From: Methylopila sp. M107
GTDB lineage: Bacteria; Pseudomonadota; Alphaproteobacteria; Rhizobiales; Methylopilaceae
DNA: 64,000 bases
Reading direction: 5' to 3'
Assembly (NCBI RefSeq): GCF_000384475.1
Contig: NZ_ARWB01000001.1
Location: 3,351,039-3,415,038 of the forward strand
In this document: in pieces, positions 1-64,000 of the stretch
Layout: every line of letters begins with the position of its first letter
How positions within the stretch are numbered: position 1 is the stretch's first letter
Program-made: the position numbers and the translations under genes
The notes under the pieces: model-generated
Seen by the model: only the letters and a program-made list of their open reading frames with translations
The model's database searches: none
What the model was told of the DNA's origin: nothing

Positions 1-359
1 ATGCCGTCGTTCTGCATCACGCCGCGCTTGCCGATCTCGGCCCCGTGGCGGTCCAGGAACGTCACCGACATGTCGCCGCGGTTCAGCCAGTCGTCGGTGG
101 TCTCGCGGAACGCCGGCTGCGCGAGCGCGAGGATCACGACCGACGCCGCGACCCCGAGCGTCGCCGCCTCGCCCAGCCCCTCGGCCAGCCACCGCCGCCA
201 ACCCCTTGCGCGGAAACGATCAAACGCCCCGCAGACGCCGTCCCATTTGCGCGTCGCGCCCGGCAGCAGGCTCGCCACGGCGTCGTCGATCCATGCGTCG
301 GCGGCGAGCATCCGCCGCTTCAGCGCGGCCCGCTTCCTGCCGGTGAACCAGTCGCCCAA
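1..359 (-). CDS. Penicillin-binding protein 1A, N-terminal part (runs off left edge)
   Basis: Partial gene read on the minus strand; only about 119 N-terminal codons are present. The translation starts with a short basic cytoplasmic tail, then a hydrophobic anchor (around LGVAASVVILALAQPAF), then VTFLDRHGAEIGKRG, the signature segment at the start of the periplasmic region of alphaproteobacterial bifunctional PBP1A (glycosyltransferase/transpeptidase, peptidoglycan synthesis, inner membrane). No ATG fits. A TTG at 359-357 is preceded by GGGAG about 7 bases upstream and gives the expected basic start GDWFTGRKR, so I chose it. The catalytic domains lie outside the window. Family call is fairly sure; the start is less so. 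Confidence 0.72.
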   Translation of the reverse strand, partial: MGDWFTGRKRAALKRRMLAADAWIDDAVASLLPGATRKWDGVCGAFDRFRARGWRRWLAEGLGEAATLGVAASVVILALAQPAFRETTDDWLNRGDMSVTFLDRHGAEIGKRGVMQNDG

Positions 360-587
360 CCGAACGCTCCCAAGTTCTGCGGCCGCCGCCCGCCGACGCG
401 GGCCTTCCCGCGAAAATCCCGGAACGACGCGCCGTCCGAAACGACTTGACCCTTTCGGCCCGCGCGCGCAAGAGCCGTGCCGGACGGGATATGGCCCATA
501 TGGCCCGGTGGCCGCACCGCCCGGCCATGGGCCATATCCACCCCAAGCGCGCGACGCCCCGAAACCTCAGGACCTCAGGCCCTCGAA

Positions 588-1160
588 ATGCAGCGAAAGC
601 CGGGCCGAACCGCCGCAGAGGAGCCCACCCGGCCCGTGCGGCCCGTCGACCGGCCGGCGGCCGCGCAGGCCGGCCAACCGGCGGAGCCGTTCTGGCGCAC
701 CAAGACGCTGCGCGAGATGACCGCGGCCGAATGGGAGAGCCTCTGCGACGGCTGCGGCCGCTGCTGCCTGCTGAAGCTGCAGGACGAGGACACCGACCGC
801 ATCGCCTACACCGACGTCGCCTGCCGCCTGCTCGACTGCGACAGCTGCCGCTGCTCGAACTATCCCGAGCGGGCGAAACACGTCCCCGACTGCGTCCAGC
901 TGACGCCCGCGGTGGTGGAGGAGATCGGCTGGCTCCCAAAAACCTGCGGCTACCGCCTCATCCGCGACGGCGAGGATCTGCGCTGGTGGCACCCGCTGGT
1001 GTCAGGCTCTGCGGAGACCGTCCACGAAGCCGGCGTCTCGGTTCGGGACAGGGTGTTCTGTTCCGAGACCGAGATCGCCGAGGAGGATTTGGAGGACCGG
1101 ATGGTGAGCTGGCCGGCGAAGGGGGCGGGCGGGGCTGCAAAGAAATATGAAAAAATATAA
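588..1160 (+). CDS. YcgN/UPF0260 family cysteine-cluster protein
   Basis: A 190-residue protein whose core begins [20 protein letters not shown], followed by CDGCGRCC and many further cysteines ([12 protein letters not shown], then a later C in the C-terminal half). This is the UPF0260/YcgN family, cysteine-rich cytosolic proteins with a CxxCxxCC cluster thought to bind metal or an Fe-S centre; biochemical role unknown. The frame is open further upstream (to 477), but that extension is low complexity; the ATG at 588 leaves a short Pro/Arg-rich leader before the family core. It is divergent from PBP1A, so 360-587 should hold both promoters. An abrupt drop in GC begins at its 3' end. Confidence 0.8.
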
Positions 1161-1268
1161 ATCAATCTGCAGTAATCCACTATATAATTTCAATTTTACA
1201 AATACGAATATTTCGCACCAATAATAATAATAAATATTTGCTAATTTAGATAAATGAGTTTGAACTTA

Positions 1269-3167
1269 TTATTCACCCCAATCTCTATTAAGCGGGCCTC
1301 GCGTATCTAAGTGTACGAATACGCTTGAAATCCCAATTCCCCCTTTGAAACGTCCCTCAGATCGGATCGATCTTAAAATATTGCCCCATTGAGCAGGCGT
1401 TCCTTTGTTTTTTACTTTAAAATCTACAGCGTAGAAGAGCATATGCGCACTGTCGGGCGATGAGCCAAGAGCTTTATTGTATGCAGAGCTTCGAAATGCC
1501 GAAATTATCTCGATTTCATTAATGTCATAAATATCCATAAATTGATCTAAGACTAAAGCGGTTTGCTTTATATTGGGCCATAGCTCGCGAGGCGGGAGGC
1601 TATTTAATTGAAAGCCTGTGCTCGTTGCGTCGCTGTTAGCCTTTCCAAGGAATAGCAGCTCTGCAGAGCTTAGATGCTTTAAATTCAGGTCTGCAAGAGA
1701 TGCTCGAAACGCTTCCAGATAATCAGCAGTTAACACGCGGGGACCCTCCTTGATGGCGGAGAGAAGAGCGTCTTCCTGAGATCTAAACGTCTTTTGTTCT
1801 TGCGCGAGATTGGATTCGCGCTTTAGCAGGAATGGAAACCCGACTATAGAAGACGCAAAGCTAACGCATATTATCAAAATAATTAAAATAATTGGGTAAG
1901 ATGACGGGTCTTTAACTGAAATAATCCGCCATTTTCTTCGTGCGCCTTTATCTAGTAGTGATACAATAGTCGGTAGTGATCTGGCCGAAATTGTATTGTT
2001 TTTTCTGCTATCTATATGAGAAAAAAGATAGGAAGAAATGGGATCTAGCTTCGATATCGCGGCTTCGTATCCATGCTGAATAAGTGTTTCGATTTCGACA
2101 TCGGAGAACGCATCGAGATCAGTCCTAATACGTTTTGCGCGGTTTTTATATTCAGGGGGAAGCCACGCGTTGGCGTGTATGCTGATTTTATCTGATATGT
2201 TGATAACATCAATGGGTATTTTTGGATGTATGTGGTCAGCACGTTTAAGTGTCGACTCACCTATTAATTTCATCATTATTTCAGTTGATCGAGAGGTTCG
2301 ATATGTGATCCAAGAATATCTGTCCTTGATATCCCAATCGAACTCCATGCTTGCATCTGAAACGATGAGTCGGTTGATTTTTGTGCCGTCATCTTCCGCT
2401 AACGTGCAAAGCTGGAAAAGCCCGAGATTATCGAAAATTCCACCGTCAGTTAGGAAGTCTATCGCGTGCGGCATCTCCCCCACTGAGGCACCTAATTTTG
2501 ATCTCTCAATTTCAACAGGAGGAAAAAGAGGTGGAAACGCCGACGAGGCGGTAACGGCCAGTGCCAATTGTTCTGAAGCAAGTGGGTGTGCTCGGCTTTT
2601 TGAAGGCCCAGACATGTTCAGGCCGAATTTTGTAAATGCATACAAATCACCAGTGGTAAGGCTAGTGCTAAGTATGTATAATTCAGGTCGATGTAACTCT
2701 GCAGACCCTCCGAGTTCAGATAAAGTCGCATTTTTGAAAAGATTCTTTTGATATTCGCGCTGGAGAAGTTTAGTTCGATGAGAAAATTGAGGAAAAAAAC
2801 GTATTGGAAAAAACAAAATGCTTAATAGCCATCTTCTAACAACGCGACCACGGATGTCGAGTCCGCCAAATTTAATAAGTTCTGATTCTACACAATTATA
2901 TTCGGCTTGGCCCCCAGTGTATTTATCCCAATTCAAAACAAGATGGGCAGCGAGAATGCTTCCGCCAGATACGGAGCAGATATGAGTAACTCTCTTTAGT
3001 AAGGGTTCTCCAAGATCATTCTTGCAGTCGCGCAATGCTCTTATCAAGCCAAGATGAAAAAATGTTGCTCTCAGGCCGCCTCCTGAAAGACAAAGACCCA
3101 AGTTCAACGAACTTGAAGCAATATCATCAGTTGATGATTGTGATGACGTCGAGGTTGACTGTTCCAT
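1269..3167 (-). CDS. Patatin-like phospholipase fused to an M15-type peptidase domain
   Basis: 632 residues. Residues about 22-255 form a patatin domain: oxyanion loop GGGLRA (29-34), nucleophile Ser67 in SVSGG (the first Gly of GxSxG is Ser) and the catalytic Asp241 in DGGIFDNLG. Residues about 424-447 are one strong transmembrane helix. The C-terminal part (about 480-632) matches the Peptidase_M15_3 pattern: SAFRSSAYNKALG, then His575...Asp582 (HxxxxxxD) and HLD with His619, which would be the zinc ligands of a D,D-carboxypeptidase-like or endolysin-like fold. The plausible topology is a cytosolic lipase and a periplasmic peptidoglycan-cutting domain, or the reverse. AT-rich codon use differs from all neighbours. 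Patatin call is sure, M15 call is likely, function is unknown. Confidence 0.82.
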   Translation of the reverse strand: MEQSTSTSSQSSTDDIASSSLNLGLCLSGGGLRATFFHLGLIRALRDCKNDLGEPLLKRVTHICSVSGGSILAAHLVLNWDKYTGGQAEYNCVESELIKFGGLDIRGRVVRRWLLSILFFPIRFFPQFSHRTKLLQREYQKNLFKNATLSELGGSAELHRPELYILSTSLTTGDLYAFTKFGLNMSGPSKSRAHPLASEQLALAVTASSAFPPLFPPVEIERSKLGASVGEMPHAIDFLTDGGIFDNLGLFQLCTLAEDDGTKINRLIVSDASMEFDWDIKDRYSWITYRTSRSTEIMMKLIGESTLKRADHIHPKIPIDVINISDKISIHANAWLPPEYKNRAKRIRTDLDAFSDVEIETLIQHGYEAAISKLDPISSYLFSHIDSRKNNTISARSLPTIVSLLDKGARRKWRIISVKDPSSYPIILIILIICVSFASSIVGFPFLLKRESNLAQEQKTFRSQEDALLSAIKEGPRVLTADYLEAFRASLADLNLKHLSSAELLFLGKANSDATSTGFQLNSLPPRELWPNIKQTALVLDQFMDIYDINEIEIISAFRSSAYNKALGSSPDSAHMLFYAVDFKVKNKGTPAQWGNILRSIRSEGRFKGGIGISSVFVHLDTRGPLNRDWGE

Positions 3168-3643
3168 TGCATGAAACCTTGAGAAAGGCGACCAGCTAGG
3201 CAGCGCTCATTCGAAACATTTCACGAGACGGGTGATGCGGCAATTTCAAATTTATAGCTAACGGTTCCTGCTTCTGTGATCGCGGTCGACGACACCGTGC
3301 CATCTCTGAACACGATCTTTTCTAGACTGGAGTAAGGGTAGCGGTTTGTGAGGGCGATCCTACGCTGCCGGAGGCGTGACCGAGGGTCGGCGATAGTCCA
3401 TCAAGAAAGGAGCGTGACGGGGTGAAGGGTCAACTCACTTTGATCGAGATCGAGCGGGTATTGAACGCGCAAAGGTTGTCGATACCGTCGGATCTGCTCT
3501 GCGTATGCGCCGTGGCGGCGTATCTCTCGGGCACAGACGCTAGTCACGCAGAAGTTTCCATCGACTGCGGCAGCGAATAACGATGCCCGTTGAGCCTCCT
3601 TGATGGGATGGGAAAATAATCCATACCATGCTATGCTCCCCGC
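3168..3643. other. Intergenic stretch without a confident gene
   Basis: 476 bases between the patatin-like gene and the HTH gene. Apart from the orphan coding tail at 3221-3400 I see no gene, tRNA or clear repeat. A long minus-strand open frame that continues into 4375 is the shadow of the HTH gene. Confidence 0.5.
3221..3400 (-). pseudogene. Orphan C-terminal coding tail, possibly a gene remnant
   Basis: Between stops on the minus strand lies a 60-codon open stretch that reads like protein, including IALTNRYPYSSLEKIVFRDG and ending YKFEIAASPVS. It has no ATG or good ribosome binding site; only an internal GTG is available. Its AT-richer end sits at the border of the island, so it could be the stub of a gene removed when the island entered. 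I do not recognise the family. Low confidence; it could be chance. Confidence 0.2.
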
Positions 3644-4240
3644 ATGGCCAAACCTCCCGAACCCGTCCGTTCCCGCCCATTCGTCGCCGTCGATCCGGCC
3701 GCCCTTGCGCGCGCCAGGGAGCTCTATGAGCGGGGAAACACGCGGGTCTCGGAGATCGCGGTGCTGCTCGGTATGTCGGAGACGACCTTCTACCAGCGCG
3801 TGCGCGTCTGGGGCTGGGCGCGGCGCAGGCGCAGGCGGGTCGGGAAAAACCGGCCGGCGGGCGCGGGCAGGGGGCCGGTCGAGAATTGGTCGCCGGAGGC
3901 CGATCCCGCGCTCTGGCTCGGGAGCAATTGGGCGCCGGACGGCAAGGTTTCGGAGCGCGAGCGCCGCTTCGTCGAAAGCCCGGCGGCGAACGCCGAGGCC
4001 GCCCTTCGCCGGCGCGACCGCGAGACGGAGCGGTGGGCGGCCGGGATGGCGTCGCTCGCAAAATCCTTGCGTGAGCTCGCCGAATACGACCGGGAGCAGG
4101 CCGAGCGCGCGCGGAAAAGCGGGCGCGACGTGGGGGAGGCGGCCGGGGCGGCGGACGTTGAAGCGCTGCAGAGGGTGATTTCGGAGCAGTTGCGGCGGCG
4201 GTTCGGAGCCGAGGCGGAGGCGGAGCCCTCTCGAGGGTGA
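3644..4240 (+). CDS. Small helix-turn-helix protein of unknown function
   Basis: 198 residues. Residues about 20-55 (ALARARELYE ... VSEIAVLLGM ... TTFYQRVRVWGW) form a helix-turn-helix resembling those of alphaproteobacterial hypothetical proteins and phage terminase small subunits. It is followed by a basic run (RRRRRRVGKNR) and a long charged helical C-terminal half rich in Arg, Glu and Ala that probably forms a coiled coil. No catalytic motif is visible. The gene stands alone, with a short AT-rich upstream region (about 3600-3640) that could hold its promoter. A DNA-binding role is inferred from the HTH only. Codon use is typical of the host, unlike the island to its left. Confidence 0.65.
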   Translation: MAKPPEPVRSRPFVAVDPAALARARELYERGNTRVSEIAVLLGMSETTFYQRVRVWGWARRRRRRVGKNRPAGAGRGPVENWSPEADPALWLGSNWAPDGKVSERERRFVESPAANAEAALRRRDRETERWAAGMASLAKSLRELAEYDREQAERARKSGRDVGEAAGAADVEALQRVISEQLRRRFGAEAEAEPSRG

Positions 4241-4298
4241 CCGGGGGTCGGCGCAGCGGCTCGAAGGATGAATGGGGAGCGCCCTTTCCGGAGAGGCC

Positions 4299-4385
4299 TG
4301 ATCCCCCTCACCCGCTTCGGCTTCGCCTCGCGACCCTGGATCAAGTCCGGGGCAGGCTCTCTCCCCACAGGGCAAGGGTGAACGG
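4299..4385. repeat. Partial copy of a palindromic intergenic repeat
   Basis: This stretch contains the repeat-family words ccccctcacccgcttcgg and ctctccccacagggcaaggg, which also end the element inside ispE (24605-24730). Only the right half is recognisable here; the left arm is missing or decayed. Confidence 0.5.
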
Positions 4386-4488
4386 CGGAGCCGCTTGCGC
4401 CATTCGCGCGGCGCCCCGCGTCCCCGCCATCACGGCGCCTTGATTGGGTCGTGAGCTTCGCCGTGAGGGACCGATCGAGGATTTTGTG

Positions 4489-4845
4489 ATGCGTATCCGT
4501 TACGTCGCTCTGACGCTGGCGGCGGGGCTCGCCGTGTCCGCCGCGGCGCTTGCGCCGGGCGCGGCGCGGGCCGCCGATTACGCCGACGGCTATTCCGACT
4601 ATGACCGTGGCCCGGCGCCCGTCCGCTACGAGCGGCGGGTGATCGAGGAGGACTATGACGAGCCCGTCGTCGAGGAGCGCGTCGTGCGCCGGCGCTATGT
4701 CGAGGCGCCGGCCGTCTATGTGGGGCCGCGCTATTACGGGCCCGGGCCGCGTTTCTACGGCCCGCGCTACTATGGCGGTCCGCGCTGGGGCCGTCGCGCC
4801 GGCTTCTACGGGCCGCGCCGCTGGGACCATCGCGGCCGCTGGTGA
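4489..4845 (+). CDS. Small secreted Tyr/Gly/Arg-rich protein
   Basis: 118 residues from the ATG at 4489; an in-frame ATG at 4444 gives an unlikely leader. A clear signal peptide (basic start, then LTLAAGLAVSAAALAPG, likely cut after ARAAD) is followed by an acidic/basic segment (RRVIEEDYDEPVVEERVVRR) and a low-complexity tail of repeated GPRYYGP/GPRFYGP units. It has no enzyme motif. Such small exported proteins are common in Hyphomicrobiales and are probably envelope-associated; the role is unknown. It lies near a second exported acidic/basic protein (5253-5645) of similar style. Confidence 0.68.
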   Translation: MRIRYVALTLAAGLAVSAAALAPGAARAADYADGYSDYDRGPAPVRYERRVIEEDYDEPVVEERVVRRRYVEAPAVYVGPRYYGPGPRFYGPRYYGGPRWGRRAGFYGPRRWDHRGRW

Positions 4846-4901
4846 AAGCTTCGGCTCCGGGCGGCCGCGTGCGTGACGCGCCGCCCGGAGTTTTCCGGTC
4901 C

Positions 4902-5054
4902 TTAAAGGCGGCCGAGCAGCGCCAGCACGATCAGCACCAGCAGCACGAGGCCGATGATGCCGCCCGGCCCATAGCCGAAGCCGCGCGAATGCGGCCACAG
5001 CGGCAGCACGCCGACCAGGACCAGGATCAGGATGACGATCAGAATTGTGGACAT
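4902..5054 (-). CDS. DUF3309 family small membrane protein
   Basis: A 50-residue protein starting MSTILIVILILVLVGVLPLW, then a short PHSRGFGYGPGG loop and a second hydrophobic helix (IIGLVLLVLIVLALL). This arrangement of two hydrophobic segments around an aromatic/Gly loop is the DUF3309 family, tiny inner-membrane proteins widespread in proteobacteria and of unknown function. The start at 5054 was chosen because it begins exactly at the conserved MSTIL; an ATG ten codons upstream (5084) would add a basic leader not seen in the family. Confidence 0.78.
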   Translation of the reverse strand: MSTILIVILILVLVGVLPLWPHSRGFGYGPGGIIGLVLLVLIVLALLGRL

Positions 5055-5252
5055 CACGCAACGCTCCCTCTCGGTGCGGCGCAAGTCCGCCGCAAGGTTA
5101 CGCGCCCTCTGATCCCTGAACTGTTTTGGCGGCGCGCCGGTTCCCCGTGGGGGGAGCCTTACGATTGACTTTGCGGGCGACTGCGCGAGTTAGGCCGGCG
5201 AGGGGCGAAGTCGCCGCGCCTGTTCGGCGCGCACTCCGCAGGAGCATTCGAC

Positions 5253-5645
5253 ATGCGCATCGCGCTTGCCGCCGCCGCTTTGTCGGCATTTGTTGTTTCG
5301 GTTCCGGGCGTCGCGTCGGCGCAAGGGGTCGTGATCGAGGAGCGTCGCGATCCGGAGATCGTCGTCCGCGAGCCGGAGGAGCGCGTCATCGTGCGCGAGC
5401 CGCGCGAGCGGGTCGTCGAGGAGGAGCGCGTCCAGGTGCGCCGCGCGCCGGATTCGGTCCGCCGCTATGTCATCGAGGAGCGGCGCCCGTCGGTGCGCTA
5501 CGAGCGCCGCGTCGTGGTGGGCGACGTGCTGCCCGACGACGTCGAGCTGCATGACGTGCCGGATTCCGACTATGGCTACACGGTGCTGAACGGCCGCCGG
5601 GTGGTGGTCGACGACAACCGCCGCGTGGTCGACGAGTTCGACTGA
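5253..5645 (+). CDS. Secreted DUF1236-like protein with charged repeats
   Basis: 130 residues. The signal peptide (MRIALAAAALSAFVVSVPG, cut near ASA-Q) is followed by imperfect Glu/Arg/Val repeats (REPEERVIVREPRERVVEEE) and a C-terminal domain with VGDVLPDDVELHDVP and YTVLNGRRVVVDDNRRVV, which resembles DUF1236 of rhizobial exported proteins. A periplasmic or outer-envelope location is predicted; the function is unknown. GGAG lies about 10 bases upstream of the ATG. It ends 5 bases before the convergent porin gene. Confidence 0.75.
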   Translation: MRIALAAAALSAFVVSVPGVASAQGVVIEERRDPEIVVREPEERVIVREPRERVVEEERVQVRRAPDSVRRYVIEERRPSVRYERRVVVGDVLPDDVELHDVPDSDYGYTVLNGRRVVVDDNRRVVDEFD

Positions 5646-5650
5646 AGGCT

Positions 5651-7042
5651 TCAGAACGTCACGATCGTCGTCACGCCGAACACGGTCGCGTTGGGGATGC
5701 GCGGGCCGCCGTCCTCCGGCGGGCCGCCGCCCGGGCGCATGACATATTGGAACGTCGGCGCGACCGTCATGCCGGGCAGAACTTGCGCCTTGTAGGTCGC
5801 CTCGATCTTGGCCTCGTAGCGGCGGATCGCGCCGTCGGCCGCCGCCCGGTCGACCGCCGCCAGGCCCGGCGAAAAGTCCGCCCAGGCGACCGCGACGCCG
5901 GCGAGGTCGTCGGGCCGGCCGGGCAGGAGCCCCTTGGCGGTCAGGCCGCCGTCGACATAGGCCGAGATCGTGTTGCGGTCCTTCGGGCCCCAGACGGCGC
6001 GCAAGAAGAAGCCGATTCCGCGCTCCGGATCGTCGCCCGAGAAGCGCCAGAGCTGCTGGTCGAGCACGGCGTAGAGGTTGAGGTTGCCGTCGTGGCGGCG
6101 CGGGTCGTCGTTCGAGCCGGGCGCGCCCAGCGTCAGGCCGTCGGTTCCGCGCTTCAGGTCGTCGAAGTCTCCGAAATGACCGTAGCCGCCGAGCTTCAGC
6201 TTCGCCGGCAGGCCGCCAAGGCCTTCGAAGCGGTAGCGCGCCTCGGCGATCATGAAGGGCGGGTCGCCCAACCGGAAGTTCAGCCCGTGCGGGTTCGCCT
6301 TTTCGGCGTCGAGCGCTTTGGGGCGCGCGGCGTATCCGTTGTAGATCGCGCCGATGACGGTGAGGCGGTCCGAAACGTCGTACTGCGCCTGCGCGCCCAG
6401 GACCGCGAGCGGATAGGCCGGGCCTTCCTGCGGCAGGTTGAGCGAGGGGGCCGCGGCCCAGCCGAAGGTCGCGCCGATGAAGACCTGTTCTGCGTGGTCG
6501 GAGATGAAATACTCCTCGTCCGAAGCGAGCTGTCCGAACTTCAGCGTCAGATTTCCGAGCTTCTGCTGGTAATAGGCCTCGAACAGGCGGGTGGTGGGGC
6601 GCGCGCCGATGTCGTTCACCGACAGGACGTTGCCGATATACTCTTCCGACAGGTCCCGGCCGTGGATCTGCAGCATGTCGACATGGACCGAGGCGTCCTT
6701 GACGCCGGCGATCGTCTCGAGGTCGGCGTCGATCGCGACCTTGAGCAGGCCGCTATAGGTCGCGCCCTCGCGCATGCCGCCGTGGAGGTTGGCGCGCGGG
6801 TCGGAGAAGTAGAAGCCGGAGAAGGTCAGGCCCTTGGCGGCGAGCGCGTCGCGGGCGTTTTTGATGGGGCCGAGCGCCGGGACGCTGTCGAGGATCGACG
6901 GGTCGCGGTCGTCGTCGTCGTCCTGCGCCGGAGAGGCGACGGCTGACCCCGGCTTCGCGTCGTCGTCGTCGGCCATCGCGGGCGCCGGGGCGATCGCCGC
7001 CAGCAGCGCCGCTGCAAATCCCGCCCGACTGAGACGCCGCAT
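5651..7042 (-). CDS. OprB-family carbohydrate-selective porin
   Basis: 463 residues from the ATG at 7042, which opens a signal peptide (RRLSRAGFAAALLAAIAPAPAMA); an upstream in-frame ATG at 7126 would put a long arginine-rich leader before it. The mature protein begins with a short acidic stretch and then GLTFSGFYFSDPRANLHGG, and continues with alternating beta-strand patterns typical of OprB/CarO porins (for example LEAYYQQKLGNLTLKFGQLA and a strand-like terminus ending VTTIVTF with C-terminal Phe). Outer-membrane uptake of sugars is the usual family role. No sugar-metabolism genes are adjacent, so the substrate cannot be inferred. Confidence 0.85.
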   Translation of the reverse strand: MRRLSRAGFAAALLAAIAPAPAMADDDDAKPGSAVASPAQDDDDDRDPSILDSVPALGPIKNARDALAAKGLTFSGFYFSDPRANLHGGMREGATYSGLLKVAIDADLETIAGVKDASVHVDMLQIHGRDLSEEYIGNVLSVNDIGARPTTRLFEAYYQQKLGNLTLKFGQLASDEEYFISDHAEQVFIGATFGWAAAPSLNLPQEGPAYPLAVLGAQAQYDVSDRLTVIGAIYNGYAARPKALDAEKANPHGLNFRLGDPPFMIAEARYRFEGLGGLPAKLKLGGYGHFGDFDDLKRGTDGLTLGAPGSNDDPRRHDGNLNLYAVLDQQLWRFSGDDPERGIGFFLRAVWGPKDRNTISAYVDGGLTAKGLLPGRPDDLAGVAVAWADFSPGLAAVDRAAADGAIRRYEAKIEATYKAQVLPGMTVAPTFQYVMRPGGGPPEDGGPRIPNATVFGVTTIVTF

Positions 7043-7167
7043 GCCGTTTCCCCGAAGTCCGCGTCTCTCGCGCGCTTCGCGGGACCATGCGTCGAGGGCG
7101 CCGCCACGCGCAATGCGACGGCGCAACGAAACACATTAAGTGATTTCTAAGCGACAGGTTCGTCTTT

Positions 7168-7322
7168 CCCTTCTCCCCTTGCGGGAGAAGGTGGCCGGAG
7201 CGTCAGCGGAGGTCGGATGAGGGGTCCGGTTCCGGATTGGACGCCGCGCTCGACGCTCGCTGTCGCGCATTATCCGGAAGCGGACCCCTCACCCTTACCC
7301 TCTCCCACAAGGGGAGAGGGGA
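7168..7322. repeat. Palindromic intergenic repeat, copy 1
   Basis: Starts with the hairpin ccttctccccttgcgggaga and ends with ccctctcccacaaggggaga; the inner arms gatgaggggtccggttcc and ggaagcggacccctcaccc are also complementary, so the whole unit can fold on itself. A second copy follows directly in the same orientation (7343-7493). Confidence 0.85.
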
Positions 7323-7342
7323 GGCGGAGGCGTTGCGGTCTT

Positions 7343-7493
7343 TCCTTCTCCCCTTGTGGGAGAAGGTGGCCTCGGCGGAGCCGAGGTCGGATGTGGGGTC
7401 CGGTTCCGAAATGGGCGCCCCGCTCGACGCTCGCGATCTGCGCTTGATCCTGAAGCGACCCCTCACCCTTACCCTCTCCCACAAGGGGAGAGG
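7343..7493. repeat. Palindromic intergenic repeat, copy 2
   Basis: Same architecture and near-identical arms to the copy at 7168-7322, with differing central bases (ctcggcggagccgaggtcgg instead of the copy 1 core). The two tandem copies fill most of the 604-base gap between the porin start and the efflux adaptor gene. Confidence 0.85.
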
Positions 7494-7598
7494 GAGACGG
7501 AGAGGTCGCGTTCACGCTGTGGTTCGGACCGCCAAATTTCTGCTGCAACGCAAAAATCGTCGGCCTGCGCGCCTTGACTTTCTTCCTTCCGAAAACCA

Positions 7599-7625
7599 TA
7601 CCTATCGGTACGATACCAATCGGTA
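7599..7625. promoter_or_regulatory. Tandem TetR-type operator upstream of the efflux operon
   Basis: Two 12-base near-palindromes, TACCTATCGGTA (7599-7610) and TACCAATCGGTA (7614-7625), lie 22 bases before the adaptor start codon. A related word, TACCGACCGATA, sits just upstream of the TetR gene at 14014. This supports repression of both by that TetR; inferred, not shown. Confidence 0.62.
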
Positions 7626-7646
7626 CACATTTCGGGACGCTTACAA

Positions 7647-8849
7647 ATGTCCAGCAGGTTTTCACGCCTCGGCCGCACGGCCGCGGCAACGGCTGCGCTC
7701 GCTCTGGCGGGCGTCGCGATCATCTCGTTCGAGGCCGGGCCCGATAGCGCCCCCGCCAAGGCCGCGGCCGCCGAACAGGCGACGCCGGCTTCCGTGGCGC
7801 GGGTGGAGAAACGGCCGGTCGCGAACTGGTCGGCGTTTTCCGGCCGGCTCGAGGCGGTCGACCGGGTCGAGATCCGGCCCCGCGTCGCGGGCGAGGTGAT
7901 CTCGGCGCAGTTCCGCGAGGGCGCAATCGTCAAGCGAGGCGACGTGCTGTTCTCGATCGACCGCGCGCCGTACGCGGCGGCGGTCGACCGCGCGAAGGCT
8001 GAGGTCGCGGCCACGGAAGCGCGCGCAAAGCTCGCCCGGGCCGATCTCGACCGGGGCCGCAAGATGACGTCGATCGCGATCACCAGCCGCGATCTCGACC
8101 AGCGCGAGAGCGAACTGCGCTCGGCGGAGGCCGCCAAGCAGGGCGCGGAGGCCGCGCTCCGCTCGGCCGAGCTCGACCTCGGCTACACCGAGATCCGGGC
8201 GCCGGTCGCGGGGCGCGTCGGGCGCATCGAGGTGACGCAGGGCAATCTGGTGGCGGCCGGTCCCGGCGCGCCGGTGCTGACGCGGCTTGTCTCGGTCGAC
8301 CCGATCTACGCCAGCTTCGACGCCGACGAGCGCGCCGTTTTGAAGGCGCTCGACACGCTTCCCGAAGGCGTCGAGCGCAGCGCCGCGATCGGGGCCATCC
8401 CGGTCGAGATGTCCACCAATGCGGGCGGCGCGACGGCGCGCGGCAAGCTGCAATATGTCGACCCCTCGGTGCAGGCGGCGGCCGGCACGGTGCGGGTGCG
8501 GGCCGAGTTTCCGAACCCGGACGGCCGGCTGTTCCCGGGCCAGTTCGCGCGGCTGAAAATGGGCGAAGCGAAGGACGCCGACGCCGTGCTGGTCAGCGAG
8601 CGGGCGGTCGGCGTCGACCAGGACAAGAGCTTCGTCCTGGTCGTCGGCGACGACGACCGCGCGGCCTATCGCGAGATCCGGCTCGGCGCGTCGGCGGATG
8701 GGCTGAAGATCGTGCTGGAGGGTCTGTCCGGCGGCGAACGCGTGGTGGTCGAGGGACTGCAGAAGCTCCGCCCCGGCGCGCTCGTCGCGCCCCAGCCGGT
8801 CGCGATGAACGGCATGAAGCTCGACCAGCGGCAGGCGTCGGTGAAGTAG
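7647..8849 (+). CDS. RND efflux periplasmic adaptor (membrane fusion protein)
   Basis: 400 residues. An N-terminal hydrophobic segment (AAATAALALAGVAIISF) serves as signal or anchor. It is followed by the HlyD-type barrel-sandwich/lipoyl half (RVEIRPRVAGEVISAQFREGAIVKRGDVLFSID), a coiled-coil hairpin of about residues 105-165 rich in Ala/Glu/Arg, the second lipoyl half (LGYTEIRAPVAGRVGRIEVTQGNLV) and a beta-barrel. Length and order match AcrA/MexA-type adaptors that connect an inner-membrane RND pump to an outer-membrane channel. The pump gene follows at 9085; no outer-membrane channel gene is nearby, so a channel encoded elsewhere is probably used. Operator-like repeats lie just upstream. 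Confidence 0.92.
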   Translation: MSSRFSRLGRTAAATAALALAGVAIISFEAGPDSAPAKAAAAEQATPASVARVEKRPVANWSAFSGRLEAVDRVEIRPRVAGEVISAQFREGAIVKRGDVLFSIDRAPYAAAVDRAKAEVAATEARAKLARADLDRGRKMTSIAITSRDLDQRESELRSAEAAKQGAEAALRSAELDLGYTEIRAPVAGRVGRIEVTQGNLVAAGPGAPVLTRLVSVDPIYASFDADERAVLKALDTLPEGVERSAAIGAIPVEMSTNAGGATARGKLQYVDPSVQAAAGTVRVRAEFPNPDGRLFPGQFARLKMGEAKDADAVLVSERAVGVDQDKSFVLVVGDDDRAAYREIRLGASADGLKIVLEGLSGGERVVVEGLQKLRPGALVAPQPVAMNGMKLDQRQASVK

Positions 8850-8859
8850 GCGAGGGGCG

Positions 8860-9001
8860 TTCCCCTCCCCCTTGCGGGGAGGGGCCAGGGGTGGGGGTGG
8901 CGCCGAATGACGCTCAGAAGTTGGGCGTATGGCGGCTGCGCGCTCCCGGCCATGTTCTGAACCACCCCCACCCCTAGCCCCTCCCCGCAAGGGGGAGGGG
9001 G
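8860..9001. repeat. Long inverted repeat between the two efflux genes
   Basis: Left arm cccctcccccttgcggggag...aggggtgggggtgg pairs with right arm ccacccccacccct...ctccccgcaagggggagggg, separated by about 60 bases. The transcript of the efflux operon would carry a very stable stem here, between the adaptor and pump genes. Confidence 0.85.
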
Positions 9002-9084
9002 ACAGAGTGGGCCAGCCTCATCCAGACGCCTCGGCGCGTCTGGGCCTCGGCTCAAGGCCGGGACAAGAAGAAAAGAGATCGGTC

Positions 9085-12000
9085 ATGAACATCTCGAAAT
9101 TCTTCATCGACCGGCCGGTCTTCGCCGGCGTTCTGTCGGCGATGATCTTCCTCGTCGGCTTGCTGTCGATCCCGGCGCTGCCGATCTCGGAATATCCGGA
9201 CGTCGTGCCGCCGCAGATCGTGGTGCGCGCGACTTACCCTGGCGCGAACCCGAAGGTGATTTCGGAAACCGTCGCGACCCCGATCGAGGAGCAGATCAAC
9301 GGCGTCGAGGACATGCTCTACATGTCCTCCCAGGCGACGACCGACGGCGTCATGACGCTGACGGTGACGTTCGCGCTCGGCGCCGATCCCGACAAGGCGC
9401 AGCAGCTCGTCCAGAACCGCGTCTCACAGGCCGAGCCGCGCCTTCCGGAAGAGGTGAGGGCGCTCGGCGTCACCACGGTGAAGTCCTCGCCGGACCTCAC
9501 GCTCGTGGTGCATCTGACGTCGCCGAACGGGCGCTACGACTCGAAATATCTGCGCAACTACGCGGTGCTGAACGTGAAGGACCGGCTCGCCCGCATCCAG
9601 GGCGTCGGCCAGGTCCAGCTGTTCGGCTCGGGCGATTACTCCATGCGCGTCTGGCTCGACCCGCAGAGGGTCGCGGAGCACGGGCTGTCGGCGGCCGACG
9701 TCGTCGCCGAGATCCGCGCCCAGAACGTGCAGGCGGCCGCGGGCGTCGTCGGCGGCTCGCCGACCCCGCAGGGCGTCGAGCTGCAGCTCTCCGTCAACGC
9801 GCAGGGGCGGCTGTCGAGCGAAGAAGAGTTCGGCGACATCATCGTGAAGTCCGGCGGACAAGGCGAGATCGTGCGCCTGCGCGACGTCGCGCGGATCGAG
9901 ATGGGCGCGTCGGATTACGCGCTGCGCTCGCTGCTCGACAACAAGTCGGCCGTCGCGGTGCCGGTGTTCCAGGCGCCGGGCTCGAACGCGATCGAGATCG
10001 CAGACCGGGTTCAGGCCGAGATGCGCGACGTCAAGGCCAACATGCCGGACGGCGTCGACTACGAGATCGTCTACGACACCACCCAGTTCGTGCGCGCCTC
10101 CATCGAAGCCGTGATCCACACGCTGCTGGAGGCCGTCGCGCTCGTCGTGCTGGTGGTGATCCTGTTCCTGCAGACCTGGCGGGCGTCCATCATCCCGCTG
10201 ATCGCCGTGCCGGTGTCGATCGTCGGCACCTTCGCGGTGATGCACCTGCTCGGCTTCTCGATCAACGCGCTCAGCCTCTTCGGCCTCGTGCTCGCGATCG
10301 GCATCGTGGTCGACGACGCCATCGTCGTGGTCGAGAACGTCGAGCGCAACATCGAGGAGGGGCTGCAGCCCCGCGCCGCCGCTCTGAAGGCGATGCAGGA
10401 GGTGTCCGGCCCGATCGTCGCGATCGCGCTGGTGCTGATCGCGGTGTTCGTGCCGCTCGCCTTCATCTCGGGGCTGACCGGCCAGTTCTACAAGCAGTTC
10501 GCGCTGACCATCGCGATCTCGACGGTGATTTCGGCGATCAACTCGCTGACCCTGTCGCCGGCGCTGGCCGCCCTGCTGCTGAAAGGCCATGACGCGCCGA
10601 AGGACTGGCTGACCAAGGGCATGGACTTCCTGTTCGGCTGGTTCTTCCGCCGCTTCAACGCCGCCTTCTCATGGGCGTCCGGGATCTACGGCAAGGGCGT
10701 GTCGATCGCGATCGGCCGCAAGATCGTGATGCTCGCGCTCTATGTCGGGCTGATCGCGCTGACGGGCCAGCTGTTCAAGACCATCCCCGGCGGCTTCGTG
10801 CCGGCGCAGGACAAGCAGTACCTCGTCGGCTTCGCGCAGCTGCCGGACGCCGCGACCCTCGACCGGACCGAGGACGTGATCCGCCGCATGGGCGAGATCG
10901 CCATGAAGGAGCCGGGCGTGAAGAACGCCATCTCCTTCCCGGGCCTGTCGATCAACGGCTTCACCAACTCGTCCAACGCCGGCATCGTGTTCGTCGGGCT
11001 CGACAAGTTCGAGGACCGGAAGGACCCGTCCTTAAGCGCCGCCGCGATCGCCGCGAAGCTGAACGGGCAGTACGCCGGCATCAAGGAAGCCGTGATCGCG
11101 ATGTTCCCGCCGCCGCCCGTGCAGGGCCTCGGCACCATCGGCGGCTTCAAGCTCGAGATCGAGGACAAGGCCGGGCTCGGCTACGACGCGCTCGACAAGG
11201 CCACCAAGGCGTTCCTCGCCAAGGCCAACCAGGCGCCGGAGCTCGCCGGGTTGTTCTCCTCCTATCAGGTGAACGTGCCGCAGCTGTTCGCCGACATCGA
11301 CCGCGTGAAGGCGCGCCAGCTCGGCGTGCCGGTCGCGGACGTGTTCAACACGCTGCAGATCTATTTCGGCTCGCTCTACGTCAACGACTTCAACAAGTTC
11401 GGCCGCACCTATTCGGTGCGCGTGCAGGCCGACAGCCAGTTCCGCGCAAGGCCGGAGGACGTCGGCTTCCTGAAGGTGCGCTCGCAGTCGGGCGAGATGA
11501 TCCCGCTGTCGGCGCTGATGACGGTGAAGTCCGCGTCCGGCCCGGAGCGCGCCATGCGCTACAACGGCTTCCTCTCCGCCGACGTCAATGGCGGCGCGGC
11601 GCCCGGCTACTCGACCGGGCAGGCGCAGGCCGTGGTGGAGAAGATCGCCCACGAGACGCTGCCCAAGGGCATGTCGTTCGAATGGACCGAGCTCACCTAT
11701 CAGGAGATCATCGCGGGCAATTCGGGGCTCATCGTGTTCCCGGTCGCGATCCTGCTCGTCTTCCTGGTGCTCGCCGCCCAGTATGAGAGCCTGAGCCTGC
11801 CGATCTCGATCATCCTGATCGTGCCGATGGGCATTCTCGCGGGCCTCGCGGGCGTCTGGATAACGGGCGGTGACAACAACGTCTTCACCCAGATCGGACT
11901 GATCGTGCTGGTCGGCCTGTCGGCCAAGAACGCGATCCTGATCGTCGAGTTTGCGCGCGAGCTGGAGCATCACGGCCGCACGCCGTTGCAGGCGGCGATC

Positions 12001-12297
12001 GAGGCGAGCCGGCTGCGGTTGCGCCCGATCCTGATGACCTCGCTCGCCTTCATCATGGGCGTGCTGCCGCTCGCGGCGGCGACCGGCGCGGGTTCCGAGA
12101 TGCGCGCCGCGATGGGCGTCGCGGTGTTCTCGGGAATGATCGGCGTGACGGTGTTCGGCCTGTTTCTGACCCCGGTGTTCTACGTCGTGATCCGGACGCT
12201 CGCGGGCGGCGGGCGCAAGGCCGAGCCGGAGCCGACGCCCGAAGTCGCGAAAGCGGCGGACCCGGCGGCGCCGAACGCGACGCTCTCGATCGGTTGA
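9085..12297 (+). CDS. RND multidrug efflux transporter, HAE1 family
   Basis: 1070 residues, the usual size of AcrB/MexB pumps. It opens MNISKFFIDRPVFAGVLSAM, the standard first transmembrane helix, followed by large periplasmic porter domains. The second helix bundle includes LFGLVLAIGIVVDDAIVVVENVERN with the paired Asp of the proton relay; the repeat in the second half is GLIVLVGLSAKNAILIVEFA. The ATG at 9085 was chosen because it begins exactly at the family start and follows AAGAGATCGGTC; the frame stays open upstream only through the inverted repeat. Forms the inner-membrane part of a tripartite drug/proton antiporter with the adaptor at 7647-8849. Confidence 0.95.
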   Translation: MNISKFFIDRPVFAGVLSAMIFLVGLLSIPALPISEYPDVVPPQIVVRATYPGANPKVISETVATPIEEQINGVEDMLYMSSQATTDGVMTLTVTFALGADPDKAQQLVQNRVSQAEPRLPEEVRALGVTTVKSSPDLTLVVHLTSPNGRYDSKYLRNYAVLNVKDRLARIQGVGQVQLFGSGDYSMRVWLDPQRVAEHGLSAADVVAEIRAQNVQAAAGVVGGSPTPQGVELQLSVNAQGRLSSEEEFGDIIVKSGGQGEIVRLRDVARIEMGASDYALRSLLDNKSAVAVPVFQAPGSNAIEIADRVQAEMRDVKANMPDGVDYEIVYDTTQFVRASIEAVIHTLLEAVALVVLVVILFLQTWRASIIPLIAVPVSIVGTFAVMHLLGFSINALSLFGLVLAIGIVVDDAIVVVENVERNIEEGLQPRAAALKAMQEVSGPIVAIALVLIAVFVPLAFISGLTGQFYKQFALTIAISTVISAINSLTLSPALAALLLKGHDAPKDWLTKGMDFLFGWFFRRFNAAFSWASGIYGKGVSIAIGRKIVMLALYVGLIALTGQLFKTIPGGFVPAQDKQYLVGFAQLPDAATLDRTEDVIRRMGEIAMKEPGVKNAISFPGLSINGFTNSSNAGIVFVGLDKFEDRKDPSLSAAAIAAKLNGQYAGIKEAVIAMFPPPPVQGLGTIGGFKLEIEDKAGLGYDALDKATKAFLAKANQAPELAGLFSSYQVNVPQLFADIDRVKARQLGVPVADVFNTLQIYFGSLYVNDFNKFGRTYSVRVQADSQFRARPEDVGFLKVRSQSGEMIPLSALMTVKSASGPERAMRYNGFLSADVNGGAAPGYSTGQAQAVVEKIAHETLPKGMSFEWTELTYQEIIAGNSGLIVFPVAILLVFLVLAAQYESLSLPISIILIVPMGILAGLAGVWITGGDNNVFTQIGLIVLVGLSAKNAILIVEFARELEHHGRTPLQAAIEASRLRLRPILMTSLAFIMGVLPLAAATGAGSEMRAAMGVAVFSGMIGVTVFGLFLTPVFYVVIRTLAGGGRKAEPEPTPEVAKAADPAAPNATLSIG

Positions 12298-12461
12298 ATT
12301 GCAGTTGAGGCCGGCGGAGGGGAGATATGCGTCCCCACGCCCTTCCGCCGTCGCCTCAAAGCGCGGCGGCCGTCCAAGGGGGCTCAATCCTGGGACGGCC
12401 GCCGCCACCTCCTCCCCCGACCGGCGTCGCCGCGCCCGGCGCCCGACCGGAGTTCTGGCCG

Positions 12462-13181
12462 ATGTCTCTGACGATCAAGCCCAACCGCCGCCACGCGCTC
12501 GCGCTCGCCGCTGCAGGGGTAGCCGCGCTCGCGCTGCCGCTCGGTACGGCGCGGGCGCAAGGAAAGCTCAAGATCGGCACGATCGGGGCGGGCAGCCTCG
12601 GCGGCGCGGTCGGGGCGCTCTGGGTCAAGGCCGGGCATGAGGTGATGTTCTCGTCCCGCAGCCCGGACGAGTTGAAAACCCTCGTCGCGGAGCTCGGGCC
12701 GAACGCCCGCGCCGGGACGGTTCAGGAGGCGATCGCGTTCGGCGACGCCATCCTGCTCGCGATCCCCTATGCGGCTTATCCCGAGGCCGGCAAGGCCTAT
12801 GGCGAGGCGCTGAAGGGCAAGATCGTGATGGACGCCGGCAACGCCAACCGCAGCGACCTGTTCGAGGAGACCAAGCGGAACGGGATCGGCGTCACGACGA
12901 AGAAATTCTTCCCCGGCGCGCGACTGGTCCGGGCGTTCAACGCGGCGAACAACCGGCTGTTCACCGAGAACGCCGGCAAGGAGCCCAGGATGGCGATTCC
13001 GCTCGCGGGCGACGACGCCGCGGCGCTGAAAGTCGTGAGCGATCTGGTGACGTCCGCGAGGCTCGAGCCGCTGGTGGTCGGCGGGCTGAAGGACGCCGAC
13101 AGGTTCGCGATGGGCACGGACGGTTTCGGACATGTGCTGCCCGCGAAGGAGCTGGCCGCGAAGCTCGGGGTGACGCATTGA
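12462..13181 (+). CDS. Exported NAD(P)-binding reductase (F420-dependent NADP reductase-like)
   Basis: 239 residues. After a predicted export signal (PNRRHALALAAAGVAALALPLGTARAQ, with a twin-Arg-like RRH) comes a Rossmann fold: KIGTIGAGSLGGAVGALWVKAGHEVMFSSR, with GxGxxG-like and Ser-Arg residues suited to NADPH, then GDAILLAIPYAAYPE and a C-terminal region KDADRFAMGTDGFG. The fold is the PF03807-type family of F420:NADP oxidoreductase and related reductases. Export as a folded, cofactor-loaded protein by Tat would be unusual but is known for some members. It lies 160 bases after the pump gene in the same direction and might be co-transcribed. The start at 12462 avoids a low-complexity proline run. 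Confidence 0.75.
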   Translation: MSLTIKPNRRHALALAAAGVAALALPLGTARAQGKLKIGTIGAGSLGGAVGALWVKAGHEVMFSSRSPDELKTLVAELGPNARAGTVQEAIAFGDAILLAIPYAAYPEAGKAYGEALKGKIVMDAGNANRSDLFEETKRNGIGVTTKKFFPGARLVRAFNAANNRLFTENAGKEPRMAIPLAGDDAAALKVVSDLVTSARLEPLVVGGLKDADRFAMGTDGFGHVLPAKELAAKLGVTH

Positions 13182-13188
13182 CCGTCTT

Positions 13189-13369
13189 GATCCTCCTCCA
13201 TGCGGAACGCATGGGGGAGGGGGACCGCCGAAGGCGGTGGAGGGGGCGGACGTAGGGCGCGGCGGCATTGCCGACGGCGTCCGTCAAAGGGATGGCGGCG
13301 CTTGCGCGAGCCCGCCCCCTCCACCGTGCTTCGCACGGTCCCCCTCCCCCGCTGCGCAGGGGAGGAACC
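13189..13369. repeat. Inverted repeat pair (GC-rich intergenic repeat family)
   Basis: A left unit (gatcctcctccatgcggaacgc... to ...ggcggtggagggggcgg) faces its reverse complement (cccgccccctccaccgtgct ... gcgcaggggaggaacc). The same units occur as an alternating cluster at 19765-20130. Between two convergent genes, it could also act as a transcription stop. Confidence 0.85.
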
Positions 13370-13393
13370 AGGGCGAGGCGCTTCAGTCCAGCC

Positions 13394-14014
13394 TCAACCC
13401 GCCGCTTCCAGCGCGTCGACCCTGCCGCGCGCCGCCGTCGGCAGCGCCCGCAGCGCGATGTCGGCCACCCGGTAGAGCTCGTCCCGCGTCGCGCCGGAGG
13501 CCGCCTTCACGGCCATGCCGAGCCCGACCGACATCACGTAGCGCGCCCAGTCGGCGGGGTTTTCGCCCGCCGCCAGCTCGCCGTCCTGATGGGCGCGTTC
13601 CAGTCGCTGGCGCAGCGTCTCCTCGCTCAACGAGCGGCGCGCGATCAGCTCCTGGCGGATAGCGGCGCTCTCGCCGCCGCCGCAGACCGCGCTGTTGACG
13701 CCGAGACAGCCGGGCGGGTGCATCGGATTTGTCAGGACGTCCGCATAGCCGCGCAGCAGGGTCTCGATCGTGCGGCGGGCGGTCGGTTCGGCGAGGGCGC
13801 CGGCGACGAAGCACAGGTGGCTCTGCTCGTAGCGGTCCAGCACCTTGCGGAACAGCTCTTCCTTGTTGCCGTAGGTCGCGTAGAGGCTCGGGCGGGTGAT
13901 GCCCATCGCGTCCGTGAGGTCCGTCATCGACGCGCCCTCGAAGCCGCGCTTCCAGAACACCTGCAGCGCCGCGCACAGCGCCTCGTCGGGGTCGAACTCT
14001 TTCGGCCTGCCCAT
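13394..14014 (-). CDS. TetR family transcriptional regulator, probable efflux repressor
   Basis: 206 residues with an N-terminal TetR HTH: FDPDEALCAALQVFWKRGFEGASMTDLTDAMGITRPSLYATYGNKEELF. The C-terminal ligand domain is of the TetR_C type with HPPGCLGVNSAVCGGGE, as in small-molecule-sensing repressors of this subgroup. The sequence directly upstream of its start (14039-14050) shares a motif with the doubled element before the RND efflux operon at 7599-7625, so I infer it represses itself and the pump. It is convergent with the exported reductase gene and transcribed toward the efflux cluster. Confidence 0.88.
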   Translation of the reverse strand: MGRPKEFDPDEALCAALQVFWKRGFEGASMTDLTDAMGITRPSLYATYGNKEELFRKVLDRYEQSHLCFVAGALAEPTARRTIETLLRGYADVLTNPMHPPGCLGVNSAVCGGGESAAIRQELIARRSLSEETLRQRLERAHQDGELAAGENPADWARYVMSVGLGMAVKAASGATRDELYRVADIALRALPTAARGRVDALEAAG

Positions 14015-14038
14015 TTCACGCGGGTCCCGTTAATTTCA

Positions 14039-14050
14039 TACCGACCGATA
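14039..14050. promoter_or_regulatory. Operator-like motif upstream of the TetR gene
   Basis: TACCGACCGATA, 25 bases before the TetR start codon, resembles the two words before the RND operon (TACCTATCGGTA, TACCAATCGGTA). Likely autoregulation site; inferred from sequence sharing. Confidence 0.5.
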
Positions 14051-14216
14051 TAGTGTGTCGCGGCCTCGGCGTCGAGGGTTTCGGACAAACGGCCAGCCCC
14101 GTCCGCTCAAGAAATCGCAGGCCCCGATGCTTGGCCCGCGCCGCCGATGACGATCGCGTCAGCCTGCTGGTAAAAGTCTTGCATATCGCCAATACTACCG
14201 GCTTGGAGCAAAGGCG

Positions 14217-14444
14217 ATGCGCAATTTTCAGGCGCGTGCAATGGTGAGGCGGCTCTGCTACGCGGCGCTGCCGCTTGGCGCATGCCTCATTCTCCCCGCG
14301 TTTACGATGATGCCGAACCGGCACCATGGGACGCCGATCTTCGAGGCCAATCCCACGTTCCAGTTCGGCTTCGTCATGGCGGCGTGCGGTTTCGCGCTGG
14401 CGGGCCTCGCCATGCTGATCCTGGTGCTGTGGGCGGAGGAGTAG
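14217..14444 (+). CDS. Small two-helix membrane protein, unknown
   Basis: 75 residues with two predicted transmembrane helices, LCYAALPLGACLILPAFTMM and FGFVMAACGFALAGLAMLILVLW, joined by a polar loop containing NRHHGTPIFEANP. AAAGG lies 3-7 bases before the ATG. No family recognised. An alternative ATG at residue 9 would remove the basic leader. Gene reality is supported by the RBS and the clean membrane pattern only. Confidence 0.5.
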   Translation: MRNFQARAMVRRLCYAALPLGACLILPAFTMMPNRHHGTPIFEANPTFQFGFVMAACGFALAGLAMLILVLWAEE

Positions 14445-14457
14445 GGGCGGGGCAGCT

Positions 14458-15603
14458 TTAAGCGAGCTGAAAGCGCTCGAACCGGGCGAGTTCCTGCTCG
14501 ATCGCGGCCTTGAGGCCCGCGCGCTCCTCGACCAGCCATGTCCATTTCTGGACCAGAAGGCGCCTCGCCCGCCGGTCGGTCTTGAGGTCGAGCGCCGCGA
14601 CGATCTCGTCGCCGACCAGCACCGGCAGCGCGAAGTAGCCAAGCACGCGCTTCTCGGCCGGCACATAGGCCTCGAAGCGATGCTCGTGGCCGAAGAAGGC
14701 GGCGAGCCGCCGGCGCTGGATCACCAGCGGGTCGAACGGCGACAGGATGTGGACGCGCGGCGCTTCAGGCGCAGGCGCCGCCTCCTCGAGCACGGCGGGC
14801 TCCGCCCAGTGCGCGACCTTGTCGTGGCCGGCGAGGCGCACCGGGACGAGCCGCTTGCGCCGGACGGCGTTCTCGATCAGCGGCAGCACGCCGGCCTTCG
14901 CCTTCAGGTCGCCATAGGCGATCGAATCGAGGCTGACGATCCCCTGCGATCGCAGCGCCCGCGCCAGCAGGTAGGCGGCGTATTGCGCGTCGGTGGCGGG
15001 CTTCGGGCGGCGTCGCCAGCCGAAATGCCGGTTGGCGAGGTCGTAGGCCTTCAACATGCCGTCGCGGCGGCTGATCGTCAGGTCGCCGACGAAGAAGCCA
15101 TAGCGCAGCGCGGCCTTGGACGGCTTCCGGCTGCCCCACAGATGCGTCTTCTCGACGAGCGGCTCGTCGCCGAAATCGCGGATCGTGAGTTCGCCCTCGC
15201 GCCGGATGCGCCGAAGCAGCGCCGCATAGGCGCCGGGCTCCGTCTCGGCGTCGAACAGCCGCTTTGGATCGGCGCGCGTCGCGTCCATGGCGCGGGCGAA
15301 GATGCGGAAATCCTCGGTCGGCACATAGGCGAGGGCGTGGGTCCAGTATTCGAACACGGACCTGTCGGACGACTGCGCCTGCTCGAGATCGGCGCGGCGA
15401 TAGTTCGGGATGCGGGTGAACAGGATGTGGTGGTGGCTGCGCTCGACGACATTGATGGTGTCGATCTGCACATAGCCGAGATGCGCGACGGCGGCCCGCG
15501 TCGCCTCCGGCCCGTCGCCGAACGGCGCGCTGTCGTCGAGCCGCTGCGCCCGGAGCCAGGCCGCGCGGGCGCGCGACGCCTCGATCGCGACGGGCGGTCT
15601 CAT
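14458..15603 (-). CDS. YcaQ-like winged-helix DNA glycosylase
   Basis: 381 residues. The pattern AARAAWLRAQRLDD...VAHLGYVQIDTINVVERSHHHILFTRI is the signature of the HTH_42/YcaQ family (AlkX-type DNA glycosylases that unhook interstrand crosslinks and related lesions); the QIDTI...RSHHHILF...R segment contains the family's conserved residues. Further family segments present are EYWTHALAYVP, PFDPLVIQRRRL and the C-terminal LDLKTDRRARRL. The ATG (15603-15601) overlaps the stop of the upstream glycosyltransferase gene by ATGA, so the two are translationally coupled, though no functional link between them is obvious. Confidence 0.85.
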   Translation of the reverse strand: MRPPVAIEASRARAAWLRAQRLDDSAPFGDGPEATRAAVAHLGYVQIDTINVVERSHHHILFTRIPNYRRADLEQAQSSDRSVFEYWTHALAYVPTEDFRIFARAMDATRADPKRLFDAETEPGAYAALLRRIRREGELTIRDFGDEPLVEKTHLWGSRKPSKAALRYGFFVGDLTISRRDGMLKAYDLANRHFGWRRRPKPATDAQYAAYLLARALRSQGIVSLDSIAYGDLKAKAGVLPLIENAVRRKRLVPVRLAGHDKVAHWAEPAVLEEAAPAPEAPRVHILSPFDPLVIQRRRLAAFFGHEHRFEAYVPAEKRVLGYFALPVLVGDEIVAALDLKTDRRARRLLVQKWTWLVEERAGLKAAIEQELARFERFQLA

Positions 15604-16784
15604 GCGCCGAATTCGGATTTGAGGCGGTCGGCCAGCGCCTCGCGGATTCCGCTCCAGGCGAACCGGCGGCGGACATGGGCGGCGGCGTTGCGGGCGAGGC
15701 GCAGGCCCTCCTCGCGCCGCTCGAGCAGGTCGGCGACATGGGCCGCGAACGAGGCCGCGTCGTGCGCGATCAGCGCATGTTCGCCATGGACGAGGTCGAG
15801 CCCTTCCGCGCCGATGGGCGTGGTCACGACGGGGACGCCCGCGGCCATCGCGTCGATGATCTTCAGCTTGGTGCCGCCGCCGAGCCGAAGCGGCGCGACG
15901 AAGGCGCGGTAGCGCGAAAGCTCCGCCCCGAGGTCCTCGACATAGCCGCGCCCGACGACGCCCATGGCCGGATCGTCGAACCTGTCCGAGGCCGGTCCGA
16001 TCAGGTCGACGCGGAAGGCGCGCCGCGTCCCCCGCAGCAGCGGCGCCACCTCGTCGCGGAGATAGGCGACGGCGTCCGCGTTCGGCGGGTAATCGCAATT
16101 GCCCATGAAGACGCAGTCACGGTCCGGTTCGGCGAGCGCCGCAGTGGGCCCCGCGAGATCCGTGCCGTTCGGGACGACCCAGGCGGCGCGGAGCCCGAAC
16201 CGGGCGAGATAGGCGCGGTCGCTCTCGGAGCAGACCACCACGCCGGCGAAGCCGCGCATGCCGAGCGTCTCGCGATGGACCAGGCGCGCGGCGCGCAGCG
16301 TCATCTTCAGCTTGCGCGGCAAAGAAGGCGTCTTGCCCATCTCGCGGAGGTGGCGGACATGCTCGATGTCGTCGAGATCGACGATGGTCCGGTCGCGGAA
16401 GCCGGCCGCGAGGCCGGCGAGATGGCCGCGCTCCACCCAGATCGCGCGGAAGCGCCCGAGATCGAGCGTCGCGAGGGCAGCGCGATAGGGCGCCATGGCG
16501 CGGCGCTGCCGCGGCGATATCCGTTCCCCGAGCGTAAGCCGGCCGTCGCCGCGCCCGGTCTTCGCGGGGTCGATCAGGATCACCCGCGCGCACAGCCCGT
16601 CGAGGCCGCGCGCGTCGTCCGCCGCTTCCGGCGGCGGCGCCACGAAGGTGACGGCGAAGTCGCGCGCGCAGGCCTTGACGAGGTTCAGGATCCTGATCCG
16701 CTGGCCCCGGTCCGCCGGCAGCGGAAAATCCGGCGCGATGAACAGCAGTTCGGGACGCGGTTCGCTGCTTGTGGTCTGCGGCAT
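15600..16784 (-). CDS. Glycosyltransferase family 4-like protein
   Basis: 394 residues with the two-domain GT-B layout. The N-terminal acceptor part has [20 protein letters not shown] (the usual Gly-rich start of GT4 enzymes that strip a sugar-nucleotide). The C-terminal donor part has [24 protein letters not shown] and [20 protein letters not shown] followed by GAEGL, which binds the nucleotide-sugar. This arrangement is common in rhizobial exopolysaccharide or cell-surface glycan genes (sugar transferase/PEP-CTERM type), but no other polysaccharide genes are adjacent. Cytosolic, membrane-associated. First gene of a two-gene unit with the YcaQ-like gene. Confidence 0.85.
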
Positions 16785-17048
16785 CGCTGTCCCTGCGGCG
16801 CCGCGCGCCGTCCCAACCCGTTCCGGAGCCGCGCCGGCCGATCGCCGGTCCCGCGCGGCGCGCGCCCCGGCGCGGTTCGGGCTCTCTTGTATCGCAAGCA
16901 GGGCCGATTCAGGAGACCGCGCGACGCAGCGGCGTCGTCCCGATCGATCGGCGGCGAATTGGACTGCCGACTGTCCGGACGCGTCCGCCTTTGCGGCGAT
17001 GCGAGTGGGATCAGGCCATCCGGTCGCTCAGCGCTGTCGGCCTGGTCG

Positions 17049-17138
17049 TGGCGGAGGGAGCGGGATTCGAACCCGCGATACGGTTCCCCGTATACACACT
17101 TTCCAGGCGTGCGCCTTCAACCACTCGGCCACCCCTCC
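17049..17138 (-). tRNA. tRNA-Ser (anticodon GGA)
   Basis: Reads 5'-GGAGGGGTGGCCGAGTGG on the minus strand from 17138. The anticodon loop CTGGAAA carries GGA, followed by a long class II variable arm (GTATACGGGGAACCGTATC), the T arm GCGGG-TTCGAAT-CCCGC, acceptor TCCCTCC pairing with GGAGGGG, discriminator G (serine identity) and an encoded CCA at 17051-17049. No integrase or att-like repeat was noticed next to it. Confidence 0.96.
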
Positions 17139-17241
17139 GGAGGCGCCGACCTAACAGGACGGAGCGCGGGTGACAAGCGCGTCCGCGACCGTTCTCCCGG
17201 CGCCGTCGCGGTCGCCGCTGCGCCAGCCGCGAAGCGTGCGG

Positions 17242-17637
17242 TCAGCGCTCGTCCAGCGCGCGGGCGCACAGGACGTCGATGATCGCGACCGCGGCCAGCA
17301 CGCCCGCGGCCGCGATCGCCACATGGCGCTGCGGGTTGCCGCGCCTCAGCGCCGGCGCGAGCGCCCAAGCGTCGGAAAGATCGCCCGCCACACGCGCCCA
17401 GATCCACAGCGATTTGCCGCGGCCGCGCCGCCAGCCGAACAGCCCCGCCCCCGTCGCCATCTCGCGCGCGCCGAACCCCTTCAGGAAGACGTGGTTCTCG
17501 TCGAGCCCGATCGACTTGGCGAGCGCGCCGGGCCGCGCCAGCTCGAAGGCCGCGAGCGCCAGCGACGCGAAGCCGAGCCCGGTGGCGAGGCGCTCGGCGT
17601 GGCGCTTGGACGGAACGGCCGGCGGGGAAAAAGGCAT
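17242..17637 (-). CDS. Small membrane protein (domain often linked to SRPBCC proteins)
   Basis: 131 residues from the ATG at 17637. The pattern RLATGLGFASLALAAFELARPGALAKSIGL...FGAREMATGAGLF...LWIWARVAGDLSDAWAL is the membrane domain that in many bacteria precedes an SRPBCC (cyclase/dehydrase-like) domain. Here it stands alone, followed by a last helix (AIAAAGVLAAVAIIDVL). About four membrane segments; function unknown. It is divergent from the CDF transporter gene, with about 140 bases between the starts. A longer in-frame ORF upstream (to 18102) lies opposite the CDF gene and is not credible. Confidence 0.7.
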   Translation of the reverse strand: MPFSPPAVPSKRHAERLATGLGFASLALAAFELARPGALAKSIGLDENHVFLKGFGAREMATGAGLFGWRRGRGKSLWIWARVAGDLSDAWALAPALRRGNPQRHVAIAAAGVLAAVAIIDVLCARALDER

Positions 17638-17777
17638 GGAGGGCTCCGATCTTGCGATCCGACTGGTTTGGGGCGCGCGCCGCCCGCGTCCAGCGCAATT
17701 CGCGGTCGCCCGCGATCCGGCCCGCCCTATACACGGCTTCGTGAGGCGCGCCGCCTCGCTGTCCCAAGGGAGCACGG

Positions 17778-18719
17778 ATGTCGGCAAGCGGATCGAAGGC
17801 GGTGATCTACGCCGCGCTCGGGGCCAATCTCGGCATCGCGGTGACGAAGTTCGCGGCCGCCGCCTGGACAGGCTCGAGCGCGATGTTTTCCGAGGCCGTC
17901 CACTCGCTGGTCGACACCGCGAACCAGGGGCTGCTGCTGCTCGGGCTCCGCCGCGCGGCGCGGCCCGCCGACGCCGGCCACCCGTTCGGGCACGGCATGG
18001 AGGTCTATTTCTGGGCCTTCGTGGTGGCGCTGCTGATCTTCGCGCTCGGCGGGGCGGTCTCGATCTGGCAGGGCTGGCACAAGCTGTTCGAGCCCGAGGC
18101 AATCCACGACCCGTGGATCAACTTCGCGGTGCTGGCGGCGGCGATCGCGATGGAGGGCTACTCCTTCCGGGTCGCGCTGAAGGAGCTCCGGGCCGGCGAT
18201 CCGGACAGCCCGATCTTGTCCGCGATCCGCAGCAGCAAGGACCCGAACGTCTTCGCGGTGCTGTGCGAGGACGCGGCCGCGCTCGCGGGGCTCGCGATCG
18301 CGCTTCTCGGGATCGGGCTCGCTTACGCGCTCGACGCGCCGGTCTTCGACGCGCTCGCCTCAATCGCGATCGGCGTGCTGCTGGTGCTGGTCGCGCTGTT
18401 CCTCGCGCGCGAGACGCTGAGCCTCATCACCGGCGAGGCGGCCTCGCCCGAAACGCGCGAGGACGTGGGGCGGATCCTGCGGGAGGACCCGCGGATCGCC
18501 TCGGTGCAGGAGGTGCTGACCATGCATCTCGGACCGCGGGAGGTGCTGCTCGCGGCGTCGCTCGACCTCAGAGACGAGCTCGGCGGCGACGAGATCGAGC
18601 GCGCCGTGCGCGAGCTGACGGACAGGATCGAGGCCGCGCATCCCGAGATCACGCGGGTGTTCCTGCGCCCGGCGCGGCGGCGGGGAGAGGCGGGCGGAGA
18701 GCAGCCGATCGTGGCGTGA
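17778..18719 (+). CDS. Cation diffusion facilitator (CDF) family metal transporter
   Basis: 313 residues. Helices 1-6 of the CDF fold are visible, with the metal site signature in helix 2 (MFSEAVHSLVDTANQG, HxxxD) and the second site in helix 5 (VLCEDAAALAG, with Glu-Asp in place of the usual HxxxD). The loop DAGHPFGHGMEVYFW is the conserved segment after helix 2. The cytosolic C-terminal domain (EDPRIASVQEVLTMHLGP...VLLAASLDL) is the regulatory ferredoxin-like dimer domain. Exports divalent cations (Zn, Mn, Fe or Co/Ni type; not resolved) by proton antiport. The atypical site in helix 5 suggests the FieF-like/mitochondrial-type subgroup. Confidence 0.9.
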   Translation: MSASGSKAVIYAALGANLGIAVTKFAAAAWTGSSAMFSEAVHSLVDTANQGLLLLGLRRAARPADAGHPFGHGMEVYFWAFVVALLIFALGGAVSIWQGWHKLFEPEAIHDPWINFAVLAAAIAMEGYSFRVALKELRAGDPDSPILSAIRSSKDPNVFAVLCEDAAALAGLAIALLGIGLAYALDAPVFDALASIAIGVLLVLVALFLARETLSLITGEAASPETREDVGRILREDPRIASVQEVLTMHLGPREVLLAASLDLRDELGGDEIERAVRELTDRIEAAHPEITRVFLRPARRRGEAGGEQPIVA

Positions 18720-18758
18720 GGCGCGGCGACCGGGATTGGCGTCCCGGAACCATCGCCC

Positions 18759-18858
18759 GTCGTCCCGGGCTTGGCCCGGGATCCAGACAGGATGCGGATT
18801 CCGGACGTTTCCGAACTCTTGGTGGTTCTGGACCCCGGCCCTTCGGCCGGGGTGACGG
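18759..18858. repeat. Palindromic intergenic repeat (cccgggc...gcccggg type)
   Basis: gtcgtcccgggcttggcccg...ggccccttcggccggggtgac-type arms: cgtcccgggcttggcccggg at the left and accccggcccttcggccggg at the right. Related units occur at 34936-35078, 37306-37404 and 59622-59861. Lies between convergent genes. Confidence 0.75.
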
Positions 18859-18893
18859 CGGCGGTGCGGGCCTGAAACCAAGCCTGACAGCCC

Positions 18894-19628
18894 TCAGCCT
18901 CCGCAGCAGTTCGGCGTCTCCGGCTTGGCGTCGTATCGGTCGTGGTGCTTCACCCAGTGGGAGAGGTTTTCGCCAGGGGCCTCCTCGCGGCCCTTCGGCA
19001 GGATGTCGAGGATCGCATAGGTCGACAGCACCTCCTCGAAGCCGCGCCCGAAGCTCGAATAGGCGTGGAAGACGCGGCCCTGTTCGTCCTTCGCGAACAC
19101 GCTGACGCCCGACAGCTCGTCATTCGCCCAGTCCTGGACCTCGTAATTGTAATACTGCGCGTTGTTCGCAAGTTCGTCGGCCGTCGCGGTGACGTGGTAG
19201 TCGTAGTTGAAGCGGTTCTTCTCCGACGACACCCAGGCGAACTCCCAGCCCATGCGCCGGCGGAACGCCTCGATCTTGTCGATCGGCGCGCGAGCGACGG
19301 CCACGAAGGCGACGTCCTTGGCCGAAAGATGGGGGAGGGCGGCGGCGATGTGGTCGCTCTCGAACGAGCAGCCGATGCACCCTTCCGTCCAGTCCGGCCC
19401 CAGCATGAAGTGCTTTACGAGCAGCTGGGATTTGGTCCCGAACAGCTCCGACAGTCTTACCGGGCCGACGGGACCTTCGAAGACGTAGTCCTCGTCGACC
19501 GGCGTCCAAGGCAGAGCGCGGCGCTTCTCGCTCAGCGCGTCCTTGGCTTTGGTGAAGGCCTTCTCCTCGGCCAGCAGGGCTTTCCGGGCCGCGAGCCATG
19601 TCTCGCGGGACACGATCTCATGCGTCAT
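18894..19628 (-). CDS. DUF899 family thioredoxin-like protein
   Basis: 244 residues starting at the ATG at 19628. The family landmarks are REKAFTKAKDALSEKRRALPW-like (here EEKAFTKAKDALSEKRRALP), VEKDYVFEG-like DEDYVFEGPVG, SQLLVKHFMLGPDWTEGCIGCS, then the N-Y region HVTATADELANNAQYYNYE and a C-terminal GLEEVLSTYAILDILPKGR-like segment. DUF899 proteins have a thioredoxin-like fold; the EGCIGCSF Cys pair may be redox active. Cytosolic. It is divergent from the SDR gene across a cluster of repeats, so its promoter must lie within about 19629-19765. Confidence 0.85.
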   Translation of the reverse strand: MTHEIVSRETWLAARKALLAEEKAFTKAKDALSEKRRALPWTPVDEDYVFEGPVGPVRLSELFGTKSQLLVKHFMLGPDWTEGCIGCSFESDHIAAALPHLSAKDVAFVAVARAPIDKIEAFRRRMGWEFAWVSSEKNRFNYDYHVTATADELANNAQYYNYEVQDWANDELSGVSVFAKDEQGRVFHAYSSFGRGFEEVLSTYAILDILPKGREEAPGENLSHWVKHHDRYDAKPETPNCCGG

Positions 19629-19764
19629 GACGATCTCCTCGCTTCGTGCGGCGTCATCTGGCGCGCCGCGCATGTGCTTCGAGGACGAACGACGGGACGC
19701 GGGCCCGACAGGGCTGGTGAAGTTTTCCGGAAGGGTCGCAAGTGAAGGCGGAGAACGCGCCGCG

Positions 19765-20130
19765 AGCCCGCCCCCTCCACCATGCTGCGCATGGTCCCCC
19801 TCCCCCGCGCCGAAGCGCAGGGGAGGATCAAGAGACGCGACGGTCGTGCTCGGATCCTCCTCCATGCGGAACGCATGGGGGAGGGGGACCGCCGAAGGCG
19901 GTGGAGGGGGCGGACGTGGAGCGGGACGGTTCGGAGGCCTTCGCCTCGCCGAAGCGAAGCAGGAGCGCGCATCTCCGAAACCGCGCCGCGAGCCCGCCCC
20001 CTCCACCATGCTCCGCATGGTCCCCCTCCCCCGCGAAGGCGCAGGGGAGGATCAGAGGCGGCGCTGGTTCCGGATCCTCCTCCATGCTTCAGCATGGGGG
20101 AGGGGAACCGCACGCGGTGGAGGGGGCGGG
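19765..20130. repeat. Alternating A-B-A-B cluster of GC-rich inverted repeats
   Basis: Four units: A (ccgccccctccaccatgctgc... to ...cgcaggggaggatc) at about 19767-19832, its reverse complement B (gatcctcctccatgcggaac...) at about 19853-19914, A at about 19988-20051 and B at about 20076-20130. Arms are nearly identical; only the loop words differ. It fills most of the 569-base gap between the DUF899 and SDR genes; no gene is supported here. Confidence 0.88.
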
Positions 20131-20197
20131 GCATAGAGCCGGGCCGTTTCTGGACATCCCGAGGTGGGCGTTGCTCTCCGCCCCGCACCACCGGCCC

Positions 20198-20956
20198 TCA
20201 GGCGTTCACGCCGCCGTCGACGGTGATAACCGTGCCGGTGACATAATTGCCCTCGGGGCTTGCGAGCCAGGCGACGGCGCCGGCGATGTCGTCCGGTTTG
20301 CCGTAGCGGCCGAGCGCGATGAAGCCGAGCTGCTGCGCGGCGCCTTCGCCGTCGGCGGGGTTCATGTCGGTGTCGGTCGAGCCCGGCGCCACGACGTTGA
20401 CCGTGATCCCGCGTGCGCCGAGATCCCGCGCCAAGCCGCGGGTAAACCCGTGCACGGCGAACTTGCTGGTCGAGTAGACGCTGATGCCGGCGAACTGCAC
20501 CTGCTCGCCGAGGCAGGAGCCGGTGGTGATGATGCGCCCGCCGTCCGGCAGGTGCTTCAGCGCCGCCTGCGCGCCGACGATCACGGCGCGGACATTGACC
20601 GCGAGCGTCGCGTCGATGTCCTCGACGGAGACGTCCTGCAGCAGTCCGCCACGCGCGATGCCGGCGTTGTTGACCAGGATGTCGAGCCCGCCCAGCGCCT
20701 CGGCCGCCTTGTCGACCGCGCCCTGAACCGCCGCGACGTCGGCGCTGTCGGCCTGCAGCGCGACCGCCTTGCGGCCGAGCTTGCGGATTTGCTCCGCAAC
20801 GCCTTCCGCCTTCTCGGCGGAGCGCTCATAGGTGATTGCGACGTCCGCGCCTTCCTGCGCGAGGCGAAGCGCGATCGCGGCCCCGATGCCGCGGCTGCCG
20901 CCGGTGACGAGCGCCTTCTTGCCCTTGATCCGGGCCGGAATTTCGAAATCGGACAT
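20198..20956 (-). CDS. SDR family NAD(P)-dependent oxidoreductase
   Basis: 252 residues of a classical short-chain dehydrogenase/reductase. It has the cofactor motif TGGSRGIG (VTGGSRGIGAAIALRLA), NNAG at DILVNNAGIARGG, the catalytic Ser in ITTGS, and YSTSK (YxxxK) in the catalytic helix; the C-terminal VAPGSTDTDMNP and VTGTVITVDGG are typical. Length fits the 250-residue classical family of 3-oxoacyl-ACP-reductase-like enzymes; the substrate cannot be told. The start at 20956 was chosen for its match to family length. It is divergent from the TetR gene at 21063, with a palindrome between the genes, so the TetR protein probably represses it. Confidence 0.9.
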   Translation of the reverse strand: MSDFEIPARIKGKKALVTGGSRGIGAAIALRLAQEGADVAITYERSAEKAEGVAEQIRKLGRKAVALQADSADVAAVQGAVDKAAEALGGLDILVNNAGIARGGLLQDVSVEDIDATLAVNVRAVIVGAQAALKHLPDGGRIITTGSCLGEQVQFAGISVYSTSKFAVHGFTRGLARDLGARGITVNVVAPGSTDTDMNPADGEGAAQQLGFIALGRYGKPDDIAGAVAWLASPEGNYVTGTVITVDGGVNA

Positions 20957-20972
20957 TGTCTCCGTCCATTTT

Positions 20973-20988
20973 TGTGTCGTGCGATACA
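20973..20988. promoter_or_regulatory. Palindromic operator candidate between SDR and TetR genes
   Basis: TGTGTCGTGCGATACA is a near-perfect 16-base inverted repeat (7 of 8 arm pairs match, with one mismatch near the end and the middle pair TG). It lies 17 bases before the SDR start and 75 bases before the divergent TetR start. A related half, CGTTACATA, appears near 21040. Confidence 0.45.
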
Positions 20989-21062
20989 AAAACATCTGGC
21001 AAGCTTGCCGACATCCGTCAAGGGATTTATATGGTGATCGTTACATAAATAAGGAAGCGGCG

Positions 21063-21689
21063 ATGAAGGCGCGCGGACGTCCTCGGGGATTCGACCGGCA
21101 GGAGGCCCTCGGCAAGGCGATGGAGACCTTCTGGGCGCTCGGCTACGAGGGCGCCTCGATGGCGGAGCTGACGCGCGCCATGGGCCTGAACTCGCCGAGC
21201 CTCTACGCCGCCTTCGGCTCCAAGGACGCGCTGTTCCGCGAGGCGGCGGAGCTCTACGAGCGCAAGGCGGGCTGCGCGCTCGGCGCCGCGATCGATGACG
21301 CGCCGACCGCCCGCGCCGCCGCCGAGGGGTTTCTCATGCATTCCGCAGAGATGCTGGCGAGGCCAGGGCAGCCGCCCGGCTGCATGATCGTCTTGACCGC
21401 GGTGGGCGCGCATTCGGCCGCGTGCGAAACGCGCGAGGCCCTGAAGCTCAGCCGTTCGGGGTCGAAGCGGGCGCTGGAACGGCGTTTTACGCGGGCCGTC
21501 GATGAGGGCGAACTGGCGAAAGGCCTCGATATCGCCGCGATTGCGGCGTTCTACGTGACGGTGCAGCAGGGCATGACGATTCAGGCGGTGGACGGCGCAA
21601 GCGCCGATGCGCTCGCTTCGATCGCCGGGGCGGCAATGCAGTCCTGGGACGGCTTGACGGCCGGCGGCGAGACCGAGTCGGCGGCCTGA
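21063..21689 (+). CDS. TetR family transcriptional regulator
   Basis: 208 residues; N-terminal HTH GRPRGFDRQEALGKAMETFW...YEGASMAELTRAMGLNSPSLYAAFGSKDALFREA. The C-terminal domain has PPGCMIVLTAVGAH, of the same subgroup as the TetR at 13394-14014. The gene is divergent from the SDR oxidoreductase gene, a common arrangement in which TetR controls the adjacent reductase and itself. AAGGAAG lies just before the ATG at 21063. Ligand unknown. Confidence 0.88.
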   Translation: MKARGRPRGFDRQEALGKAMETFWALGYEGASMAELTRAMGLNSPSLYAAFGSKDALFREAAELYERKAGCALGAAIDDAPTARAAAEGFLMHSAEMLARPGQPPGCMIVLTAVGAHSAACETREALKLSRSGSKRALERRFTRAVDEGELAKGLDIAAIAAFYVTVQQGMTIQAVDGASADALASIAGAAMQSWDGLTAGGETESAA

Positions 21690-21790
21690 GCGCGGCGGGG
21701 CGGGCCTTGTCGCGTTGCGTCGTTGCGTTCATGTTGCGCAGCCGTCCGCGTCGCGGTTCGAGACCCGACGCACTGGAGGAATTCGACCTC

Positions 21791-23956
21791 GTGACATCGT
21801 TTTTCCGGCGCGCAGCGCCTATCGCCATGCTGGCCGCCCTCGTCGGCGCGCCTTCGGCCCATGCGGACGATCGCGAGGACGCCGCCATCCAGGCGTTCCG
21901 CACCTCGCTCGCTGGCAACTACCTGGCCGGGCGCGTCGCCGGGGCCGACCGCAACGCGACCGCGGCCGCGGCCTACTTCCGCGCGGCGCTGCGCGACGAT
22001 CCCCGCAACACCGAACTTCTTGAGCGCTCTTTCCTGCTGACGCTTGCGGAGGGCGACGGCGACGGCGCGATGCGGCTCGCGGAACGCGTGGTGGCGTCGG
22101 ACCCGTCCAACCGCATCGCGCGGCTCGCGCTCGCGGCGCGCGCGCTCCGGACCCACAATTACAGCTCCGCCCGCCACCATCTCGCGCAAGGCGCCAAGGG
22201 CCCGCTCGCGGAGCTGACCGTCCAGCTGATCACCGGCTGGACCTGGCTCGGCTCCGACCAGCGGGCGAAGGCGCTGGAAGCGGTCGACAAGCTTCAGGGC
22301 GCCGACTTCTTCGGCACGTTCCGCGACTACCACGCCGCGATCATCGCCGACATCGGCGGCGACAAGGTCGAGGCCGCGAAGCGCTTCAACGCTGCGATCG
22401 CGGGCGACAACGCGGCGCTCCGCATCGTCCAGGCGACCGCGATCTTCAAGGCGCAGCAGGGCGACAAGGCCGGCGCGCTGAAGACCATCGCGGATTTCGA
22501 GAAGACCGCGCCGCGCCACCCGATCATGCGCGAGACCCGCGAGATGATCGAAAAGGGCGGCGAACTCAAGCGCCCCGTGAAGACCGCCTCCGAGGGCGCG
22601 GCCGAGGTGCTCTACGGCATCGGCGGCGCGCTCGCGCGCCAGGGCGGCGAGGACCTGTCGGTCGTCTACCTGCAGCTCGCGCTCTATCTCGAACCCGAGC
22701 ACCCGATGGCGCTGGTCACGCTCGGCGACCTCTACGACCAGCTGAACCAGTTCGCCGACGCCATCAAAGTCTATGAGCGCGTGCCGGCGTCCTCGCCGTT
22801 GAAGCGCAACGCGGAAATCCAGGCCGCGATGGACCTCGACCGGCTCGACAAGACCGACGAGGCGATCGCGGCGCTGAAGAAGATCATCGCCCAGTCGCCC
22901 GACGACCAGGAAGCGGTCGTGGCGCTCGGCAACGTGCAGCGCTCGCGCGAGAAGTTCGCCGAAGCCGCCGAGACCTACACGCGGGCGATCGAGCTCGCGA
23001 CCGCGCGGAAGCCCAGCGAGCCGGAAGCGCCCGTCGCGGCGCCGGCCGCGGCTCCCGCCCCCGCCGCCGAGGCGGTCGCTCCGGCGCCTGCGCCGGTCGC
23101 CGCCGTCGCGCAACCGGCCGTCTACACTGTCAAGGCCGGCGACTCGCTCTGGAAGATCGCCGCCGCCGAACTCGGGGACGGCAAGCGCTGGCTGGAGCTG
23201 CGTCGCCTGAACCGGTCTGCGGACGCCGCGAAGGCGGTCGGCAGGCGGCTGCGCAATCCGGACGTGCTTCAGGTCGGCCAGGGCCTGCTGCTGCGGACCG
23301 ACGCCGAGGCGACCCCGCCGCAGCAGAGCGAGAGCGCGCAGGCCCCGGCCGCGAGCCCGCCGACGCCCCAGCAGCCGCAAGCCCCCGCGCCGGTCGCTCC
23401 GGCGCCCGTCGCGCCGCAGGCGGCCGGCCAGCCCGACCGCAGCAACTGGTCGCTCTATTATGTCCGCGGCATCGCCTATGAGCGGTCGAAGCAGTGGGCC
23501 AAGGCCGAGCCCGACCTCAAGCTCGCGCTCGAACTCGCGCCCGACCAGGCGCTGATCATGAACTATCTCGGCTATTCCTGGATCGACCAGGGCATCAACC
23601 TCGACGAGGGCATGAAGCTCATCAAGCGGGCGGTCGAGCTGAAGCCGGACGACGGCTACATCGTCGACAGCCTCGGCTGGGCGCATTATCGCCTCGGCAA
23701 GTACGAGGACGCGGTCCGCGAACTGGAGCGCGCCGTCGAGCTTCGCCCGCAGGACCCGGTGATGAACGACCATCTGGGGGACGCCTACTGGCGAGTCGGC
23801 CGGCGCACCGAGGCGCGCTTCCAGTGGAGCCACGCCAAGGACCTGAAGCCCGAGGCGGCCGAGCTGCCGAAGATCGAGGCCAAGCTGAAGGACGGGCTTT
23901 CCGAGGAGCAGCCCAAGACCAACGCGGCCGACAACGGCAAGCGCGAGGGCGGCTGA
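21791..23956 (+). CDS. Exported TPR protein with an inserted LysM domain
   Basis: 721 residues from a GTG at 21791, preceded by GGAGG. A signal peptide (FFRRAAPIAMLAALVGAPSAHA) is followed by about ten tetratricopeptide repeats, in two blocks: residues about 30-405 and 549-700 (the second with NYLGYSWIDQG, DGYIVDSLGWAHYRLGKYEDA and VMNDHLGDAYWRVGR). Between the blocks, at residues about 406-548, lie a Pro/Ala linker, a LysM domain (YTVKAGDSLWKIAAAELGDGK ... LRRLNR ... VLQVGQGLLL, residues about 444-500) and a second Pro/Ala/Gln linker. The TPR halves resemble the alphaproteobacterial envelope TPR family usually lacking LysM. Peptidoglycan anchoring in the periplasm is inferred. Next gene: ispE, 14 bases downstream. 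Confidence 0.88.
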   Translation: MTSFFRRAAPIAMLAALVGAPSAHADDREDAAIQAFRTSLAGNYLAGRVAGADRNATAAAAYFRAALRDDPRNTELLERSFLLTLAEGDGDGAMRLAERVVASDPSNRIARLALAARALRTHNYSSARHHLAQGAKGPLAELTVQLITGWTWLGSDQRAKALEAVDKLQGADFFGTFRDYHAAIIADIGGDKVEAAKRFNAAIAGDNAALRIVQATAIFKAQQGDKAGALKTIADFEKTAPRHPIMRETREMIEKGGELKRPVKTASEGAAEVLYGIGGALARQGGEDLSVVYLQLALYLEPEHPMALVTLGDLYDQLNQFADAIKVYERVPASSPLKRNAEIQAAMDLDRLDKTDEAIAALKKIIAQSPDDQEAVVALGNVQRSREKFAEAAETYTRAIELATARKPSEPEAPVAAPAAAPAPAAEAVAPAPAPVAAVAQPAVYTVKAGDSLWKIAAAELGDGKRWLELRRLNRSADAAKAVGRRLRNPDVLQVGQGLLLRTDAEATPPQQSESAQAPAASPPTPQQPQAPAPVAPAPVAPQAAGQPDRSNWSLYYVRGIAYERSKQWAKAEPDLKLALELAPDQALIMNYLGYSWIDQGINLDEGMKLIKRAVELKPDDGYIVDSLGWAHYRLGKYEDAVRELERAVELRPQDPVMNDHLGDAYWRVGRRTEARFQWSHAKDLKPEAAELPKIEAKLKDGLSEEQPKTNAADNGKREGG

Positions 23957-23970
23957 CGGGCCTTGGCCGA

Positions 23971-25002
23971 ATGCAGCTTCGCGCGCGGGCGCCCGCCAAG
24001 GTCAACCTGACGCTGCGCGTCCTCGGCCGGCGGCCGGACGGATTTCACGAGCTCGACAGCGTCGTGGCCTTTGCGGGCTGCGCAGTCGACGTCGTGACTC
24101 TGGCGCAGGGCTCCGGGCTCGCGCTCGGCGCCGTCGACGGCCCGTTCGCCGACGCGGCGGGGCCGGACGACGACAATCTCGTCCTCAAGGCCGCGCGCGC
24201 GGCGGCGGACCGGATCGAGGGCCTCACGCTCGGGACGTTCTCGCTCGTGAAGCGCATCCCGGTCGCGGCCGGACTTGGCGGCGGATCGGCCGACGCCGGC
24301 GCGGCGCTCCGGCTGATCGCGGAGGCGAACGGGCTCGCGTCCGACGATCCGAGGCTGGTCGAAGCGGCCGCCGCGACCGGCTCGGACGTTCCCGCCTGCC
24401 TCGCCTCGCGCGCCGCGCGCATGACGGGTCGCGGGGAGGGGATTTCGCACGTCGACCTGCCGCCGATGGCGGCCGTGCTCGCGAACCCCCTGAAGGGGCT
24501 ATCGACCGCGGAGGTGTTCCGCGCGCTGGGATTGGCGCCGGGGGCGCGGGCCTCCTCCACTTCGACAAGAGCGCCGACGCGAGATGGGGCTGGCGCAGCC
24601 CTTCACCTCTCCCCTGTGGGGAGAGGTCGGCCCGAAGGGCCGGGTGAGGGGGCCTCGCGATTTCCGGAAAACCCTTCTCCCCCTCACCCGCTCGGCTTCG
24701 CCTCGCGACCTCTCCCCACAGGGGAGAGGTGGGCCGCGGCGCCAGTCTTCCGCGATCTGCTCGCCGGAGCGGGGCTCTCCGCCCCCAACGACCTCGAGCC
24801 GCCGGCCCGAGCCCTCATGCCGGAGATCGGCCAGGGAATCGACGCCGTCGCGGCGACGGAGGGCTGCCGGCTCGCCCGCATGTCCGGATCCGGCGCGACC
24901 GTGTTCGGCCTCTACGACGACCAGCGCGCCGCGCGACGGGCCGCCCGCGCGCTGAAAGCCATATTGCCCGGCTGGTGGATTCGCCCGAGCATGCTGAGAT
25001 GA
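23971..25002 (+). CDS. ispE: 4-diphosphocytidyl-2-C-methyl-D-erythritol kinase with in-frame repeat insertion
   Basis: 343 residues. IspE phosphorylates CDP-ME in the MEP isoprenoid pathway (cytosol). Evidence: PAKVNLTL with the catalytic Lys, PDGFHELDS, the GHMP-kinase ATP motif [19 protein letters not shown], the Asp in TGSDVPACL, and the C-terminal [15 protein letters not shown] and [14 protein letters not shown]. The family is normally about 290 residues; the extra about 50 residues (roughly 205-256) are encoded by a palindromic repeat at 24605-24730 and flanking sequence that keep the frame open. They lie in a surface loop region between the two lobes, so the enzyme may still work. It overlaps the next gene by ATGA. 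Confidence 0.92.
24605..24730. repeat. Palindromic repeat element inside ispE
   Basis: acctctcccctgtggggaga starts the element and ctctccccacaggggagagg ends it; inner arms ggtgagggggcc and ccccctcacccg also pair. It is the same family as the intergenic units at 7168-7493 and the half unit at 4299-4385. The 126 bases (42 codons) do not shift the ispE frame. Confidence 0.88.
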
Positions 25003-25319
25003 CGGCCGCCATCTACATCGCCGCGGCGATCGCCGAGATCGCCGGCTGTTTCGCGTTCTGGACCGTGCTGCGGCAGGGCGCGCCGGCGATCTGGCTGATC
25101 GGCGGGCTCGCCTGCCTCGTCCTGTTCGCCTGGCTGCTGACGCTGGTCGAGGTCGAGGCGGCGGGCCGCGCCTATGCGGCCTATGGCGGGGTCTATGTCG
25201 CGGCCTCGCTCGGCTGGCTGTGGGCGGTGGAGGGCGTGCGTCCCGACCGCTGGGACGTCGCGGGCTCCGCGATCTGCGTCATCGGCGCAAGCGTGGTGCT
25301 GTTCGGGCCGCGCGGATGA
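24999..25319 (+). CDS. YnfA/UPF0060 family small membrane protein
   Basis: 106 residues with four hydrophobic helices, beginning [14 protein letters not shown] and followed by a third-helix region with [14 protein letters not shown] and [16 protein letters not shown] at the end. The family is of unknown function, resembling small multidrug resistance proteins in size. It overlaps ispE by 4 bases and the next gene by 4 bases, so all three are one transcript. Confidence 0.88.
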
Positions 25320-26068
25320 GCGCGCGTCGGCTGCCGATCGGCGAACTCGCGCAAGGCGGGATGGCCGACATGGTCCGGGCGGCCCGCGCGGCGCCGGGTC
25401 TCTTCGTGTTCTTCCTTGTCCTCGGCGCGGCCGCAGCCTTCATCGAGGCGGCCGTTCCTGGCGCGCTCGGCCTCAGCAGCGGCATGGACCTGGTCGTGAC
25501 GATCGCCGCCCACGCGCTGGTGACCGCGGCGGTCGCGGTCGCGCTGCATCGCTTCGTGATCCTGTCGGAGCTGAATTCCGTCGCGAGCCTTCTGGCGCGA
25601 TGGCGCACCGTCCTCGATTTCGCGAGCGTCCTGTTCGGCGCGCAGTTCTTGATCCTGCTGCCGACCCTGCTCGCCGGCTCGATCTGGGCGCGCCAGGAGG
25701 ACATGCCCGTCTGGATCCCGCCGCTCTGCATCGCGCTGGCGCTGACGGGCTTCCTCGCGCTGCTGCGCCATCTCCTGGTCTTCCCGGCGATCGCGATCGA
25801 CGCGGAGGATCGCAGCCTGCGGACGGGGGCGGCCGGCGCGGGGCGCGTCATCCTGCCGATCGTCTGCGCCTCGATCGTCGCGATGCTGCTGATTTCGCTG
25901 GCCGGGGCGCTGATCGGGGCGCCGCTGCTGCTGCTCGGCTTCTCGCAGTCGTCGCTCGTGATCAAGCTGTTCGCGCTCGTGGCCGAGGTCGCGATGTCGG
26001 CCGCGACGGTCGCGGTCGTGTCGCGGGCCTATCTGTGGCGGGAGGGCCGGCAGCCGGCGGACGGCTGA
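25316..26068 (+). CDS. Membrane protein of unknown function
   Basis: 250 residues, about six hydrophobic segments (for example [72 protein letters not shown]). No family motif recognised; the pattern resembles uncharacterised inner-membrane proteins of this order. The start at 25316 overlaps the stop of the UPF0060 gene (ATGA), which sets it despite no clear RBS. Last gene of the TPR-ispE-UPF0060 operon; the convergent Lrp gene begins 6 bases after its stop. Confidence 0.7.
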
Positions 26069-26074
26069 CGTCTC

Positions 26075-26536
26075 CTACCGCCGCGCCTCGACCACCTGCC
26101 GGATCGCGATCAGCGTCTTGAACGAGCGCACGTTCGGCTCGTCGTTCAGCGTCTCGCGCGTAAACCGCTCATAGTCCGCCATCGAGCCGACGCGCACCAG
26201 CAGCACGAAGTCGCTGTCGCCGGTCACATACCAGGCGTCGACGACCTCGGCGCGGGCCGAGATTTTCCGAGCGAAGGCGTCGAGCACGGCCGAGCCCTCG
26301 CGCTCCATCGTCACCAGCACATGCATGGTGAGGCCGAGCCCGAGCGCTTCCGGCGCGACGATCGAAACGTCGGCCGCGATGACGCCCCCGGCGCGCAGCC
26401 GTTTCAGGCGGCGCAGCACCGCGCTCTCCGACAGCCCAACCTTGTCCGCGAGCAGCCGCGCCGGCGCGAGGTTGTCGCGGGCGACGAGGCCGAGCAGCTT
26501 GCGGTCGAAGGCGTCGAGCGTGACGGGTTTCGGCAT
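26075..26536 (-). CDS. Lrp/AsnC family transcriptional regulator
   Basis: 153 residues. HTH at residues about 9-52 (LDAFDRKLLGLVARDNLAPARLLADKVGLSESAVLRRLKRLRAGGVI), a linker, then the RAM/AsnC effector domain with VVDAWYVTGDSDFVLLVRVGSMADYERF. A DNA-binding regulator responding to amino acids; probably controls the divergent EamA transporter gene, as amino-acid exporters are often next to Lrp-type regulators. The intergenic space (26537-26621) holds the shared promoters. Confidence 0.93.
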   Translation of the reverse strand: MPKPVTLDAFDRKLLGLVARDNLAPARLLADKVGLSESAVLRRLKRLRAGGVIAADVSIVAPEALGLGLTMHVLVTMEREGSAVLDAFARKISARAEVVDAWYVTGDSDFVLLVRVGSMADYERFTRETLNDEPNVRSFKTLIAIRQVVEARR

Positions 26537-26621
26537 GACGACCGCACCCTACGCCGGAAATCGTCGCCCGGCGGCGGAAATCGCCGGAAAGCCGCGCGAC
26601 CGATGGGATATCAGGGCGGCC

Positions 26622-27542
26622 ATGTCGTCTTCCGCTTCCCCGTCATCCCCAGGCTCCATCGACCTCGTCAGGCTCGGCGCCATCGCGGCGGTCGTGGGCT
26701 CTATCGTGTCGCTCTGCGTCGGGACGTCGTTCGCCAAAAGCCTGTTCGACAGCGTCGGCGCGGCCGGCGTCACGGCGCTCCGGGTCTCGATCTCGGCGCT
26801 GATCCTGTGCGCCGTCTGGCGGCCGTGGCGGGGACGCTGGGCGCCCAAGGACCTCGCCGCCGTCGCGCTGTTCGGCGTCGTGCTCGGCGCGATGAACCTG
26901 ATGTTCTACATGGCGCTGCGCACGGTGCCGCTCGGCGTCACCATCGCGATCGAGTTTTCCGGGCCGCTCGCGGTCGCGCTCGCGTCCTCGCGCAAGGCGG
27001 CGGATTTCGTCTGGATCGCGCTCGCGGTCGCGGGGCTCGGCCTGCTGCTGCCGCTCGGCCACGGCGCGGCCGCGCTCGACCCGACGGGCGTGATGTTCGC
27101 GCTCGGCGCCGCGGTGTGCTGGGCGCTCTACATCGTGCTCGGCGGCCGGCTCGGCCATCTGCATGGCGGCCGGACGATCGCGCTCGGCATGAGCGTCGCC
27201 GCGCTGGTCGCGCTCCCGTTCGGGATCGCGCAGGCCGGCGCTGGACTGGTCGCGCCCGAGATCCTGGGCTTCGCGGCCGTGGTCGCGGTGGCGTCGAGCG
27301 TGATCCCGTATTCGCTCGAGATTTATGCGCTGCCGCGCCTGCCGCGGCAGACCTTCGGGGTGTTGCTGAGCCTCGAGCCCGCGGTCGGCTCGCTCGCTGG
27401 GCTCGTGATTCTGGGCGAGAAGCTGTCGCTCGTGGAATGGGCCGCGATCGGCGCCATCGTGACGGCCTCGGTCGGCGCGGCCCTCGGCGCGAGCCGCCGC
27501 CCGGCGCATCCGGAAGCGGAGCCCGAGGCGGCGTCGCGCTGA
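26622..27542 (+). CDS. EamA/RhtA-family amino-acid or metabolite exporter
   Basis: 306 residues, ten hydrophobic helices in two EamA repeats (VGSIVSLCVGTSFAKSLFDSVGAAGVTALR ... and VIPYSLEIYALPRLPRQTFGVLLSLEPAVGSLAGLVILGEKLS). These are RhtA/YddG-like: the RLPRQTFGVLLSLEPA segment is typical of threonine/homoserine exporters. The start at 26622 gives the short family N-terminus (an in-frame ATG far upstream lies opposite the Lrp gene). Divergent from Lrp, so leucine/amino-acid-responsive regulation is inferred. Confidence 0.88.
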   Translation: MSSSASPSSPGSIDLVRLGAIAAVVGSIVSLCVGTSFAKSLFDSVGAAGVTALRVSISALILCAVWRPWRGRWAPKDLAAVALFGVVLGAMNLMFYMALRTVPLGVTIAIEFSGPLAVALASSRKAADFVWIALAVAGLGLLLPLGHGAAALDPTGVMFALGAAVCWALYIVLGGRLGHLHGGRTIALGMSVAALVALPFGIAQAGAGLVAPEILGFAAVVAVASSVIPYSLEIYALPRLPRQTFGVLLSLEPAVGSLAGLVILGEKLSLVEWAAIGAIVTASVGAALGASRRPAHPEAEPEAASR

Positions 27543-27547
27543 CGCGC

Positions 27548-27697
27548 TCAGACCGCTCGTCGGCCTGTGATCAGCCGGTAGATCACAACGATCACTGCCA
27601 CGACCAGCAGCAGGTGGATGAGCCCGCCGGCGACATGGAACACCGTGTTTCCGAGCAGCCAGAGAACGACGAGAATGATCGCGATTGTCCAAAGCAT
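27548..27697 (-). CDS. lmo0937-like small membrane protein
   Basis: 49 residues beginning MLWTIAIILVVLWLLGNT, then FHVAGGLIHLLLVVAVIVVIYRLITG. This is the lmo0937-type family of tiny two-helix membrane proteins (function unknown, often stress-linked). The start at 27697 matches the family beginning MLWTI; an extended frame upstream is not conserved in style. GGAAA lies just before the ATG. Confidence 0.78.
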   Translation of the reverse strand: MLWTIAIILVVLWLLGNTVFHVAGGLIHLLLVVAVIVVIYRLITGRRAV

Positions 27698-27813
27698 GGC
27701 GTTTCCTTTCGCGTTGATCGCCAAGCAGTGGAATTGTCGCTCGCGATCGCGTGATCGAAAACGCCGGTGGGTCGCTAGCGTTCCGAACATGCGCTGTTCC
27801 CGCCCTCTTTCCG

Positions 27814-27895
27814 TTGACCCAAACCCCCGTTCTCATGTAGAAGCCCGCATCGGCGCGGAGGCTCGACCTTCCGCGCCTTTCCGTTTGGGCTTTTT
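27814..27895 (+). promoter_or_regulatory. Putative rplU promoter and leader hairpin
   Basis: TTGACC (27814-27819) and TAGAAG (27838-27843) with an 18-base spacer fit a sigma-70-like promoter. Directly downstream, GGCGCGGA (27852-27859) pairs with TCCGCGCC (27870-27877), extended by an inner AGG/CCT, and is followed by a T-rich stretch (TTTCCG, then TTTTTATT). This could be an attenuator or an L21-binding leader; prediction only. Confidence 0.4.
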
Positions 27896-27973
27896 ATTCC
27901 CGAACCAACAAAAAGACGCGCCAGGGGCAATCGGGCCTCGGAGCGCGATCGCCACATACGGGAACTGAGAAAA

Positions 27974-28294
27974 ATGTTCGCAGTCATCAAGACCGGCGGC
28001 AAGCAGCACAGGGTCGTCGCCGACGACGTGCTGACCGTCGGAAAGCTCGAAGGCGAGGCCGGCTCCAAGGTCACCTTCGGCGAAATCCTCGCGATCGGCG
28101 TCGGCGACGACGTCTCGATCGGCGCGCCCTTCGTCTCCGGCGCCTCGGTCGCGGCCGAGATCGTCGAACATGCGCGCGGCGAAAAGGTCATCGCGTTCAA
28201 GAAGCGCCGGCGCCAGAACTCCAAGCGCAAGCGCGGCCACCGCCAGGACTACACGATCGTCAAGATCGTTGGCCTGACCGGCGCCAAGAACTGA
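27974..28294 (+). CDS. rplU: 50S ribosomal protein L21
   Basis: 106 residues, normal length. [14 protein letters not shown] is the invariant L21 beginning; [18 protein letters not shown] is the conserved C-terminal rRNA-binding segment. It belongs to the 50S subunit and contacts 23S rRNA. Forms a conserved pair with rpmA 24 bases downstream. The upstream leader hairpin may regulate the operon. Confidence 0.98.
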
Positions 28295-28318
28295 TCCGCT
28301 CGAGGTAGGAGAGACACC

Positions 28319-28594
28319 ATGGCACATAAGAAGGCAGGCGGTTCGTCCCGCAACGGCCGCGATTCGGCCGGCCGGCGCCTCGGCGTGAAGAAGTTCGGCG
28401 GCGAGAACGTCATTCCGGGCAACATCCTCGTGCGTCAGCGCGGCACCAAGTGGCATCCGGGCGCCAATGTCGGCATCGGCAAAGACCACACCTTGTTCGC
28501 GACCGCGGAAGGCAAAGTCCTGTTCGTGCACAAGGCCAACGGCCGCACCTACGTAAACGTCGCCTCGGCCGTCCAGGCCGAAGCCGCGGAATGA
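28319..28594 (+). CDS. rpmA: 50S ribosomal protein L27
   Basis: 91 residues. [20 protein letters not shown] and the [20 protein letters not shown] segment are diagnostic of L27, whose N-terminus reaches the peptidyl transferase centre. TAGGAGAG provides a strong ribosome binding site before the ATG. Second gene of the rplU-rpmA operon; a terminator-like hairpin follows at 28668-28702. Confidence 0.98.
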
Positions 28595-28667
28595 CGGCGG
28601 GTTGATGCAAGGCATCCCGCCGGGCGCTTGAAGCACCCCCGGCGGTTCGACCGTAGAACCGGATGAG

Positions 28668-28702
28668 ACGGGGGAGCGCGCAAGCCGTACTCCCCCGTTT
28701 TC
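28668..28702 (+). terminator. Rho-independent terminator after rpmA
   Basis: ACGGGGGAG (28668-28676) pairs with CTCCCCCGT (28690-28698), followed by TTTTCCGTTT. A 9-bp perfect stem with a short U-rich tail just before the acetyltransferase gene. Confidence 0.78.
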
Positions 28703-28721
28703 CGTTTCCGGGCCCGGTCCG

Positions 28722-29840
28722 ATGCCAGCCTCGTTCAGCTTCGAAGACAGCCTGCTCGAAAAGTCCTGCGCGACGGCCGCGGCCGGCGTGACGCTGCGCC
28801 GTATCGCGGCCGCCGACGCCGACGCGATGGTTCTGGGGCTGAGCGACCTTGCGGTCGCCCGCAACCTGATCGCCGTCCCGCACCCCTACCGGATCGAGGA
28901 CGCCCGCGAGTTCATCGCGGGCCCCGCCGCCTCGCCGCACATGCTCTGCGCCGCGATCGAGGTCGAGGGCCTCTTCGCCGGCTGCGTCGCGATCGACGCC
29001 ATGACGGGCGCGCCCGAACTCGGCTACTGGCTCGCTGCGTCGTTCCACGGACGCGGGATCGGATCGGCCGCGGCGCACGCGCTGGTCGACCTCGCCTTCG
29101 CCGCGACCAGGCTGCCGGCGATCGTCTCCGGCCATTTCTTCGACAATGCGGTCTCGGCCGCGGTGCTGGCGAAGCTCGGCTTTCGCCGCACCGGCATCGT
29201 CGAGACGCGCTCCCGCGCGCGGGCCGAGACGGTGCGGCTCGTCACAATGGCGCTCGCCCGCGACGATTGGGCGCTCGCGCGCACGATCGTCGAGACGCCG
29301 CGGCTCGTCATGGCGCAGCCGACGCTCGCCGACGCCGACGAGATCGCGCTGCTCGCCGCCGACCGGTCGCTCGGGCTGATGACGGCCGCGATCCCAAAAC
29401 CCTTCACGCTGGAGGACGCCCGCGCCTTCGTGCTGTCGTCCGCGCGCAGGGCCCGGCCCGCCTCGATGACGTTCACGATCCGCATGCGCGCGACCGGCGC
29501 GCTGGTCGGCGGCATTGGCTGGAGCGAGGCCGAGCGCGGCGCGGTCGAACTCGGCTACTGGCTCGGCGCCGACCATCGGGGGAGGGGCCTCGCCACGGAG
29601 GCCGCGCGGGTGGTGCTCGACGCCGCCTTCGAGCTCACGGGCGCGACCGCGGCCACCGCTCGCTGCCGCGTCGCGAACCTTGCGTCCCGCGGCGTACTGG
29701 AGCGCTGCGGGTTCCAGTGGGAGGGCGCGAGCCTCGTCCGCACGCCGGGTTCGGGCGGCTCGGTCGCGGTCGACGTGTTCCGGCTCGACCGGGACGTGTT
29801 CTGCTCGCTGAAGGCCTGGGGGCAGGGCGCGCCGGCTTAG
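28722..29840 (+). CDS. Tandem GNAT acetyltransferase (two fused GNAT domains)
   Basis: 372 residues. Two GNAT domains in one polypeptide: domain 1 at about residues 22-178 with acetyl-CoA loop HGRGIGSAAA, and domain 2 at about residues 190-360 with HRGRGLATEAARVVLD. Each has the RimJ-like architecture (VTLRRIAAADADAM; VMAQPTLADADEI; ELGYWLAASFH; ELGYWLGADH). In many Hyphomicrobiales two separate GNAT genes follow rplU-rpmA; here they appear fused. Substrate unknown (N-terminal or small-molecule amines). The usual next gene, obgE, is not found downstream. Confidence 0.85.
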   Translation: MPASFSFEDSLLEKSCATAAAGVTLRRIAAADADAMVLGLSDLAVARNLIAVPHPYRIEDAREFIAGPAASPHMLCAAIEVEGLFAGCVAIDAMTGAPELGYWLAASFHGRGIGSAAAHALVDLAFAATRLPAIVSGHFFDNAVSAAVLAKLGFRRTGIVETRSRARAETVRLVTMALARDDWALARTIVETPRLVMAQPTLADADEIALLAADRSLGLMTAAIPKPFTLEDARAFVLSSARRARPASMTFTIRMRATGALVGGIGWSEAERGAVELGYWLGADHRGRGLATEAARVVLDAAFELTGATAATARCRVANLASRGVLERCGFQWEGASLVRTPGSGGSVAVDVFRLDRDVFCSLKAWGQGAPA

Positions 29841-29936
29841 AGGGGCCATTGCTACGGCTGACTCACCTTTTCACCTCTCCCCGGCGCGGTGGCCCGCCAT
29901 CGCAGGCGATCCCGCCGGGGTTGCACGTAATTGTCA

Positions 29937-30613
29937 TTACATGCAGCACGATTCCCGACGCGGTTCCCGCGACAAGGACGCCGAGCGCACGCTGGCCGTC
30001 AGCGCGAGACTGACCGGATCAACTGTAGGATCCAAGCTGCGCGACGAGATCAGCCGCGTGAATTTCGGCCAATCGAATTGTGATCCCGGGTCGCTTCGGC
30101 GATCGGGGTCGACCATCGCGTGCGAGAAGACGTATTTGAGGTTTGGATACTTCGCCCAACAATATCTGACGATCTGCGCAGTCATCTCGATTTGCCAATC
30201 CGAGAAACTGTCCGTCGGTATTTGGCGGTTCACAACCTCGATCCCCAAGGACCAGTGGTTTATGCGGGTCCTTCCGCCGAGACGCTCATGCGTGCAGGAG
30301 TTTCTCACGTGCCAAGCGGCGAGGGACTCGGAAACGACGGCGACGATCGAAGATCCATGCCCGTGTTCGTCTTCATCCGGGACAATCCAATGCGCCGAGG
30401 CCTCTCTGCCGGGCGTCTCCCAGGTGTCCAATGCGCCTGCGGTGCTGGAGCCGGCAGTCGCGTGGATGACCACCGCCTCGATTCCATTGATCGGGTGGAA
30501 GCTCCGACTGGTCGCGCGATGCTCGTTCAGCCATGGAGCATTCGTGTAGACAACTTCCGGCAACCGAAAAGGAGCTGGCCTGCCCTGCGGAGGCAACTCG
30601 AAGAAGTAAGTCT
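29937..30613 (-). pseudogene. N-acetylmuramoyl-L-alanine amidase, start region split off by IS630
   Basis: Amidase_2 zinc amidase: zinc His in VIHATAGSS, WIVPDEDEHG, AAWHVRNS, INHWSLGIEVVN and a C-terminal HAMVDPDRRSDPGSQFDWPKF; cleaves the amide between MurNAc and the stem peptide. The gene lost its start: the insertion at 30616-31662 separates the body from the ATG at 31675-31673. Joining the two flanks at the duplicated TA restores one open frame (M-G-D-P-K-T-Y-F-F-E-L-P-P...; 229 codons) with the SD GAGGG 8 bases before that ATG. A TTG at 30596 could still start a shortened protein, but TTG without a nearby SD is doubtful. The body is AT-richer than neighbours. Confidence 0.8.
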
Positions 30614-30628
30614 TAGAGCGTGATCATC

Positions 30629-31235
30629 TCATATTGACGCGTATCCAGCGTTGACGATGTAGTTTCGGCATTCTTCGGCGGAGAAGTCGTTGAGGAGTGT
30701 CGGGATGCGCCGCCAGGTGGTTTCGACCGTTCGTTCCTGAGCTCTGCGCAGCATGTGCTTGAGCTTGGCGAAGACCTGCTCGATCGGGTTGAGGTCGGGG
30801 CTGTAGGGCGGCAGGAAGGCGAGCCGGGCTCCAGCGTTTCGGATGGCCTCTCGGACGGCCTTTCCTTTGTGACTGCCGAGGTTGTCGAGCACGACGACGT
30901 CGCCGGGCTTCAGCGTCGGGATCAGAACCTCGGTCACGTAGGCGAGGAAGCGGACGCCGTTGATCGGACCGTCGAACACGCAGGGCGCATCGATCCTGTC
31001 CGAGCGCAGCGCGGCGAGGAACGTCATTGTCTTCCAGTGCGCGTGCGGAACCTTGGCGTTCAGCCGCTGGCCACGCGGGCTCCAGCCGCGCAGCGGCGCC
31101 ATGTTGGTCTTGGCCCAGGTCTCGTCGAGGAAGACGAGACGGGAGGCGTCAACGCGCCTCTGAAGGCTTCGCCACCTTCGTCGGCGGCGCACGACGTCCG
31201 GCCTGTCCCGCTCGCTCGCCAGAACGGTTTTTTTT
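30629..31235 (-). CDS. IS630 transposase, downstream frame (OrfB, catalytic)
   Basis: Read continuously from the A8 run: [14 protein letters not shown], then the DDE catalytic core: [19 protein letters not shown] (first Asp/Glu), [15 protein letters not shown] (second Asp), [22 protein letters not shown] (third Glu). Complete DDE-type catalytic half; the shift needed from OrfA is one base forward or two back on the A8 slip site. An independent start at a GTG at 31192 is possible but would lack the N-terminal HTH. Confidence 0.85.
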
Positions 31236-31571
31236 GAAGCTCAGCTTCTCAGAGCGGACCAGGCTCCAGACCGCGCCATAACTCGCAACGACGCCGCGTT
31301 CGGCGAGCTCTCGCTGCAGCCGCCGCAAGCTGACATGCGGCTCGGCCGCAAGCCGCGCCAGCACCCAGTCCCGCTCGCCTGCGAGCCGCAACGGACGACG
31401 CGAGCCCATCGGTTTGGCCGCGGCGCTCCCCGTCGCCCGGTGGCGCTGCGACCATTTCACGACGCTCGACACGCTCACCTGAAACGTCGCCGCGACAGAA
31501 CGAACGCTCTCGCCAGCCGCAACCCGCGCCACCGCGCGCTCCCGAAGATCAAGCGAATAGGCGCGAACCAT
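31149..31571 (-). CDS. IS630 transposase, upstream frame (OrfA)
   Basis: Frame starting at ATG 31571, 140 codons to its own stop. N-terminal HTH pair: [43 protein letters not shown], and the second HTH-like [32 protein letters not shown]. This is the DNA-binding half of the IS630 transposase. At the A8 run (T on the plus strand, 31228-31235) it would hand over to the downstream frame. Confidence 0.85.
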
Positions 31572-31818
31572 TCCGCCATCCTCCAATCCCGACACTCAAT
31601 CGGAATCAGAAATCCGCCAGAAAGTGAATCCCTTCCCGATTCAAAACACGACGATCACGCTCTAGGGTCTCCCATGGCGCTGCCCTCTACACCTGAATTC
31701 CTTCAGAAAGAGGCAAGGCCTAATCATAGGTAGAGTAAATACGTACTAACACGCAGTGAGGGTGCTGCGTTATGGTGGATGCTCCTGAAGGCGTATCCAC
31801 CACGGATTGTGAATCCGA

Positions 31819-33633
31819 TCACCGCCGCCCGAACAGCTTCTCCAGATCCGTCGCCGACAGCGTCACGAAGGTCGGCCTCCCGTGGTTGCACGTCGAGGCG
31901 GCGGGCTCGGCTTCGATCGCGCGGAGCAGGGCGTTCATCTCGTCGGGCTTCAGGCGGCGGCCCGCGCGAACCGAGCCGTGGCACGCGACGGTCGCGAGGA
32001 TGAGGTCGAGCCGGCGCGCGAACGGGGCGCTTTCCGCGGCGCCTTCGGCGAGCGTCTCGGCGAGGTCGCGCACCAAGGCGACGGCGTCGCAGGGGCCGAG
32101 CGGGGCGGGGGTGGCGCGCACCAGCACCGCGCCCGGCCCGAACGCCTCGACCGAAAGGCCGAGGGCCAACAACTCGTCCGAGACCGCGATCACCCGTTCC
32201 GCGTCGGCGGGCTCGAGCTCGACGACGTCCGGAACCAGCAGTTCCTGCCGCGGCACGCCCGAGCGGGCGCGCAGGCGCTTCAGCTCCTCATAGGTCAGCC
32301 GCTCATGCGCCGCATGGGCGTCGACCAGCACGACGCCGTCGCGGGTCTCGGCGAGCACATAGGTTCCGTGAAGATGCGCCTTCGCCGCGCCGAGCGGCCG
32401 GTCGAGCGCGCCGTCGTCCGCCGCCTCGCTTGTCGCGACATTGGCCGCGGGCGCGAGGTCGATCAGTTCGGGCGCGAAAGCCGCCTGCGCGGGCGCCGCA
32501 AAGCCGCCTCCGCCTCCGCCGCTCCAGCGCGTGGCGGGTCTCGGCTGCGGGGCGGGACGGTGCGCGGCGCCATGCGGGAACGGCGCGCGGGCGGCGAAGC
32601 GGGCGATCTCGGCGCCGCCCGCAGCATATGGCTGTGCGCCCTGTTCGCTCAGCGCCGCCCGCACCGTCGAGATCAGCAGGCCGCGAATGAGGCCCGGATC
32701 GCGGAAGCGCACCTCCGCCTTGGTCGGGTGGACGTTGACGTCGACCTCGCCGGCCGGGACCCTGATGTCGAGCGCCGCCACCGGCCAGCGGTCGCGCGGC
32801 ATGACGTCCTGATAGGCGGCCTTCAGCGCGCCGACCAGCAGCCGGTCGCGCACCGGCCGTCCGTTGACCGAGAGGTGGATGGCGACCGACGTCGCGCGGC
32901 TGAGGTGGCCGAGCCCGACATGGCCGGCGACGCCGGCACGCTCGCGCGCCGCATCGACCGCGACCACGGCGCCGGCCGTCTCGGAGCCCAGCACCTGCGC
33001 GAGACGCTCCGTGCGGCCAGCGTCGTCGCCGGCGACGGCGGGGAACCGCAGCGTCCGGTCCTCGACCACCAGCGTCCAGTCCACGGTCGGGCTCGCGAGC
33101 GCCAGCCGGCGGACGACGTCGGCGGCGGCCTGTCCCTCGGCCCGCTCGGACTTCAGGAACTTGGCCCGCGCCGGCGTCGCGAAGAACAGGTCGCGCACCT
33201 CGATGCGCGTGCCCTTCGGCAATGCGGCGGGCTCGGGCGCGGACTTGGCGCCGCCCTCGACGACGAGCCGCCAGCCATGGGCCGCGCGGTCCGTCCTGGT
33301 CTCGATGGACAGCCGCGCCACCGCGCCGATCGAGGGCAGCGCCTCGCCGCGGAACCCCATGGTCGCGACGCCGGACAGGTCTTCGTCGGAGGTGATCTTC
33401 GAGGTCGCGAAGCGCTCGACCGCGAGCGCTAGGTCCTCCGCGTCCATGCCGGAGCCGTTATCGACGACGCGGATCAGGCGCGCGCCGCCGCCGTCGAGCA
33501 CGATCTCGATGCGCGAGGCCCCGGCGTCGAGCGCGTTCTCGGCGAGTTCCTTGACGACCGAGGCCGGGCGCTCGACCACCTCGCCTGCGGCGATCCGGTT
33601 CGCGACGACGTCGGAGAGCAGGCGGACGGGCAT
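31819..33633 (-). CDS. mutL: DNA mismatch repair protein MutL
   Basis: 604 residues. GHKL ATPase domain with VVKELAENALDAGA (Mg/ATP Asn), DNGSGMDAED, GFRGEALPSIGAV; then DNA-binding region ATPARAKFLKSERAE. The C-terminal dimer/endonuclease domain contains VDAHAAHERLTYEEL (DQHAxxERxxxE-type motif) and ACHGSVRAGRRL, TCNHGRPTFV, so it is the endonuclease-type MutL of organisms without MutH. Works with MutS in mismatch repair. Complete; the start at MPVRLLSDVVANRIAAGEVV is the family start. Confidence 0.97.
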   Translation of the reverse strand: MPVRLLSDVVANRIAAGEVVERPASVVKELAENALDAGASRIEIVLDGGGARLIRVVDNGSGMDAEDLALAVERFATSKITSDEDLSGVATMGFRGEALPSIGAVARLSIETRTDRAAHGWRLVVEGGAKSAPEPAALPKGTRIEVRDLFFATPARAKFLKSERAEGQAAADVVRRLALASPTVDWTLVVEDRTLRFPAVAGDDAGRTERLAQVLGSETAGAVVAVDAARERAGVAGHVGLGHLSRATSVAIHLSVNGRPVRDRLLVGALKAAYQDVMPRDRWPVAALDIRVPAGEVDVNVHPTKAEVRFRDPGLIRGLLISTVRAALSEQGAQPYAAGGAEIARFAARAPFPHGAAHRPAPQPRPATRWSGGGGGGFAAPAQAAFAPELIDLAPAANVATSEAADDGALDRPLGAAKAHLHGTYVLAETRDGVVLVDAHAAHERLTYEELKRLRARSGVPRQELLVPDVVELEPADAERVIAVSDELLALGLSVEAFGPGAVLVRATPAPLGPCDAVALVRDLAETLAEGAAESAPFARRLDLILATVACHGSVRAGRRLKPDEMNALLRAIEAEPAASTCNHGRPTFVTLSATDLEKLFGRR

Positions 33634-33780
33634 GGATCGACGGCTTGGCTTCGGGCGGATGGGACGCTGAAGCCTAGCATGCGGCGCGAGGGCGCCGTGA
33701 GGCGCGCCCGCGCGGATGTCCCCACCTGGTTTCGGGATGCGTCGCGGGTCGGATCGGCGGCCCGCGACGATCGTGCGGTG

Positions 33781-34083
33781 TCAGCCCTTCGGCGAGTAGA
33801 TCGAGCACCAGCCTTCCGGGCTGATCGGCCCTTCGACGCCCATGCAGGCGTCCGGCGCCTGGAACATGCCGCAGCCGGAGCATTTGTCGGCGCCTTTCGG
33901 GCTCGACTGGTACTGCACGTCCGCCTGCTTCTGCTTCGACTGCGCGGCGGCGCGCGTCGCCGCCATGCACGCCGCGCCGACGCCGATCATGGCCGCGCCC
34001 GCGATCACGCTCCGGCGCGAGAGCGCGTCGGAGTTCTGCTTCAGTCCCGTCTGCTTGTTTTCAGTATCGGGAATTCTTCTCAT
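33781..34083 (-). CDS. High-potential iron-sulfur protein (HiPIP), Tat-exported
   Basis: 100 residues. Twin-Arg signal SRRSVIAGAAMIGVGAACM; mature part has Cys68-x-x-Cys71, Cys80 and Cys93 (CSGCGMF, DACMGV, GWCSIY), the [4Fe-4S] HiPIP spacing. Periplasmic electron carrier. No obvious partner is adjacent; mutL lies downstream in the same direction at 147 bases. Confidence 0.92.
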   Translation of the reverse strand: MRRIPDTENKQTGLKQNSDALSRRSVIAGAAMIGVGAACMAATRAAAQSKQKQADVQYQSSPKGADKCSGCGMFQAPDACMGVEGPISPEGWCSIYSPKG

Positions 34084-34335
34084 TGGAGCCTCCCTGCCAA
34101 CCGGCGGTTCAGCCGGCGCGGGGTAAGAGGCTAGCGTTCACGTTTCCGTTTTAAATGATTCTAATTCTAAGTTATTAGATCGCGCACAATGTTTTCGTGC
34201 GACCACTCGAGGGTCGGCGGGTCGATTAAAGGTTGAATCGACGGTCCCAACGGTGTTGCCTGATCAAAACGCCGCGCATCGACGCAGGCATGACGTCGCT
34301 CGCTGAGGCGATCGGCGCGATTGGGAGGTACGCCA

Positions 34336-34908
34336 ATGACCGATCTGAAGATCCAGCGGCTCTGCGTGATCGTGATGGGGCCGTCGGGCGTCGGGAAGAC
34401 CACGGTGGCGCAGGGCGTCGCCGAGCGGCTCGGTTGGCGCTTCGCGGAGGCCGACGAGTTTCATTCGAAGGCGAACATCGAGAAGATGTCGAACGGAATA
34501 CCGCTCGACGATGAGGACCGCTGGCCGTGGCTCGGCTCCATCCGCGACTGGATGAGCGCGCAGGCCGACGCCGAGCGGGACACCGTGATCACCTGCTCGG
34601 CGTTGAAGCGGCGCTACCGCGACGTGCTGCGCCAGGCTTCGCCGCGCGTCCGTTTTCTCGAACTCGTCGCCGACGCCGAACTGGTCGAGAAGCGGCTGGC
34701 GAAGCGCCAGGGTCATTACATGCCGGCTTCCCTGCTCGCCTCGCAGTTCGCGGCGCTCGAGCCGCTCGGGGCCGACGAGGACGGCGTGGAGGTGAACGTC
34801 GCGGCCGATCCCGCCACGATCGTCGCGAACGCGATCGTGGCGCTCGGCCTGACCCCGCCGCCGCCGGCGACGCGCCCCGGCGCGGCGGCGCTGCACGTCG
34901 GCCGCTGA
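34336..34908 (+). CDS. gntK: Gluconokinase
   Basis: 190 residues. P-loop GPSGVGKTT at residues 15-23, then ADEFHSKANIEKMSNGIPLDDEDRWPWL, the gluconokinase signature, and CSALKRRYRDVLR. GGGAGG precedes the start; the ATG at 34336 was preferred over 34321. Phosphorylates gluconate to 6-phosphogluconate. A GntP-type permease gene lies 1 kb further on (35901), so they may form a gluconate-use unit, separated here by the DUF1287 gene on the other strand. Confidence 0.93.
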   Translation: MTDLKIQRLCVIVMGPSGVGKTTVAQGVAERLGWRFAEADEFHSKANIEKMSNGIPLDDEDRWPWLGSIRDWMSAQADAERDTVITCSALKRRYRDVLRQASPRVRFLELVADAELVEKRLAKRQGHYMPASLLASQFAALEPLGADEDGVEVNVAADPATIVANAIVALGLTPPPPATRPGAAALHVGR

Positions 34909-34935
34909 AAGCGTAGCGACTTCGGTCTCCGCCGC

Positions 34936-35078
34936 GTCATGCCCGGACTTGATCCTGGCATCCATCTGAGGGAATTCGGATCTTTCCGGGTTCCCTGCTG
35001 CAAGGCGACGTCGGAACCAACCGACTTCGTGGCCGCGTCCGCGGCCGATGGATCGCCGGGTCAAGCCCGGCGATGACG
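34936..35078. repeat. Intergenic palindromic repeat pair
   Basis: Left unit cgtcatgcccggacttgatc and right unit cgccgggtcaagcccggcga with gtcat...atgac ends; same family as 18759-18858 and 59769-59861. Between the convergent gluconokinase and DUF1287 genes. Confidence 0.65.
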
Positions 35079-35110
35079 ACCTGGATTGAGCGCATCTTGC
35101 TCAAACAAGC

Positions 35111-35719
35111 TCAGGCGCTCGGCGGAAAGCGGAAGCGGCCGACGATGCGGAACGCGAACAGCGTGTCCTCGATCCTGGCCCCGGACCCGATATTGTGCAG
35201 GAGAAGCGGACGCGCGCCGTCCGACGATCTTTTGGCCGTCACGATCGCGATGTGCGGCAGCTCGCCCGGCAACCGCTGGGTGACGAGGTCGCCCGGCCCG
35301 TAGTCCGACGCCTGCGTGGTCGCGGGCAGCGCCGCGCCGCGCCGGCGGAAGAAAGTCTCGAGGTTCGGCACGCGGCGGTGGTCGATGTTGCGATCGGGAC
35401 GCCGCACGCCCCAGCTCTTCGGATAGGCGGAGAACGCCGCCGCCATGTCCTCGTGGACAAGCTTCTGCAGATCGAGCCCGAACGCCGCGCGATAGGCGCG
35501 CACCACGACGTCGGTGCATACGCCGCGCTCCGGGGCGACGTCTCCGCCCGGATAGGAGAGGGCGACGTAGGCCGGATCGTAGATCGTCGTCACGCCGAGC
35601 TGCGCCTCCGCGGCCGAAACGAGCCGCGCCGTCCAGTCGGCCGGGTCGGCGAGGCCCCTGCGCGGCGCGACGAGCGTCGCGGCGAGCGCGGCCAGCATGG
35701 CGCGGCGGTCGAGCGGCAT
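35111..35719 (-). CDS. DUF1287 family exported protein (NlpC/P60-like fold)
   Basis: 202 residues. Signal region DRRAMLAALAATLVAPRRGLA (Tat-like twin Arg), then TIYDPAYVALSYPGGDVAPERGVCTDVVVRAYR (the Cys of the NlpC-like catalytic triad), PGDLVTQRLPGELPHIAIV (His) and HNIGSGARIEDTLF. DUF1287 proteins are periplasmic and of unknown function; the Cys/His layout suggests a peptidase-like fold. The start at 35719 matches the family. Divergent from the GntP gene. Confidence 0.83.
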   Translation of the reverse strand: MPLDRRAMLAALAATLVAPRRGLADPADWTARLVSAAEAQLGVTTIYDPAYVALSYPGGDVAPERGVCTDVVVRAYRAAFGLDLQKLVHEDMAAAFSAYPKSWGVRRPDRNIDHRRVPNLETFFRRRGAALPATTQASDYGPGDLVTQRLPGELPHIAIVTAKRSSDGARPLLLHNIGSGARIEDTLFAFRIVGRFRFPPSA

Positions 35720-35900
35720 GCGTTGTCCCCCGTCTTTTTTCAGCGCCTGATTGCCCGGCGGGATTCCGGCGCAATTGGGACACGGGCGCGGACGCAAAGT
35801 GGCGTTCCGTTGTGCTGAGGGTTGAAACCTCCGTGAGAAGCGCGACCATCGCTTCTGCACTTTTCCGTCGAGCGCCGCTCAAGAGCGCAAGGAGACGCCC

Positions 35901-37286
35901 ATGCCGCCCGCCGCCGCCACGCCCGCGCTCGGCGCAGGGCCCCTGCTGCTGATCGCCGCCTGCGCGATCCTCGCGCTTCTCGTGCTCATCATGCGGTTCC
36001 GGATGCACGCGTTCCTCGCGCTCATCCTGGTCAGCCTGCTGACCGCCTTCGCGGCCGGCATCCCGCCCGAGAAGGTCGTCAAGACTCTGGTCGGCGGCTT
36101 CGGCGAGACGCTTGGCACCGTGGCGCTGCTGGTCGGCCTCGGCGCGATGCTGGGGCGGTTGGTCGAGGTCTCGGGCGGCGCGCAGGCGCTCGCCGACGAC
36201 CTGATCAAACTGTTCGGCGAGAAACGGGCGCCGTTCGCGCTCGGCGTCGCGTCGCTGATCTTCGGTTTTCCGATCTTCTTCGACGCCGGCCTCGTCGTCA
36301 TGCTGCCGATCATCTTCTCGGTCGCGAAGCGCCTCGGCGGGGGGCTGCTGCGTTACGGCATCCCGGCCGCCGGCGCGTTCTCGGTCATGCACGTCTTCGT
36401 GCCGCCGCATCCGGGACCCGTCGCCGCGAGCGAGCTTCTGAAGTCCGACGTCGGCCTCGTGATGCTGCTCGGCCTCTTGGTCGCGATCCCGACCTGGTAC
36501 GTCACGAGCTATCTGTTCGGCCTGTGGATCGGCAAGCGCATCGACGTGAAGGTGCCGGAGATCCTGACCGGCGGATCGCAGGTCGCGCATGATCCGAACC
36601 CGCCCAAATCCTCGACGGTGATCGGCCTGCTGCTGCTGCCGCTGCTGATCATCTTCGTCAACACCGGGCTCGATTTCCTCGCCGCGGCCGAAGTGCTCGA
36701 CCGCAAGGCGCACTGGTTCCAGGTGGCGCGCGGGCTCTGCTCGACCCCGATCGCGCTGCTGGTCGCGGTGCTGGTCGGCTCGGTCGTGCTCGGCACCGGG
36801 CGAGGCCGCGGCCGCATTGAGGTCGAGAAGCTGCTCGACGGCGCGCTCGGGCCGATCTGCGCCATCACGCTGATCACGGGCGCGGGCGGCATGTTCGGCG
36901 GCGTGCTGCGCGAGAGCGGCATCGGCGCCGCGCTTTCTCAGACGCTGAACGACCTCGGCATGCACGTCTTCATCGCGGGCTACGTCATCGCCGCGGCGCT
37001 CCGCATCGCGCAGGGCTCGGCGACGGTCGCGCTGATCACGGCGGCCGGCCTCGTGCAACCGGCCGTCCAGGCCGCCGGCTATGAGGGGACGGACCGCGCG
37101 GCGATCGTGCTCGCGCTCGCGGCGGGCTCGGTGATCGCGAGCCATGTCAACGATTCAGGATTCTGGCTGGTCGGCCGCTTCTACGACATGGACCTGAAAA
37201 CCACGCTGAAGACCTGGACGGTGCTAGAGACCCTGATCAGCGTGATGGGGTTTGCGATGGCGGCGCTGATCTTCGTGGTGTTCTGA
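35901..37286 (+). CDS. GntP family gluconate:H+ symporter
   Basis: 461 residues, about 12-14 TM helices. Signature segments: RFRMHAFLALILVSLLTAFAAGI, LGFPIFFDAGLVVMLPIIF-like FGFPIFFDAGLVVMLPIIFSVAK, HVFVPPHPGPVAAS, and a C-terminal VIASHVNDSGFWL. The GntP/GntT family takes up gluconate or related hexonates with protons across the inner membrane. GGAGA lies before the ATG. Functional pairing with the gluconokinase at 34336 is likely though they are separate units. Confidence 0.93.
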   Translation: MPPAAATPALGAGPLLLIAACAILALLVLIMRFRMHAFLALILVSLLTAFAAGIPPEKVVKTLVGGFGETLGTVALLVGLGAMLGRLVEVSGGAQALADDLIKLFGEKRAPFALGVASLIFGFPIFFDAGLVVMLPIIFSVAKRLGGGLLRYGIPAAGAFSVMHVFVPPHPGPVAASELLKSDVGLVMLLGLLVAIPTWYVTSYLFGLWIGKRIDVKVPEILTGGSQVAHDPNPPKSSTVIGLLLLPLLIIFVNTGLDFLAAAEVLDRKAHWFQVARGLCSTPIALLVAVLVGSVVLGTGRGRGRIEVEKLLDGALGPICAITLITGAGGMFGGVLRESGIGAALSQTLNDLGMHVFIAGYVIAAALRIAQGSATVALITAAGLVQPAVQAAGYEGTDRAAIVLALAAGSVIASHVNDSGFWLVGRFYDMDLKTTLKTWTVLETLISVMGFAMAALIFVVF

Positions 37287-37305
37287 CGGCGCCGACTCCG
37301 GCGCT

Positions 37306-37404
37306 GTCATTCCGGCCGAAGGGCCGGAATCCAGAAACGCATAGGCTTCAGGGCTTCGCGGAGACGGTCGTGGTTCTGGATTCCAGCCCTTCGGCCGGAA
37401 TGAC
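37306..37404. repeat. Palindromic intergenic repeat (gtcattccggcc...)
   Basis: tcattccggccgaagggccg at the left and cagcccttcggccggaatga at the right are reverse complements, with ccagaa...ttctgg extending the arms. Same family as 59622-59729. Confidence 0.85.
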
Positions 37405-37445
37405 GGTCTCTACTGCGCAGCCCCTTTCCGGAGGCTCGAAAACAC

Positions 37446-37874
37446 ATGATCTGGGGCCAACTGGCGCTCGTCGTCGCGGCGCTGTTCGCGGGGGCCGCGC
37501 TCTACATCAACGTCGCCGAGCATCCGGCGCGGCGCGGGCTCGAGATCGGCCCGGCGCTGACGCAGTGGAAGCCGGCCTATGCGCGCGGTCTCGTCATGCA
37601 GAGCTCGCTCGCGATCCTCGGCTTCGTGCTCGGCGCGATCGCGTGGGTCTCCACAGGCGGCGCCGCCTGGCTCGTCGGCGGCCTGCTGATGCTTGCGAAC
37701 TGGCCTTACACGCTTCTCGCCATCATGCCGGTCAACAAGGCGCTTCAGGCGACCGAGCCCGGCTCCGCCGGCGCCGAGACCCGCGCGCTGCTGGACCGCT
37801 GGGCGGCGCTCCACGCCGGCCGCACCGCGCTCGGCTTCGCGTCCGTGCTCGTGTTTCTCTGGGCGGGCGCCTGA
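37446..37874 (+). CDS. DUF1772-family membrane protein
   Basis: 142 residues with four hydrophobic segments. The pattern AGAALYINVAEHPARRGL, QWKPAYARGLVMQSSLAI, and LLMLANWPYTLLAIMPVNKAL, then RALLDRWAALHAGRTALGF matches the DUF1772 family (anthrone-oxygenase-like fold). Function unknown. Small-protein operon context absent; it follows the GntP gene by 160 bases, across a repeat. Confidence 0.82.
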   Translation: MIWGQLALVVAALFAGAALYINVAEHPARRGLEIGPALTQWKPAYARGLVMQSSLAILGFVLGAIAWVSTGGAAWLVGGLLMLANWPYTLLAIMPVNKALQATEPGSAGAETRALLDRWAALHAGRTALGFASVLVFLWAGA

Positions 37875-37878
37875 GCCG

Positions 37879-39900
37879 TCAGCCGGTCTTGCGCAGGGCC
37901 GTGCGGCTCTGGTCTCCTGATCCTGCCGGTGCCTCCGCCATCTTCTCGAAGCGCGACACGAAGGCGCCGACGCCGGCCGTCGCCGACCGCAGCTGGATCA
38001 CGAGACCGTCCATCTCGGCCTCCGGGATGAGCGCCTCGAAGGCGATCCAGTCCTCGCGGCCGGGAAGCGCGTCATAGCCGAGGATCTGACCGCGGCGGCC
38101 GGAGACGAGCTGCGTGAGCGCCGCCGTCGCCGAGGCCGGCGCCGTCACGGTGACGGCGAGGATCGGCTCGAGCAGCACGGAGCCCGCGGACGCCATGGCT
38201 TCCATCATCGCGATGCGGGCGGCGGCCTGGAACGCGGCGTCGGAGGAATCCACCGTGTGGAACGAGCCGTCGACCAGCGCGACCGCGAAATCGACCAATG
38301 GCGCCCCGAGCGGCCCGCGCTCGGCGAAGGCGCGCACGCCGGTCTCGACCGAGGGGATGTACTGCCGCGGCACGGCGCCGCCGACGATCCTGTCCTCGAA
38401 CACGAAGCCCGCGCCGCGCTCCAGCGGGCGGACCTCGATCTTCACGTCGCCGAACTGGCCGTGGCCGCCGCTCTGCTTCCGGTGCCGGCCGTGCGCGGAG
38501 GCGGGCGCGCGCAGCGTCTCGCGATAGCCGACGCCCGGCCGCTCCGTGGTCACCGCCACCTGGTAGCGCGAAGCGAGCCGCTCGGCCGCGACCCGCAGAT
38601 GCATCTCGCCGAGGCCGCCGAGCCTGAGTTCGCCGAGATCGGGTCGGCTTTCGAGGAAAAGCGAGGGATCCTCCTCGACAAGCTTCGACAGCGCGGCCGA
38701 CAGCCGGACGTCGTCCTTTCGGTCGCGGACATGCAGCGACACGGCGTGCATCGGCGCCGGCGCCGATGGGCCGGGCGAGGCCTCGCGGGGCGCCTCGGCG
38801 CCGAACACGGCGCCGCTCTGGACGGGGTCGAGCTTGAGGAAGCCGGCGACCTCGCCTTCGCCGGCCTCGCCGCGGCGCGTCGTCTGCTCGCCAAACAGCG
38901 AGACGAGGCCTGCGATCCTCGCGTCGCCGCCTGCGCCGATCGCATCCTCGCCTTCCCTGAACGCCCCGCGCAGCACGCGCGCCATCGTGATCTTGCCGCC
39001 GAAGCTCGGATGCGCGGTCTTCATCGCATAGGCGAGCGCCGGGCCCTCTCCGGCGAACCCGAGCCGGGCCCGGGTCTCGGCGATCCCCGGCGCTTCGTGG
39101 CGCAGCGCCTTCAAGAGGCGGGTGATCCCGTTCTCCCTCGCGGCCGAGCCGATCAGCACCGAAACGGCGTGGTTCTCGCGCAGTTCGCTCGTGAGGTCCG
39201 CAAAGATCCGGCCAGGCTCCGGCTCGACCTCCATGATGAGGTCCTCCATCAGCCGGTCGTCGTGGTCGGCGAGCGTTTCCAGCAGATGAAAGCGCTCCTC
39301 AGTCTCATGAGGGACTTCCGCGGGCGGCAGGTCGGAGGTGCGGCTGACGTCGCCCTCGCGATAGTCGAAGGCGCGATCGAGCGCGAGGTCGACGAAGCCC
39401 GTGACACGGCCGTCCGTCACGATCGGCAGCTGGCGCAGCATCAGCGGCGCGCGGGAGGCCTTCTGGAGTTCGGCGAGCGCCTCGCGCACGTCGCCCGTCG
39501 CCGCGTCGATCTTGTTGAGGAACAGAAGGTGCGGGACGCCAAGCTCCTCGAGTTCGCGCAGGACCTCCTCCAGCTGGGGCGTCTTCCGCTCGTCCGCCTC
39601 GCAGACCACGACCGCGACGTCGCAAGCCGGCAGGACGAGGCTCGCCGCATGGGAAAACTCGACCGAGCCGGGGCAGTCGATGAAGGTGTAGGCGTCGCCG
39701 AGATAGTCGACCGTCGCCGCGACCGCCTCGACCGACAGCTGGTGGGCGCGCGCCTCGGGGCTCGGATCGCCGACGCTTTTCGCCTCGCCGCGCCCGCCGG
39801 GGCCCGCCGCGCCCGCGCGTTTGAGGATGGCTTCGAACAGAGCGGTCTTGCCGCTCTGGAACGGGCCGACCAATGCGACGCAACGGGGTTTTGTGGGCAT
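37879..39900 (-). CDS. EF-G-like GTPase paralogue
   Basis: 673 residues. Domain I: G1 GPFQSGKTA (unlike GHIDAGKTT of canonical EF-G), DCPGSVEF in place of DTPGH, and NKID. Domains II-V: LVEEDPSLFLE, GLGEMHLRVAAERL, KQSGGHGQFGDVKIEV, GGAVPRQYIPSVE and the C-terminal V with SGRRGQILG. This is the EF-G paralogue group ('EF-G-like', FusA2-type) with a diverged G domain. Translation- or ribosome-related GTPase; exact role unknown. The start at 39900 follows GAGGGAG; an upstream ATG (39921) is less likely. Convergent with DUF1772. Confidence 0.88.
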   Translation of the reverse strand: MPTKPRCVALVGPFQSGKTALFEAILKRAGAAGPGGRGEAKSVGDPSPEARAHQLSVEAVAATVDYLGDAYTFIDCPGSVEFSHAASLVLPACDVAVVVCEADERKTPQLEEVLRELEELGVPHLLFLNKIDAATGDVREALAELQKASRAPLMLRQLPIVTDGRVTGFVDLALDRAFDYREGDVSRTSDLPPAEVPHETEERFHLLETLADHDDRLMEDLIMEVEPEPGRIFADLTSELRENHAVSVLIGSAARENGITRLLKALRHEAPGIAETRARLGFAGEGPALAYAMKTAHPSFGGKITMARVLRGAFREGEDAIGAGGDARIAGLVSLFGEQTTRRGEAGEGEVAGFLKLDPVQSGAVFGAEAPREASPGPSAPAPMHAVSLHVRDRKDDVRLSAALSKLVEEDPSLFLESRPDLGELRLGGLGEMHLRVAAERLASRYQVAVTTERPGVGYRETLRAPASAHGRHRKQSGGHGQFGDVKIEVRPLERGAGFVFEDRIVGGAVPRQYIPSVETGVRAFAERGPLGAPLVDFAVALVDGSFHTVDSSDAAFQAAARIAMMEAMASAGSVLLEPILAVTVTAPASATAALTQLVSGRRGQILGYDALPGREDWIAFEALIPEAEMDGLVIQLRSATAGVGAFVSRFEKMAEAPAGSGDQSRTALRKTG

Positions 39901-40100
39901 TGCCGACACTCCCTCGGTCATTTTGTCGCGGATGCTACGCCGTCCCTTCCCCGGCGCAAATCGATTTCGGGACGGCGCCTCGAAAGGATGATCGGCCTCC
40001 TTTTGTCTATTGTGCGGAAGCAGGCCGGTGATCTCGCGCTGAACTGGCTGGCGCGCTATCTGTGTCGTCGAGGGTCGGCGGCGTCGAGGAAACAGAAGCC

Positions 40101-40994
40101 ATGCGTTGGGACGATTTTCGGCGAAGCGAGAATGTTGACGACGTCCGCGACCAGGGCGGCGGAGGCGGCTTCCGCTTTCCGGGCGGCGGCGGCGGTATCG
40201 GCATCGGCGGCCTGATCGTCGTCGGACTGGTGTCCTGGGCGTTCGGCATCGACCCGCGGCTGATCCTGTCGGGGCTCGAAAGCATCCAGGGCGGCGGCTC
40301 CGGCTACGAGCAGCAGGCGCCGGGCCAGAAGCGCGAGCTCAGCCAGGAAGAAAAGAAGCAGGGCGAATTCGTCGGCGCGGTGCTCGCCCAGACGGAGGAC
40401 GTCTGGACCGAACTGTTCAAGGCCACCGGCCAGCAATACCGCCAGCCGCGCCTCACGCTGTTCAGCGGCCAGACGCGCTCGGCCTGCGGCCGCGCGGCGG
40501 CGCAGATGGGTCCGTTCTACTGCCCGGACGATCAGCGCGTGTATCTCGACACGGAGTTCTTCGACGAACTCAGCCAGAAATTCCGGGCGCCGGGCGACTT
40601 CGCGCGCGCCTATGTCATCGCGCATGAGGTCGGGCACCACGTCCAGAACCAGCTCGGCATCATGGCGAAGACCATGCAGGCGCGCGAGCGCGCCAACTCG
40701 GAAGAGGAGGCGAACGCGATCTCGGTTCGCGTCGAGCTTCAGGCGGACTGTTTCGCGGGCGTCTGGGCCAACCGCGCGCAGGCGAGGTTCAACATCATCG
40801 AGGCGGGCGACGTCGACAGCGCGCTCAGGGCCGCAACCGCGATCGGCGACGACACGCTGCAGAAGCGCATGGGCGGCGCCGTGGTGCCGGACAGCTTCAC
40901 GCACGGCTCCTCGGCCCAGCGCGTGAAATGGTTCAAGACCGGCTTCCAGAGCGGCGACCCGAAGAGCTGCAACACCTTCTCGGGCTCGCTCTGA
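40101..40994 (+). CDS. YpfJ-family neutral zinc metallopeptidase
   Basis: 297 residues. N-terminus is Gly-rich with RRSENVDDVRDQGG, then a TM helix (IGGLIVVGLVSWAFGI, about residues 35-55), and a periplasmic zincin domain with YVIAHEVGHHVQNQLG (HExxH; residues 175-179) and later VELQADCFAGVWA (Glu/Asp ligand). This is the putative neutral zinc metallopeptidase family (PF04228). Membrane-anchored; substrates unknown. AGAAGCC-ATG start. Confidence 0.92.
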   Translation: MRWDDFRRSENVDDVRDQGGGGGFRFPGGGGGIGIGGLIVVGLVSWAFGIDPRLILSGLESIQGGGSGYEQQAPGQKRELSQEEKKQGEFVGAVLAQTEDVWTELFKATGQQYRQPRLTLFSGQTRSACGRAAAQMGPFYCPDDQRVYLDTEFFDELSQKFRAPGDFARAYVIAHEVGHHVQNQLGIMAKTMQARERANSEEEANAISVRVELQADCFAGVWANRAQARFNIIEAGDVDSALRAATAIGDDTLQKRMGGAVVPDSFTHGSSAQRVKWFKTGFQSGDPKSCNTFSGSL

Positions 40995-41055
40995 GCGAAG
41001 GTCCCGCGAAGGGCTGACGGCGACGCAACGGGCATGCGATGGCGGGAGGCTGCCC

Positions 41056-42297
41056 TCAGGCCGGCCCCGCCATCAGCGCCTTCGGGTCGTCCGCATGGAC
41101 GACGAGTTCCGGCGAGGGCGACCTGCCGGCCTCGATCAGCCGCTTGGCCACCATGTAGACGCGGCCGTCATTGACGGCGTCGACGGCCAGAAGCTCTTCG
41201 CCCCGATAGTACCAGAACGACCGCGCGGCGCCGGCGCCCGGGCGGGTCACGACGCGATCGTAGCCGGACGACAGGCCCGCGATCTGCAGCTTGACGTCGA
41301 ACTGGTCGGACCAGAACCAGGGCTTCGCCGCGAAGCCTTCGGAACGGCCCAGAATGCTCGCGGCGGCCGCCTCGCCCTGATCGATCGCGTTGCCGACGCT
41401 TTCCAGCCGAATGCGTTGTCCGCGCCAGAGAAACGAGGCGCAGTCGCCGACGGCGAATATAAGCGGGTCGCTCGTCGCGAGATGCGCGTCCACCAGCACG
41501 CCGTCGTCCGTCTCCAGCCCGGCGGCGACCGCGAGCTCCACATTGGGCTGGACGCCGATCCCGACGATCGCGAAGTCGACGGCGATCCTCGCGCCGTCGC
41601 CAAGCGTCGCATGGTCGATCCGGCCATGCGCGCCGCCGAGCGACGCCAGCGTCGTCGCCTCGCGGAGATCGACGCCGTGCGAGCGATGCAGCTCCCTGAA
41701 GAAGGTCGAGGTCTCGGCGGCGGCGACGCGGCCGAGAATGCGCGGACCCGCCTCGATCAGAGTTACGTCGAGCCCGAGCTTGGAGGCGACCGCCGCGGCC
41801 TCGAGGCCGACATATCCGCCGCCGACCACAAGCGCGCGCCGTCCCGGCCGGAACGCGCCGGACATGGCGGCGATGTCCCGGATCGTGCGGATCGCATAGA
41901 CGCCGTCAAGTTCGCCGCCGATCGCGGCCGGGAGGGTTTTGGGACGCGCGCCGGTCGCGAGCACGAGGCGCGCGTAGGGGAAGGCGCGGCCGTCGGCCAG
42001 AACGACCTCGCGGCTCCGCCTGTCGATGCGTTCGACGCGGGCAGAGAGAAGCAGCTCGATGTCCTTCTGGGCGTAGAAGGACGACGGCTTCAGCAGCAGC
42101 CTGTCCTCGCTCATCTCGCCGAGCAGATAGGCCTTGGAGAGCGGCGGGCGTTGATAGGGCGGGCTCGCCTCCTCGCCGATGAGGGCGATGGGGCCGGCGT
42201 GTCCGAAATCGCGTAGCTTCGCGGCGGTGGAGAAGCCGGCCTGTCCCGCCCCGACGATCACCACCGGCGCCGCGCCATCCATCGGTTCCGCGTTCAT
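41056..42297 (-). CDS. Ferredoxin-reductase-like FAD flavoprotein
   Basis: 413 residues. FAD motif IVGAGQAGFSTA, second Rossmann motif VVGGGYVGLEAAAVASKLGLDVTLIE for NADH, then FAVGDCASF and the C-terminal SVGNAIDQGEAAAASILG. It belongs to the rhodocoxin/putidaredoxin-type reductases that pass electrons from NAD(P)H to a [2Fe-2S] ferredoxin for P450s or dioxygenases. No ferredoxin gene is adjacent; the P450 gene (43133-44368) lies beyond the PdxH-like gene, so a functional link is possible but not shown. Confidence 0.9.
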   Translation of the reverse strand: MNAEPMDGAAPVVIVGAGQAGFSTAAKLRDFGHAGPIALIGEEASPPYQRPPLSKAYLLGEMSEDRLLLKPSSFYAQKDIELLLSARVERIDRRSREVVLADGRAFPYARLVLATGARPKTLPAAIGGELDGVYAIRTIRDIAAMSGAFRPGRRALVVGGGYVGLEAAAVASKLGLDVTLIEAGPRILGRVAAAETSTFFRELHRSHGVDLREATTLASLGGAHGRIDHATLGDGARIAVDFAIVGIGVQPNVELAVAAGLETDDGVLVDAHLATSDPLIFAVGDCASFLWRGQRIRLESVGNAIDQGEAAAASILGRSEGFAAKPWFWSDQFDVKLQIAGLSSGYDRVVTRPGAGAARSFWYYRGEELLAVDAVNDGRVYMVAKRLIEAGRSPSPELVVHADDPKALMAGPA

Positions 42298-42459
42298 CGT
42301 CGACCCGGTGTCAGGGGTTGCGCCCGATCGGCCGGACCCGGCGCGGCGTGCGAGGAACCCGTCTCTAACATCGCGCGGCCGGCGACGCGAAGCGCTACGC
42401 AGCGCGAACTGGCGGCGCGGCGGCGATCCGGGCTATGTCCGGCCATCGCAAACGACGGG

Positions 42460-43125
42460 ATGACGATCGTGACGATGAGAGAAGACCTCCGCGGGCTCGC
42501 TTCACTGCAGGGCCCGTTCCCGACCTTCGATCCTGACGCGGCGCCGGACGCGCCGCTGCCGCTGTTCCTCGACTGGCTCGGCGCGGCGCTGAAGGCCGGG
42601 ATCGCGGAAGCGCATGCGATGACGCTCTCGACGGTCGACCAGGACGGCCATCCGGACGCGCGCGTCCTGATCCTGAAGAATGTCGACGAAGACGGCTGGC
42701 ATTTCGCCACCACGCGGACCGGTCCGAAGGGCCGGCAGATCTTCTCCAACCCGCATGTCGCCATGACGTTCTACTGGCAGCCGCTCGGGCGCCAGGTGCG
42801 CATCCGCGGCATCGGGTTCGACGTCGGCGCGGCCGCGCGCGACGAGGATTTCCGCGCCCGGACGTTCGAGGCGCGGGCGAGAGGCCTCATCGGCCGCCAG
42901 AGCGAGGTTCTGCCCGACGAAAGCCTGCTCGACGCGGGCGTCGTCGAACAAACCGCCCGGCTCAAGGACGACCCGAGGCTCGTGCCGGCGAACTGGGGCG
43001 TCTACGCGGTCCGGGCGTCGGAGATCGAGTTCTGGCAGGCGCGCGAGGACCGGTTGCACACGAGGCTGCGATACCGGCAGGCGGGCGAGAGTGGCCGCTG
43101 GGTGCGCGAGCGCCTCTGGCCCTGA
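42460..43125 (+). CDS. PdxH-like pyridoxamine 5'-phosphate oxidase family protein
   Basis: 221 residues. FMN-binding split-barrel core: AMTLSTVDQDGHPDARVLILKNVDEDGWHFATTRTGPKGRQIFSNPHVAMTFYWQPLGRQVRIRG, followed by RRLGIGRQSEVL-like GLIGRQSEVLPDES and a C-terminal WGVYAVRASEIEFWQAREDRLHTRLRYRQ, the pyridoxal-phosphate-synthase C-terminal region. It may be a second, diverged PdxH; the PLP-salvage role is likely but other substrates are possible. An ATG at 42475 is an alternative start. Convergent with the P450. Confidence 0.83.
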   Translation: MTIVTMREDLRGLASLQGPFPTFDPDAAPDAPLPLFLDWLGAALKAGIAEAHAMTLSTVDQDGHPDARVLILKNVDEDGWHFATTRTGPKGRQIFSNPHVAMTFYWQPLGRQVRIRGIGFDVGAAARDEDFRARTFEARARGLIGRQSEVLPDESLLDAGVVEQTARLKDDPRLVPANWGVYAVRASEIEFWQAREDRLHTRLRYRQAGESGRWVRERLWP

Positions 43126-43132
43126 GGCGTCG

Positions 43133-44368
43133 TCAGTCGAAGAGGACGTTCAGCCTGTCCGAGAAGGCGCCGCGCTTGACCAGCCGGCCGCCGGGCGCGT
43201 GCCTCAGGTTCTTGCGGCGCAGCAGCGGCTTCAGCATCAGGGGGAGGAGCGCCTCGTTCATGCGCGCCCCGAAGCACATGTGCCGGCCGAGCCCGAAGTG
43301 GATGAAGGCGTTGGCCGGCCGCGCCGGATCGAACGTTTCGGGCGCCGGAACCCGCCGGCTGTCGCGCATCGCTGAGCTGAACGCCACATGCACGGTCGCG
43401 CCATTCGGGACGTCTGTGGCGCGGCGCGTTCCTTTCGCGATGACCTGGTCGCCGAGCGCGACGCGCGGCAGCGCGGGCGCGAGCGGGTCAAACCGCATCG
43501 CCTCGAACACGACGCCGGCGAGCGCGGCGTGGTCATTGGCCCGCGCGGCGAGCTGCGCTCGCTCCAGTTCCGTGGGACGGAGGAGCAGCTGTTCCAGCGC
43601 CTGCGGCACGACCATCGGGGGCTGCGGGGGCCCGCCGACCATGAACCCCATCAAGGCGGTGCGGATCTTCACGTCGCTGAACTCATCCGGGCGCGCCGGC
43701 TGGAGCGCGAGGCAGCGGCCCAGCACGTCGTCGACCGTCCGGCCGGATTGCTTGCGGGCCGCGATCTCCCCGTCGATATGCGCGCGCAGCGCAGGAGCGA
43801 TCTCGTCGACCTCCTTGCGCAGGTCCGGGTCGTTCCCGAAATCGGCGAACTGGAACTCGAACAGCCGCGTCGCCCAGACCTTGAGGTCGTAACCGTCCGG
43901 CGTCGGAACGCCGAGATAGTCGCTGTAGACATCAAAGGTCACGCGGCGGACGAGCTGGTCGACGACTTCGAGCTTTCCGTTTCCCGTCGCCACGATCGCC
44001 TCGGCGGCCGACTCGACATGAGGCGCAAGTCGGTTCGGGATGTCGGGGGCCAGCACCACATCGCGCATGGCGCGCACGTCGGCGTCATGCGCCTTCGGGT
44101 CGTCCATCCCGAGGAAGAACGGCTCGCCGCCCATGATCACGTCGAGCTTGTCGCGATAGGGCACGCCGAAGCGGTCGTCGCTGAGATAGACCTCGCGCAC
44201 GTCGTCGTAGAGCGTGACCGCATAGGTCCGCTTGTAATGGGGGATCGGCCACAGCCGACGCAGGGCGCGGAACACGAGGGGATACTTCGAGAACGCCCAC
44301 GCCCCGAGCGCCGCCTTGGCGCCGGTCGCGCCCGGGCGCAGCACGTCCTTTGAGGCCAGCGCGCTCAC
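43133..44368 (-). CDS. Cytochrome P450 with non-canonical I-helix
   Basis: 411 residues from a GTG at 44368 overlapping the upstream stop. Heme-thiolate motif FGLGRHMCFG with Cys365 (FxxGxxxCxG), ExxR helix FEAMRFDP (Glu289, Arg292). The I-helix segment reads GFMVGGPPQPPMVV (around 241-255): the usual acidic residue and Thr that deliver protons to O2 are missing and it is proline-rich. P450s that lack this pair usually handle peroxides or rearrange hydroperoxides (CYP152-like, CYP74-like). Its operon partner is a peroxidase. Third gene of the operon 47690-43133. Substrate unknown. Confidence 0.9.
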   Translation of the reverse strand: MSALASKDVLRPGATGAKAALGAWAFSKYPLVFRALRRLWPIPHYKRTYAVTLYDDVREVYLSDDRFGVPYRDKLDVIMGGEPFFLGMDDPKAHDADVRAMRDVVLAPDIPNRLAPHVESAAEAIVATGNGKLEVVDQLVRRVTFDVYSDYLGVPTPDGYDLKVWATRLFEFQFADFGNDPDLRKEVDEIAPALRAHIDGEIAARKQSGRTVDDVLGRCLALQPARPDEFSDVKIRTALMGFMVGGPPQPPMVVPQALEQLLLRPTELERAQLAARANDHAALAGVVFEAMRFDPLAPALPRVALGDQVIAKGTRRATDVPNGATVHVAFSSAMRDSRRVPAPETFDPARPANAFIHFGLGRHMCFGARMNEALLPLMLKPLLRRKNLRHAPGGRLVKRGAFSDRLNVLFD

Positions 44369-46020
44369 AGCGACGCCAGATAGTTGAGCGCCGGAAGGCT
44401 CGGCAGGAAGAAGTACTCGCCCCCGACCATCTCGACGAAGGTGTCGACGGCGACGATGCGGCGGAGAGGCTCTTCCCGGATCGTGAAGCCGCCCTCGGGG
44501 CCGATCAGCGGGTCGGCCTCGTCGAACAGCGTCGCGAAGTTGCGGTTCATCAGCCAGGTCTGCTGGACGAACTCGAACTGCCGCTCGATGTCGGTGTTGA
44601 GGCAGATGAACAGCAGGCCGCGGTCGGCGCCGTCGGGCGTCCGGAGGTCGGCGATGTCGGACCCGTACTTCCGGCCGCGCCTGAGGATGCGGTGGTTGTT
44701 CGCGGCGTCCCGCAGCGTCTTCTGGGAAGCCGCGCTCGGGGCGAGCGCGTCGCGGGGATTGGCGCGCCTGACATGCGAGCCGGGCGGGCAGCCGAGGCCC
44801 TCGGGATCGTTCTCGAAGAACCCGAAATCGTTGTCTATGCAGTTCGCCGCCGTCGGCTTCAGATAGCCGCCGGGACACAGCATGTGGCCGGCCCGGCTGC
44901 GGCCCACGACACGCTCCGCCAGCCAGTCCGCGGTCACGTGGGTCGCGGTCGGATCATGCGCGACGATCCTCTTGGCGTTCGCGTCCATGGCGTTCCAGAA
45001 CGCCGCGACGTCCTGCCGAAGCTCGCGGACGACCATATACGAACCGTCGAGCCCGAAATTGAGAAACCCCTCCGGCGCGCCGTCGGCCGTCAGGCCGGCG
45101 TTCAGCCCGTCGTCGCTTTCAGCGACGAGCGGGCCGGGCGCGTTCTCGCGGTGGCCGTTGACGTGGCCGATCAGGATCTCGCCGAGCGGCACGCCGTGCA
45201 GCGGGTCGCGCTTGGCGGGCGTTCCATCGTCGAGCTCGATGTCGCCGTCCTCGGCGTCGACGTCGCTCTGCAGGCCGAACGGGATCGGTTGCGACAGGCC
45301 GTCGGCGAATCCGAAATGCTCGTAGCCGACGCCGGCGATCTCACGCAGACTCAGCTTCAGGCTGCGTTCGACGACGACGTCACGGGGAGCGAGCGCCGTC
45401 TTGACGTCCTCCTTCCATTGGGCCGCCTCGTCCTCCGTCGCGCAATAGAGCAGGAGGAGCGCATGGACGGTCTGCGGCGTCGGGCCGGGGCCGGGGTCGA
45501 ACGCCATGCTGGATCTCTGGTCCGGCGCCATCGCGGCGCCGAGTTCCGGCTGCCTCGCGCCGGCCGCGACCTGGACGGCCGCGACATTGCCGCTCCATTC
45601 CGGGCCGCCCGGAATGACCGTGCTGAGCCACCCTTCCGGATTCCGGTCCCCGAGCCGGCGAAGCCTGTCGACGTCGCACATGCCGTCACGGAACGGCTCG
45701 GAGAACGTCTGCAGAGCCGGTTCGTCGAGGCCGAGCTTCCTCATGCCGAGCCAGGTCAGCGCGACGATCGCGGCGCGCGGATCGGCGCCGTCGGAGTCCG
45801 TCGGCGGCGCGGCGTCCATGAGCGCCTTCAGGGCCGCGCCGCGTTTTTCGTAGGGCTTGTCGCCGGGGCCCGGTTTCCAATCGAACCTGAGGAAGAGGGC
45901 CTCGGAATAGGGCAGCGCCCCGAAACCGGTCACGACGATGCCCTGCGCCTGCCGGTCGTGCGGCGACTTGAGCCTCCAGCCTTTCGGCTTGCCCGGCGCC
46001 GTCACAGGTCCCTGGCCCAT
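44365..46020 (-). CDS. DyP-type heme peroxidase (long form)
   Basis: 551 residues. DyP signature GFADG at 237-241 (distal Asp240), proximal His416 in GCPPGSHVRRANPRD, and distal Arg in HRILRRG (443-449). The family usually spans 300-500 residues; this one is at the long end with extra segments. No signal peptide, so cytosolic unless it is encapsulated or membrane-associated. It overlaps the upstream membrane-protein gene by 19 bases and the P450 gene by the GTGA stop/start, so the three are translationally coupled. Oxidizes substrates with H2O2 or organic peroxides. Confidence 0.92.
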   Translation of the reverse strand: MGQGPVTAPGKPKGWRLKSPHDRQAQGIVVTGFGALPYSEALFLRFDWKPGPGDKPYEKRGAALKALMDAAPPTDSDGADPRAAIVALTWLGMRKLGLDEPALQTFSEPFRDGMCDVDRLRRLGDRNPEGWLSTVIPGGPEWSGNVAAVQVAAGARQPELGAAMAPDQRSSMAFDPGPGPTPQTVHALLLLYCATEDEAAQWKEDVKTALAPRDVVVERSLKLSLREIAGVGYEHFGFADGLSQPIPFGLQSDVDAEDGDIELDDGTPAKRDPLHGVPLGEILIGHVNGHRENAPGPLVAESDDGLNAGLTADGAPEGFLNFGLDGSYMVVRELRQDVAAFWNAMDANAKRIVAHDPTATHVTADWLAERVVGRSRAGHMLCPGGYLKPTAANCIDNDFGFFENDPEGLGCPPGSHVRRANPRDALAPSAASQKTLRDAANNHRILRRGRKYGSDIADLRTPDGADRGLLFICLNTDIERQFEFVQQTWLMNRNFATLFDEADPLIGPEGGFTIREEPLRRIVAVDTFVEMVGGEYFFLPSLPALNYLASL

Positions 46021-47690
46021 AGGACCGCCTCCTTGGCCGACAGACGCGGCTTCCTCAGCCCTTCGGCGATGCGGTGATGGCGCTCGATCTGGTCGACTGT
46101 GAAGTCTTCATAGGCGCTGTACCAGAACCGGCTGATGGTCATGGAGTGGCGCGCCCACTGCTTGAACTTGCGGCCGTGGCTCGCTCCGTCCAGCACCAGG
46201 AAGCGGGTCGGGGGAAAGCCCACGCAGCTGCCCCAGGCGAGCGTCAGCCCGCCATGCGCCTTCTCGATGAAATCGTCGAGATAGCTCGACCAGCTGTGGT
46301 CGAAATTGCTGAAGAACATCAGCCGGCTGCCGTTGTCGACGAAGGCCCAGTGGGCGAAATGCACGGTGCGCATGCTGCCGAGATAGCCGTCCGTGGCGAC
46401 GACCCGCAGCAGCAGATGAAGGCCGAGATGGCCGGTCAGGAACAGCCCCATCCTGAGGACGCCCGGCTTCACATGGGTCAGGCTTCCCATGTGGTTCTGG
46501 GCGACTCGGTCCTCCCGCAGCGCCATGCCGCTCAGCAGTTCGGGATCGACCGCGGGCGCGTCGTGGAAGGCGTCGCGGCGCTCGAGCAGGCGCAGCCAAA
46601 GCACGACGGCGGGCAGCGCGAAGACGATTGCGGCGAACAGGCCGAGCGACACGTTGCGGACCGACGGCTCCCAGAAATCCCGGAACGCCCCGTCGGACAG
46701 CGCCGCGGTGGCGAGGGCGCCGACCGTCGAGACCAGCGCGACGTAGACGACCAGCGCCACGACGACGACCACGGCGAGCGTGATGGGGTTCGCCAGCGAG
46801 GCGACGCTGTTCTTGCGGGACAGGCTCGACGGATCGAGGCCGCCTGACGGCGCAGGCGCTCCCAGGCCCTCGTAAGGCGCCCGGACGCGCCAGATGGCCA
46901 TCACCAGGACGATCCCGAGAACCGTGAAGAGCAGCAGGAACCGAAGCCAGGAATCGGCGATCAGCGCGACCGCGATGCCGGGGATCGAGAGCGCAAACAA
47001 CGCCGCGAACACGAAGGCGACGAGGCGGAGGATGTCGACCGCCCGCTCAAGCGCCGGAAACCGGGCGGGGGCCGGCGCGGCGAGCCAGGCATGGCCGGGC
47101 AGCAGCGCCTGGCGAAGCATCGCGTGGACGCCTTCGGCGGGCTGACCGCGATACGGATTGGGCGACAGAGGGTCCGGCTGCGCCAAAGCCTTTCGCGTGG
47201 CGAGAAAGAGCTCGCCCTCCTGCAGGATCACATTGCGTTCGAGACCCCGGTTGCCGTGATGGAAGACGCTCGGCCTGATGCTCTTGAGCTCGAAATAGGC
47301 CGCGAGCGGCTGGCGCGAGTCGTGTGCGGTCACGGCGTCGTAGAGCGGCCCGCCGCCGTCCGCCGGCCGCTTGCAGCAGCGCAGCATCAGGCGCAGCAGA
47401 CAGTCGTCGTGTGCAGGCCCGCTCGCGGCGGCTTCGAGCTGCGCCCAGAACGGACCCGGCGGACCGTCGAAATTCGCCTCGATCACGAAGACCGGATCGT
47501 AGTCGGCGCTGGTGAACACGCTCATCGACATGAAGTGCAGCAGCGGCGCCCGGTCCCTCAGCGCCGAATAGCGCGCGCCGGTTGGCGACTTGGCCTCATG
47601 CAGCGCCTTGAATGCGTCGATGAGCAGCTTCAGCCGCTCGATGCTCTGCGGCTGAACCTCCAACGCCACTGACAACGTCGTCTGCGCCAC
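46002..47690 (-). CDS. Four-TM protein of unknown function, first gene of the peroxidase operon
   Basis: 562 residues from a GTG at 47690 (an ATG at 47783 would add a non-conserved leader). N-terminal soluble domain (about 1-210; LLHFMSMSVFTSADYDPVFVIEANFDGP), then four TM segments at about 219-243, 249-269, 302-329 and 348-370, then a C-terminal soluble domain (about 395-562; RTVHFAHWAFVDNGSRLMFFSNFDHSW, IEKAHGGLTLAWGSCVGFPPTRF). Both soluble halves resemble the alpha/beta ferredoxin-like halves of the DyP-type fold, but I see no heme His/Asp motif. It could be a membrane scaffold for the peroxidase/P450. The recognition of the family is by eye; function unproved. Confidence 0.8.
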   Translation of the reverse strand: MAQTTLSVALEVQPQSIERLKLLIDAFKALHEAKSPTGARYSALRDRAPLLHFMSMSVFTSADYDPVFVIEANFDGPPGPFWAQLEAAASGPAHDDCLLRLMLRCCKRPADGGGPLYDAVTAHDSRQPLAAYFELKSIRPSVFHHGNRGLERNVILQEGELFLATRKALAQPDPLSPNPYRGQPAEGVHAMLRQALLPGHAWLAAPAPARFPALERAVDILRLVAFVFAALFALSIPGIAVALIADSWLRFLLLFTVLGIVLVMAIWRVRAPYEGLGAPAPSGGLDPSSLSRKNSVASLANPITLAVVVVVALVVYVALVSTVGALATAALSDGAFRDFWEPSVRNVSLGLFAAIVFALPAVVLWLRLLERRDAFHDAPAVDPELLSGMALREDRVAQNHMGSLTHVKPGVLRMGLFLTGHLGLHLLLRVVATDGYLGSMRTVHFAHWAFVDNGSRLMFFSNFDHSWSSYLDDFIEKAHGGLTLAWGSCVGFPPTRFLVLDGASHGRKFKQWARHSMTISRFWYSAYEDFTVDQIERHHRIAEGLRKPRLSAKEAVLWARDL

Positions 47691-48182
47691 AGCGAGCCCC
47701 CGCCGGAAGCTTGGAAGCGTACCTGGAGCCCGAGTGTTCCCGGACGCCGCCTGCCTGCGAAAACCACCCCGAACCAGAAACACGCCGATAAGCCGGGCGT
47801 GCCTCGCCCGAATACGGCCGTTCCGCGCGCCGGCCGAAACAAACGATCGGCCAATTCAAGACCCTGCGGATGCGAGTTCTTTCAAACCCAAAGAAACAAC
47901 GATTTCGGCGTGTCCTGCAATCGAAACTTGAGGCGTGTCTTGCGGCGGCTCCGACCCGCCCGGCCGTCCTTTCTGAGCGCTCCTATCGGAGTCGTTGGGA
48001 TTGGCGGGATCGCGCCTGTCGTCGACCGAACGAGGGGCCGAAGCGTTCGGCGGCGCCTGCACGCCCCCTCGCAGAGCCAAAGGCGCCTTTTAGTTGTCTA
48101 TAAATTCGATAGATTGACTTGCATAAAGCGGCTTCGGGTCGCATTCTGACGTGAGGCGACAGCCCCACCGACGCGACGGCCC
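47691..48182. other. Divergent promoter region
   Basis: 492 bases between the divergent peroxidase operon and the oxygenase-sulfhydrylase operon. Apart from the palindrome at 48097-48113 I see no gene or repeat. The region is more AT-rich near 47850-48130, as expected for promoters. Confidence 0.6.
48097..48113. promoter_or_regulatory. 17-bp palindrome, candidate sulfur-regulon operator (site A)
   Basis: TCTATAAATTCGATAGA: a TCTAT/ATAGA inverted repeat with a 7-base spacer, 70 bases before the oxygenase start. Near-identical to 58423-58439 (15 of 17 positions), upstream of the sulfonate operon on the opposite strand. Confidence 0.65.
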
Positions 48183-49217
48183 ATGAGCGAGACGCTTCCC
48201 ACAATCGATCTGCGCCGCAGCTTCGGCTCTGCGGATGATCGCAAGGCGCTCCTCGCCGAGCTGCGGATGGCGGCGCGCGATCCTGGGTTCTTCTATCTCG
48301 TCGGCCACGGCGTTCCCGAGACCCTGACCAAAGACGTGCTCGCGCTGTCGCGGCGGTTCTTTTCGCTCCCAGACAGCGACAAGCTTGCGATCGAGATGGC
48401 GCGGTCGCCGCATTTCCGCGGCTATACCCGCGCCGGCGCCGAGATAACCCGCGGCCGGCCCGACTGGCGCGAGCAGGTCGACGTCGGGCGCGAAGGCGAG
48501 GCGCTTGCCTTCGATCCGGCGGCGCCGGCGTGGCGGCGGCTGGTCGGGCCGAACCAGTGGCCGGCGGCGCTTCCCCAACTGCGCCCCGTCCTGCTCGACT
48601 ATCTCGCGGTCGTCACCCGGCTCGGCGTCGACGTGCTGCGGCTTCTGTCGGCCTCGCTCGGGCAGCCCGAGGAGGCGCTCGCGCCGATCTATACGCCCGA
48701 GCCGAACCAGCTGCTGAAGATCATCCGCTATCCGGGACGCGACGCCGCCGACGGCGGCCAGGGCGTCGGCGCCCACAAGGACTCCGGCTTCCTCACCGTC
48801 CTGCTGCAGGACGAGACGGCCGGGCTGCAGGTCGAGACGGAGCGCGGCTGGATCCAAGCGCCGCCGGTGGCCGGAACGTTCGTGGTCAATGTCGGAGAGG
48901 TCCTCGAACTCGCCTCGAACGGTTACCTCAGGGCGAACGTCCATCGCGTCGTCGCGCCGCCGGCGCAGACCGACCGGCTGTCCGTCGCCTTCTTCCTCGG
49001 CGCGAGGCTCGACGCCACCGTCCCGGTCCTCGACATCCCGCCGTCGCTCGCGGCCGACGCGCGGGGCGTCACACAGGACCCGCTCAATCCGCTGTTCCGT
49101 GACGTCGGGCGCAACTTCCTGAAAAGCCGGCTTCGGTCGCATCCCGACGTCGCCCGCCGTCACCACGCGGACCTGCTCGACCCGGCGGAGAGCGCCGCGC
49201 CCGCGTCCGCCTACTGA
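48183..49217 (+). CDS. 2-oxoglutarate/Fe(II)-dependent oxygenase, isopenicillin-N-synthase family
   Basis: 344 residues. Iron ligands His198 and Asp200 in HKDSGFL and His254 in ANVHRVV; the 2OG-binding Arg265-x-Ser267 (DRLSVAF). N-terminal PTIDLRRS and FFYLVGHGVPE are the DIOX_N landmarks. Such enzymes oxidise diverse small molecules; next to a sulfhydrylase and a sulfonate system it may free sulfur from an organic donor, but the substrate is not visible. Start at 48183 directly after a conserved ATG; the palindrome lies upstream. Followed 26 bases later by the sulfhydrylase gene. Confidence 0.92.
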   Translation: MSETLPTIDLRRSFGSADDRKALLAELRMAARDPGFFYLVGHGVPETLTKDVLALSRRFFSLPDSDKLAIEMARSPHFRGYTRAGAEITRGRPDWREQVDVGREGEALAFDPAAPAWRRLVGPNQWPAALPQLRPVLLDYLAVVTRLGVDVLRLLSASLGQPEEALAPIYTPEPNQLLKIIRYPGRDAADGGQGVGAHKDSGFLTVLLQDETAGLQVETERGWIQAPPVAGTFVVNVGEVLELASNGYLRANVHRVVAPPAQTDRLSVAFFLGARLDATVPVLDIPPSLAADARGVTQDPLNPLFRDVGRNFLKSRLRSHPDVARRHHADLLDPAESAAPASAY

Positions 49218-49243
49218 ACCCGGAAGCCCAAACGAGGCCGATC

Positions 49244-50578
49244 ATGACCACCGACAGCAAGCGTTTCGAGACCCTCGCGCTCCATGGCGGCTCCTATCGG
49301 GCGGACCCGGCCACCGGCTCGGTCGCAGTGCCGATCTATCAGACCTCGTCGTTCCAGTTCGACGACGCCGACCACGCCGCGCGGCTGTTCGCGCTGGAGG
49401 AGATCGGCCAGATCTACACCCGCATCAAGAACCCGACGCAGGACGTGCTCGAGGAGCGGCTCGCGGCGCTCGAAGGCGGCGTCGCGGCGCTCGCGGTCTC
49501 GTCGGGTCAGGCCGCGACCGCCTTCTCGCTGCTCAACATCGCGCAGGCCGGCGACAACATCGTCTCCTCGACCGACCTCTATGGCGGGACCTGGACGCTG
49601 TTCTCCCAAACGCTGAAGCAGTTCGGGGTCGAGATCCGCTTCGTCGACCCGGCCGACCCGGAGAACTTCCGGCGGGCGACCGACGAGCGCACGCGCGCCT
49701 ATTTCGCCGAGACGCTGCCGAACCCGAAGCTGCACGTGTTTCCGATCGCCGAGGTCGCAGCGATCGGCCGGTCGCTGGGCGTGCCGCTCATCGTCGACAA
49801 CACCGCGACGCCGCTGATCGCGCGTCCCTTCGATCATGGCGCGGCGATCGTTGTCTATTCGACGACGAAATACATCGGCGGGCACGGCGCCGCGATCGGC
49901 GGGGCGATCGTCGACGGCGGCAATTTCGACTGGGAGGCCCATGCCGGCCGCTTCCCGCTGCTCAACACGCCCGACCACGCCTATCACGGCGTCGTCTGGA
50001 CGGAAGCCGCGAAGCCGCTCGGGCCGATCGCCTATGCGCTGCGGGCGAGGACCCGCCTGCTGCGCGATCTCGGCGCGGCGATCGCGCCCCAGAACGCCTT
50101 CCTGTTCATCCAGGGACTGGAGACGCTTCCGCTCCGCATCCGCCAGCATGTCGAGAACGCCGCGAAGGTCGCGGACTTCCTGTCCGGCCGCGACGAGGTC
50201 GCAAGCGTGATCTTCCCCGGCCTGCAGACCGGAGAGCCCCGCCGCCGCGCCGACGCCTATCTGAGCGGGGGCTACGGCGCGCTGGTCGGCTTCGAGCTGA
50301 AGGACGGCGTCGAGGCGGGCCGCCGCTTCATCGACAGCCTGAAGCTGCTCTACCACGTCGCAAACATCGGCGACGCGCGCTCGCTCGCAATCCATCCGGC
50401 CTCCACCACCCACCAGCAGCTGACGGAGGAAGAGCAGCGCGCCGCCGGCGTGACGCCAGGATATGTCCGCCTTTCGGTCGGCATCGAGCATCCGGACGAC
50501 ATCATCGCCGACATCGGCCAAGCGCTGGACGCGGCGCGCAGCGCGCCGTCCCGCGCGCCCGCTCTCAACGCCGCCTGA
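49244..50578 (+). CDS. O-acetylhomoserine sulfhydrylase
   Basis: 444 residues. PLP enzyme of the Cys/Met gamma family: FETLALHGG start, Lys209 in YSTTKYIGGHG forms the aldimine, and the substrate-binding ARSLAIHPASTTHQQLTE segment is present. Converts O-acetylhomoserine and sulfide (or methanethiol) to homocysteine or methionine. Part of a plus-strand operon with the oxygenase (26 bases upstream) and the hydrolase (60 bases downstream). It would fix sulfide released by the sulfonate monooxygenase encoded on the other strand. A SAM-riboswitch-like structure was looked for and not recognised. Confidence 0.94.
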   Translation: MTTDSKRFETLALHGGSYRADPATGSVAVPIYQTSSFQFDDADHAARLFALEEIGQIYTRIKNPTQDVLEERLAALEGGVAALAVSSGQAATAFSLLNIAQAGDNIVSSTDLYGGTWTLFSQTLKQFGVEIRFVDPADPENFRRATDERTRAYFAETLPNPKLHVFPIAEVAAIGRSLGVPLIVDNTATPLIARPFDHGAAIVVYSTTKYIGGHGAAIGGAIVDGGNFDWEAHAGRFPLLNTPDHAYHGVVWTEAAKPLGPIAYALRARTRLLRDLGAAIAPQNAFLFIQGLETLPLRIRQHVENAAKVADFLSGRDEVASVIFPGLQTGEPRRRADAYLSGGYGALVGFELKDGVEAGRRFIDSLKLLYHVANIGDARSLAIHPASTTHQQLTEEEQRAAGVTPGYVRLSVGIEHPDDIIADIGQALDAARSAPSRAPALNAA

Positions 50579-50637
50579 CCGGGCGGCAGGACTCCCCCGC
50601 CGCCTTCACCGATCGCCTCGTTTCAGGAGCCGAAACC

Positions 50638-51495
50638 ATGACCGTCACGCCCGCCTGGCCCGAAAGCCGCTTCGTCACGCTCGGTGGCGTTCGGCGCCAT
50701 TACGTGACGATCGGCGACCGGGGGCCGATCGTCGTGCTGCTGCACGGCTACGGCGACAGCTGGAGAAGTTTCGACCCCCTGCTGCCGGCGCTTTCGGACG
50801 GGTTCCGCGTGTTCGCGCTTGATCAGCGCGGGCACGGCCTGTCGGGCGAGACGCAAGGCTACGCCGTCTCCGATTTCGTCGACGACGCGATCGACTTTCT
50901 GGAGGCCGTCACGTCCGAACCGGTCCATCTCGTCGGGCATTCCCTCGGCGCGATCGTCGCGCAGAGGGTCGCGGGCCGAAGGTCCGAGCTCCTGCGCAGC
51001 CTGACCCTGATCGGCGCCGCGCCCACCGCAGCCCGCAACGCCACGCTGAGCGCCGTGCGCGCCGAACTCGAAGAACTTGGCGAGACCGTCACGGACGATT
51101 TCATCGACGCCTTCCAGACGGCGGAGTTCGTGAGCCCCGTCCGGGAAAGGCGGCGGCGCGCGCTCCTCGGCGACAGCCGCAGGCTGTCTCCGCGCACCTG
51201 GCGCGAGGCGCTCGACGGCTTGCTGAACGAGCCGGCGGATTTCGAGACGGATGAGATTAGGCGCCCGACCCTGTCGCTCTGGGGCGCGCGCGACGGCGTG
51301 TTCGACCGCGGCGCGCAGGTCGCCCTGATGCGGGCGATCCCGCATCTGGAGGCGATCCATTATGCGGGCGTCGGTCATTCGCCGCATTGGGAGATCGCCG
51401 ATCAGGTGGCGAGCGACATCACGAGGTTCATCGAGAGCACGGAATACAGGCGCCCGTCCGCCGGCCTCCGGTGGCGGCCGGCCTACGCCGACTGA
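50638..51495 (+). CDS. Alpha/beta hydrolase
   Basis: 285 residues. HGYGDSWRSFDPLLPAL, LDQRGHGLS, nucleophile Ser102 in GHSLGAI, catalytic Asp near GARDGVF and His in GVGHSPHWE. Typical soluble single-domain esterase/lyase/haloperoxidase-like hydrolase. Third gene of the sulfur cluster, so it may clip an ester or thioester of the sulfur donor. Substrate unknown. AGGAGCC before the ATG. Confidence 0.88.
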   Translation: MTVTPAWPESRFVTLGGVRRHYVTIGDRGPIVVLLHGYGDSWRSFDPLLPALSDGFRVFALDQRGHGLSGETQGYAVSDFVDDAIDFLEAVTSEPVHLVGHSLGAIVAQRVAGRRSELLRSLTLIGAAPTAARNATLSAVRAELEELGETVTDDFIDAFQTAEFVSPVRERRRRALLGDSRRLSPRTWREALDGLLNEPADFETDEIRRPTLSLWGARDGVFDRGAQVALMRAIPHLEAIHYAGVGHSPHWEIADQVASDITRFIESTEYRRPSAGLRWRPAYAD

Positions 51496-51531
51496 ACGCT
51501 TCGGCGCCGGGCGCCTCGGCGTCCGACGGCG

Positions 51532-52173
51532 TCAGTCGACCGGCGTAAACGGGATCGCGTCGGTGCGGTCGCGGATCGCCCGCTCCAGAAGGTCGAGCCG
51601 GTCTTGCCCCCAGAACGGCTCGTCGCGGAAGAAATAGAACGGCGCGCCGAACAGCTGGCGGTCGATCGCCTCCCTCGTCAGCGCGGCCTCCTGTTCCGCG
51701 AGCGCTGGTTCGCGCAGCGCTTCGCCAAGCAGGTCTTCGCCCGGCAGTCCCTGTTCGTTCGCGAGCCGCACGAGCGTCGCTTCGTTCGCGACGTCGAGTT
51801 CGTCCGCCCAGACGGCCTTCAGCCCGGCATGGACGAAGCCCGAGACGTCGAGCGTCCTCTCCAGCGCGGCCAGAACCATGCGGTGGCCGAGCGACGGGTC
51901 GGCCGGATAGAAACGTGGATGCAGCACGAGCGGTATGCCGCGGATCTCGCGCCACCGTTTCATCTCGACCAGCCGATAGGCCTGCCGCTGCGCCGGACGT
52001 TCCCGGACCGGCTTGCCGCCGCCGGCGGCGAAGACAGCCAGCAGGTCGATTGGCCGGTATGTCACCTCGGCGTCCGTGCGGCGGACGAGGTCCTGGAAGG
52101 CGAGGCCGCCGACATAGGACCAGAGCGAGATGAAGCTGAAATAGTAGTCGATCCGCGGACGATCCCGGCTCAT
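51532..52173 (-). CDS. DsbA-fold 2-hydroxychromene-2-carboxylate isomerase-like protein
   Basis: 213 residues. GST-kappa/DsbA-fold: IDYYFSFISLWSYVGG start, a helical insert, then QEAALTREAIDRQLFGAPFYFFRDEPFWGQDRLDLLERAI, the C-terminal signature of HCCA isomerase. Usually glutathione-dependent. It is the last gene of the sulfonate operon: its start is 7 bases after the ATPase gene. It might handle an aromatic or thiol intermediate. Convergent with the hydrolase gene across 36 bases. Confidence 0.88.
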   Translation of the reverse strand: MSRDRPRIDYYFSFISLWSYVGGLAFQDLVRRTDAEVTYRPIDLLAVFAAGGGKPVRERPAQRQAYRLVEMKRWREIRGIPLVLHPRFYPADPSLGHRMVLAALERTLDVSGFVHAGLKAVWADELDVANEATLVRLANEQGLPGEDLLGEALREPALAEQEAALTREAIDRQLFGAPFYFFRDEPFWGQDRLDLLERAIRDRTDAIPFTPVD

Positions 52174-52180
52174 CTGTCGG

Positions 52181-52978
52181 TCAGGCCGCCTTGCGCTCGT
52201 CGTGCCGCGCCAGCAGGTCGAGCACCGATTTGCGCAGCTCGATCAGGTGCGGGTCGTCCCGCCGCCGCGGATGGGAACGCTCCACCCGGATCTCGGAGAG
52301 GATGCGCGCCGGGCGATGGCTGAGCACGATCACGCGGTCGGCGAGCACCAGCGCCTCCTCGACGTCGTGCGTCACGAGCAGCGCCGTGAAGCCCGCGCCC
52401 TGCCAGAGCCGCGTCAGCTCCGACTGCATGGCGAGCCGCGTCAGCGAATCGAGCTTGCCGAGCGGCTCGTCGAGTATCAGCAGCCGCGGCTCGTTGACGA
52501 GCGCGCGCGCCAGCGCCGCGCGCTGCGCCATGCCGCCGGAGAGCTGGTGCGGATAGGCCGAGGCGAATTCGGACAGGCCCACGAGCTTCAGCGCGTCGTC
52601 GACGCGATAGCGCTGCGCGCTTGCGAGGCCGCGCGCCTGCAGCCCGAGCAGCACGTTCTGCTCGACGGTCCGCCAGGGAAACAGCGTCGGGTCCTGGAAC
52701 ACGACGACGCGCGACGGATCCGGCCCCTCGATCGCCTCGCCGTCGAACAGCAGCCGGCCCTCGCTCGCGGGTTCGAGGCCGGCGACCAGGCGCAGCAGCG
52801 TGGACTTTCCGCAGCCCGAGGGCCCGAGCAGCGCGACGAACTCGCCCGGCGCCACGTCGAGCGAAATGCGGTCGAGCACGGGCAGCGGCGCCCCGTCGAG
52901 CTCGAAGCGGTGCGACGCCGCCTCGACGCGGAGCGCCGCGCCGGCGGCTCGTTCGGGAGGCGTCATCTCGGTCACCAT
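52181..52978 (-). CDS. ABC transporter ATPase, SsuB/TauB type
   Basis: 265 residues. Walker A GPSGCGKST, Q-loop VFQDPTLFPWRTVEQNVLLGL, signature LSGGMAQRAALARAL, Walker B LLILDEPL, H-loop TALLVTHD. Sequence resembles nitrate/sulfonate/taurine ATPases. Overlaps the permease gene by 7 bases. Energizes uptake of sulfonates. Confidence 0.92.
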   Translation of the reverse strand: MVTEMTPPERAAGAALRVEAASHRFELDGAPLPVLDRISLDVAPGEFVALLGPSGCGKSTLLRLVAGLEPASEGRLLFDGEAIEGPDPSRVVVFQDPTLFPWRTVEQNVLLGLQARGLASAQRYRVDDALKLVGLSEFASAYPHQLSGGMAQRAALARALVNEPRLLILDEPLGKLDSLTRLAMQSELTRLWQGAGFTALLVTHDVEEALVLADRVIVLSHRPARILSEIRVERSHPRRRDDPHLIELRKSVLDLLARHDERKAA

Positions 52979-53976
52979 CTGACGACCCCCTTCTGCCAGC
53001 CGAGCTGCCGGTCGCGGATGCGGAACAGCACGGTGATGAGGCCGGAGCAGGCGAGCGCCATCACGATCAGGGCTGCGTACATGTTGGCGTAGGAGGCCCA
53101 CCCTTGCGCCCATTGCAGGTACCAGCCGAGCCCGGCCTTCACGCCGAGCATCTCGGCCACAACCAGCACCGCGAAGGACGCGCCGAGCCCCATGAACAGC
53201 CCGACGAAGACGTGCGGCAGCGCGGCCGGGATCGCGACTCGCAGCACCAGGAAGGAGCGGCTCGCCCCGAGCGTGCGGGCGACGTCGTAATAGCTCGACG
53301 GCACGCTCGCGACGCCCGACCAGGTGAGCACGGTCACCGGAAAACCGGTCGCGAGCGCGATCAGGAAGGTGCTGGCGCTCCAGCTCGAGGGGAAGATGAA
53401 GAAGGCGAGCGGCAGCCACGCGGTCGCGGGCAGGGGGCCGACGAAGCGCAGCACGGGATGCGTCCAGTAGCTGACGGCCTTGGACCATCCGATCGCGATC
53501 CCGAGCGCGAACCCTGCGGCCGCGCCGAACAGATAGCCGACCCCGAGCAGCTGCGCGGAGGCCAGGATGCTTTCGAAAAGCCGCGGAAAATCGTCGAGAT
53601 AGACCTCCAGCACCGCCTGCGGCGGCGGGAAGAACGGCATCGGCAGAAGCTCGAACTTGGCGGTGACGAACTCCCACGCCCCGAAGAAGCCGGCGAGCGC
53701 GACGAGCCATGGCGCGTGATGGCGAAGCCGGGAGCCGAAGCTGGGGGCCGCGCGTCCGATGGCCGTAGCGACGAGGATCGCGACGCCGATCGCGGCGAGA
53801 CCCCAGGCGAACTCGGCCGTGTAGCCGAAGTCGCCGGTCTCCCCGAGACCGGCCGTGAGCGCCGCGACCGCGAACCACGCCGCCGCGGCGGTCGCCTCGA
53901 CGAGAGGAAGCGGCGCGGCGGCGCTCTCGGACCGGCGCGCGACGCGGCCGTCATCCTGATAGGCGACGCTGCTCAT
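52972..53976 (-). CDS. ABC transporter permease, SsuC/TauC type
   Basis: 334 residues. N-terminal two extra hydrophobic segments, then the binding-protein-dependent transport inner-membrane domain with the EAA-like loop SSYYDVARTLGASRSFLVLRVAIPAALPHVFVGL. It is typical of nitrate/sulfonate/taurine permeases, with an extended N-terminus. Works with the ATPase downstream and the binding proteins upstream. Confidence 0.92.
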   Translation of the reverse strand: MSSVAYQDDGRVARRSESAAAPLPLVEATAAAAWFAVAALTAGLGETGDFGYTAEFAWGLAAIGVAILVATAIGRAAPSFGSRLRHHAPWLVALAGFFGAWEFVTAKFELLPMPFFPPPQAVLEVYLDDFPRLFESILASAQLLGVGYLFGAAAGFALGIAIGWSKAVSYWTHPVLRFVGPLPATAWLPLAFFIFPSSWSASTFLIALATGFPVTVLTWSGVASVPSSYYDVARTLGASRSFLVLRVAIPAALPHVFVGLFMGLGASFAVLVVAEMLGVKAGLGWYLQWAQGWASYANMYAALIVMALACSGLITVLFRIRDRQLGWQKGVVRW

Positions 53977-54007
53977 CGGCGCATCCCCCGTCCGTTCGTG
54001 GCCGCGC

Positions 54008-55102
54008 TCACGCCGAGGTCAGCACGTCGGCGTAGACGCGTTCGGCGAACTTCGCGGTGTCGGTGCGCGGCTTGAAGACGTTCACGAGCTTCAGCTCGTC
54101 GGCGTAGAGCTCGATCTGCTTCTTCAGCTCGTCGCCGATCGGGCGGTGGTGGTGGTCCTGCGTGACGAGGATCCGGGCGAGGTCCTCAATCGATCCCTTG
54201 CCGCCATACTTCGCATAGGCCTCGGCCGCGAAGCGCGGGTCCTCAGCGACGAGATGGCCGGCCTCCAGCACCGCCTTGGTGAGCGCGGCCGCGACAGGCT
54301 TGTCGTCGCGGATCAGCGAGCCGCGCACCGACAGCAGGCAGCAGGTGCGGTCCTTGTAATCGCCGGTCAGGTTGGTCGCGACTTCGGTGAGCGCGCCGTC
54401 CTTCAGCCAGATGAAGGTCTTCGGGTCGCTGTCGGCGAGCGCGTCGGCCTCGCCCTTCTGGATCGCGAGCGGCAGGAGCTCGCCCGGATACTGCCGCCAG
54501 TTGACGTCCGTTTCCGGATTGAGCCCGGCCTTGGCGAGCGCGACCGAGAAGAAGTTCTTGGCCGGGCTCGCCTGATCGCTGATCGCGACCGACTTGCCCT
54601 TGAGGTCGGCGAGGCTCGCAATGCCCTTGTCCTTGCCCGCGAGCAATCTCAGGCAGCCGCCGTGGACGCCGGCCGTGATCTTGACGTCGAACCCCTGTTC
54701 GAGCGGTTTCAGCCAGCGCAGCGCCATGCCGATGCCGGCGTCCGCCTTGCCGGTCGCGATGGCCTCCAGCAGCGTTTCGGTCGAGCCGCCAAAGTTCACG
54801 AACTCGACCTCGAGCCCATGCTTGGCGAACACGCCTTTCTCCTGCGCGACGGGCGCGACCGCGGTGCAGATCGCGGTCGCGTTCCAGGCGAGCTTGATCT
54901 TGACCGGCGCGCCGGCGGGACCTGCGACCGTCGCGGGTCCCGAACGGCAGATTTCCTGGAGGCCGGCGAGCGGGTCGGCTGCGGGCGAGAGGAAGGGGAG
55001 GGCCGCCGCCGCGCCGAGCGGAAGCGCGCCCGCGCCGAGCGCGCCGCCGATGAGGACTGCGCGACGCGAGATGTCTGTCGAAGGTTTGCGGGCGTCTGAC
55101 AT
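54008..55102 (-). CDS. ABC transporter substrate-binding protein (nitrate/sulfonate family), Tat-exported
   Basis: 364 residues. Twin-Arg signal (ISRRAVLIGGALGAGALPLG), then KIKLAWNATAICTAVAPVAQEKGVFAKHGLEVEFVNFGGSTETLLEAIATGKADAGIGMALRWLKPL of the SsuA/NMT1 family. Binds a small sulfonate or related anion in the periplasm. Two binding proteins flank one permease/ATPase pair; the second is at 55135. Confidence 0.9.
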   Translation of the reverse strand: MSDARKPSTDISRRAVLIGGALGAGALPLGAAAALPFLSPAADPLAGLQEICRSGPATVAGPAGAPVKIKLAWNATAICTAVAPVAQEKGVFAKHGLEVEFVNFGGSTETLLEAIATGKADAGIGMALRWLKPLEQGFDVKITAGVHGGCLRLLAGKDKGIASLADLKGKSVAISDQASPAKNFFSVALAKAGLNPETDVNWRQYPGELLPLAIQKGEADALADSDPKTFIWLKDGALTEVATNLTGDYKDRTCCLLSVRGSLIRDDKPVAAALTKAVLEAGHLVAEDPRFAAEAYAKYGGKGSIEDLARILVTQDHHHRPIGDELKKQIELYADELKLVNVFKPRTDTAKFAERVYADVLTSA

Positions 55103-55134
55103 GGGCTTGGTTCTTCGGGTTGAGGGCGCGGGCG

Positions 55135-56121
55135 TCAGTGTCTGTGACCGGTCGCAAGAGCCTCGACCTCGTCCTTGCGGACGGGACGGAGGCCGGCGGC
55201 GATGGAGGCGGCGAAGGACGGGTCGAGGCTGTCGCGGGCGTCGAACGACGCCTTGATCAGGCCGTTGCGGGCGTAGAGCTCGATCGCCTTCTGCTGGTCG
55301 GCCGCGACGCCGTCGTCGATCGGCGCGAGCGAGATGCGGGCGCGGTTCAGCCAGTGCTTCGAGACCTTCGGGTCGACGCCGACGAGCTTGCCCCAGCTTT
55401 CCGCATAGGAATCGACATGCCCGAGCGACCATTTGCGCGCGCGGGCGAGCCGCGTGAGGAAGTCCTCCAGCAAGGGGCGCTTCGCCGCGATCGCGTCGTC
55501 GCGGGCGACCTGGAAGCTCAGGCCCGCCGTCAGTCCGGCGCCGGTCGCGACCCGGCGCGCGCCGGACAGGACCTCTTCCTGCGAGACATACGGCTCCCAG
55601 GTCGACCAGGCGTCGATCTGGCCGGACGCGTAGGCGGTCTTGGCGTCGACCGGCGACAGGAAGCGCACGGTCACGTCGCCGGGCTTGAATCCCTCATGTT
55701 CGATCGCCGCCAGCACCAGCTGATGGCCGATCGAGCCCTTGCCGGTTCCGATCGTCTTGCCCTTGAGGTCCGCGAAGCCGCGGACGGGCGAACCCGCCTG
55801 GACCAGCACCGCGAGCCCTTCCGGGTTCTGCCTGATAGAGGCGATCGCCTTGGCCTTGACGCCCGCCGCGACCGCGAAGGTGAACGGCGCGTCGCCGACG
55901 ATGCCGGTCTCGATCGCCCCGGCGTTCAGCGCCTCGAGCAGGGGCGCTGCGGCCGGAAACTCCTTCCACTCGATCCGATAGGGCGCGTCGTTCAGCACGC
56001 CCGCGGCCTCCATCACGGCGCGCGAGCCGCCCTTCTGGTCGCCGACCGTCAGGACGTCCTCGGCGAGCGCCGGCGCGACGAAGGCGAGAAACACGGCGAG
56101 CGAGAGAACGAGCCGGATCAC
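55135..56121 (-). CDS. Second ABC substrate-binding protein, aliphatic sulfonate type
   Basis: 328 residues. Sec signal (RLVLSLAVFLAFVAPALA), then LTVGDQKGGSRAVMEAAG, IETGIVGDAPFTFAVAAGVKAKAIAS and FADLKGKTIGTGKGSIGHQLVLAA, typical of SsuA. The ATGA overlap couples it to the SsuD-like gene upstream. The distinct signal type and sequence from the other binding protein suggest a different ligand range for one transporter. Confidence 0.9.
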   Translation of the reverse strand: MIRLVLSLAVFLAFVAPALAEDVLTVGDQKGGSRAVMEAAGVLNDAPYRIEWKEFPAAAPLLEALNAGAIETGIVGDAPFTFAVAAGVKAKAIASIRQNPEGLAVLVQAGSPVRGFADLKGKTIGTGKGSIGHQLVLAAIEHEGFKPGDVTVRFLSPVDAKTAYASGQIDAWSTWEPYVSQEEVLSGARRVATGAGLTAGLSFQVARDDAIAAKRPLLEDFLTRLARARKWSLGHVDSYAESWGKLVGVDPKVSKHWLNRARISLAPIDDGVAADQQKAIELYARNGLIKASFDARDSLDPSFAASIAAGLRPVRKDEVEALATGHRH

Positions 56122-57209
56122 GCCGCGGCCTCATGGGTCGACGACCGCCGTTCGGCGACGAGCCGGCGGACGAGCGGAATCAGCCGCGCGCCATAGTCGA
56201 CCGCGTCTTCGATCGGATCGAAGCCGCGGATCAGGAAGGTCGAGACCCCGAGATCGTGATAGTCGAGCATCGCGTCGGCGACCTGCTCGGGCGTGCCGAC
56301 CAGCGACGTCGAGTTGCCTTTGGCGCCGGTCAGCGCCGAAAGCTCCGTCCAGAGTCGCTTGTCGAGCCGCGGCCCCTGCGCCGCGGCCTCGAGCAGCCGC
56401 GTCGAGCCCGCATTGACCGGCTCTTTCGTGCGCCGGAAGCCGGTCGCGTCCTGGAAGGCGCGGGCCCGGTCGAGGATGTCCGCGGCGCGCCGCCAGGCGG
56501 CCTCCTCGGTGTCGGCGAGGATCGGGCGCAGCGACAGGCTGAACCGCGGAGCGCGGCTGTACCTTGCCGCCTCGCCGCTGACCCGCGACACGATCTCGCG
56601 CGTCTGGGCGAGCGTCTCGCCCCAGAGCGCGTAGACGTCGGCGTGCTTCGCCGCGACCCGGATCGCAGGCCCTGACGCGCCGCCGAAATAGATCGGCAGA
56701 TGGGGCTTCGCGACGGGCTTGACGGCCGAGAACGCCTTCTCGAACAGGTAGAACCGCCCGGTGTGGTCGAACGGCTCTTCCGCAGTCCAGACGCGGCGCA
56801 GGATGTCGAGATACTCGTCTGTCCGCTTGTAGCGGTCGTCCTTCGGCAGGAAGCTGCCGTCCTGCGCGAGTTCGACGTCGTCGCCGCCCGTGATGACGTG
56901 GATCGCGACGCGCCCGCCCGAAAGCTGGTCGAGCGTCGCGAACTGGCGCGCCGCGACCGTCGGCTGGGTGAAGCCCGGACGGTGGGCGATCATCACGCCG
57001 AGCCGCGACGTGACCGAGGTGATGTGCTGGGCGATCTGCAGGCTGTCGGGGCTCGTCGAATGGAACGCGACGAGCACGCGGTCGAAGCCGCCGGCCTCAT
57101 GGGCGCGCGCCGCGGCCTCGATATGCGCGACGTCGACCGCAGGCCCCGTCGCTGGCCGGGTTTCGGAGCTGTCGCGCGCCGCGACATAGCCGATGAATTC
57201 GACGCCCAT
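56118..57209 (-). CDS. FMNH2-dependent alkanesulfonate monooxygenase, SsuD-like
   Basis: 363 residues. Luciferase-like fold: MGVEFIGYVAARDSSETR start, AIHVITGGDDVELAQDG and VMIAHRPGFTQPTVAARQFATLDQLSGGR, and FDHTGRFYLFEKAFSAVKP, all SsuD-like; cleaves alkanesulfonates to aldehyde and sulfite with FMNH2. No flavin reductase gene is in the operon, so reductant is from elsewhere. Three bases downstream of the SfnB-like gene. Confidence 0.92.
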   Translation of the reverse strand: MGVEFIGYVAARDSSETRPATGPAVDVAHIEAAARAHEAGGFDRVLVAFHSTSPDSLQIAQHITSVTSRLGVMIAHRPGFTQPTVAARQFATLDQLSGGRVAIHVITGGDDVELAQDGSFLPKDDRYKRTDEYLDILRRVWTAEEPFDHTGRFYLFEKAFSAVKPVAKPHLPIYFGGASGPAIRVAAKHADVYALWGETLAQTREIVSRVSGEAARYSRAPRFSLSLRPILADTEEAAWRRAADILDRARAFQDATGFRRTKEPVNAGSTRLLEAAAQGPRLDKRLWTELSALTGAKGNSTSLVGTPEQVADAMLDYHDLGVSTFLIRGFDPIEDAVDYGARLIPLVRRLVAERRSSTHEAAA

Positions 57210-57212
57210 GGT

Positions 57213-58358
57213 TCACTCTCCTGAAGCGCGGCGCGCGATCGCGGCCCGCCCGGCGGTCGCGCGCGACAGGTCGGCCTGCGGCGTGTGGATCCGAGCGGCG
57301 AGCACGTCGCGCAGGTGGCGCTCGAGCGGGTTTTTGCGGGCGAGCGCCGGATTGCCGGCTGCCGCGACCGCCGCTTCGACGGCCGCGATGGCGTTGTCGG
57401 TCAGCGCGGCCTTGAGCAGCGCGCCCTCTTCGGGCGACGGCGGCCTGCCGCCGTCGACGTCGGCCGCGAGGCTCCTGATCAGCCGGCCATTGACCGCGAG
57501 CCGCTCCTCGATTCCCCCGGCGATCTCCTGGAACCGCGTCAGCGTCGCGAGCGACGCGCCGAGGTTCGACGGGACGCGCTCCTGAAGGAACCGCGCGAGC
57601 CAGTCGGCCGCGGCCTGCGCGACGCCGGTGTAGAGCGCGCCGAGCAGCGCCGCGTTCCAGGCCTGCAGCACGGGGTTCGGGCCGACGTCTTCCGGCCGCC
57701 GGAGGTCGACGGCGGCGTCCTGCCCAAGCGCGACGTCGTCGAAATGGACGTCGTGGCTGCCGCTCGCGCGCATGCCGAGCGAATCCCAGGTCTCCTCGAT
57801 GCGCAGACCCGCCGCGCCGCGCGGCGCGAGGAACGTCCCGACCCGGGCGGGCTCCTCGTCGGTCCGGGCGAACACCGCGAACCAGCTGAGAACGGGCGCT
57901 CCCGTCGTGTAGATCTTGTGGCCGGACAGGACCCAGCCCGTATCCGTCCGCCGCGCGATCGTGGCCGGGAGCCCGCCGCGCGACGGGGTCCCGAGATCGG
58001 GCTCGACGCGCAGCATGTTGATGAGCGAGACGCCCGTCGCCGCCTCGCGCGTCAGCCGCGCCACCGTGGCGTCCGGCCAGCCGGTCCAGAGAGCGTGCTG
58101 GAGATATTGCATCGAAAGCACGAGGGCGGTGGACGGCTCGGCCCGCGCGATCCGCCCGACGACGGCGGCCGCCTCCGCAAGCCCCGCGCCGGCGCCGCCG
58201 TGCCGCGACGGCGCGACCAGCGCGAGCAGGCCGGCCTCGGCCAAAGCGGCAAAATTCTCGAACGGGAAACGCGCCTCTCGGTCATGCGCGGCGGCGCTTT
58301 CGGCGAAGCGCCTCGCGAGCGCGTCCACGATCTCCATGCGGAGCACTGGGCGGTTCAT
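57213..58358 (-). CDS. SfnB-like acyl-CoA-dehydrogenase-fold sulfur-acquisition oxidoreductase
   Basis: 381 residues. Acyl-CoA dehydrogenase-fold: LVAPSRHGGAGAGLAEAAAVVGRIARAEPSTALVL, SGHKIYTTGAPVLSWFAVFAR, WDSLGMRASGSHDVHFDDVAL. Matches the SfnB/DszC-like group of FMN-dependent enzymes for sulfur scavenging. The ATG at 58358 was preferred (GGGGAGAG 4 bases upstream); an upstream start at 58397 is less likely. First gene of the seven-gene operon downstream of the second palindrome. Confidence 0.9.
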   Translation of the reverse strand: MNRPVLRMEIVDALARRFAESAAAHDREARFPFENFAALAEAGLLALVAPSRHGGAGAGLAEAAAVVGRIARAEPSTALVLSMQYLQHALWTGWPDATVARLTREAATGVSLINMLRVEPDLGTPSRGGLPATIARRTDTGWVLSGHKIYTTGAPVLSWFAVFARTDEEPARVGTFLAPRGAAGLRIEETWDSLGMRASGSHDVHFDDVALGQDAAVDLRRPEDVGPNPVLQAWNAALLGALYTGVAQAAADWLARFLQERVPSNLGASLATLTRFQEIAGGIEERLAVNGRLIRSLAADVDGGRPPSPEEGALLKAALTDNAIAAVEAAVAAAGNPALARKNPLERHLRDVLAARIHTPQADLSRATAGRAAIARRASGE

Positions 58359-58422
58359 GTGCTCTCCCCGGCGTCGGCGCGAACGCCGCATGCCCATCGG
58401 TCGGATCGTCAGATCGGTATAT

Positions 58423-58439
58423 TATATAAATTCAATAGA
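58423..58439. promoter_or_regulatory. 17-bp palindrome, candidate sulfur-regulon operator (site B)
   Basis: TATATAAATTCAATAGA on the plus strand; matches 15 of 17 positions of TCTATAAATTCGATAGA at 48097. It lies 65 bases before the SfnB-like start, in a strongly AT-rich stretch (58417-58455). Confidence 0.6.
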
Positions 58440-58619
58440 CAATATGTATTTTCAAGTCAGACAAGGCTCGCCGCGATTGCGGACGGCGCCGGGCGCGCGC
58501 AAATCGCCGGCGATCGAGCGTCACGACGCAGTCGTGGACGCCCGCGCAAGCTCGCGACCGCGTTCGCAGAACATGCCGGCGCTTTGTCTTGTCGATGGCG
58601 GATGTGATCTAAGGCCCGC

Positions 58620-59618
58620 ATGGATGTTCTCGGCGATCCGCGACTGATCTGCGGCTTCAGCGCTTCGCCCGCGGGCGGCGCGCAGCGTCTCGAATGGGAC
58701 GGGCTCGACGCCGCGCTCGCCTCGACCGACAGCTATTGCTGGATCCACCTCGACGCGGCGGACCTGCGCGTCCAGCGCTGGATCGAAAGCCAGCCGAACC
58801 TGCCCGCGCGGGCGAAGAAGACGCTGCTCGGCGAAGACCAGCTCGTCCGCTTCAGGGAGGCGGGCGAGGGCGGCTTCGCCGGCGTCCTCTCCGACCTGCA
58901 CCACGATTTCGACGACGACCCCTCGGCCGTCGGCGCGCTGCGCGTCTATTTCGACGAGCATCGCGTCGTCACCGCCCGCCGCCATCCGCTGCAGGCCGTC
59001 GACCGCCTGCGCCGCACCCTGGAGAAGCAGGCCTGGGAAAAACAGTCCTGCGACATCCGCCCGCTGAACCTCGTCGCAAACCTGCTGCTGCACCTCTCCG
59101 ACGCCTTCGTCGAACTGGTGCAGGACGCGACCGAGGATCTTGACGCGGTCGAGGCCGCGATCCTCGACGACGCCGCGCGCGGCGCCGCGGATCTTGGCCG
59201 CGTCCGCCGGCTGCTCGCGCGGCTGCGCCGTCACCTCGGCCCCCAGCGCCTCGCGCTCGGCCGGCTCGCGGCGCGCCCGCCCGAATGGGCGAGCCAGGAG
59301 GACGCGAACGCCCTGCGCGACGCGGTCGGCCGGCTCGACGCCGTCGGCCACGACCTCGACCTCTCGCAGGAGCGCGCCCGCCAGCTGCAGGACGAACGCG
59401 CCGCGACGCTCGCCGAGATCACCAACCGGAACCTCTACGTGCTCTCGATCGTCACCGCCGTCTTCCTGCCGATGACGCTGGTGACCGGCGTCTTCGGCAT
59501 GAACGTCGGCGGGCTGCCGGGCGTGGAGAGCCCGCACGGGTTTTTGTGGACGGTGGCGCTGATGGCCGCGACCGGTCTCGCGACCTGGGCGTTTCTGAAG
59601 GTGGCGCGGATCGTGTGA
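58620..59618 (+). CDS. ZntB/CorA-family divalent-cation transporter
   Basis: 332 residues. Cytosolic N-terminal domain, then a long helix and two C-terminal TM helices with FGMNVGG (GMN signature in the pore; here FGMN instead of YGMN) and PHGFLWTVALMAA. It resembles ZntB (zinc efflux) more than Mg2+ CorA. Pentameric, inner membrane. The start at 58620 overlaps nothing; divergent from the sulfonate operon with 261 bases between. Confidence 0.9.
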   Translation: MDVLGDPRLICGFSASPAGGAQRLEWDGLDAALASTDSYCWIHLDAADLRVQRWIESQPNLPARAKKTLLGEDQLVRFREAGEGGFAGVLSDLHHDFDDDPSAVGALRVYFDEHRVVTARRHPLQAVDRLRRTLEKQAWEKQSCDIRPLNLVANLLLHLSDAFVELVQDATEDLDAVEAAILDDAARGAADLGRVRRLLARLRRHLGPQRLALGRLAARPPEWASQEDANALRDAVGRLDAVGHDLDLSQERARQLQDERAATLAEITNRNLYVLSIVTAVFLPMTLVTGVFGMNVGGLPGVESPHGFLWTVALMAATGLATWAFLKVARIV

Positions 59619-59621
59619 AGC

Positions 59622-59729
59622 GTCATTCCGGCTGAAGCGAAGCGGAAGGCCGGAATCCAGAAACACAATCGTCCCGGGGCTCAACGGAACGGCAATTGAT
59701 CTGGATTCCGGCCCTTCGGCCGGAATGAC
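59622..59729. repeat. Palindromic intergenic repeat
   Basis: gtcattccggctgaagcgaa and the right arm ggcccttcggccggaatgac are nearly complementary, with ccggaatccagaa and ctggattccgg inside. Same family as 37306-37404. Confidence 0.85.
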
Positions 59730-59768
59730 TCTTCCCTTGAAGCGTGTGCGATCCAACCGTTCTCAACC

Positions 59769-59861
59769 GTCATGCCCGCGCTTTCGCGGGTATCCACGAC
59801 GTCGGCGCAGAGCCCCACAATCCCTGAAAGACATGGACGCCCGGCTCGGCCGGGCATGACG
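59769..59861. repeat. Palindromic intergenic repeat
   Basis: gtcatgcccgcgctttcgcg and ggctcggccgggcatgac with shared gtcatgccc/gggcatgac ends. Follows the 59622-59729 unit after 39 bases. The 367-base gap before the PAP2 gene holds these two units and nothing else that I can support. Confidence 0.8.
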
Positions 59862-59985
59862 GATACGGTCGCTTCTGCGCTGCATCGGATTGTCGTCGTG
59901 GCAGCCCAGCCGACGCTCTCAGACCGCCAGAACGGCCTACGAAGAGTGTAATCGATCGTTTATAAATGCGACCCATAGTTGCTGA

Positions 59986-60930
59986 ATGATCGACAACTTT
60001 CTCCGCTTCCGCCGCGCCGAAGTTCTGATATTGGCGGTGGCGACCTGCCTCGCGCTTCTCGACTGCGTCATCGTCGTCGTGCGCGACGTCGCGATCGACG
60101 GCGAGAGTTACGCCCGGAACGCCGTTGTGGCGGCCTGCCTGGTGCTGGTCGGCGTCTTCTACCGAACGACGGGACGAAGCGAGCGAATCGCCGCCAGCAC
60201 GATCTGCGCCGGCGGCTTCATCTGGTTCACCATGTGCCTCGCCGCGTTCAACTATCTGTTGCTGCCGGCCTGGGGCATGCAGATCGACCATCATCTGGTT
60301 CGGCTCGACAGCTATCTGGGCTATCATTGGCCGGACGTCGTTGCGTTCGGCGCGCAAAACCCGTTGCTCAACGAAGCGATGAGATGGGCCTACCTGTCCA
60401 CGCTGCCGCAGTTCACGCTGCTGGTTGTGCTGCTCGGCCTCACCGGCCGGTTCGACGATCTGTACGAGATGATCGCGATGGTTACGTTGTCCGCAAGCGC
60501 GACCGTGACGTTCTGGGCCGTGTTCCCGTCCATCGGGCCGAGCGCGCTGTTCGACCTGCCCGCGGACGTGCTCGCGGTTGCGTCGCCGATCGTCGGACCC
60601 GACTACGGACGCACGCTGACGGCGCTTTTAGCCGAAGGCGCGACGCGCATCGCGCCCGACGAGGCGAAGGGGCTCGTGGCGCTGCCGTCCTACCACACCG
60701 TGCTGGCCTGCGCGGCGGTATACTACTGCCGCAATCTGAAGCTGCTGCTGCCGGTCTTCGTGGTGCTGAACGTGATCGTCGTGCCCGCGGTGCTGGTTCA
60801 TGGCGGCCACCATCTGGTCGACATTGCGGGCGGCGTGCTCGTCTTCGCCGCCTCGGTCGCGCTGGCTAAGAGGTTCGCCGCGCACCGGCCGCAGATCGCC
60901 CCGGCAGCCGCCGTTCGGGTCGCGGGCTGA
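59986..60930 (+). CDS. PAP2-superfamily membrane phosphatase/transferase
   Basis: 314 residues, six or more TM helices. Catalytic loop segments LPSYHTVLACAAVYY (PSxH, with Tyr in place of Gly) and HGGHHLVDIAGGVLVF (HxxxxxD). This is the PAP2_3/inositolphosphotransferase-like group, which acts on lipid or sugar phosphates at the membrane. Neighbouring genes give no clue to substrate. AT-rich start region; weak RBS before ATG. Confidence 0.85.
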   Translation: MIDNFLRFRRAEVLILAVATCLALLDCVIVVVRDVAIDGESYARNAVVAACLVLVGVFYRTTGRSERIAASTICAGGFIWFTMCLAAFNYLLLPAWGMQIDHHLVRLDSYLGYHWPDVVAFGAQNPLLNEAMRWAYLSTLPQFTLLVVLLGLTGRFDDLYEMIAMVTLSASATVTFWAVFPSIGPSALFDLPADVLAVASPIVGPDYGRTLTALLAEGATRIAPDEAKGLVALPSYHTVLACAAVYYCRNLKLLLPVFVVLNVIVVPAVLVHGGHHLVDIAGGVLVFAASVALAKRFAAHRPQIAPAAAVRVAG

Positions 60931-61055
60931 CGCCGACAGAATTCAGCTCGCGAACGACCCGGCGATCCATGGGGCGTCGTTCCCGCGGACGACCAGCCTT
61001 GGACGCATGAGACGCTAAAAAAGGCGCTCGTCGGGAAGGGTATGGCGCAACGGGC

Positions 61056-61174
61056 GATTTCGAGTTCTACATCTACGCCACCGCCGCAGTGCTGGTGTTC
61101 CCAAAGCTGTTCTGCCGACCCCGCGACCGCGACGCTGCCGTTCTTCGCGGCCTTCGCCATCGCGATCTGCGCGA
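61056..61174 (+). pseudogene. Decayed MFS transporter N-terminal fragment
   Basis: Frame reads FYIYATAAVLVFPKLF, then shifts by one base and continues DPATATLPFFAAFAIAI. The intact MFS gene at 62959 has FYIYATAAVLVFPKLFFPG and ADPATATLQSFATFAIAF at the same places, with DNA nearly identical over long runs. So this is a truncated, frameshifted duplicate of the MFS N-terminus on the same strand. The rest of 60931-61351 shows no gene. Confidence 0.78.
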
Positions 61175-61351
61175 GTCGCCTCGTCGTCCTGCAACCAAAA
61201 AGACACGACGGCGCCCAATTTGCGGCAGTCGCTTGACCACTAAGGACCGTGCTTGCTCTTCTGGTGCCGAGGTGCGCGAGCCGGCGACCTCGCGTCTCTG
61301 ACCAATCGCTATCAGGACGATCCAGAACCGGCCGGAAGGGATTGCATCGGC

Positions 61352-62605
61352 ATGTCACGCCTGTGGAAACGCATCGTTCTAACCGCGCTCGTGGCGACGA
61401 GTTTCAGCGCACAGGCTTCAGCCCAAGACATCAGCTTTTCTGAGGCTGAACTGGTGAAAATCGGGAAGTCGGTCGCTTTCCATTCGGTTGGATCCCTGTC
61501 GGATGGTTCGGCCGTTGTTGTGACGTCGCCTTCTTCGACGCGCGGGAAGGTCCGAGGATTCGAACTCTCCAAGATCGTCAATAAGCAACCGGTGTTGCTC
61601 GCTTCCTTCGAAGCCAAGCCACTTTCGATTTCAGCTAAATATTTTTCTCTTAGAGAGGCTAAAATCCAAGTCGATGGCAATGATAATATCATTGTTATAT
61701 ATAATGTGGCAACGTATGGTAACAAAAATGACGCCGATACCGGCGCTGAACTCCAGATAGCGGCGTTTACGGCAAAGGGAGTTCTTAAGTATTCAAAATT
61801 ATTATCTAAAACAAAAGTGGAATCTTATATTGAGGACATTGGCGCAAGCATTCTCCCGAGCGGAAACATTTTGAGCGTTTATAGTCTCAAGACGAGCAAG
61901 AAAGCAGACGTATTTATGGTCGAGTTTGCTCCCAATGGTGACGTGATTAAATCACAACAGGTGAGCGATGCGGCTGATCCGCAGAGGAAAAATGATGGCG
62001 GACTGACGTTCAATGTTCTCCGGTCTGGTAATAGTTTGGCGATCGGTTCATCGGGTCAGTATCGTATTATTTGGTCTCATGAGAAGGCCTTCAAGAATGG
62101 ATCCTTTTCCGTGTCAGTGGCTGTCGCGACCTACGGCCGATCGGGCAAACGCAAAAATGTAGTTTACATAAAGGGAAAGAAAAATTCCTACAACACTTCA
62201 CTTTCTACGTTTTTTCGTGAAGGCGGAGGGTCAACAGATGTTGTAATGACAGGCTCATTAGGAAGCGCCGAGGTTAAATTTTATCGAGAATTTGAAACTG
62301 GAGATAGAGAGCTTGTGCGCAGGCGTTTGGCGGGCTCTCAAGAGGGCGTTTGGCATGGTATGGTGCAGTTCAAGGACCAGTACGCGATTTACACGACGCA
62401 ACATTCCAGTTTCAATTGTTACCTGTCATACACAAATATTTCCAATGGAGACGCCGTAGGGGCAGTTCGCCTCAATAATGGCCGATTGGCCAATAAGTGC
62501 AATGGCGGTACGAGCATCAAAATGGCGGATGGAAGTATTGGTTCGCTGATTAGCGTCAGCGATGACAATATCGGAACCTACTTCTTGAGGCATAAGAGCG
62601 ATTAG
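61352..62605 (+). CDS. Low-GC secreted protein, possible beta-propeller
   Basis: 417 residues. Signal peptide KRIVLTALVATSFSAQASAQD, then repeated beta-rich segments (FHSVGSLSDGSAVVVTSPS; ILPSGNILSVYSLKTSKKADVF; ISVSDDNIGTYFLRHKSD end), suggestive of a beta-propeller, but with no recognised family. AT-rich codon use contrasts with neighbours, so it is probably horizontally acquired. It lies between the decayed MFS fragment and the intact MFS gene. Confidence 0.65.
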   Translation: MSRLWKRIVLTALVATSFSAQASAQDISFSEAELVKIGKSVAFHSVGSLSDGSAVVVTSPSSTRGKVRGFELSKIVNKQPVLLASFEAKPLSISAKYFSLREAKIQVDGNDNIIVIYNVATYGNKNDADTGAELQIAAFTAKGVLKYSKLLSKTKVESYIEDIGASILPSGNILSVYSLKTSKKADVFMVEFAPNGDVIKSQQVSDAADPQRKNDGGLTFNVLRSGNSLAIGSSGQYRIIWSHEKAFKNGSFSVSVAVATYGRSGKRKNVVYIKGKKNSYNTSLSTFFREGGGSTDVVMTGSLGSAEVKFYREFETGDRELVRRRLAGSQEGVWHGMVQFKDQYAIYTTQHSSFNCYLSYTNISNGDAVGAVRLNNGRLANKCNGGTSIKMADGSIGSLISVSDDNIGTYFLRHKSD

Positions 62606-62958
62606 ACATGTGCGACCTTAGCCTGAGGGCGGAGGATCGGGACGATATGCGAAGCGAAGGCGCGCCTTTCTGATTGACACGCTGCGGCGCCCGACCGCCC
62701 AACAGAGCCAGCTCGCCGGCGCGCGACATCATCGGATGGTGACGACGATGCGCCGGTTCAAACGTCCCTGAGATGCGGGGCGACGCGTCGGCGTCAGGCT
62801 TTCGCGCGCCAGGCGAGACGGCTATGGCCCACGCCGATCGATAGCTCCGTCGCCCGTGCGAGGAATGCGGAGCCCCGCTTCACACCCTCCCGCGCGTTGC
62901 CCCCGCGCCCCAAACCCTCTATCGCCATTCGCCCTCGACGATCGACAGGGCGAATGCG
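62606..62958. other. Gap without supported gene
   Basis: 353 bases between the secreted protein and the MFS gene. No credible ORF, RNA or repeat is seen; composition is back to high GC by about 62640. Confidence 0.5.
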
Positions 62959-64000
62959 GTGGCCTCCAGAACTGACCAGAGCTTGGGTGCGCCAAAAAAC
63001 TCGCCGGCCCGCGTGCTGTTCGCGAGCCTGATCGGCACCACGATCGAGTTCTTCGACTTCTACATCTACGCGACCGCCGCCGTTTTGGTGTTCCCAAAAC
63101 TGTTCTTTCCGGGCGCGGACCCGGCGACCGCGACGCTGCAGTCCTTCGCGACCTTCGCCATCGCCTTCTTCGCGCGCCCCGTCGGCGCCGCTCTGTTCGG
63201 GCACTTCGGCGACAGGGTCGGGCGCAAGGCGACGCTGGTCGCGGCGCTCATGACCATGGGGCTCTCCACCGTCGCGATCGGGCTGCTGCCGACCTATGGG
63301 CCGCTCGGCGCGCTCGGGCCTTATGGCGACGTCGGCATCCTCGCGCCGATCCTGCTCTGCCTGTTCCGCATCGGCCAGGGGCTCGGGCTCGGCGGCGAAT
63401 GGGGCGGGGCGGTGCTGCTCGCGACCGAGAACGCGCCTCCGGGCAAGGAAGCCTGGTACGGCATGTTCCCGCAGCTCGGCGCGCCGATCGGGTTTTTGTG
63501 CTCGACGGGCAGCTTTCTGCTGCTGACGGATCTTTTGACCGAAGAGCAGTTCCTGAACTGGGGCTGGCGCGTGCCGTTCGTCGCGAGCGCGGCGCTGGTG
63601 CTGGTCGGGCTTTGGGTCCGGCTCAAGATCGCCGAGACTCCCGCGTTCCAGAAGACCATCGAGCGCGAGGAGCGCGAGCGGGTGCCGCTCGCCGCCGCCG
63701 TCTCGGGCCACGCGGCGACGCTCGCGCTCGCCACAATCGCCGCCGCCGCGACGTTTGCGATCTTCTACCTGATGACGGTGTTCACGCTGAGCTGGGGCAC
63801 CTCGGCGCTGGGATACACGCGCGGGGAGTTCCTGCCGCTGCAGATGATCGGCGTGGTGTTTTTGGGATTGATGATCCCGGTCTCCGCCAAATTCGCCGAC
63901 CGGTTCGGGCGCGAGACGACGCTGATCATCGCGAGCCTGCTGATCGTCGCCTTCGGCTTCACTTTCGAAACGCTGTTCGTCGCCGGAAACCCGGTTTCGG
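62959..64000 (+). CDS. MFS metabolite:H+ symporter (MHS family), N-terminal part, runs off right edge
   Basis: About 347 codons present; starts at a GTG (no ATG fits) preceded by AGGG. Helix 1 begins SPARVLFASLIGTTIEFFDF, followed by YIYATAAVLVFPKLFFP; ARPVGAALFGHFGDRVGRK is the MHS-family signature between helices 2 and 3; then GEWGGAVLLATENAP and helices to TSALGYTRGEFLPLQM. MHS transporters (ShiA, ProP, dicarboxylate types) import organic acids with protons. The remaining C-terminal third is outside the window. A duplicated decayed piece of it lies at 61056-61174. Confidence 0.88.
   Translation, partial: MASRTDQSLGAPKNSPARVLFASLIGTTIEFFDFYIYATAAVLVFPKLFFPGADPATATLQSFATFAIAFFARPVGAALFGHFGDRVGRKATLVAALMTMGLSTVAIGLLPTYGPLGALGPYGDVGILAPILLCLFRIGQGLGLGGEWGGAVLLATENAPPGKEAWYGMFPQLGAPIGFLCSTGSFLLLTDLLTEEQFLNWGWRVPFVASAALVLVGLWVRLKIAETPAFQKTIEREERERVPLAAAVSGHAATLALATIAAAATFAIFYLMTVFTLSWGTSALGYTRGEFLPLQMIGVVFLGLMIPVSAKFADRFGRETTLIIASLLIVAFGFTFETLFVAGNPVS

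Follow-up and report, generated by a model that had tools for sequence, protein, structure and literature searches.

A recurrent bacterial gene module joining a membrane protein with a DyP-type peroxidase and a cytochrome P450: a possible peroxide-driven enzyme system

Heme peroxidases and cytochromes P450 are known to cooperate in eukaryotes. The fungal dioxygenase-P450 fusions (linoleate diol synthases, allene oxide synthases, CYP6001-type enzymes) and the pairing of cyclooxygenase with thromboxane or prostacyclin synthase bring together a heme peroxidase-class protein and a P450, and the P450 part of the fungal fusions is described in the accessible part of PMC13049297 as self-sufficient and as having unusual I-helix-region residues close to the heme. 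In CYP5619 of oomycetes the P450 is N-terminal and the peroxidase C-terminal; its partner is described as a peroxidase/dioxygenase of the fungal kind and not a DyP, the protein is eukaryotic, and the available portion of PMC5919972 reports no membrane barrel. Bacterial fusions in which two oxidative enzymes act in turn on fatty acids include the cyanobacterial catalase-lipoxygenase and catalase-heme dioxygenase proteins (PMC11719350, as far as its available text goes), which contain neither a P450 nor a DyP. None of the matches listed from the open PMC literature, which mostly leaves subscription papers outside, was seen to deal with an operon or a fusion of DyP and P450.

The locus described here lies in a window of 64,000 nt of Methylopila sp. 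M107 (contig NZ_ARWB01000001.1 of GCF_000384475.1, positions 3,351,039-3,415,038, forward), which is the whole stretch of DNA that was analysed. Its features, in window coordinates, are as follows.

46002..47690, minus strand: MEM, membrane protein of 562 aa with GTG start, four transmembrane helices set between two ferredoxin-like halves (predicted), family without a name
47196..47690, minus strand: N-terminal ferredoxin-like half of MEM, residues 1-165
46575..47054, minus strand: four hydrophobic helices of MEM, residues about 213-372
46005..46529, minus strand: C-terminal ferredoxin-like half of MEM, residues 388-562, the most conserved part of MEM
44365..46020, minus strand: DyP-type heme peroxidase of 551 aa, no signal peptide (by eye)
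45298..45312, minus strand: GxxDG motif of the DyP (GFADG, residues 237-241, with Asp240)
44773..44775, minus strand: His416 of the DyP in GSHVRRANPRD, proximal heme ligand by alignment to solved DyPs
43133..44368, minus strand: cytochrome P450 of 411 aa, GTG start
43613..43636, minus strand: I-helix motif GGPPQPPM of the P450, residues 245-252, with Pro248-Gln249 at the acid-alcohol site
43268..43297, minus strand: heme-thiolate loop FGLGRHMCFG of the P450, residues 358-367, with Cys365
46002..46020, minus strand: overlap of the MEM and DyP reading frames, 19 bases
44365..44368, minus strand: overlap of the DyP stop and the P450 start (GTGA), 4 bases

The initial annotation had described an overlapping trio, and the positions of the three open reading frames on the minus strand as well as both overlaps were reproduced. 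No sigma-70-like promoter site was detected, and the one terminator-like site was at chance level. The G+C content of the module (67-70%) is the same as that of its flanks and thus gives no compositional sign of recent transfer.

To see how far the trio extends, species-representative genomes were scanned with MEM only, which yielded 65 loci, mostly from Sphingomonas and relatives, further from Rhodospirillales, Rhodobacterales, Methylobacterium and Caulobacteraceae, and from a single Pseudomonas, a single Citrobacter and one record labelled Acidobacteria. Two loci end inside MEM; all 63 that extend past it carry a DyP, including one partial gene at a contig end and one (L059) reduced to a remnant, its locus being broken up into several reading frames. 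A possible DyP start codon inside the MEM end was present in 59/62 loci tested. Absence of the trio from other genomes, which the initial annotation had named as refuting its reading, is contradicted by these loci: an adjacent, co-directional P450 follows in the same order and strand in 51 of the 65 loci, and the three parts are even found fused. This recurrence of order and strand exceeds chance. A P450 is near but otherwise placed in two loci (partial in L004, upstream in L005), absent from the available DNA of nine, six of which have more than 6 kb downstream, and unscorable in one. The linkage of MEM, DyP and P450 is solid, and it is the chemistry and the substrate that we infer below.

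Within the genus, MEM was found in 1/13 genomes (the window's own only) and within the family in 2/18. In a sample of 398 genomes of the phylum, own genome included, 25 had a match to MEM, 18 to the P450 at E<=1e-40, and 14 to both. Accordingly, 11 of the 25 MEM genomes had no P450 match at this threshold, one of which (G351) has a more distant P450; among the four P450-only genomes, the G371 locus has a DyP and a weak companion, and no DyP occurs in the stretch read of G052, G183 and G192. Reading of 16 loci around MEM or companion matches revealed a P450 in nine and none in seven, and 11 of 22 MEM plasmid records were missing from the P450 matches listed, which are 30 of 49. In an empty-site comparison within the genus, the flanking 2OG-oxygenase gene gave one match, a distant one, in 12 congeners. 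The occurrence of the module is patchy, and its movement between genomes is probable, although its base composition is that of its flanks.

In the window the peroxidase and the P450 are encoded by separate, overlapping genes; in relatives they are joined in one chain, as in the fungal proteins. A single P450-MEM-DyP polypeptide was found in nine examined loci, namely on plasmids of Pararhizobium qamdonense (1446 aa), Novosphingobium aromaticivorans (pNL2, 1464 aa, fused protein WP_011907039) and Sulfitobacter sp. CB2047 (1644 aa), and also in six genomes (L105, L106, L107, L110, L166, L167). The three plasmid fusions retain the DyP motifs GxxDG and HxRxxNPR, whereas the hydrophobic stretch of their MEM part is shortened. 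A MEM-DyP fusion beside a separate P450 is encoded in another four loci (L104, L148, L159, L162). In other lineages small proteins replace MEM: L130-L132, L136-L138, L161 and L163 combine a weakly MEM-like companion with a DyP and a P450, and a ninth locus, L146, encodes a companion of 171 aa. Between two companion types, compared from seven and four loci, a profile match was found (hhalign 98.0), and the first type matches the C-terminal half of MEM (98.1); the values for the second type (67 against the C-terminal and 29 against the N-terminal half) are not decisive. Thus its parts are combined as overlapping genes, as fusions with a different order, or as genes apart from each other. By eye, the second companion of L131 has a hydrophobic stretch of its own.

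By its motifs and predicted fold, the middle protein is a member of the DyP-type peroxidase superfamily, with predicted heme binding and activity. It scored 27.4 bits against PF20628 (cut-off 20) and, just below the cut-off of 100.5, 92.1 bits against TIGR01413; its predicted fold is the DyP double barrel. The catalytic Asp240 and the proximal His416, which align with those of solved DyPs, are each kept in 63/63 rows of the alignment of module DyPs. Its close solved relatives include the Deinococcus radiodurans DyP (8re2), AnaPX (5c2i) and a fungal DyP (2d3q), which we take to belong to the long class, and the window protein is about 100 residues longer than these. In contrast to long-class DyPs, in the loci studied it adjoins, or is fused with, MEM or a small companion.

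MEM matched no Pfam or NCBIfam family above cut-off and gave no significant PDB-sequence match, so that in the libraries scanned (Pfam, NCBIfam) it represents a recurrent family without a name. Its predicted model consists of two beta-alpha-beta-beta-alpha-beta units with four long helices between them, giving a ferredoxin-like double barrel in tandem arrangement that the membrane helices interrupt, which as a predicted model fits the ABM branch of the dimeric alpha+beta barrel superfamily. From the ABM/SchA-like double-barrel proteins (WhiE-ORFI, 9lmn and 9ltx) it differs by the four membrane helices between the halves, by an identity of 8-10% and by the lack of a Pfam match. The initial annotation had seen a four-TM protein with peroxidase-like halves. 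The four hydrophobic regions stand; since the model shows two ferredoxin-like units, "peroxidase-like" is right at the level of the broad fold superfamily only, as the halves gave no significant profile match to each other or to the DyP domains, and no DyP appeared among the matches listed for the MEM fold. RND pumps, which ranked top in Foldseek, were set aside as relatives of MEM because of low probability and an rmsd near 30.

As the fold superfamily of MEM includes heme degraders of the IsdG type (PMC4835899, in its available part), the locus could be a heme or iron module, in which MEM is a membrane-bound relative of heme-degrading ABM barrels, the DyP is deferrochelatase-like, and the P450 performs a side reaction or acts as a sensor. 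DyPs of the EfeB type are relatives, a TonB-receptor ORF follows the module in L108, and 14 loci, most of them from Sphingomonas, share an ORF cluster to which an ORF of L108 belongs (L108 alone was scanned). TonB receptors, however, have many substrates. The DyP is closer to the D. radiodurans, AnaPX and fungal enzymes than to EfeB, and no iron-uptake family was found among the best 25 of 85 families from 70 neighbour proteins. We regard this explanation as very unlikely; an iron or heme uptake operon is not supported, the TonB-receptor ORFs of the Sphingomonas-type loci included.

The third protein belongs to the P450 superfamily, with 47.5 bits against PF00067 (cut-off 22.8), a conserved EXXR motif (EAMR) and the cysteine heme loop FGLGRHMCFG; of the four matches to the P450 model in the window genome it is the weakest. 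Its I-helix reads MVGGPPQPPMVV, so that the canonical acid-alcohol pair of monooxygenases is replaced by Pro248 and Gln249. Of 54 aligned P450s, 53 have Pro248 and 52 have Gln249. L073, in which no DyP was seen and whose plasmid record begins 140 bases upstream, deviates at both positions, and L005 deviates at Gln249. Fused P450s (GFVPTN, GFGPTT and similar) and those encoded beside small companions (GAIPTT and similar) have likewise lost the acid and often keep the alcohol; the distant DyP-linked P450 of L099 reads SHPVT. By comparison, L001, another P450 of the window genome, has the usual GHETT.

The CYP152 fatty-acid peroxygenases are also bacterial and also have the acid-alcohol pair replaced (PMC5818669, available text). 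The initial annotation had cited CYP152 and CYP74 as peroxide-using P450s; the Arg-Pro motif of CYP152 is absent here, and the module P450s have Pro-Gln in the window and Pro-Thr in relatives. The P450 might be a peroxygenase driven by H2O2 in its own right, with the DyP as a safety valve that removes or controls H2O2 near the membrane and no intermediate passed between them. A missing acid, as in CYP152-type peroxygenases according to the part of PMC5818669 at hand, and the intact active-site motifs of the DyP are consistent with this. The absent Arg-Pro, the occurrence of MEM-DyP without a P450, and the fixed-partner fusion with a dedicated membrane barrel, which is more than a peroxide scavenger needs, argue against it, and we consider it rather improbable.

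Loss of the I-helix acid was compared with linkage to a DyP in a P450-seeded set of 31 genomes, comprising all non-window matches from searches at E limits of 1e-40, 1e-30, 1e-35 and 1e-35. One genome (G995) cannot be scored. In 24 genomes the locus contains a DyP, and at the acid site 21 of these P450s have Pro, one has Ala (G305) and two have Asp (G420, G649). The acid is therefore lost in 22/24 linked P450s and kept, always as Glu, in 6/6 unlinked ones (naive Fisher p 4.7e-5). In the P450 tree, the six unlinked proteins group together as one clade, with G420, G649, L104 and the long-branched G305 close by. On this tree the acid state changes twice and linkage once, leaving one independent pair, so that no sign test can reach significance. 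The association between acid loss and DyP is thus clear in counts and weak as evolution, with one or two changes on the tree, and loss of the acid falls short of proving peroxide use by the P450.

Most P450s use redox partners (PMC5818669, in the available portion). A putidaredoxin-reductase-like gene (41056-42297, Pyr_redox_2 and Reductase_C) lies on the same strand, 0.8 kb downstream of the P450. Served by this reductase or by partners encoded elsewhere, the P450 could be a monooxygenase, with DyP and MEM active in parallel in an oxidation or in heme handling. Asp-Thr is kept in three DyP-linked P450s (G420, G649, L104), and the frequent alcohol residue of fused and small-companion forms also fits a monooxygenase. 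On the other hand, an opposite-strand PNPOx-like gene separates the reductase from the P450, the reductase had at E<=1e-20 no match in the other loci compared and matched only the window's own genome, and the acid is lost in nearly all linked P450s. In limited searches (best 25 of 85 neighbour families; ferredoxin matches listed), no conserved redox-partner gene was found beside the module; a ferredoxin-domain (Fer2) ORF about 3 kb from the fused module in G303 was the only such case within 5 kb among the matches listed. A conventional monooxygenase therefore appears unlikely to us. The peroxide-driven P450 of the initial annotation is in part upheld, by the I-helix without acid and the lack of a conserved partner in these limited searches, and qualified by the reductase-like gene nearby.

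The reading that we prefer, to which we give an about even chance, is a single membrane-bound enzyme module, a heme relay with a DyP acting on a lipophilic substrate and a peroxide-using P450. The three proteins, presumably in a complex also where they are unfused, would be located at the inner face of the cytoplasmic membrane; this location is suggested by the lack of a signal peptide on DyP and P450 (by eye) and by the even number of MEM helices, which places both MEM halves on the same side. MEM would anchor the module and probably give access to the lipophilic substrate. The DyP, with its catalytic motifs intact, would react with peroxide and oxidise this substrate, with a hydroperoxide or a radical as the possible product. 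Devoid of the proton-relay acid, the P450 would then use peroxide instead of NAD(P)H and a redox partner, either a hydroperoxide from the DyP (isomerase-type, by analogy to the fungal dioxygenase-P450 fusions) or H2O2 (peroxygenase-type). Such a cascade is plausible and better supported than before, and is still a proposal.

By analogy, the fungal dioxygenase-P450 fusions are the nearest functional model. The partner in the fungal and COX systems belongs to the peroxidase-cyclooxygenase superfamily, in contrast to the bacterial module, which has a DyP of unrelated fold, a membrane barrel protein and a predicted chemistry; because its peroxidase is a DyP, the module is not a member of the fungal DOX-P450 family. 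Tentatively, the cascades of cyclooxygenase with P450 and of fungal dioxygenase with P450 might have in it a prokaryotic counterpart that evolved independently from a DyP: a membrane-anchored, reductase-free heme relay producing oxidised lipids with a signalling or protective role, where acid loss in the P450 accompanied its coupling to the DyP. The module points to what may be a peroxide-driven enzyme system of bacteria that has gone unrecognised. Should the DyP supply the peroxide on which the P450 works, the P450 system would be complete in itself and need neither NAD(P)H nor redox partners, as is wanted in biocatalysis. A group of bacterial DyPs would gain a physiological job, and the combination of peroxidase and P450 that makes eicosanoids and fungal oxylipins would have arisen a second time from unrelated parts.

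Neighbouring genes were also inspected. Among the best 25 of 85 families, from 70 of 179 neighbour ORFs in 30 loci, no family had more than three members and no recurrent fourth gene emerged; the 70 ORFs were those nearest to the loci, and most TPR regulators and companions were not among them. Beside 12 loci (six of the 12 scanned) lie TPR regulators whose ends are of cyclase, SARP-annotated, winged-helix or TIR type; they presumably represent a general regulator class. The P450 had no phage match. An anti-phage system was dismissed, as the three window proteins had no PADLOC match at E<=0.001; the patatin of L136 matches CBASS-type phospholipase models, yet a patatin is found beside the module only in the genus of G264 and G276. 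There it lies between DyP and P450, in this one genus of the 32 genomes searched. A Tle1-like phospholipase domain adjoins the P450 in G371 only, glutathione-transferase-like genes follow the P450 in G118 and G790, and G127 has a companion-DyP pair next to a RoxA-like di-heme peroxidase, its 6.8-kb stretch containing no P450. Each of these neighbours is confined to one or two lineages, and together they lean towards a lipophilic substrate.

TPR proteins with exchangeable N-terminal parts flank 12 loci, where they lie 5' of seven fused genes (MEM, the four-helix membrane protein, and DyP, with or without P450, in one ORF) and 3' of five unfused sets. Their N-terminal types are class III cyclase, SARP (annotation-based), winged helix and TIR. 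The modules may be regulated by these adjoining proteins, among them:

L069, 2085-3845: TPR protein
L070, 2068-3753: TPR protein
L071, 2117-3745: TPR protein
L110, 2129-3904: TPR protein
L044, 13783-15780: TPR protein
L036, 12534-14189: TPR protein

At two loci the DyP and P450 genes are separated by a gene for a patatin-like phospholipase, which matched CBASS-type lipase models:

L137, 2664-3671: patatin-like phospholipase
L136, 6708-7739: patatin-like phospholipase

Further oxidative, redox or transport genes were found near modules:

Window, 41056-42297, on the strand of the P450 gene and 0.8 kb away from it: putidaredoxin-reductase-like FAD protein
L100, 2689-4083: RoxA-like di-heme cytochrome c peroxidase
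L108, 10638-13622, immediately after the module: TonB-dependent receptor

When the FAD protein was compared with the remaining loci, nothing matched it at E<=1e-20. The peroxidase gene adjoins a pair of DyP and its companion (a small protein in the place of MEM), with which no P450 was seen in the fetched stretch of that locus. One ORF cluster with a member in L108 recurs in 14 loci, mostly of Sphingomonas.

Two loci carry apparently incomplete modules:

L072 (Rhizobium ruizarguesonis pRlX3), 5230-8297: segments of MEM and DyP spread over two frames that overlap
L059 (Methylocapsa acidiphila), 7638-8923: MEM broken across frames, DyP reduced to a short start

The former, in whose stretch no P450 match was obtained, is perhaps a decayed copy, and the latter looks degraded.

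An extended P450 was also observed:

L104, 3278-5341: P450 ORF with ~300 additional N-terminal residues

P450 was the sole Pfam domain found in this ORF, which weakly matched a GST-like protein from another locus (phmmer 5e-10).
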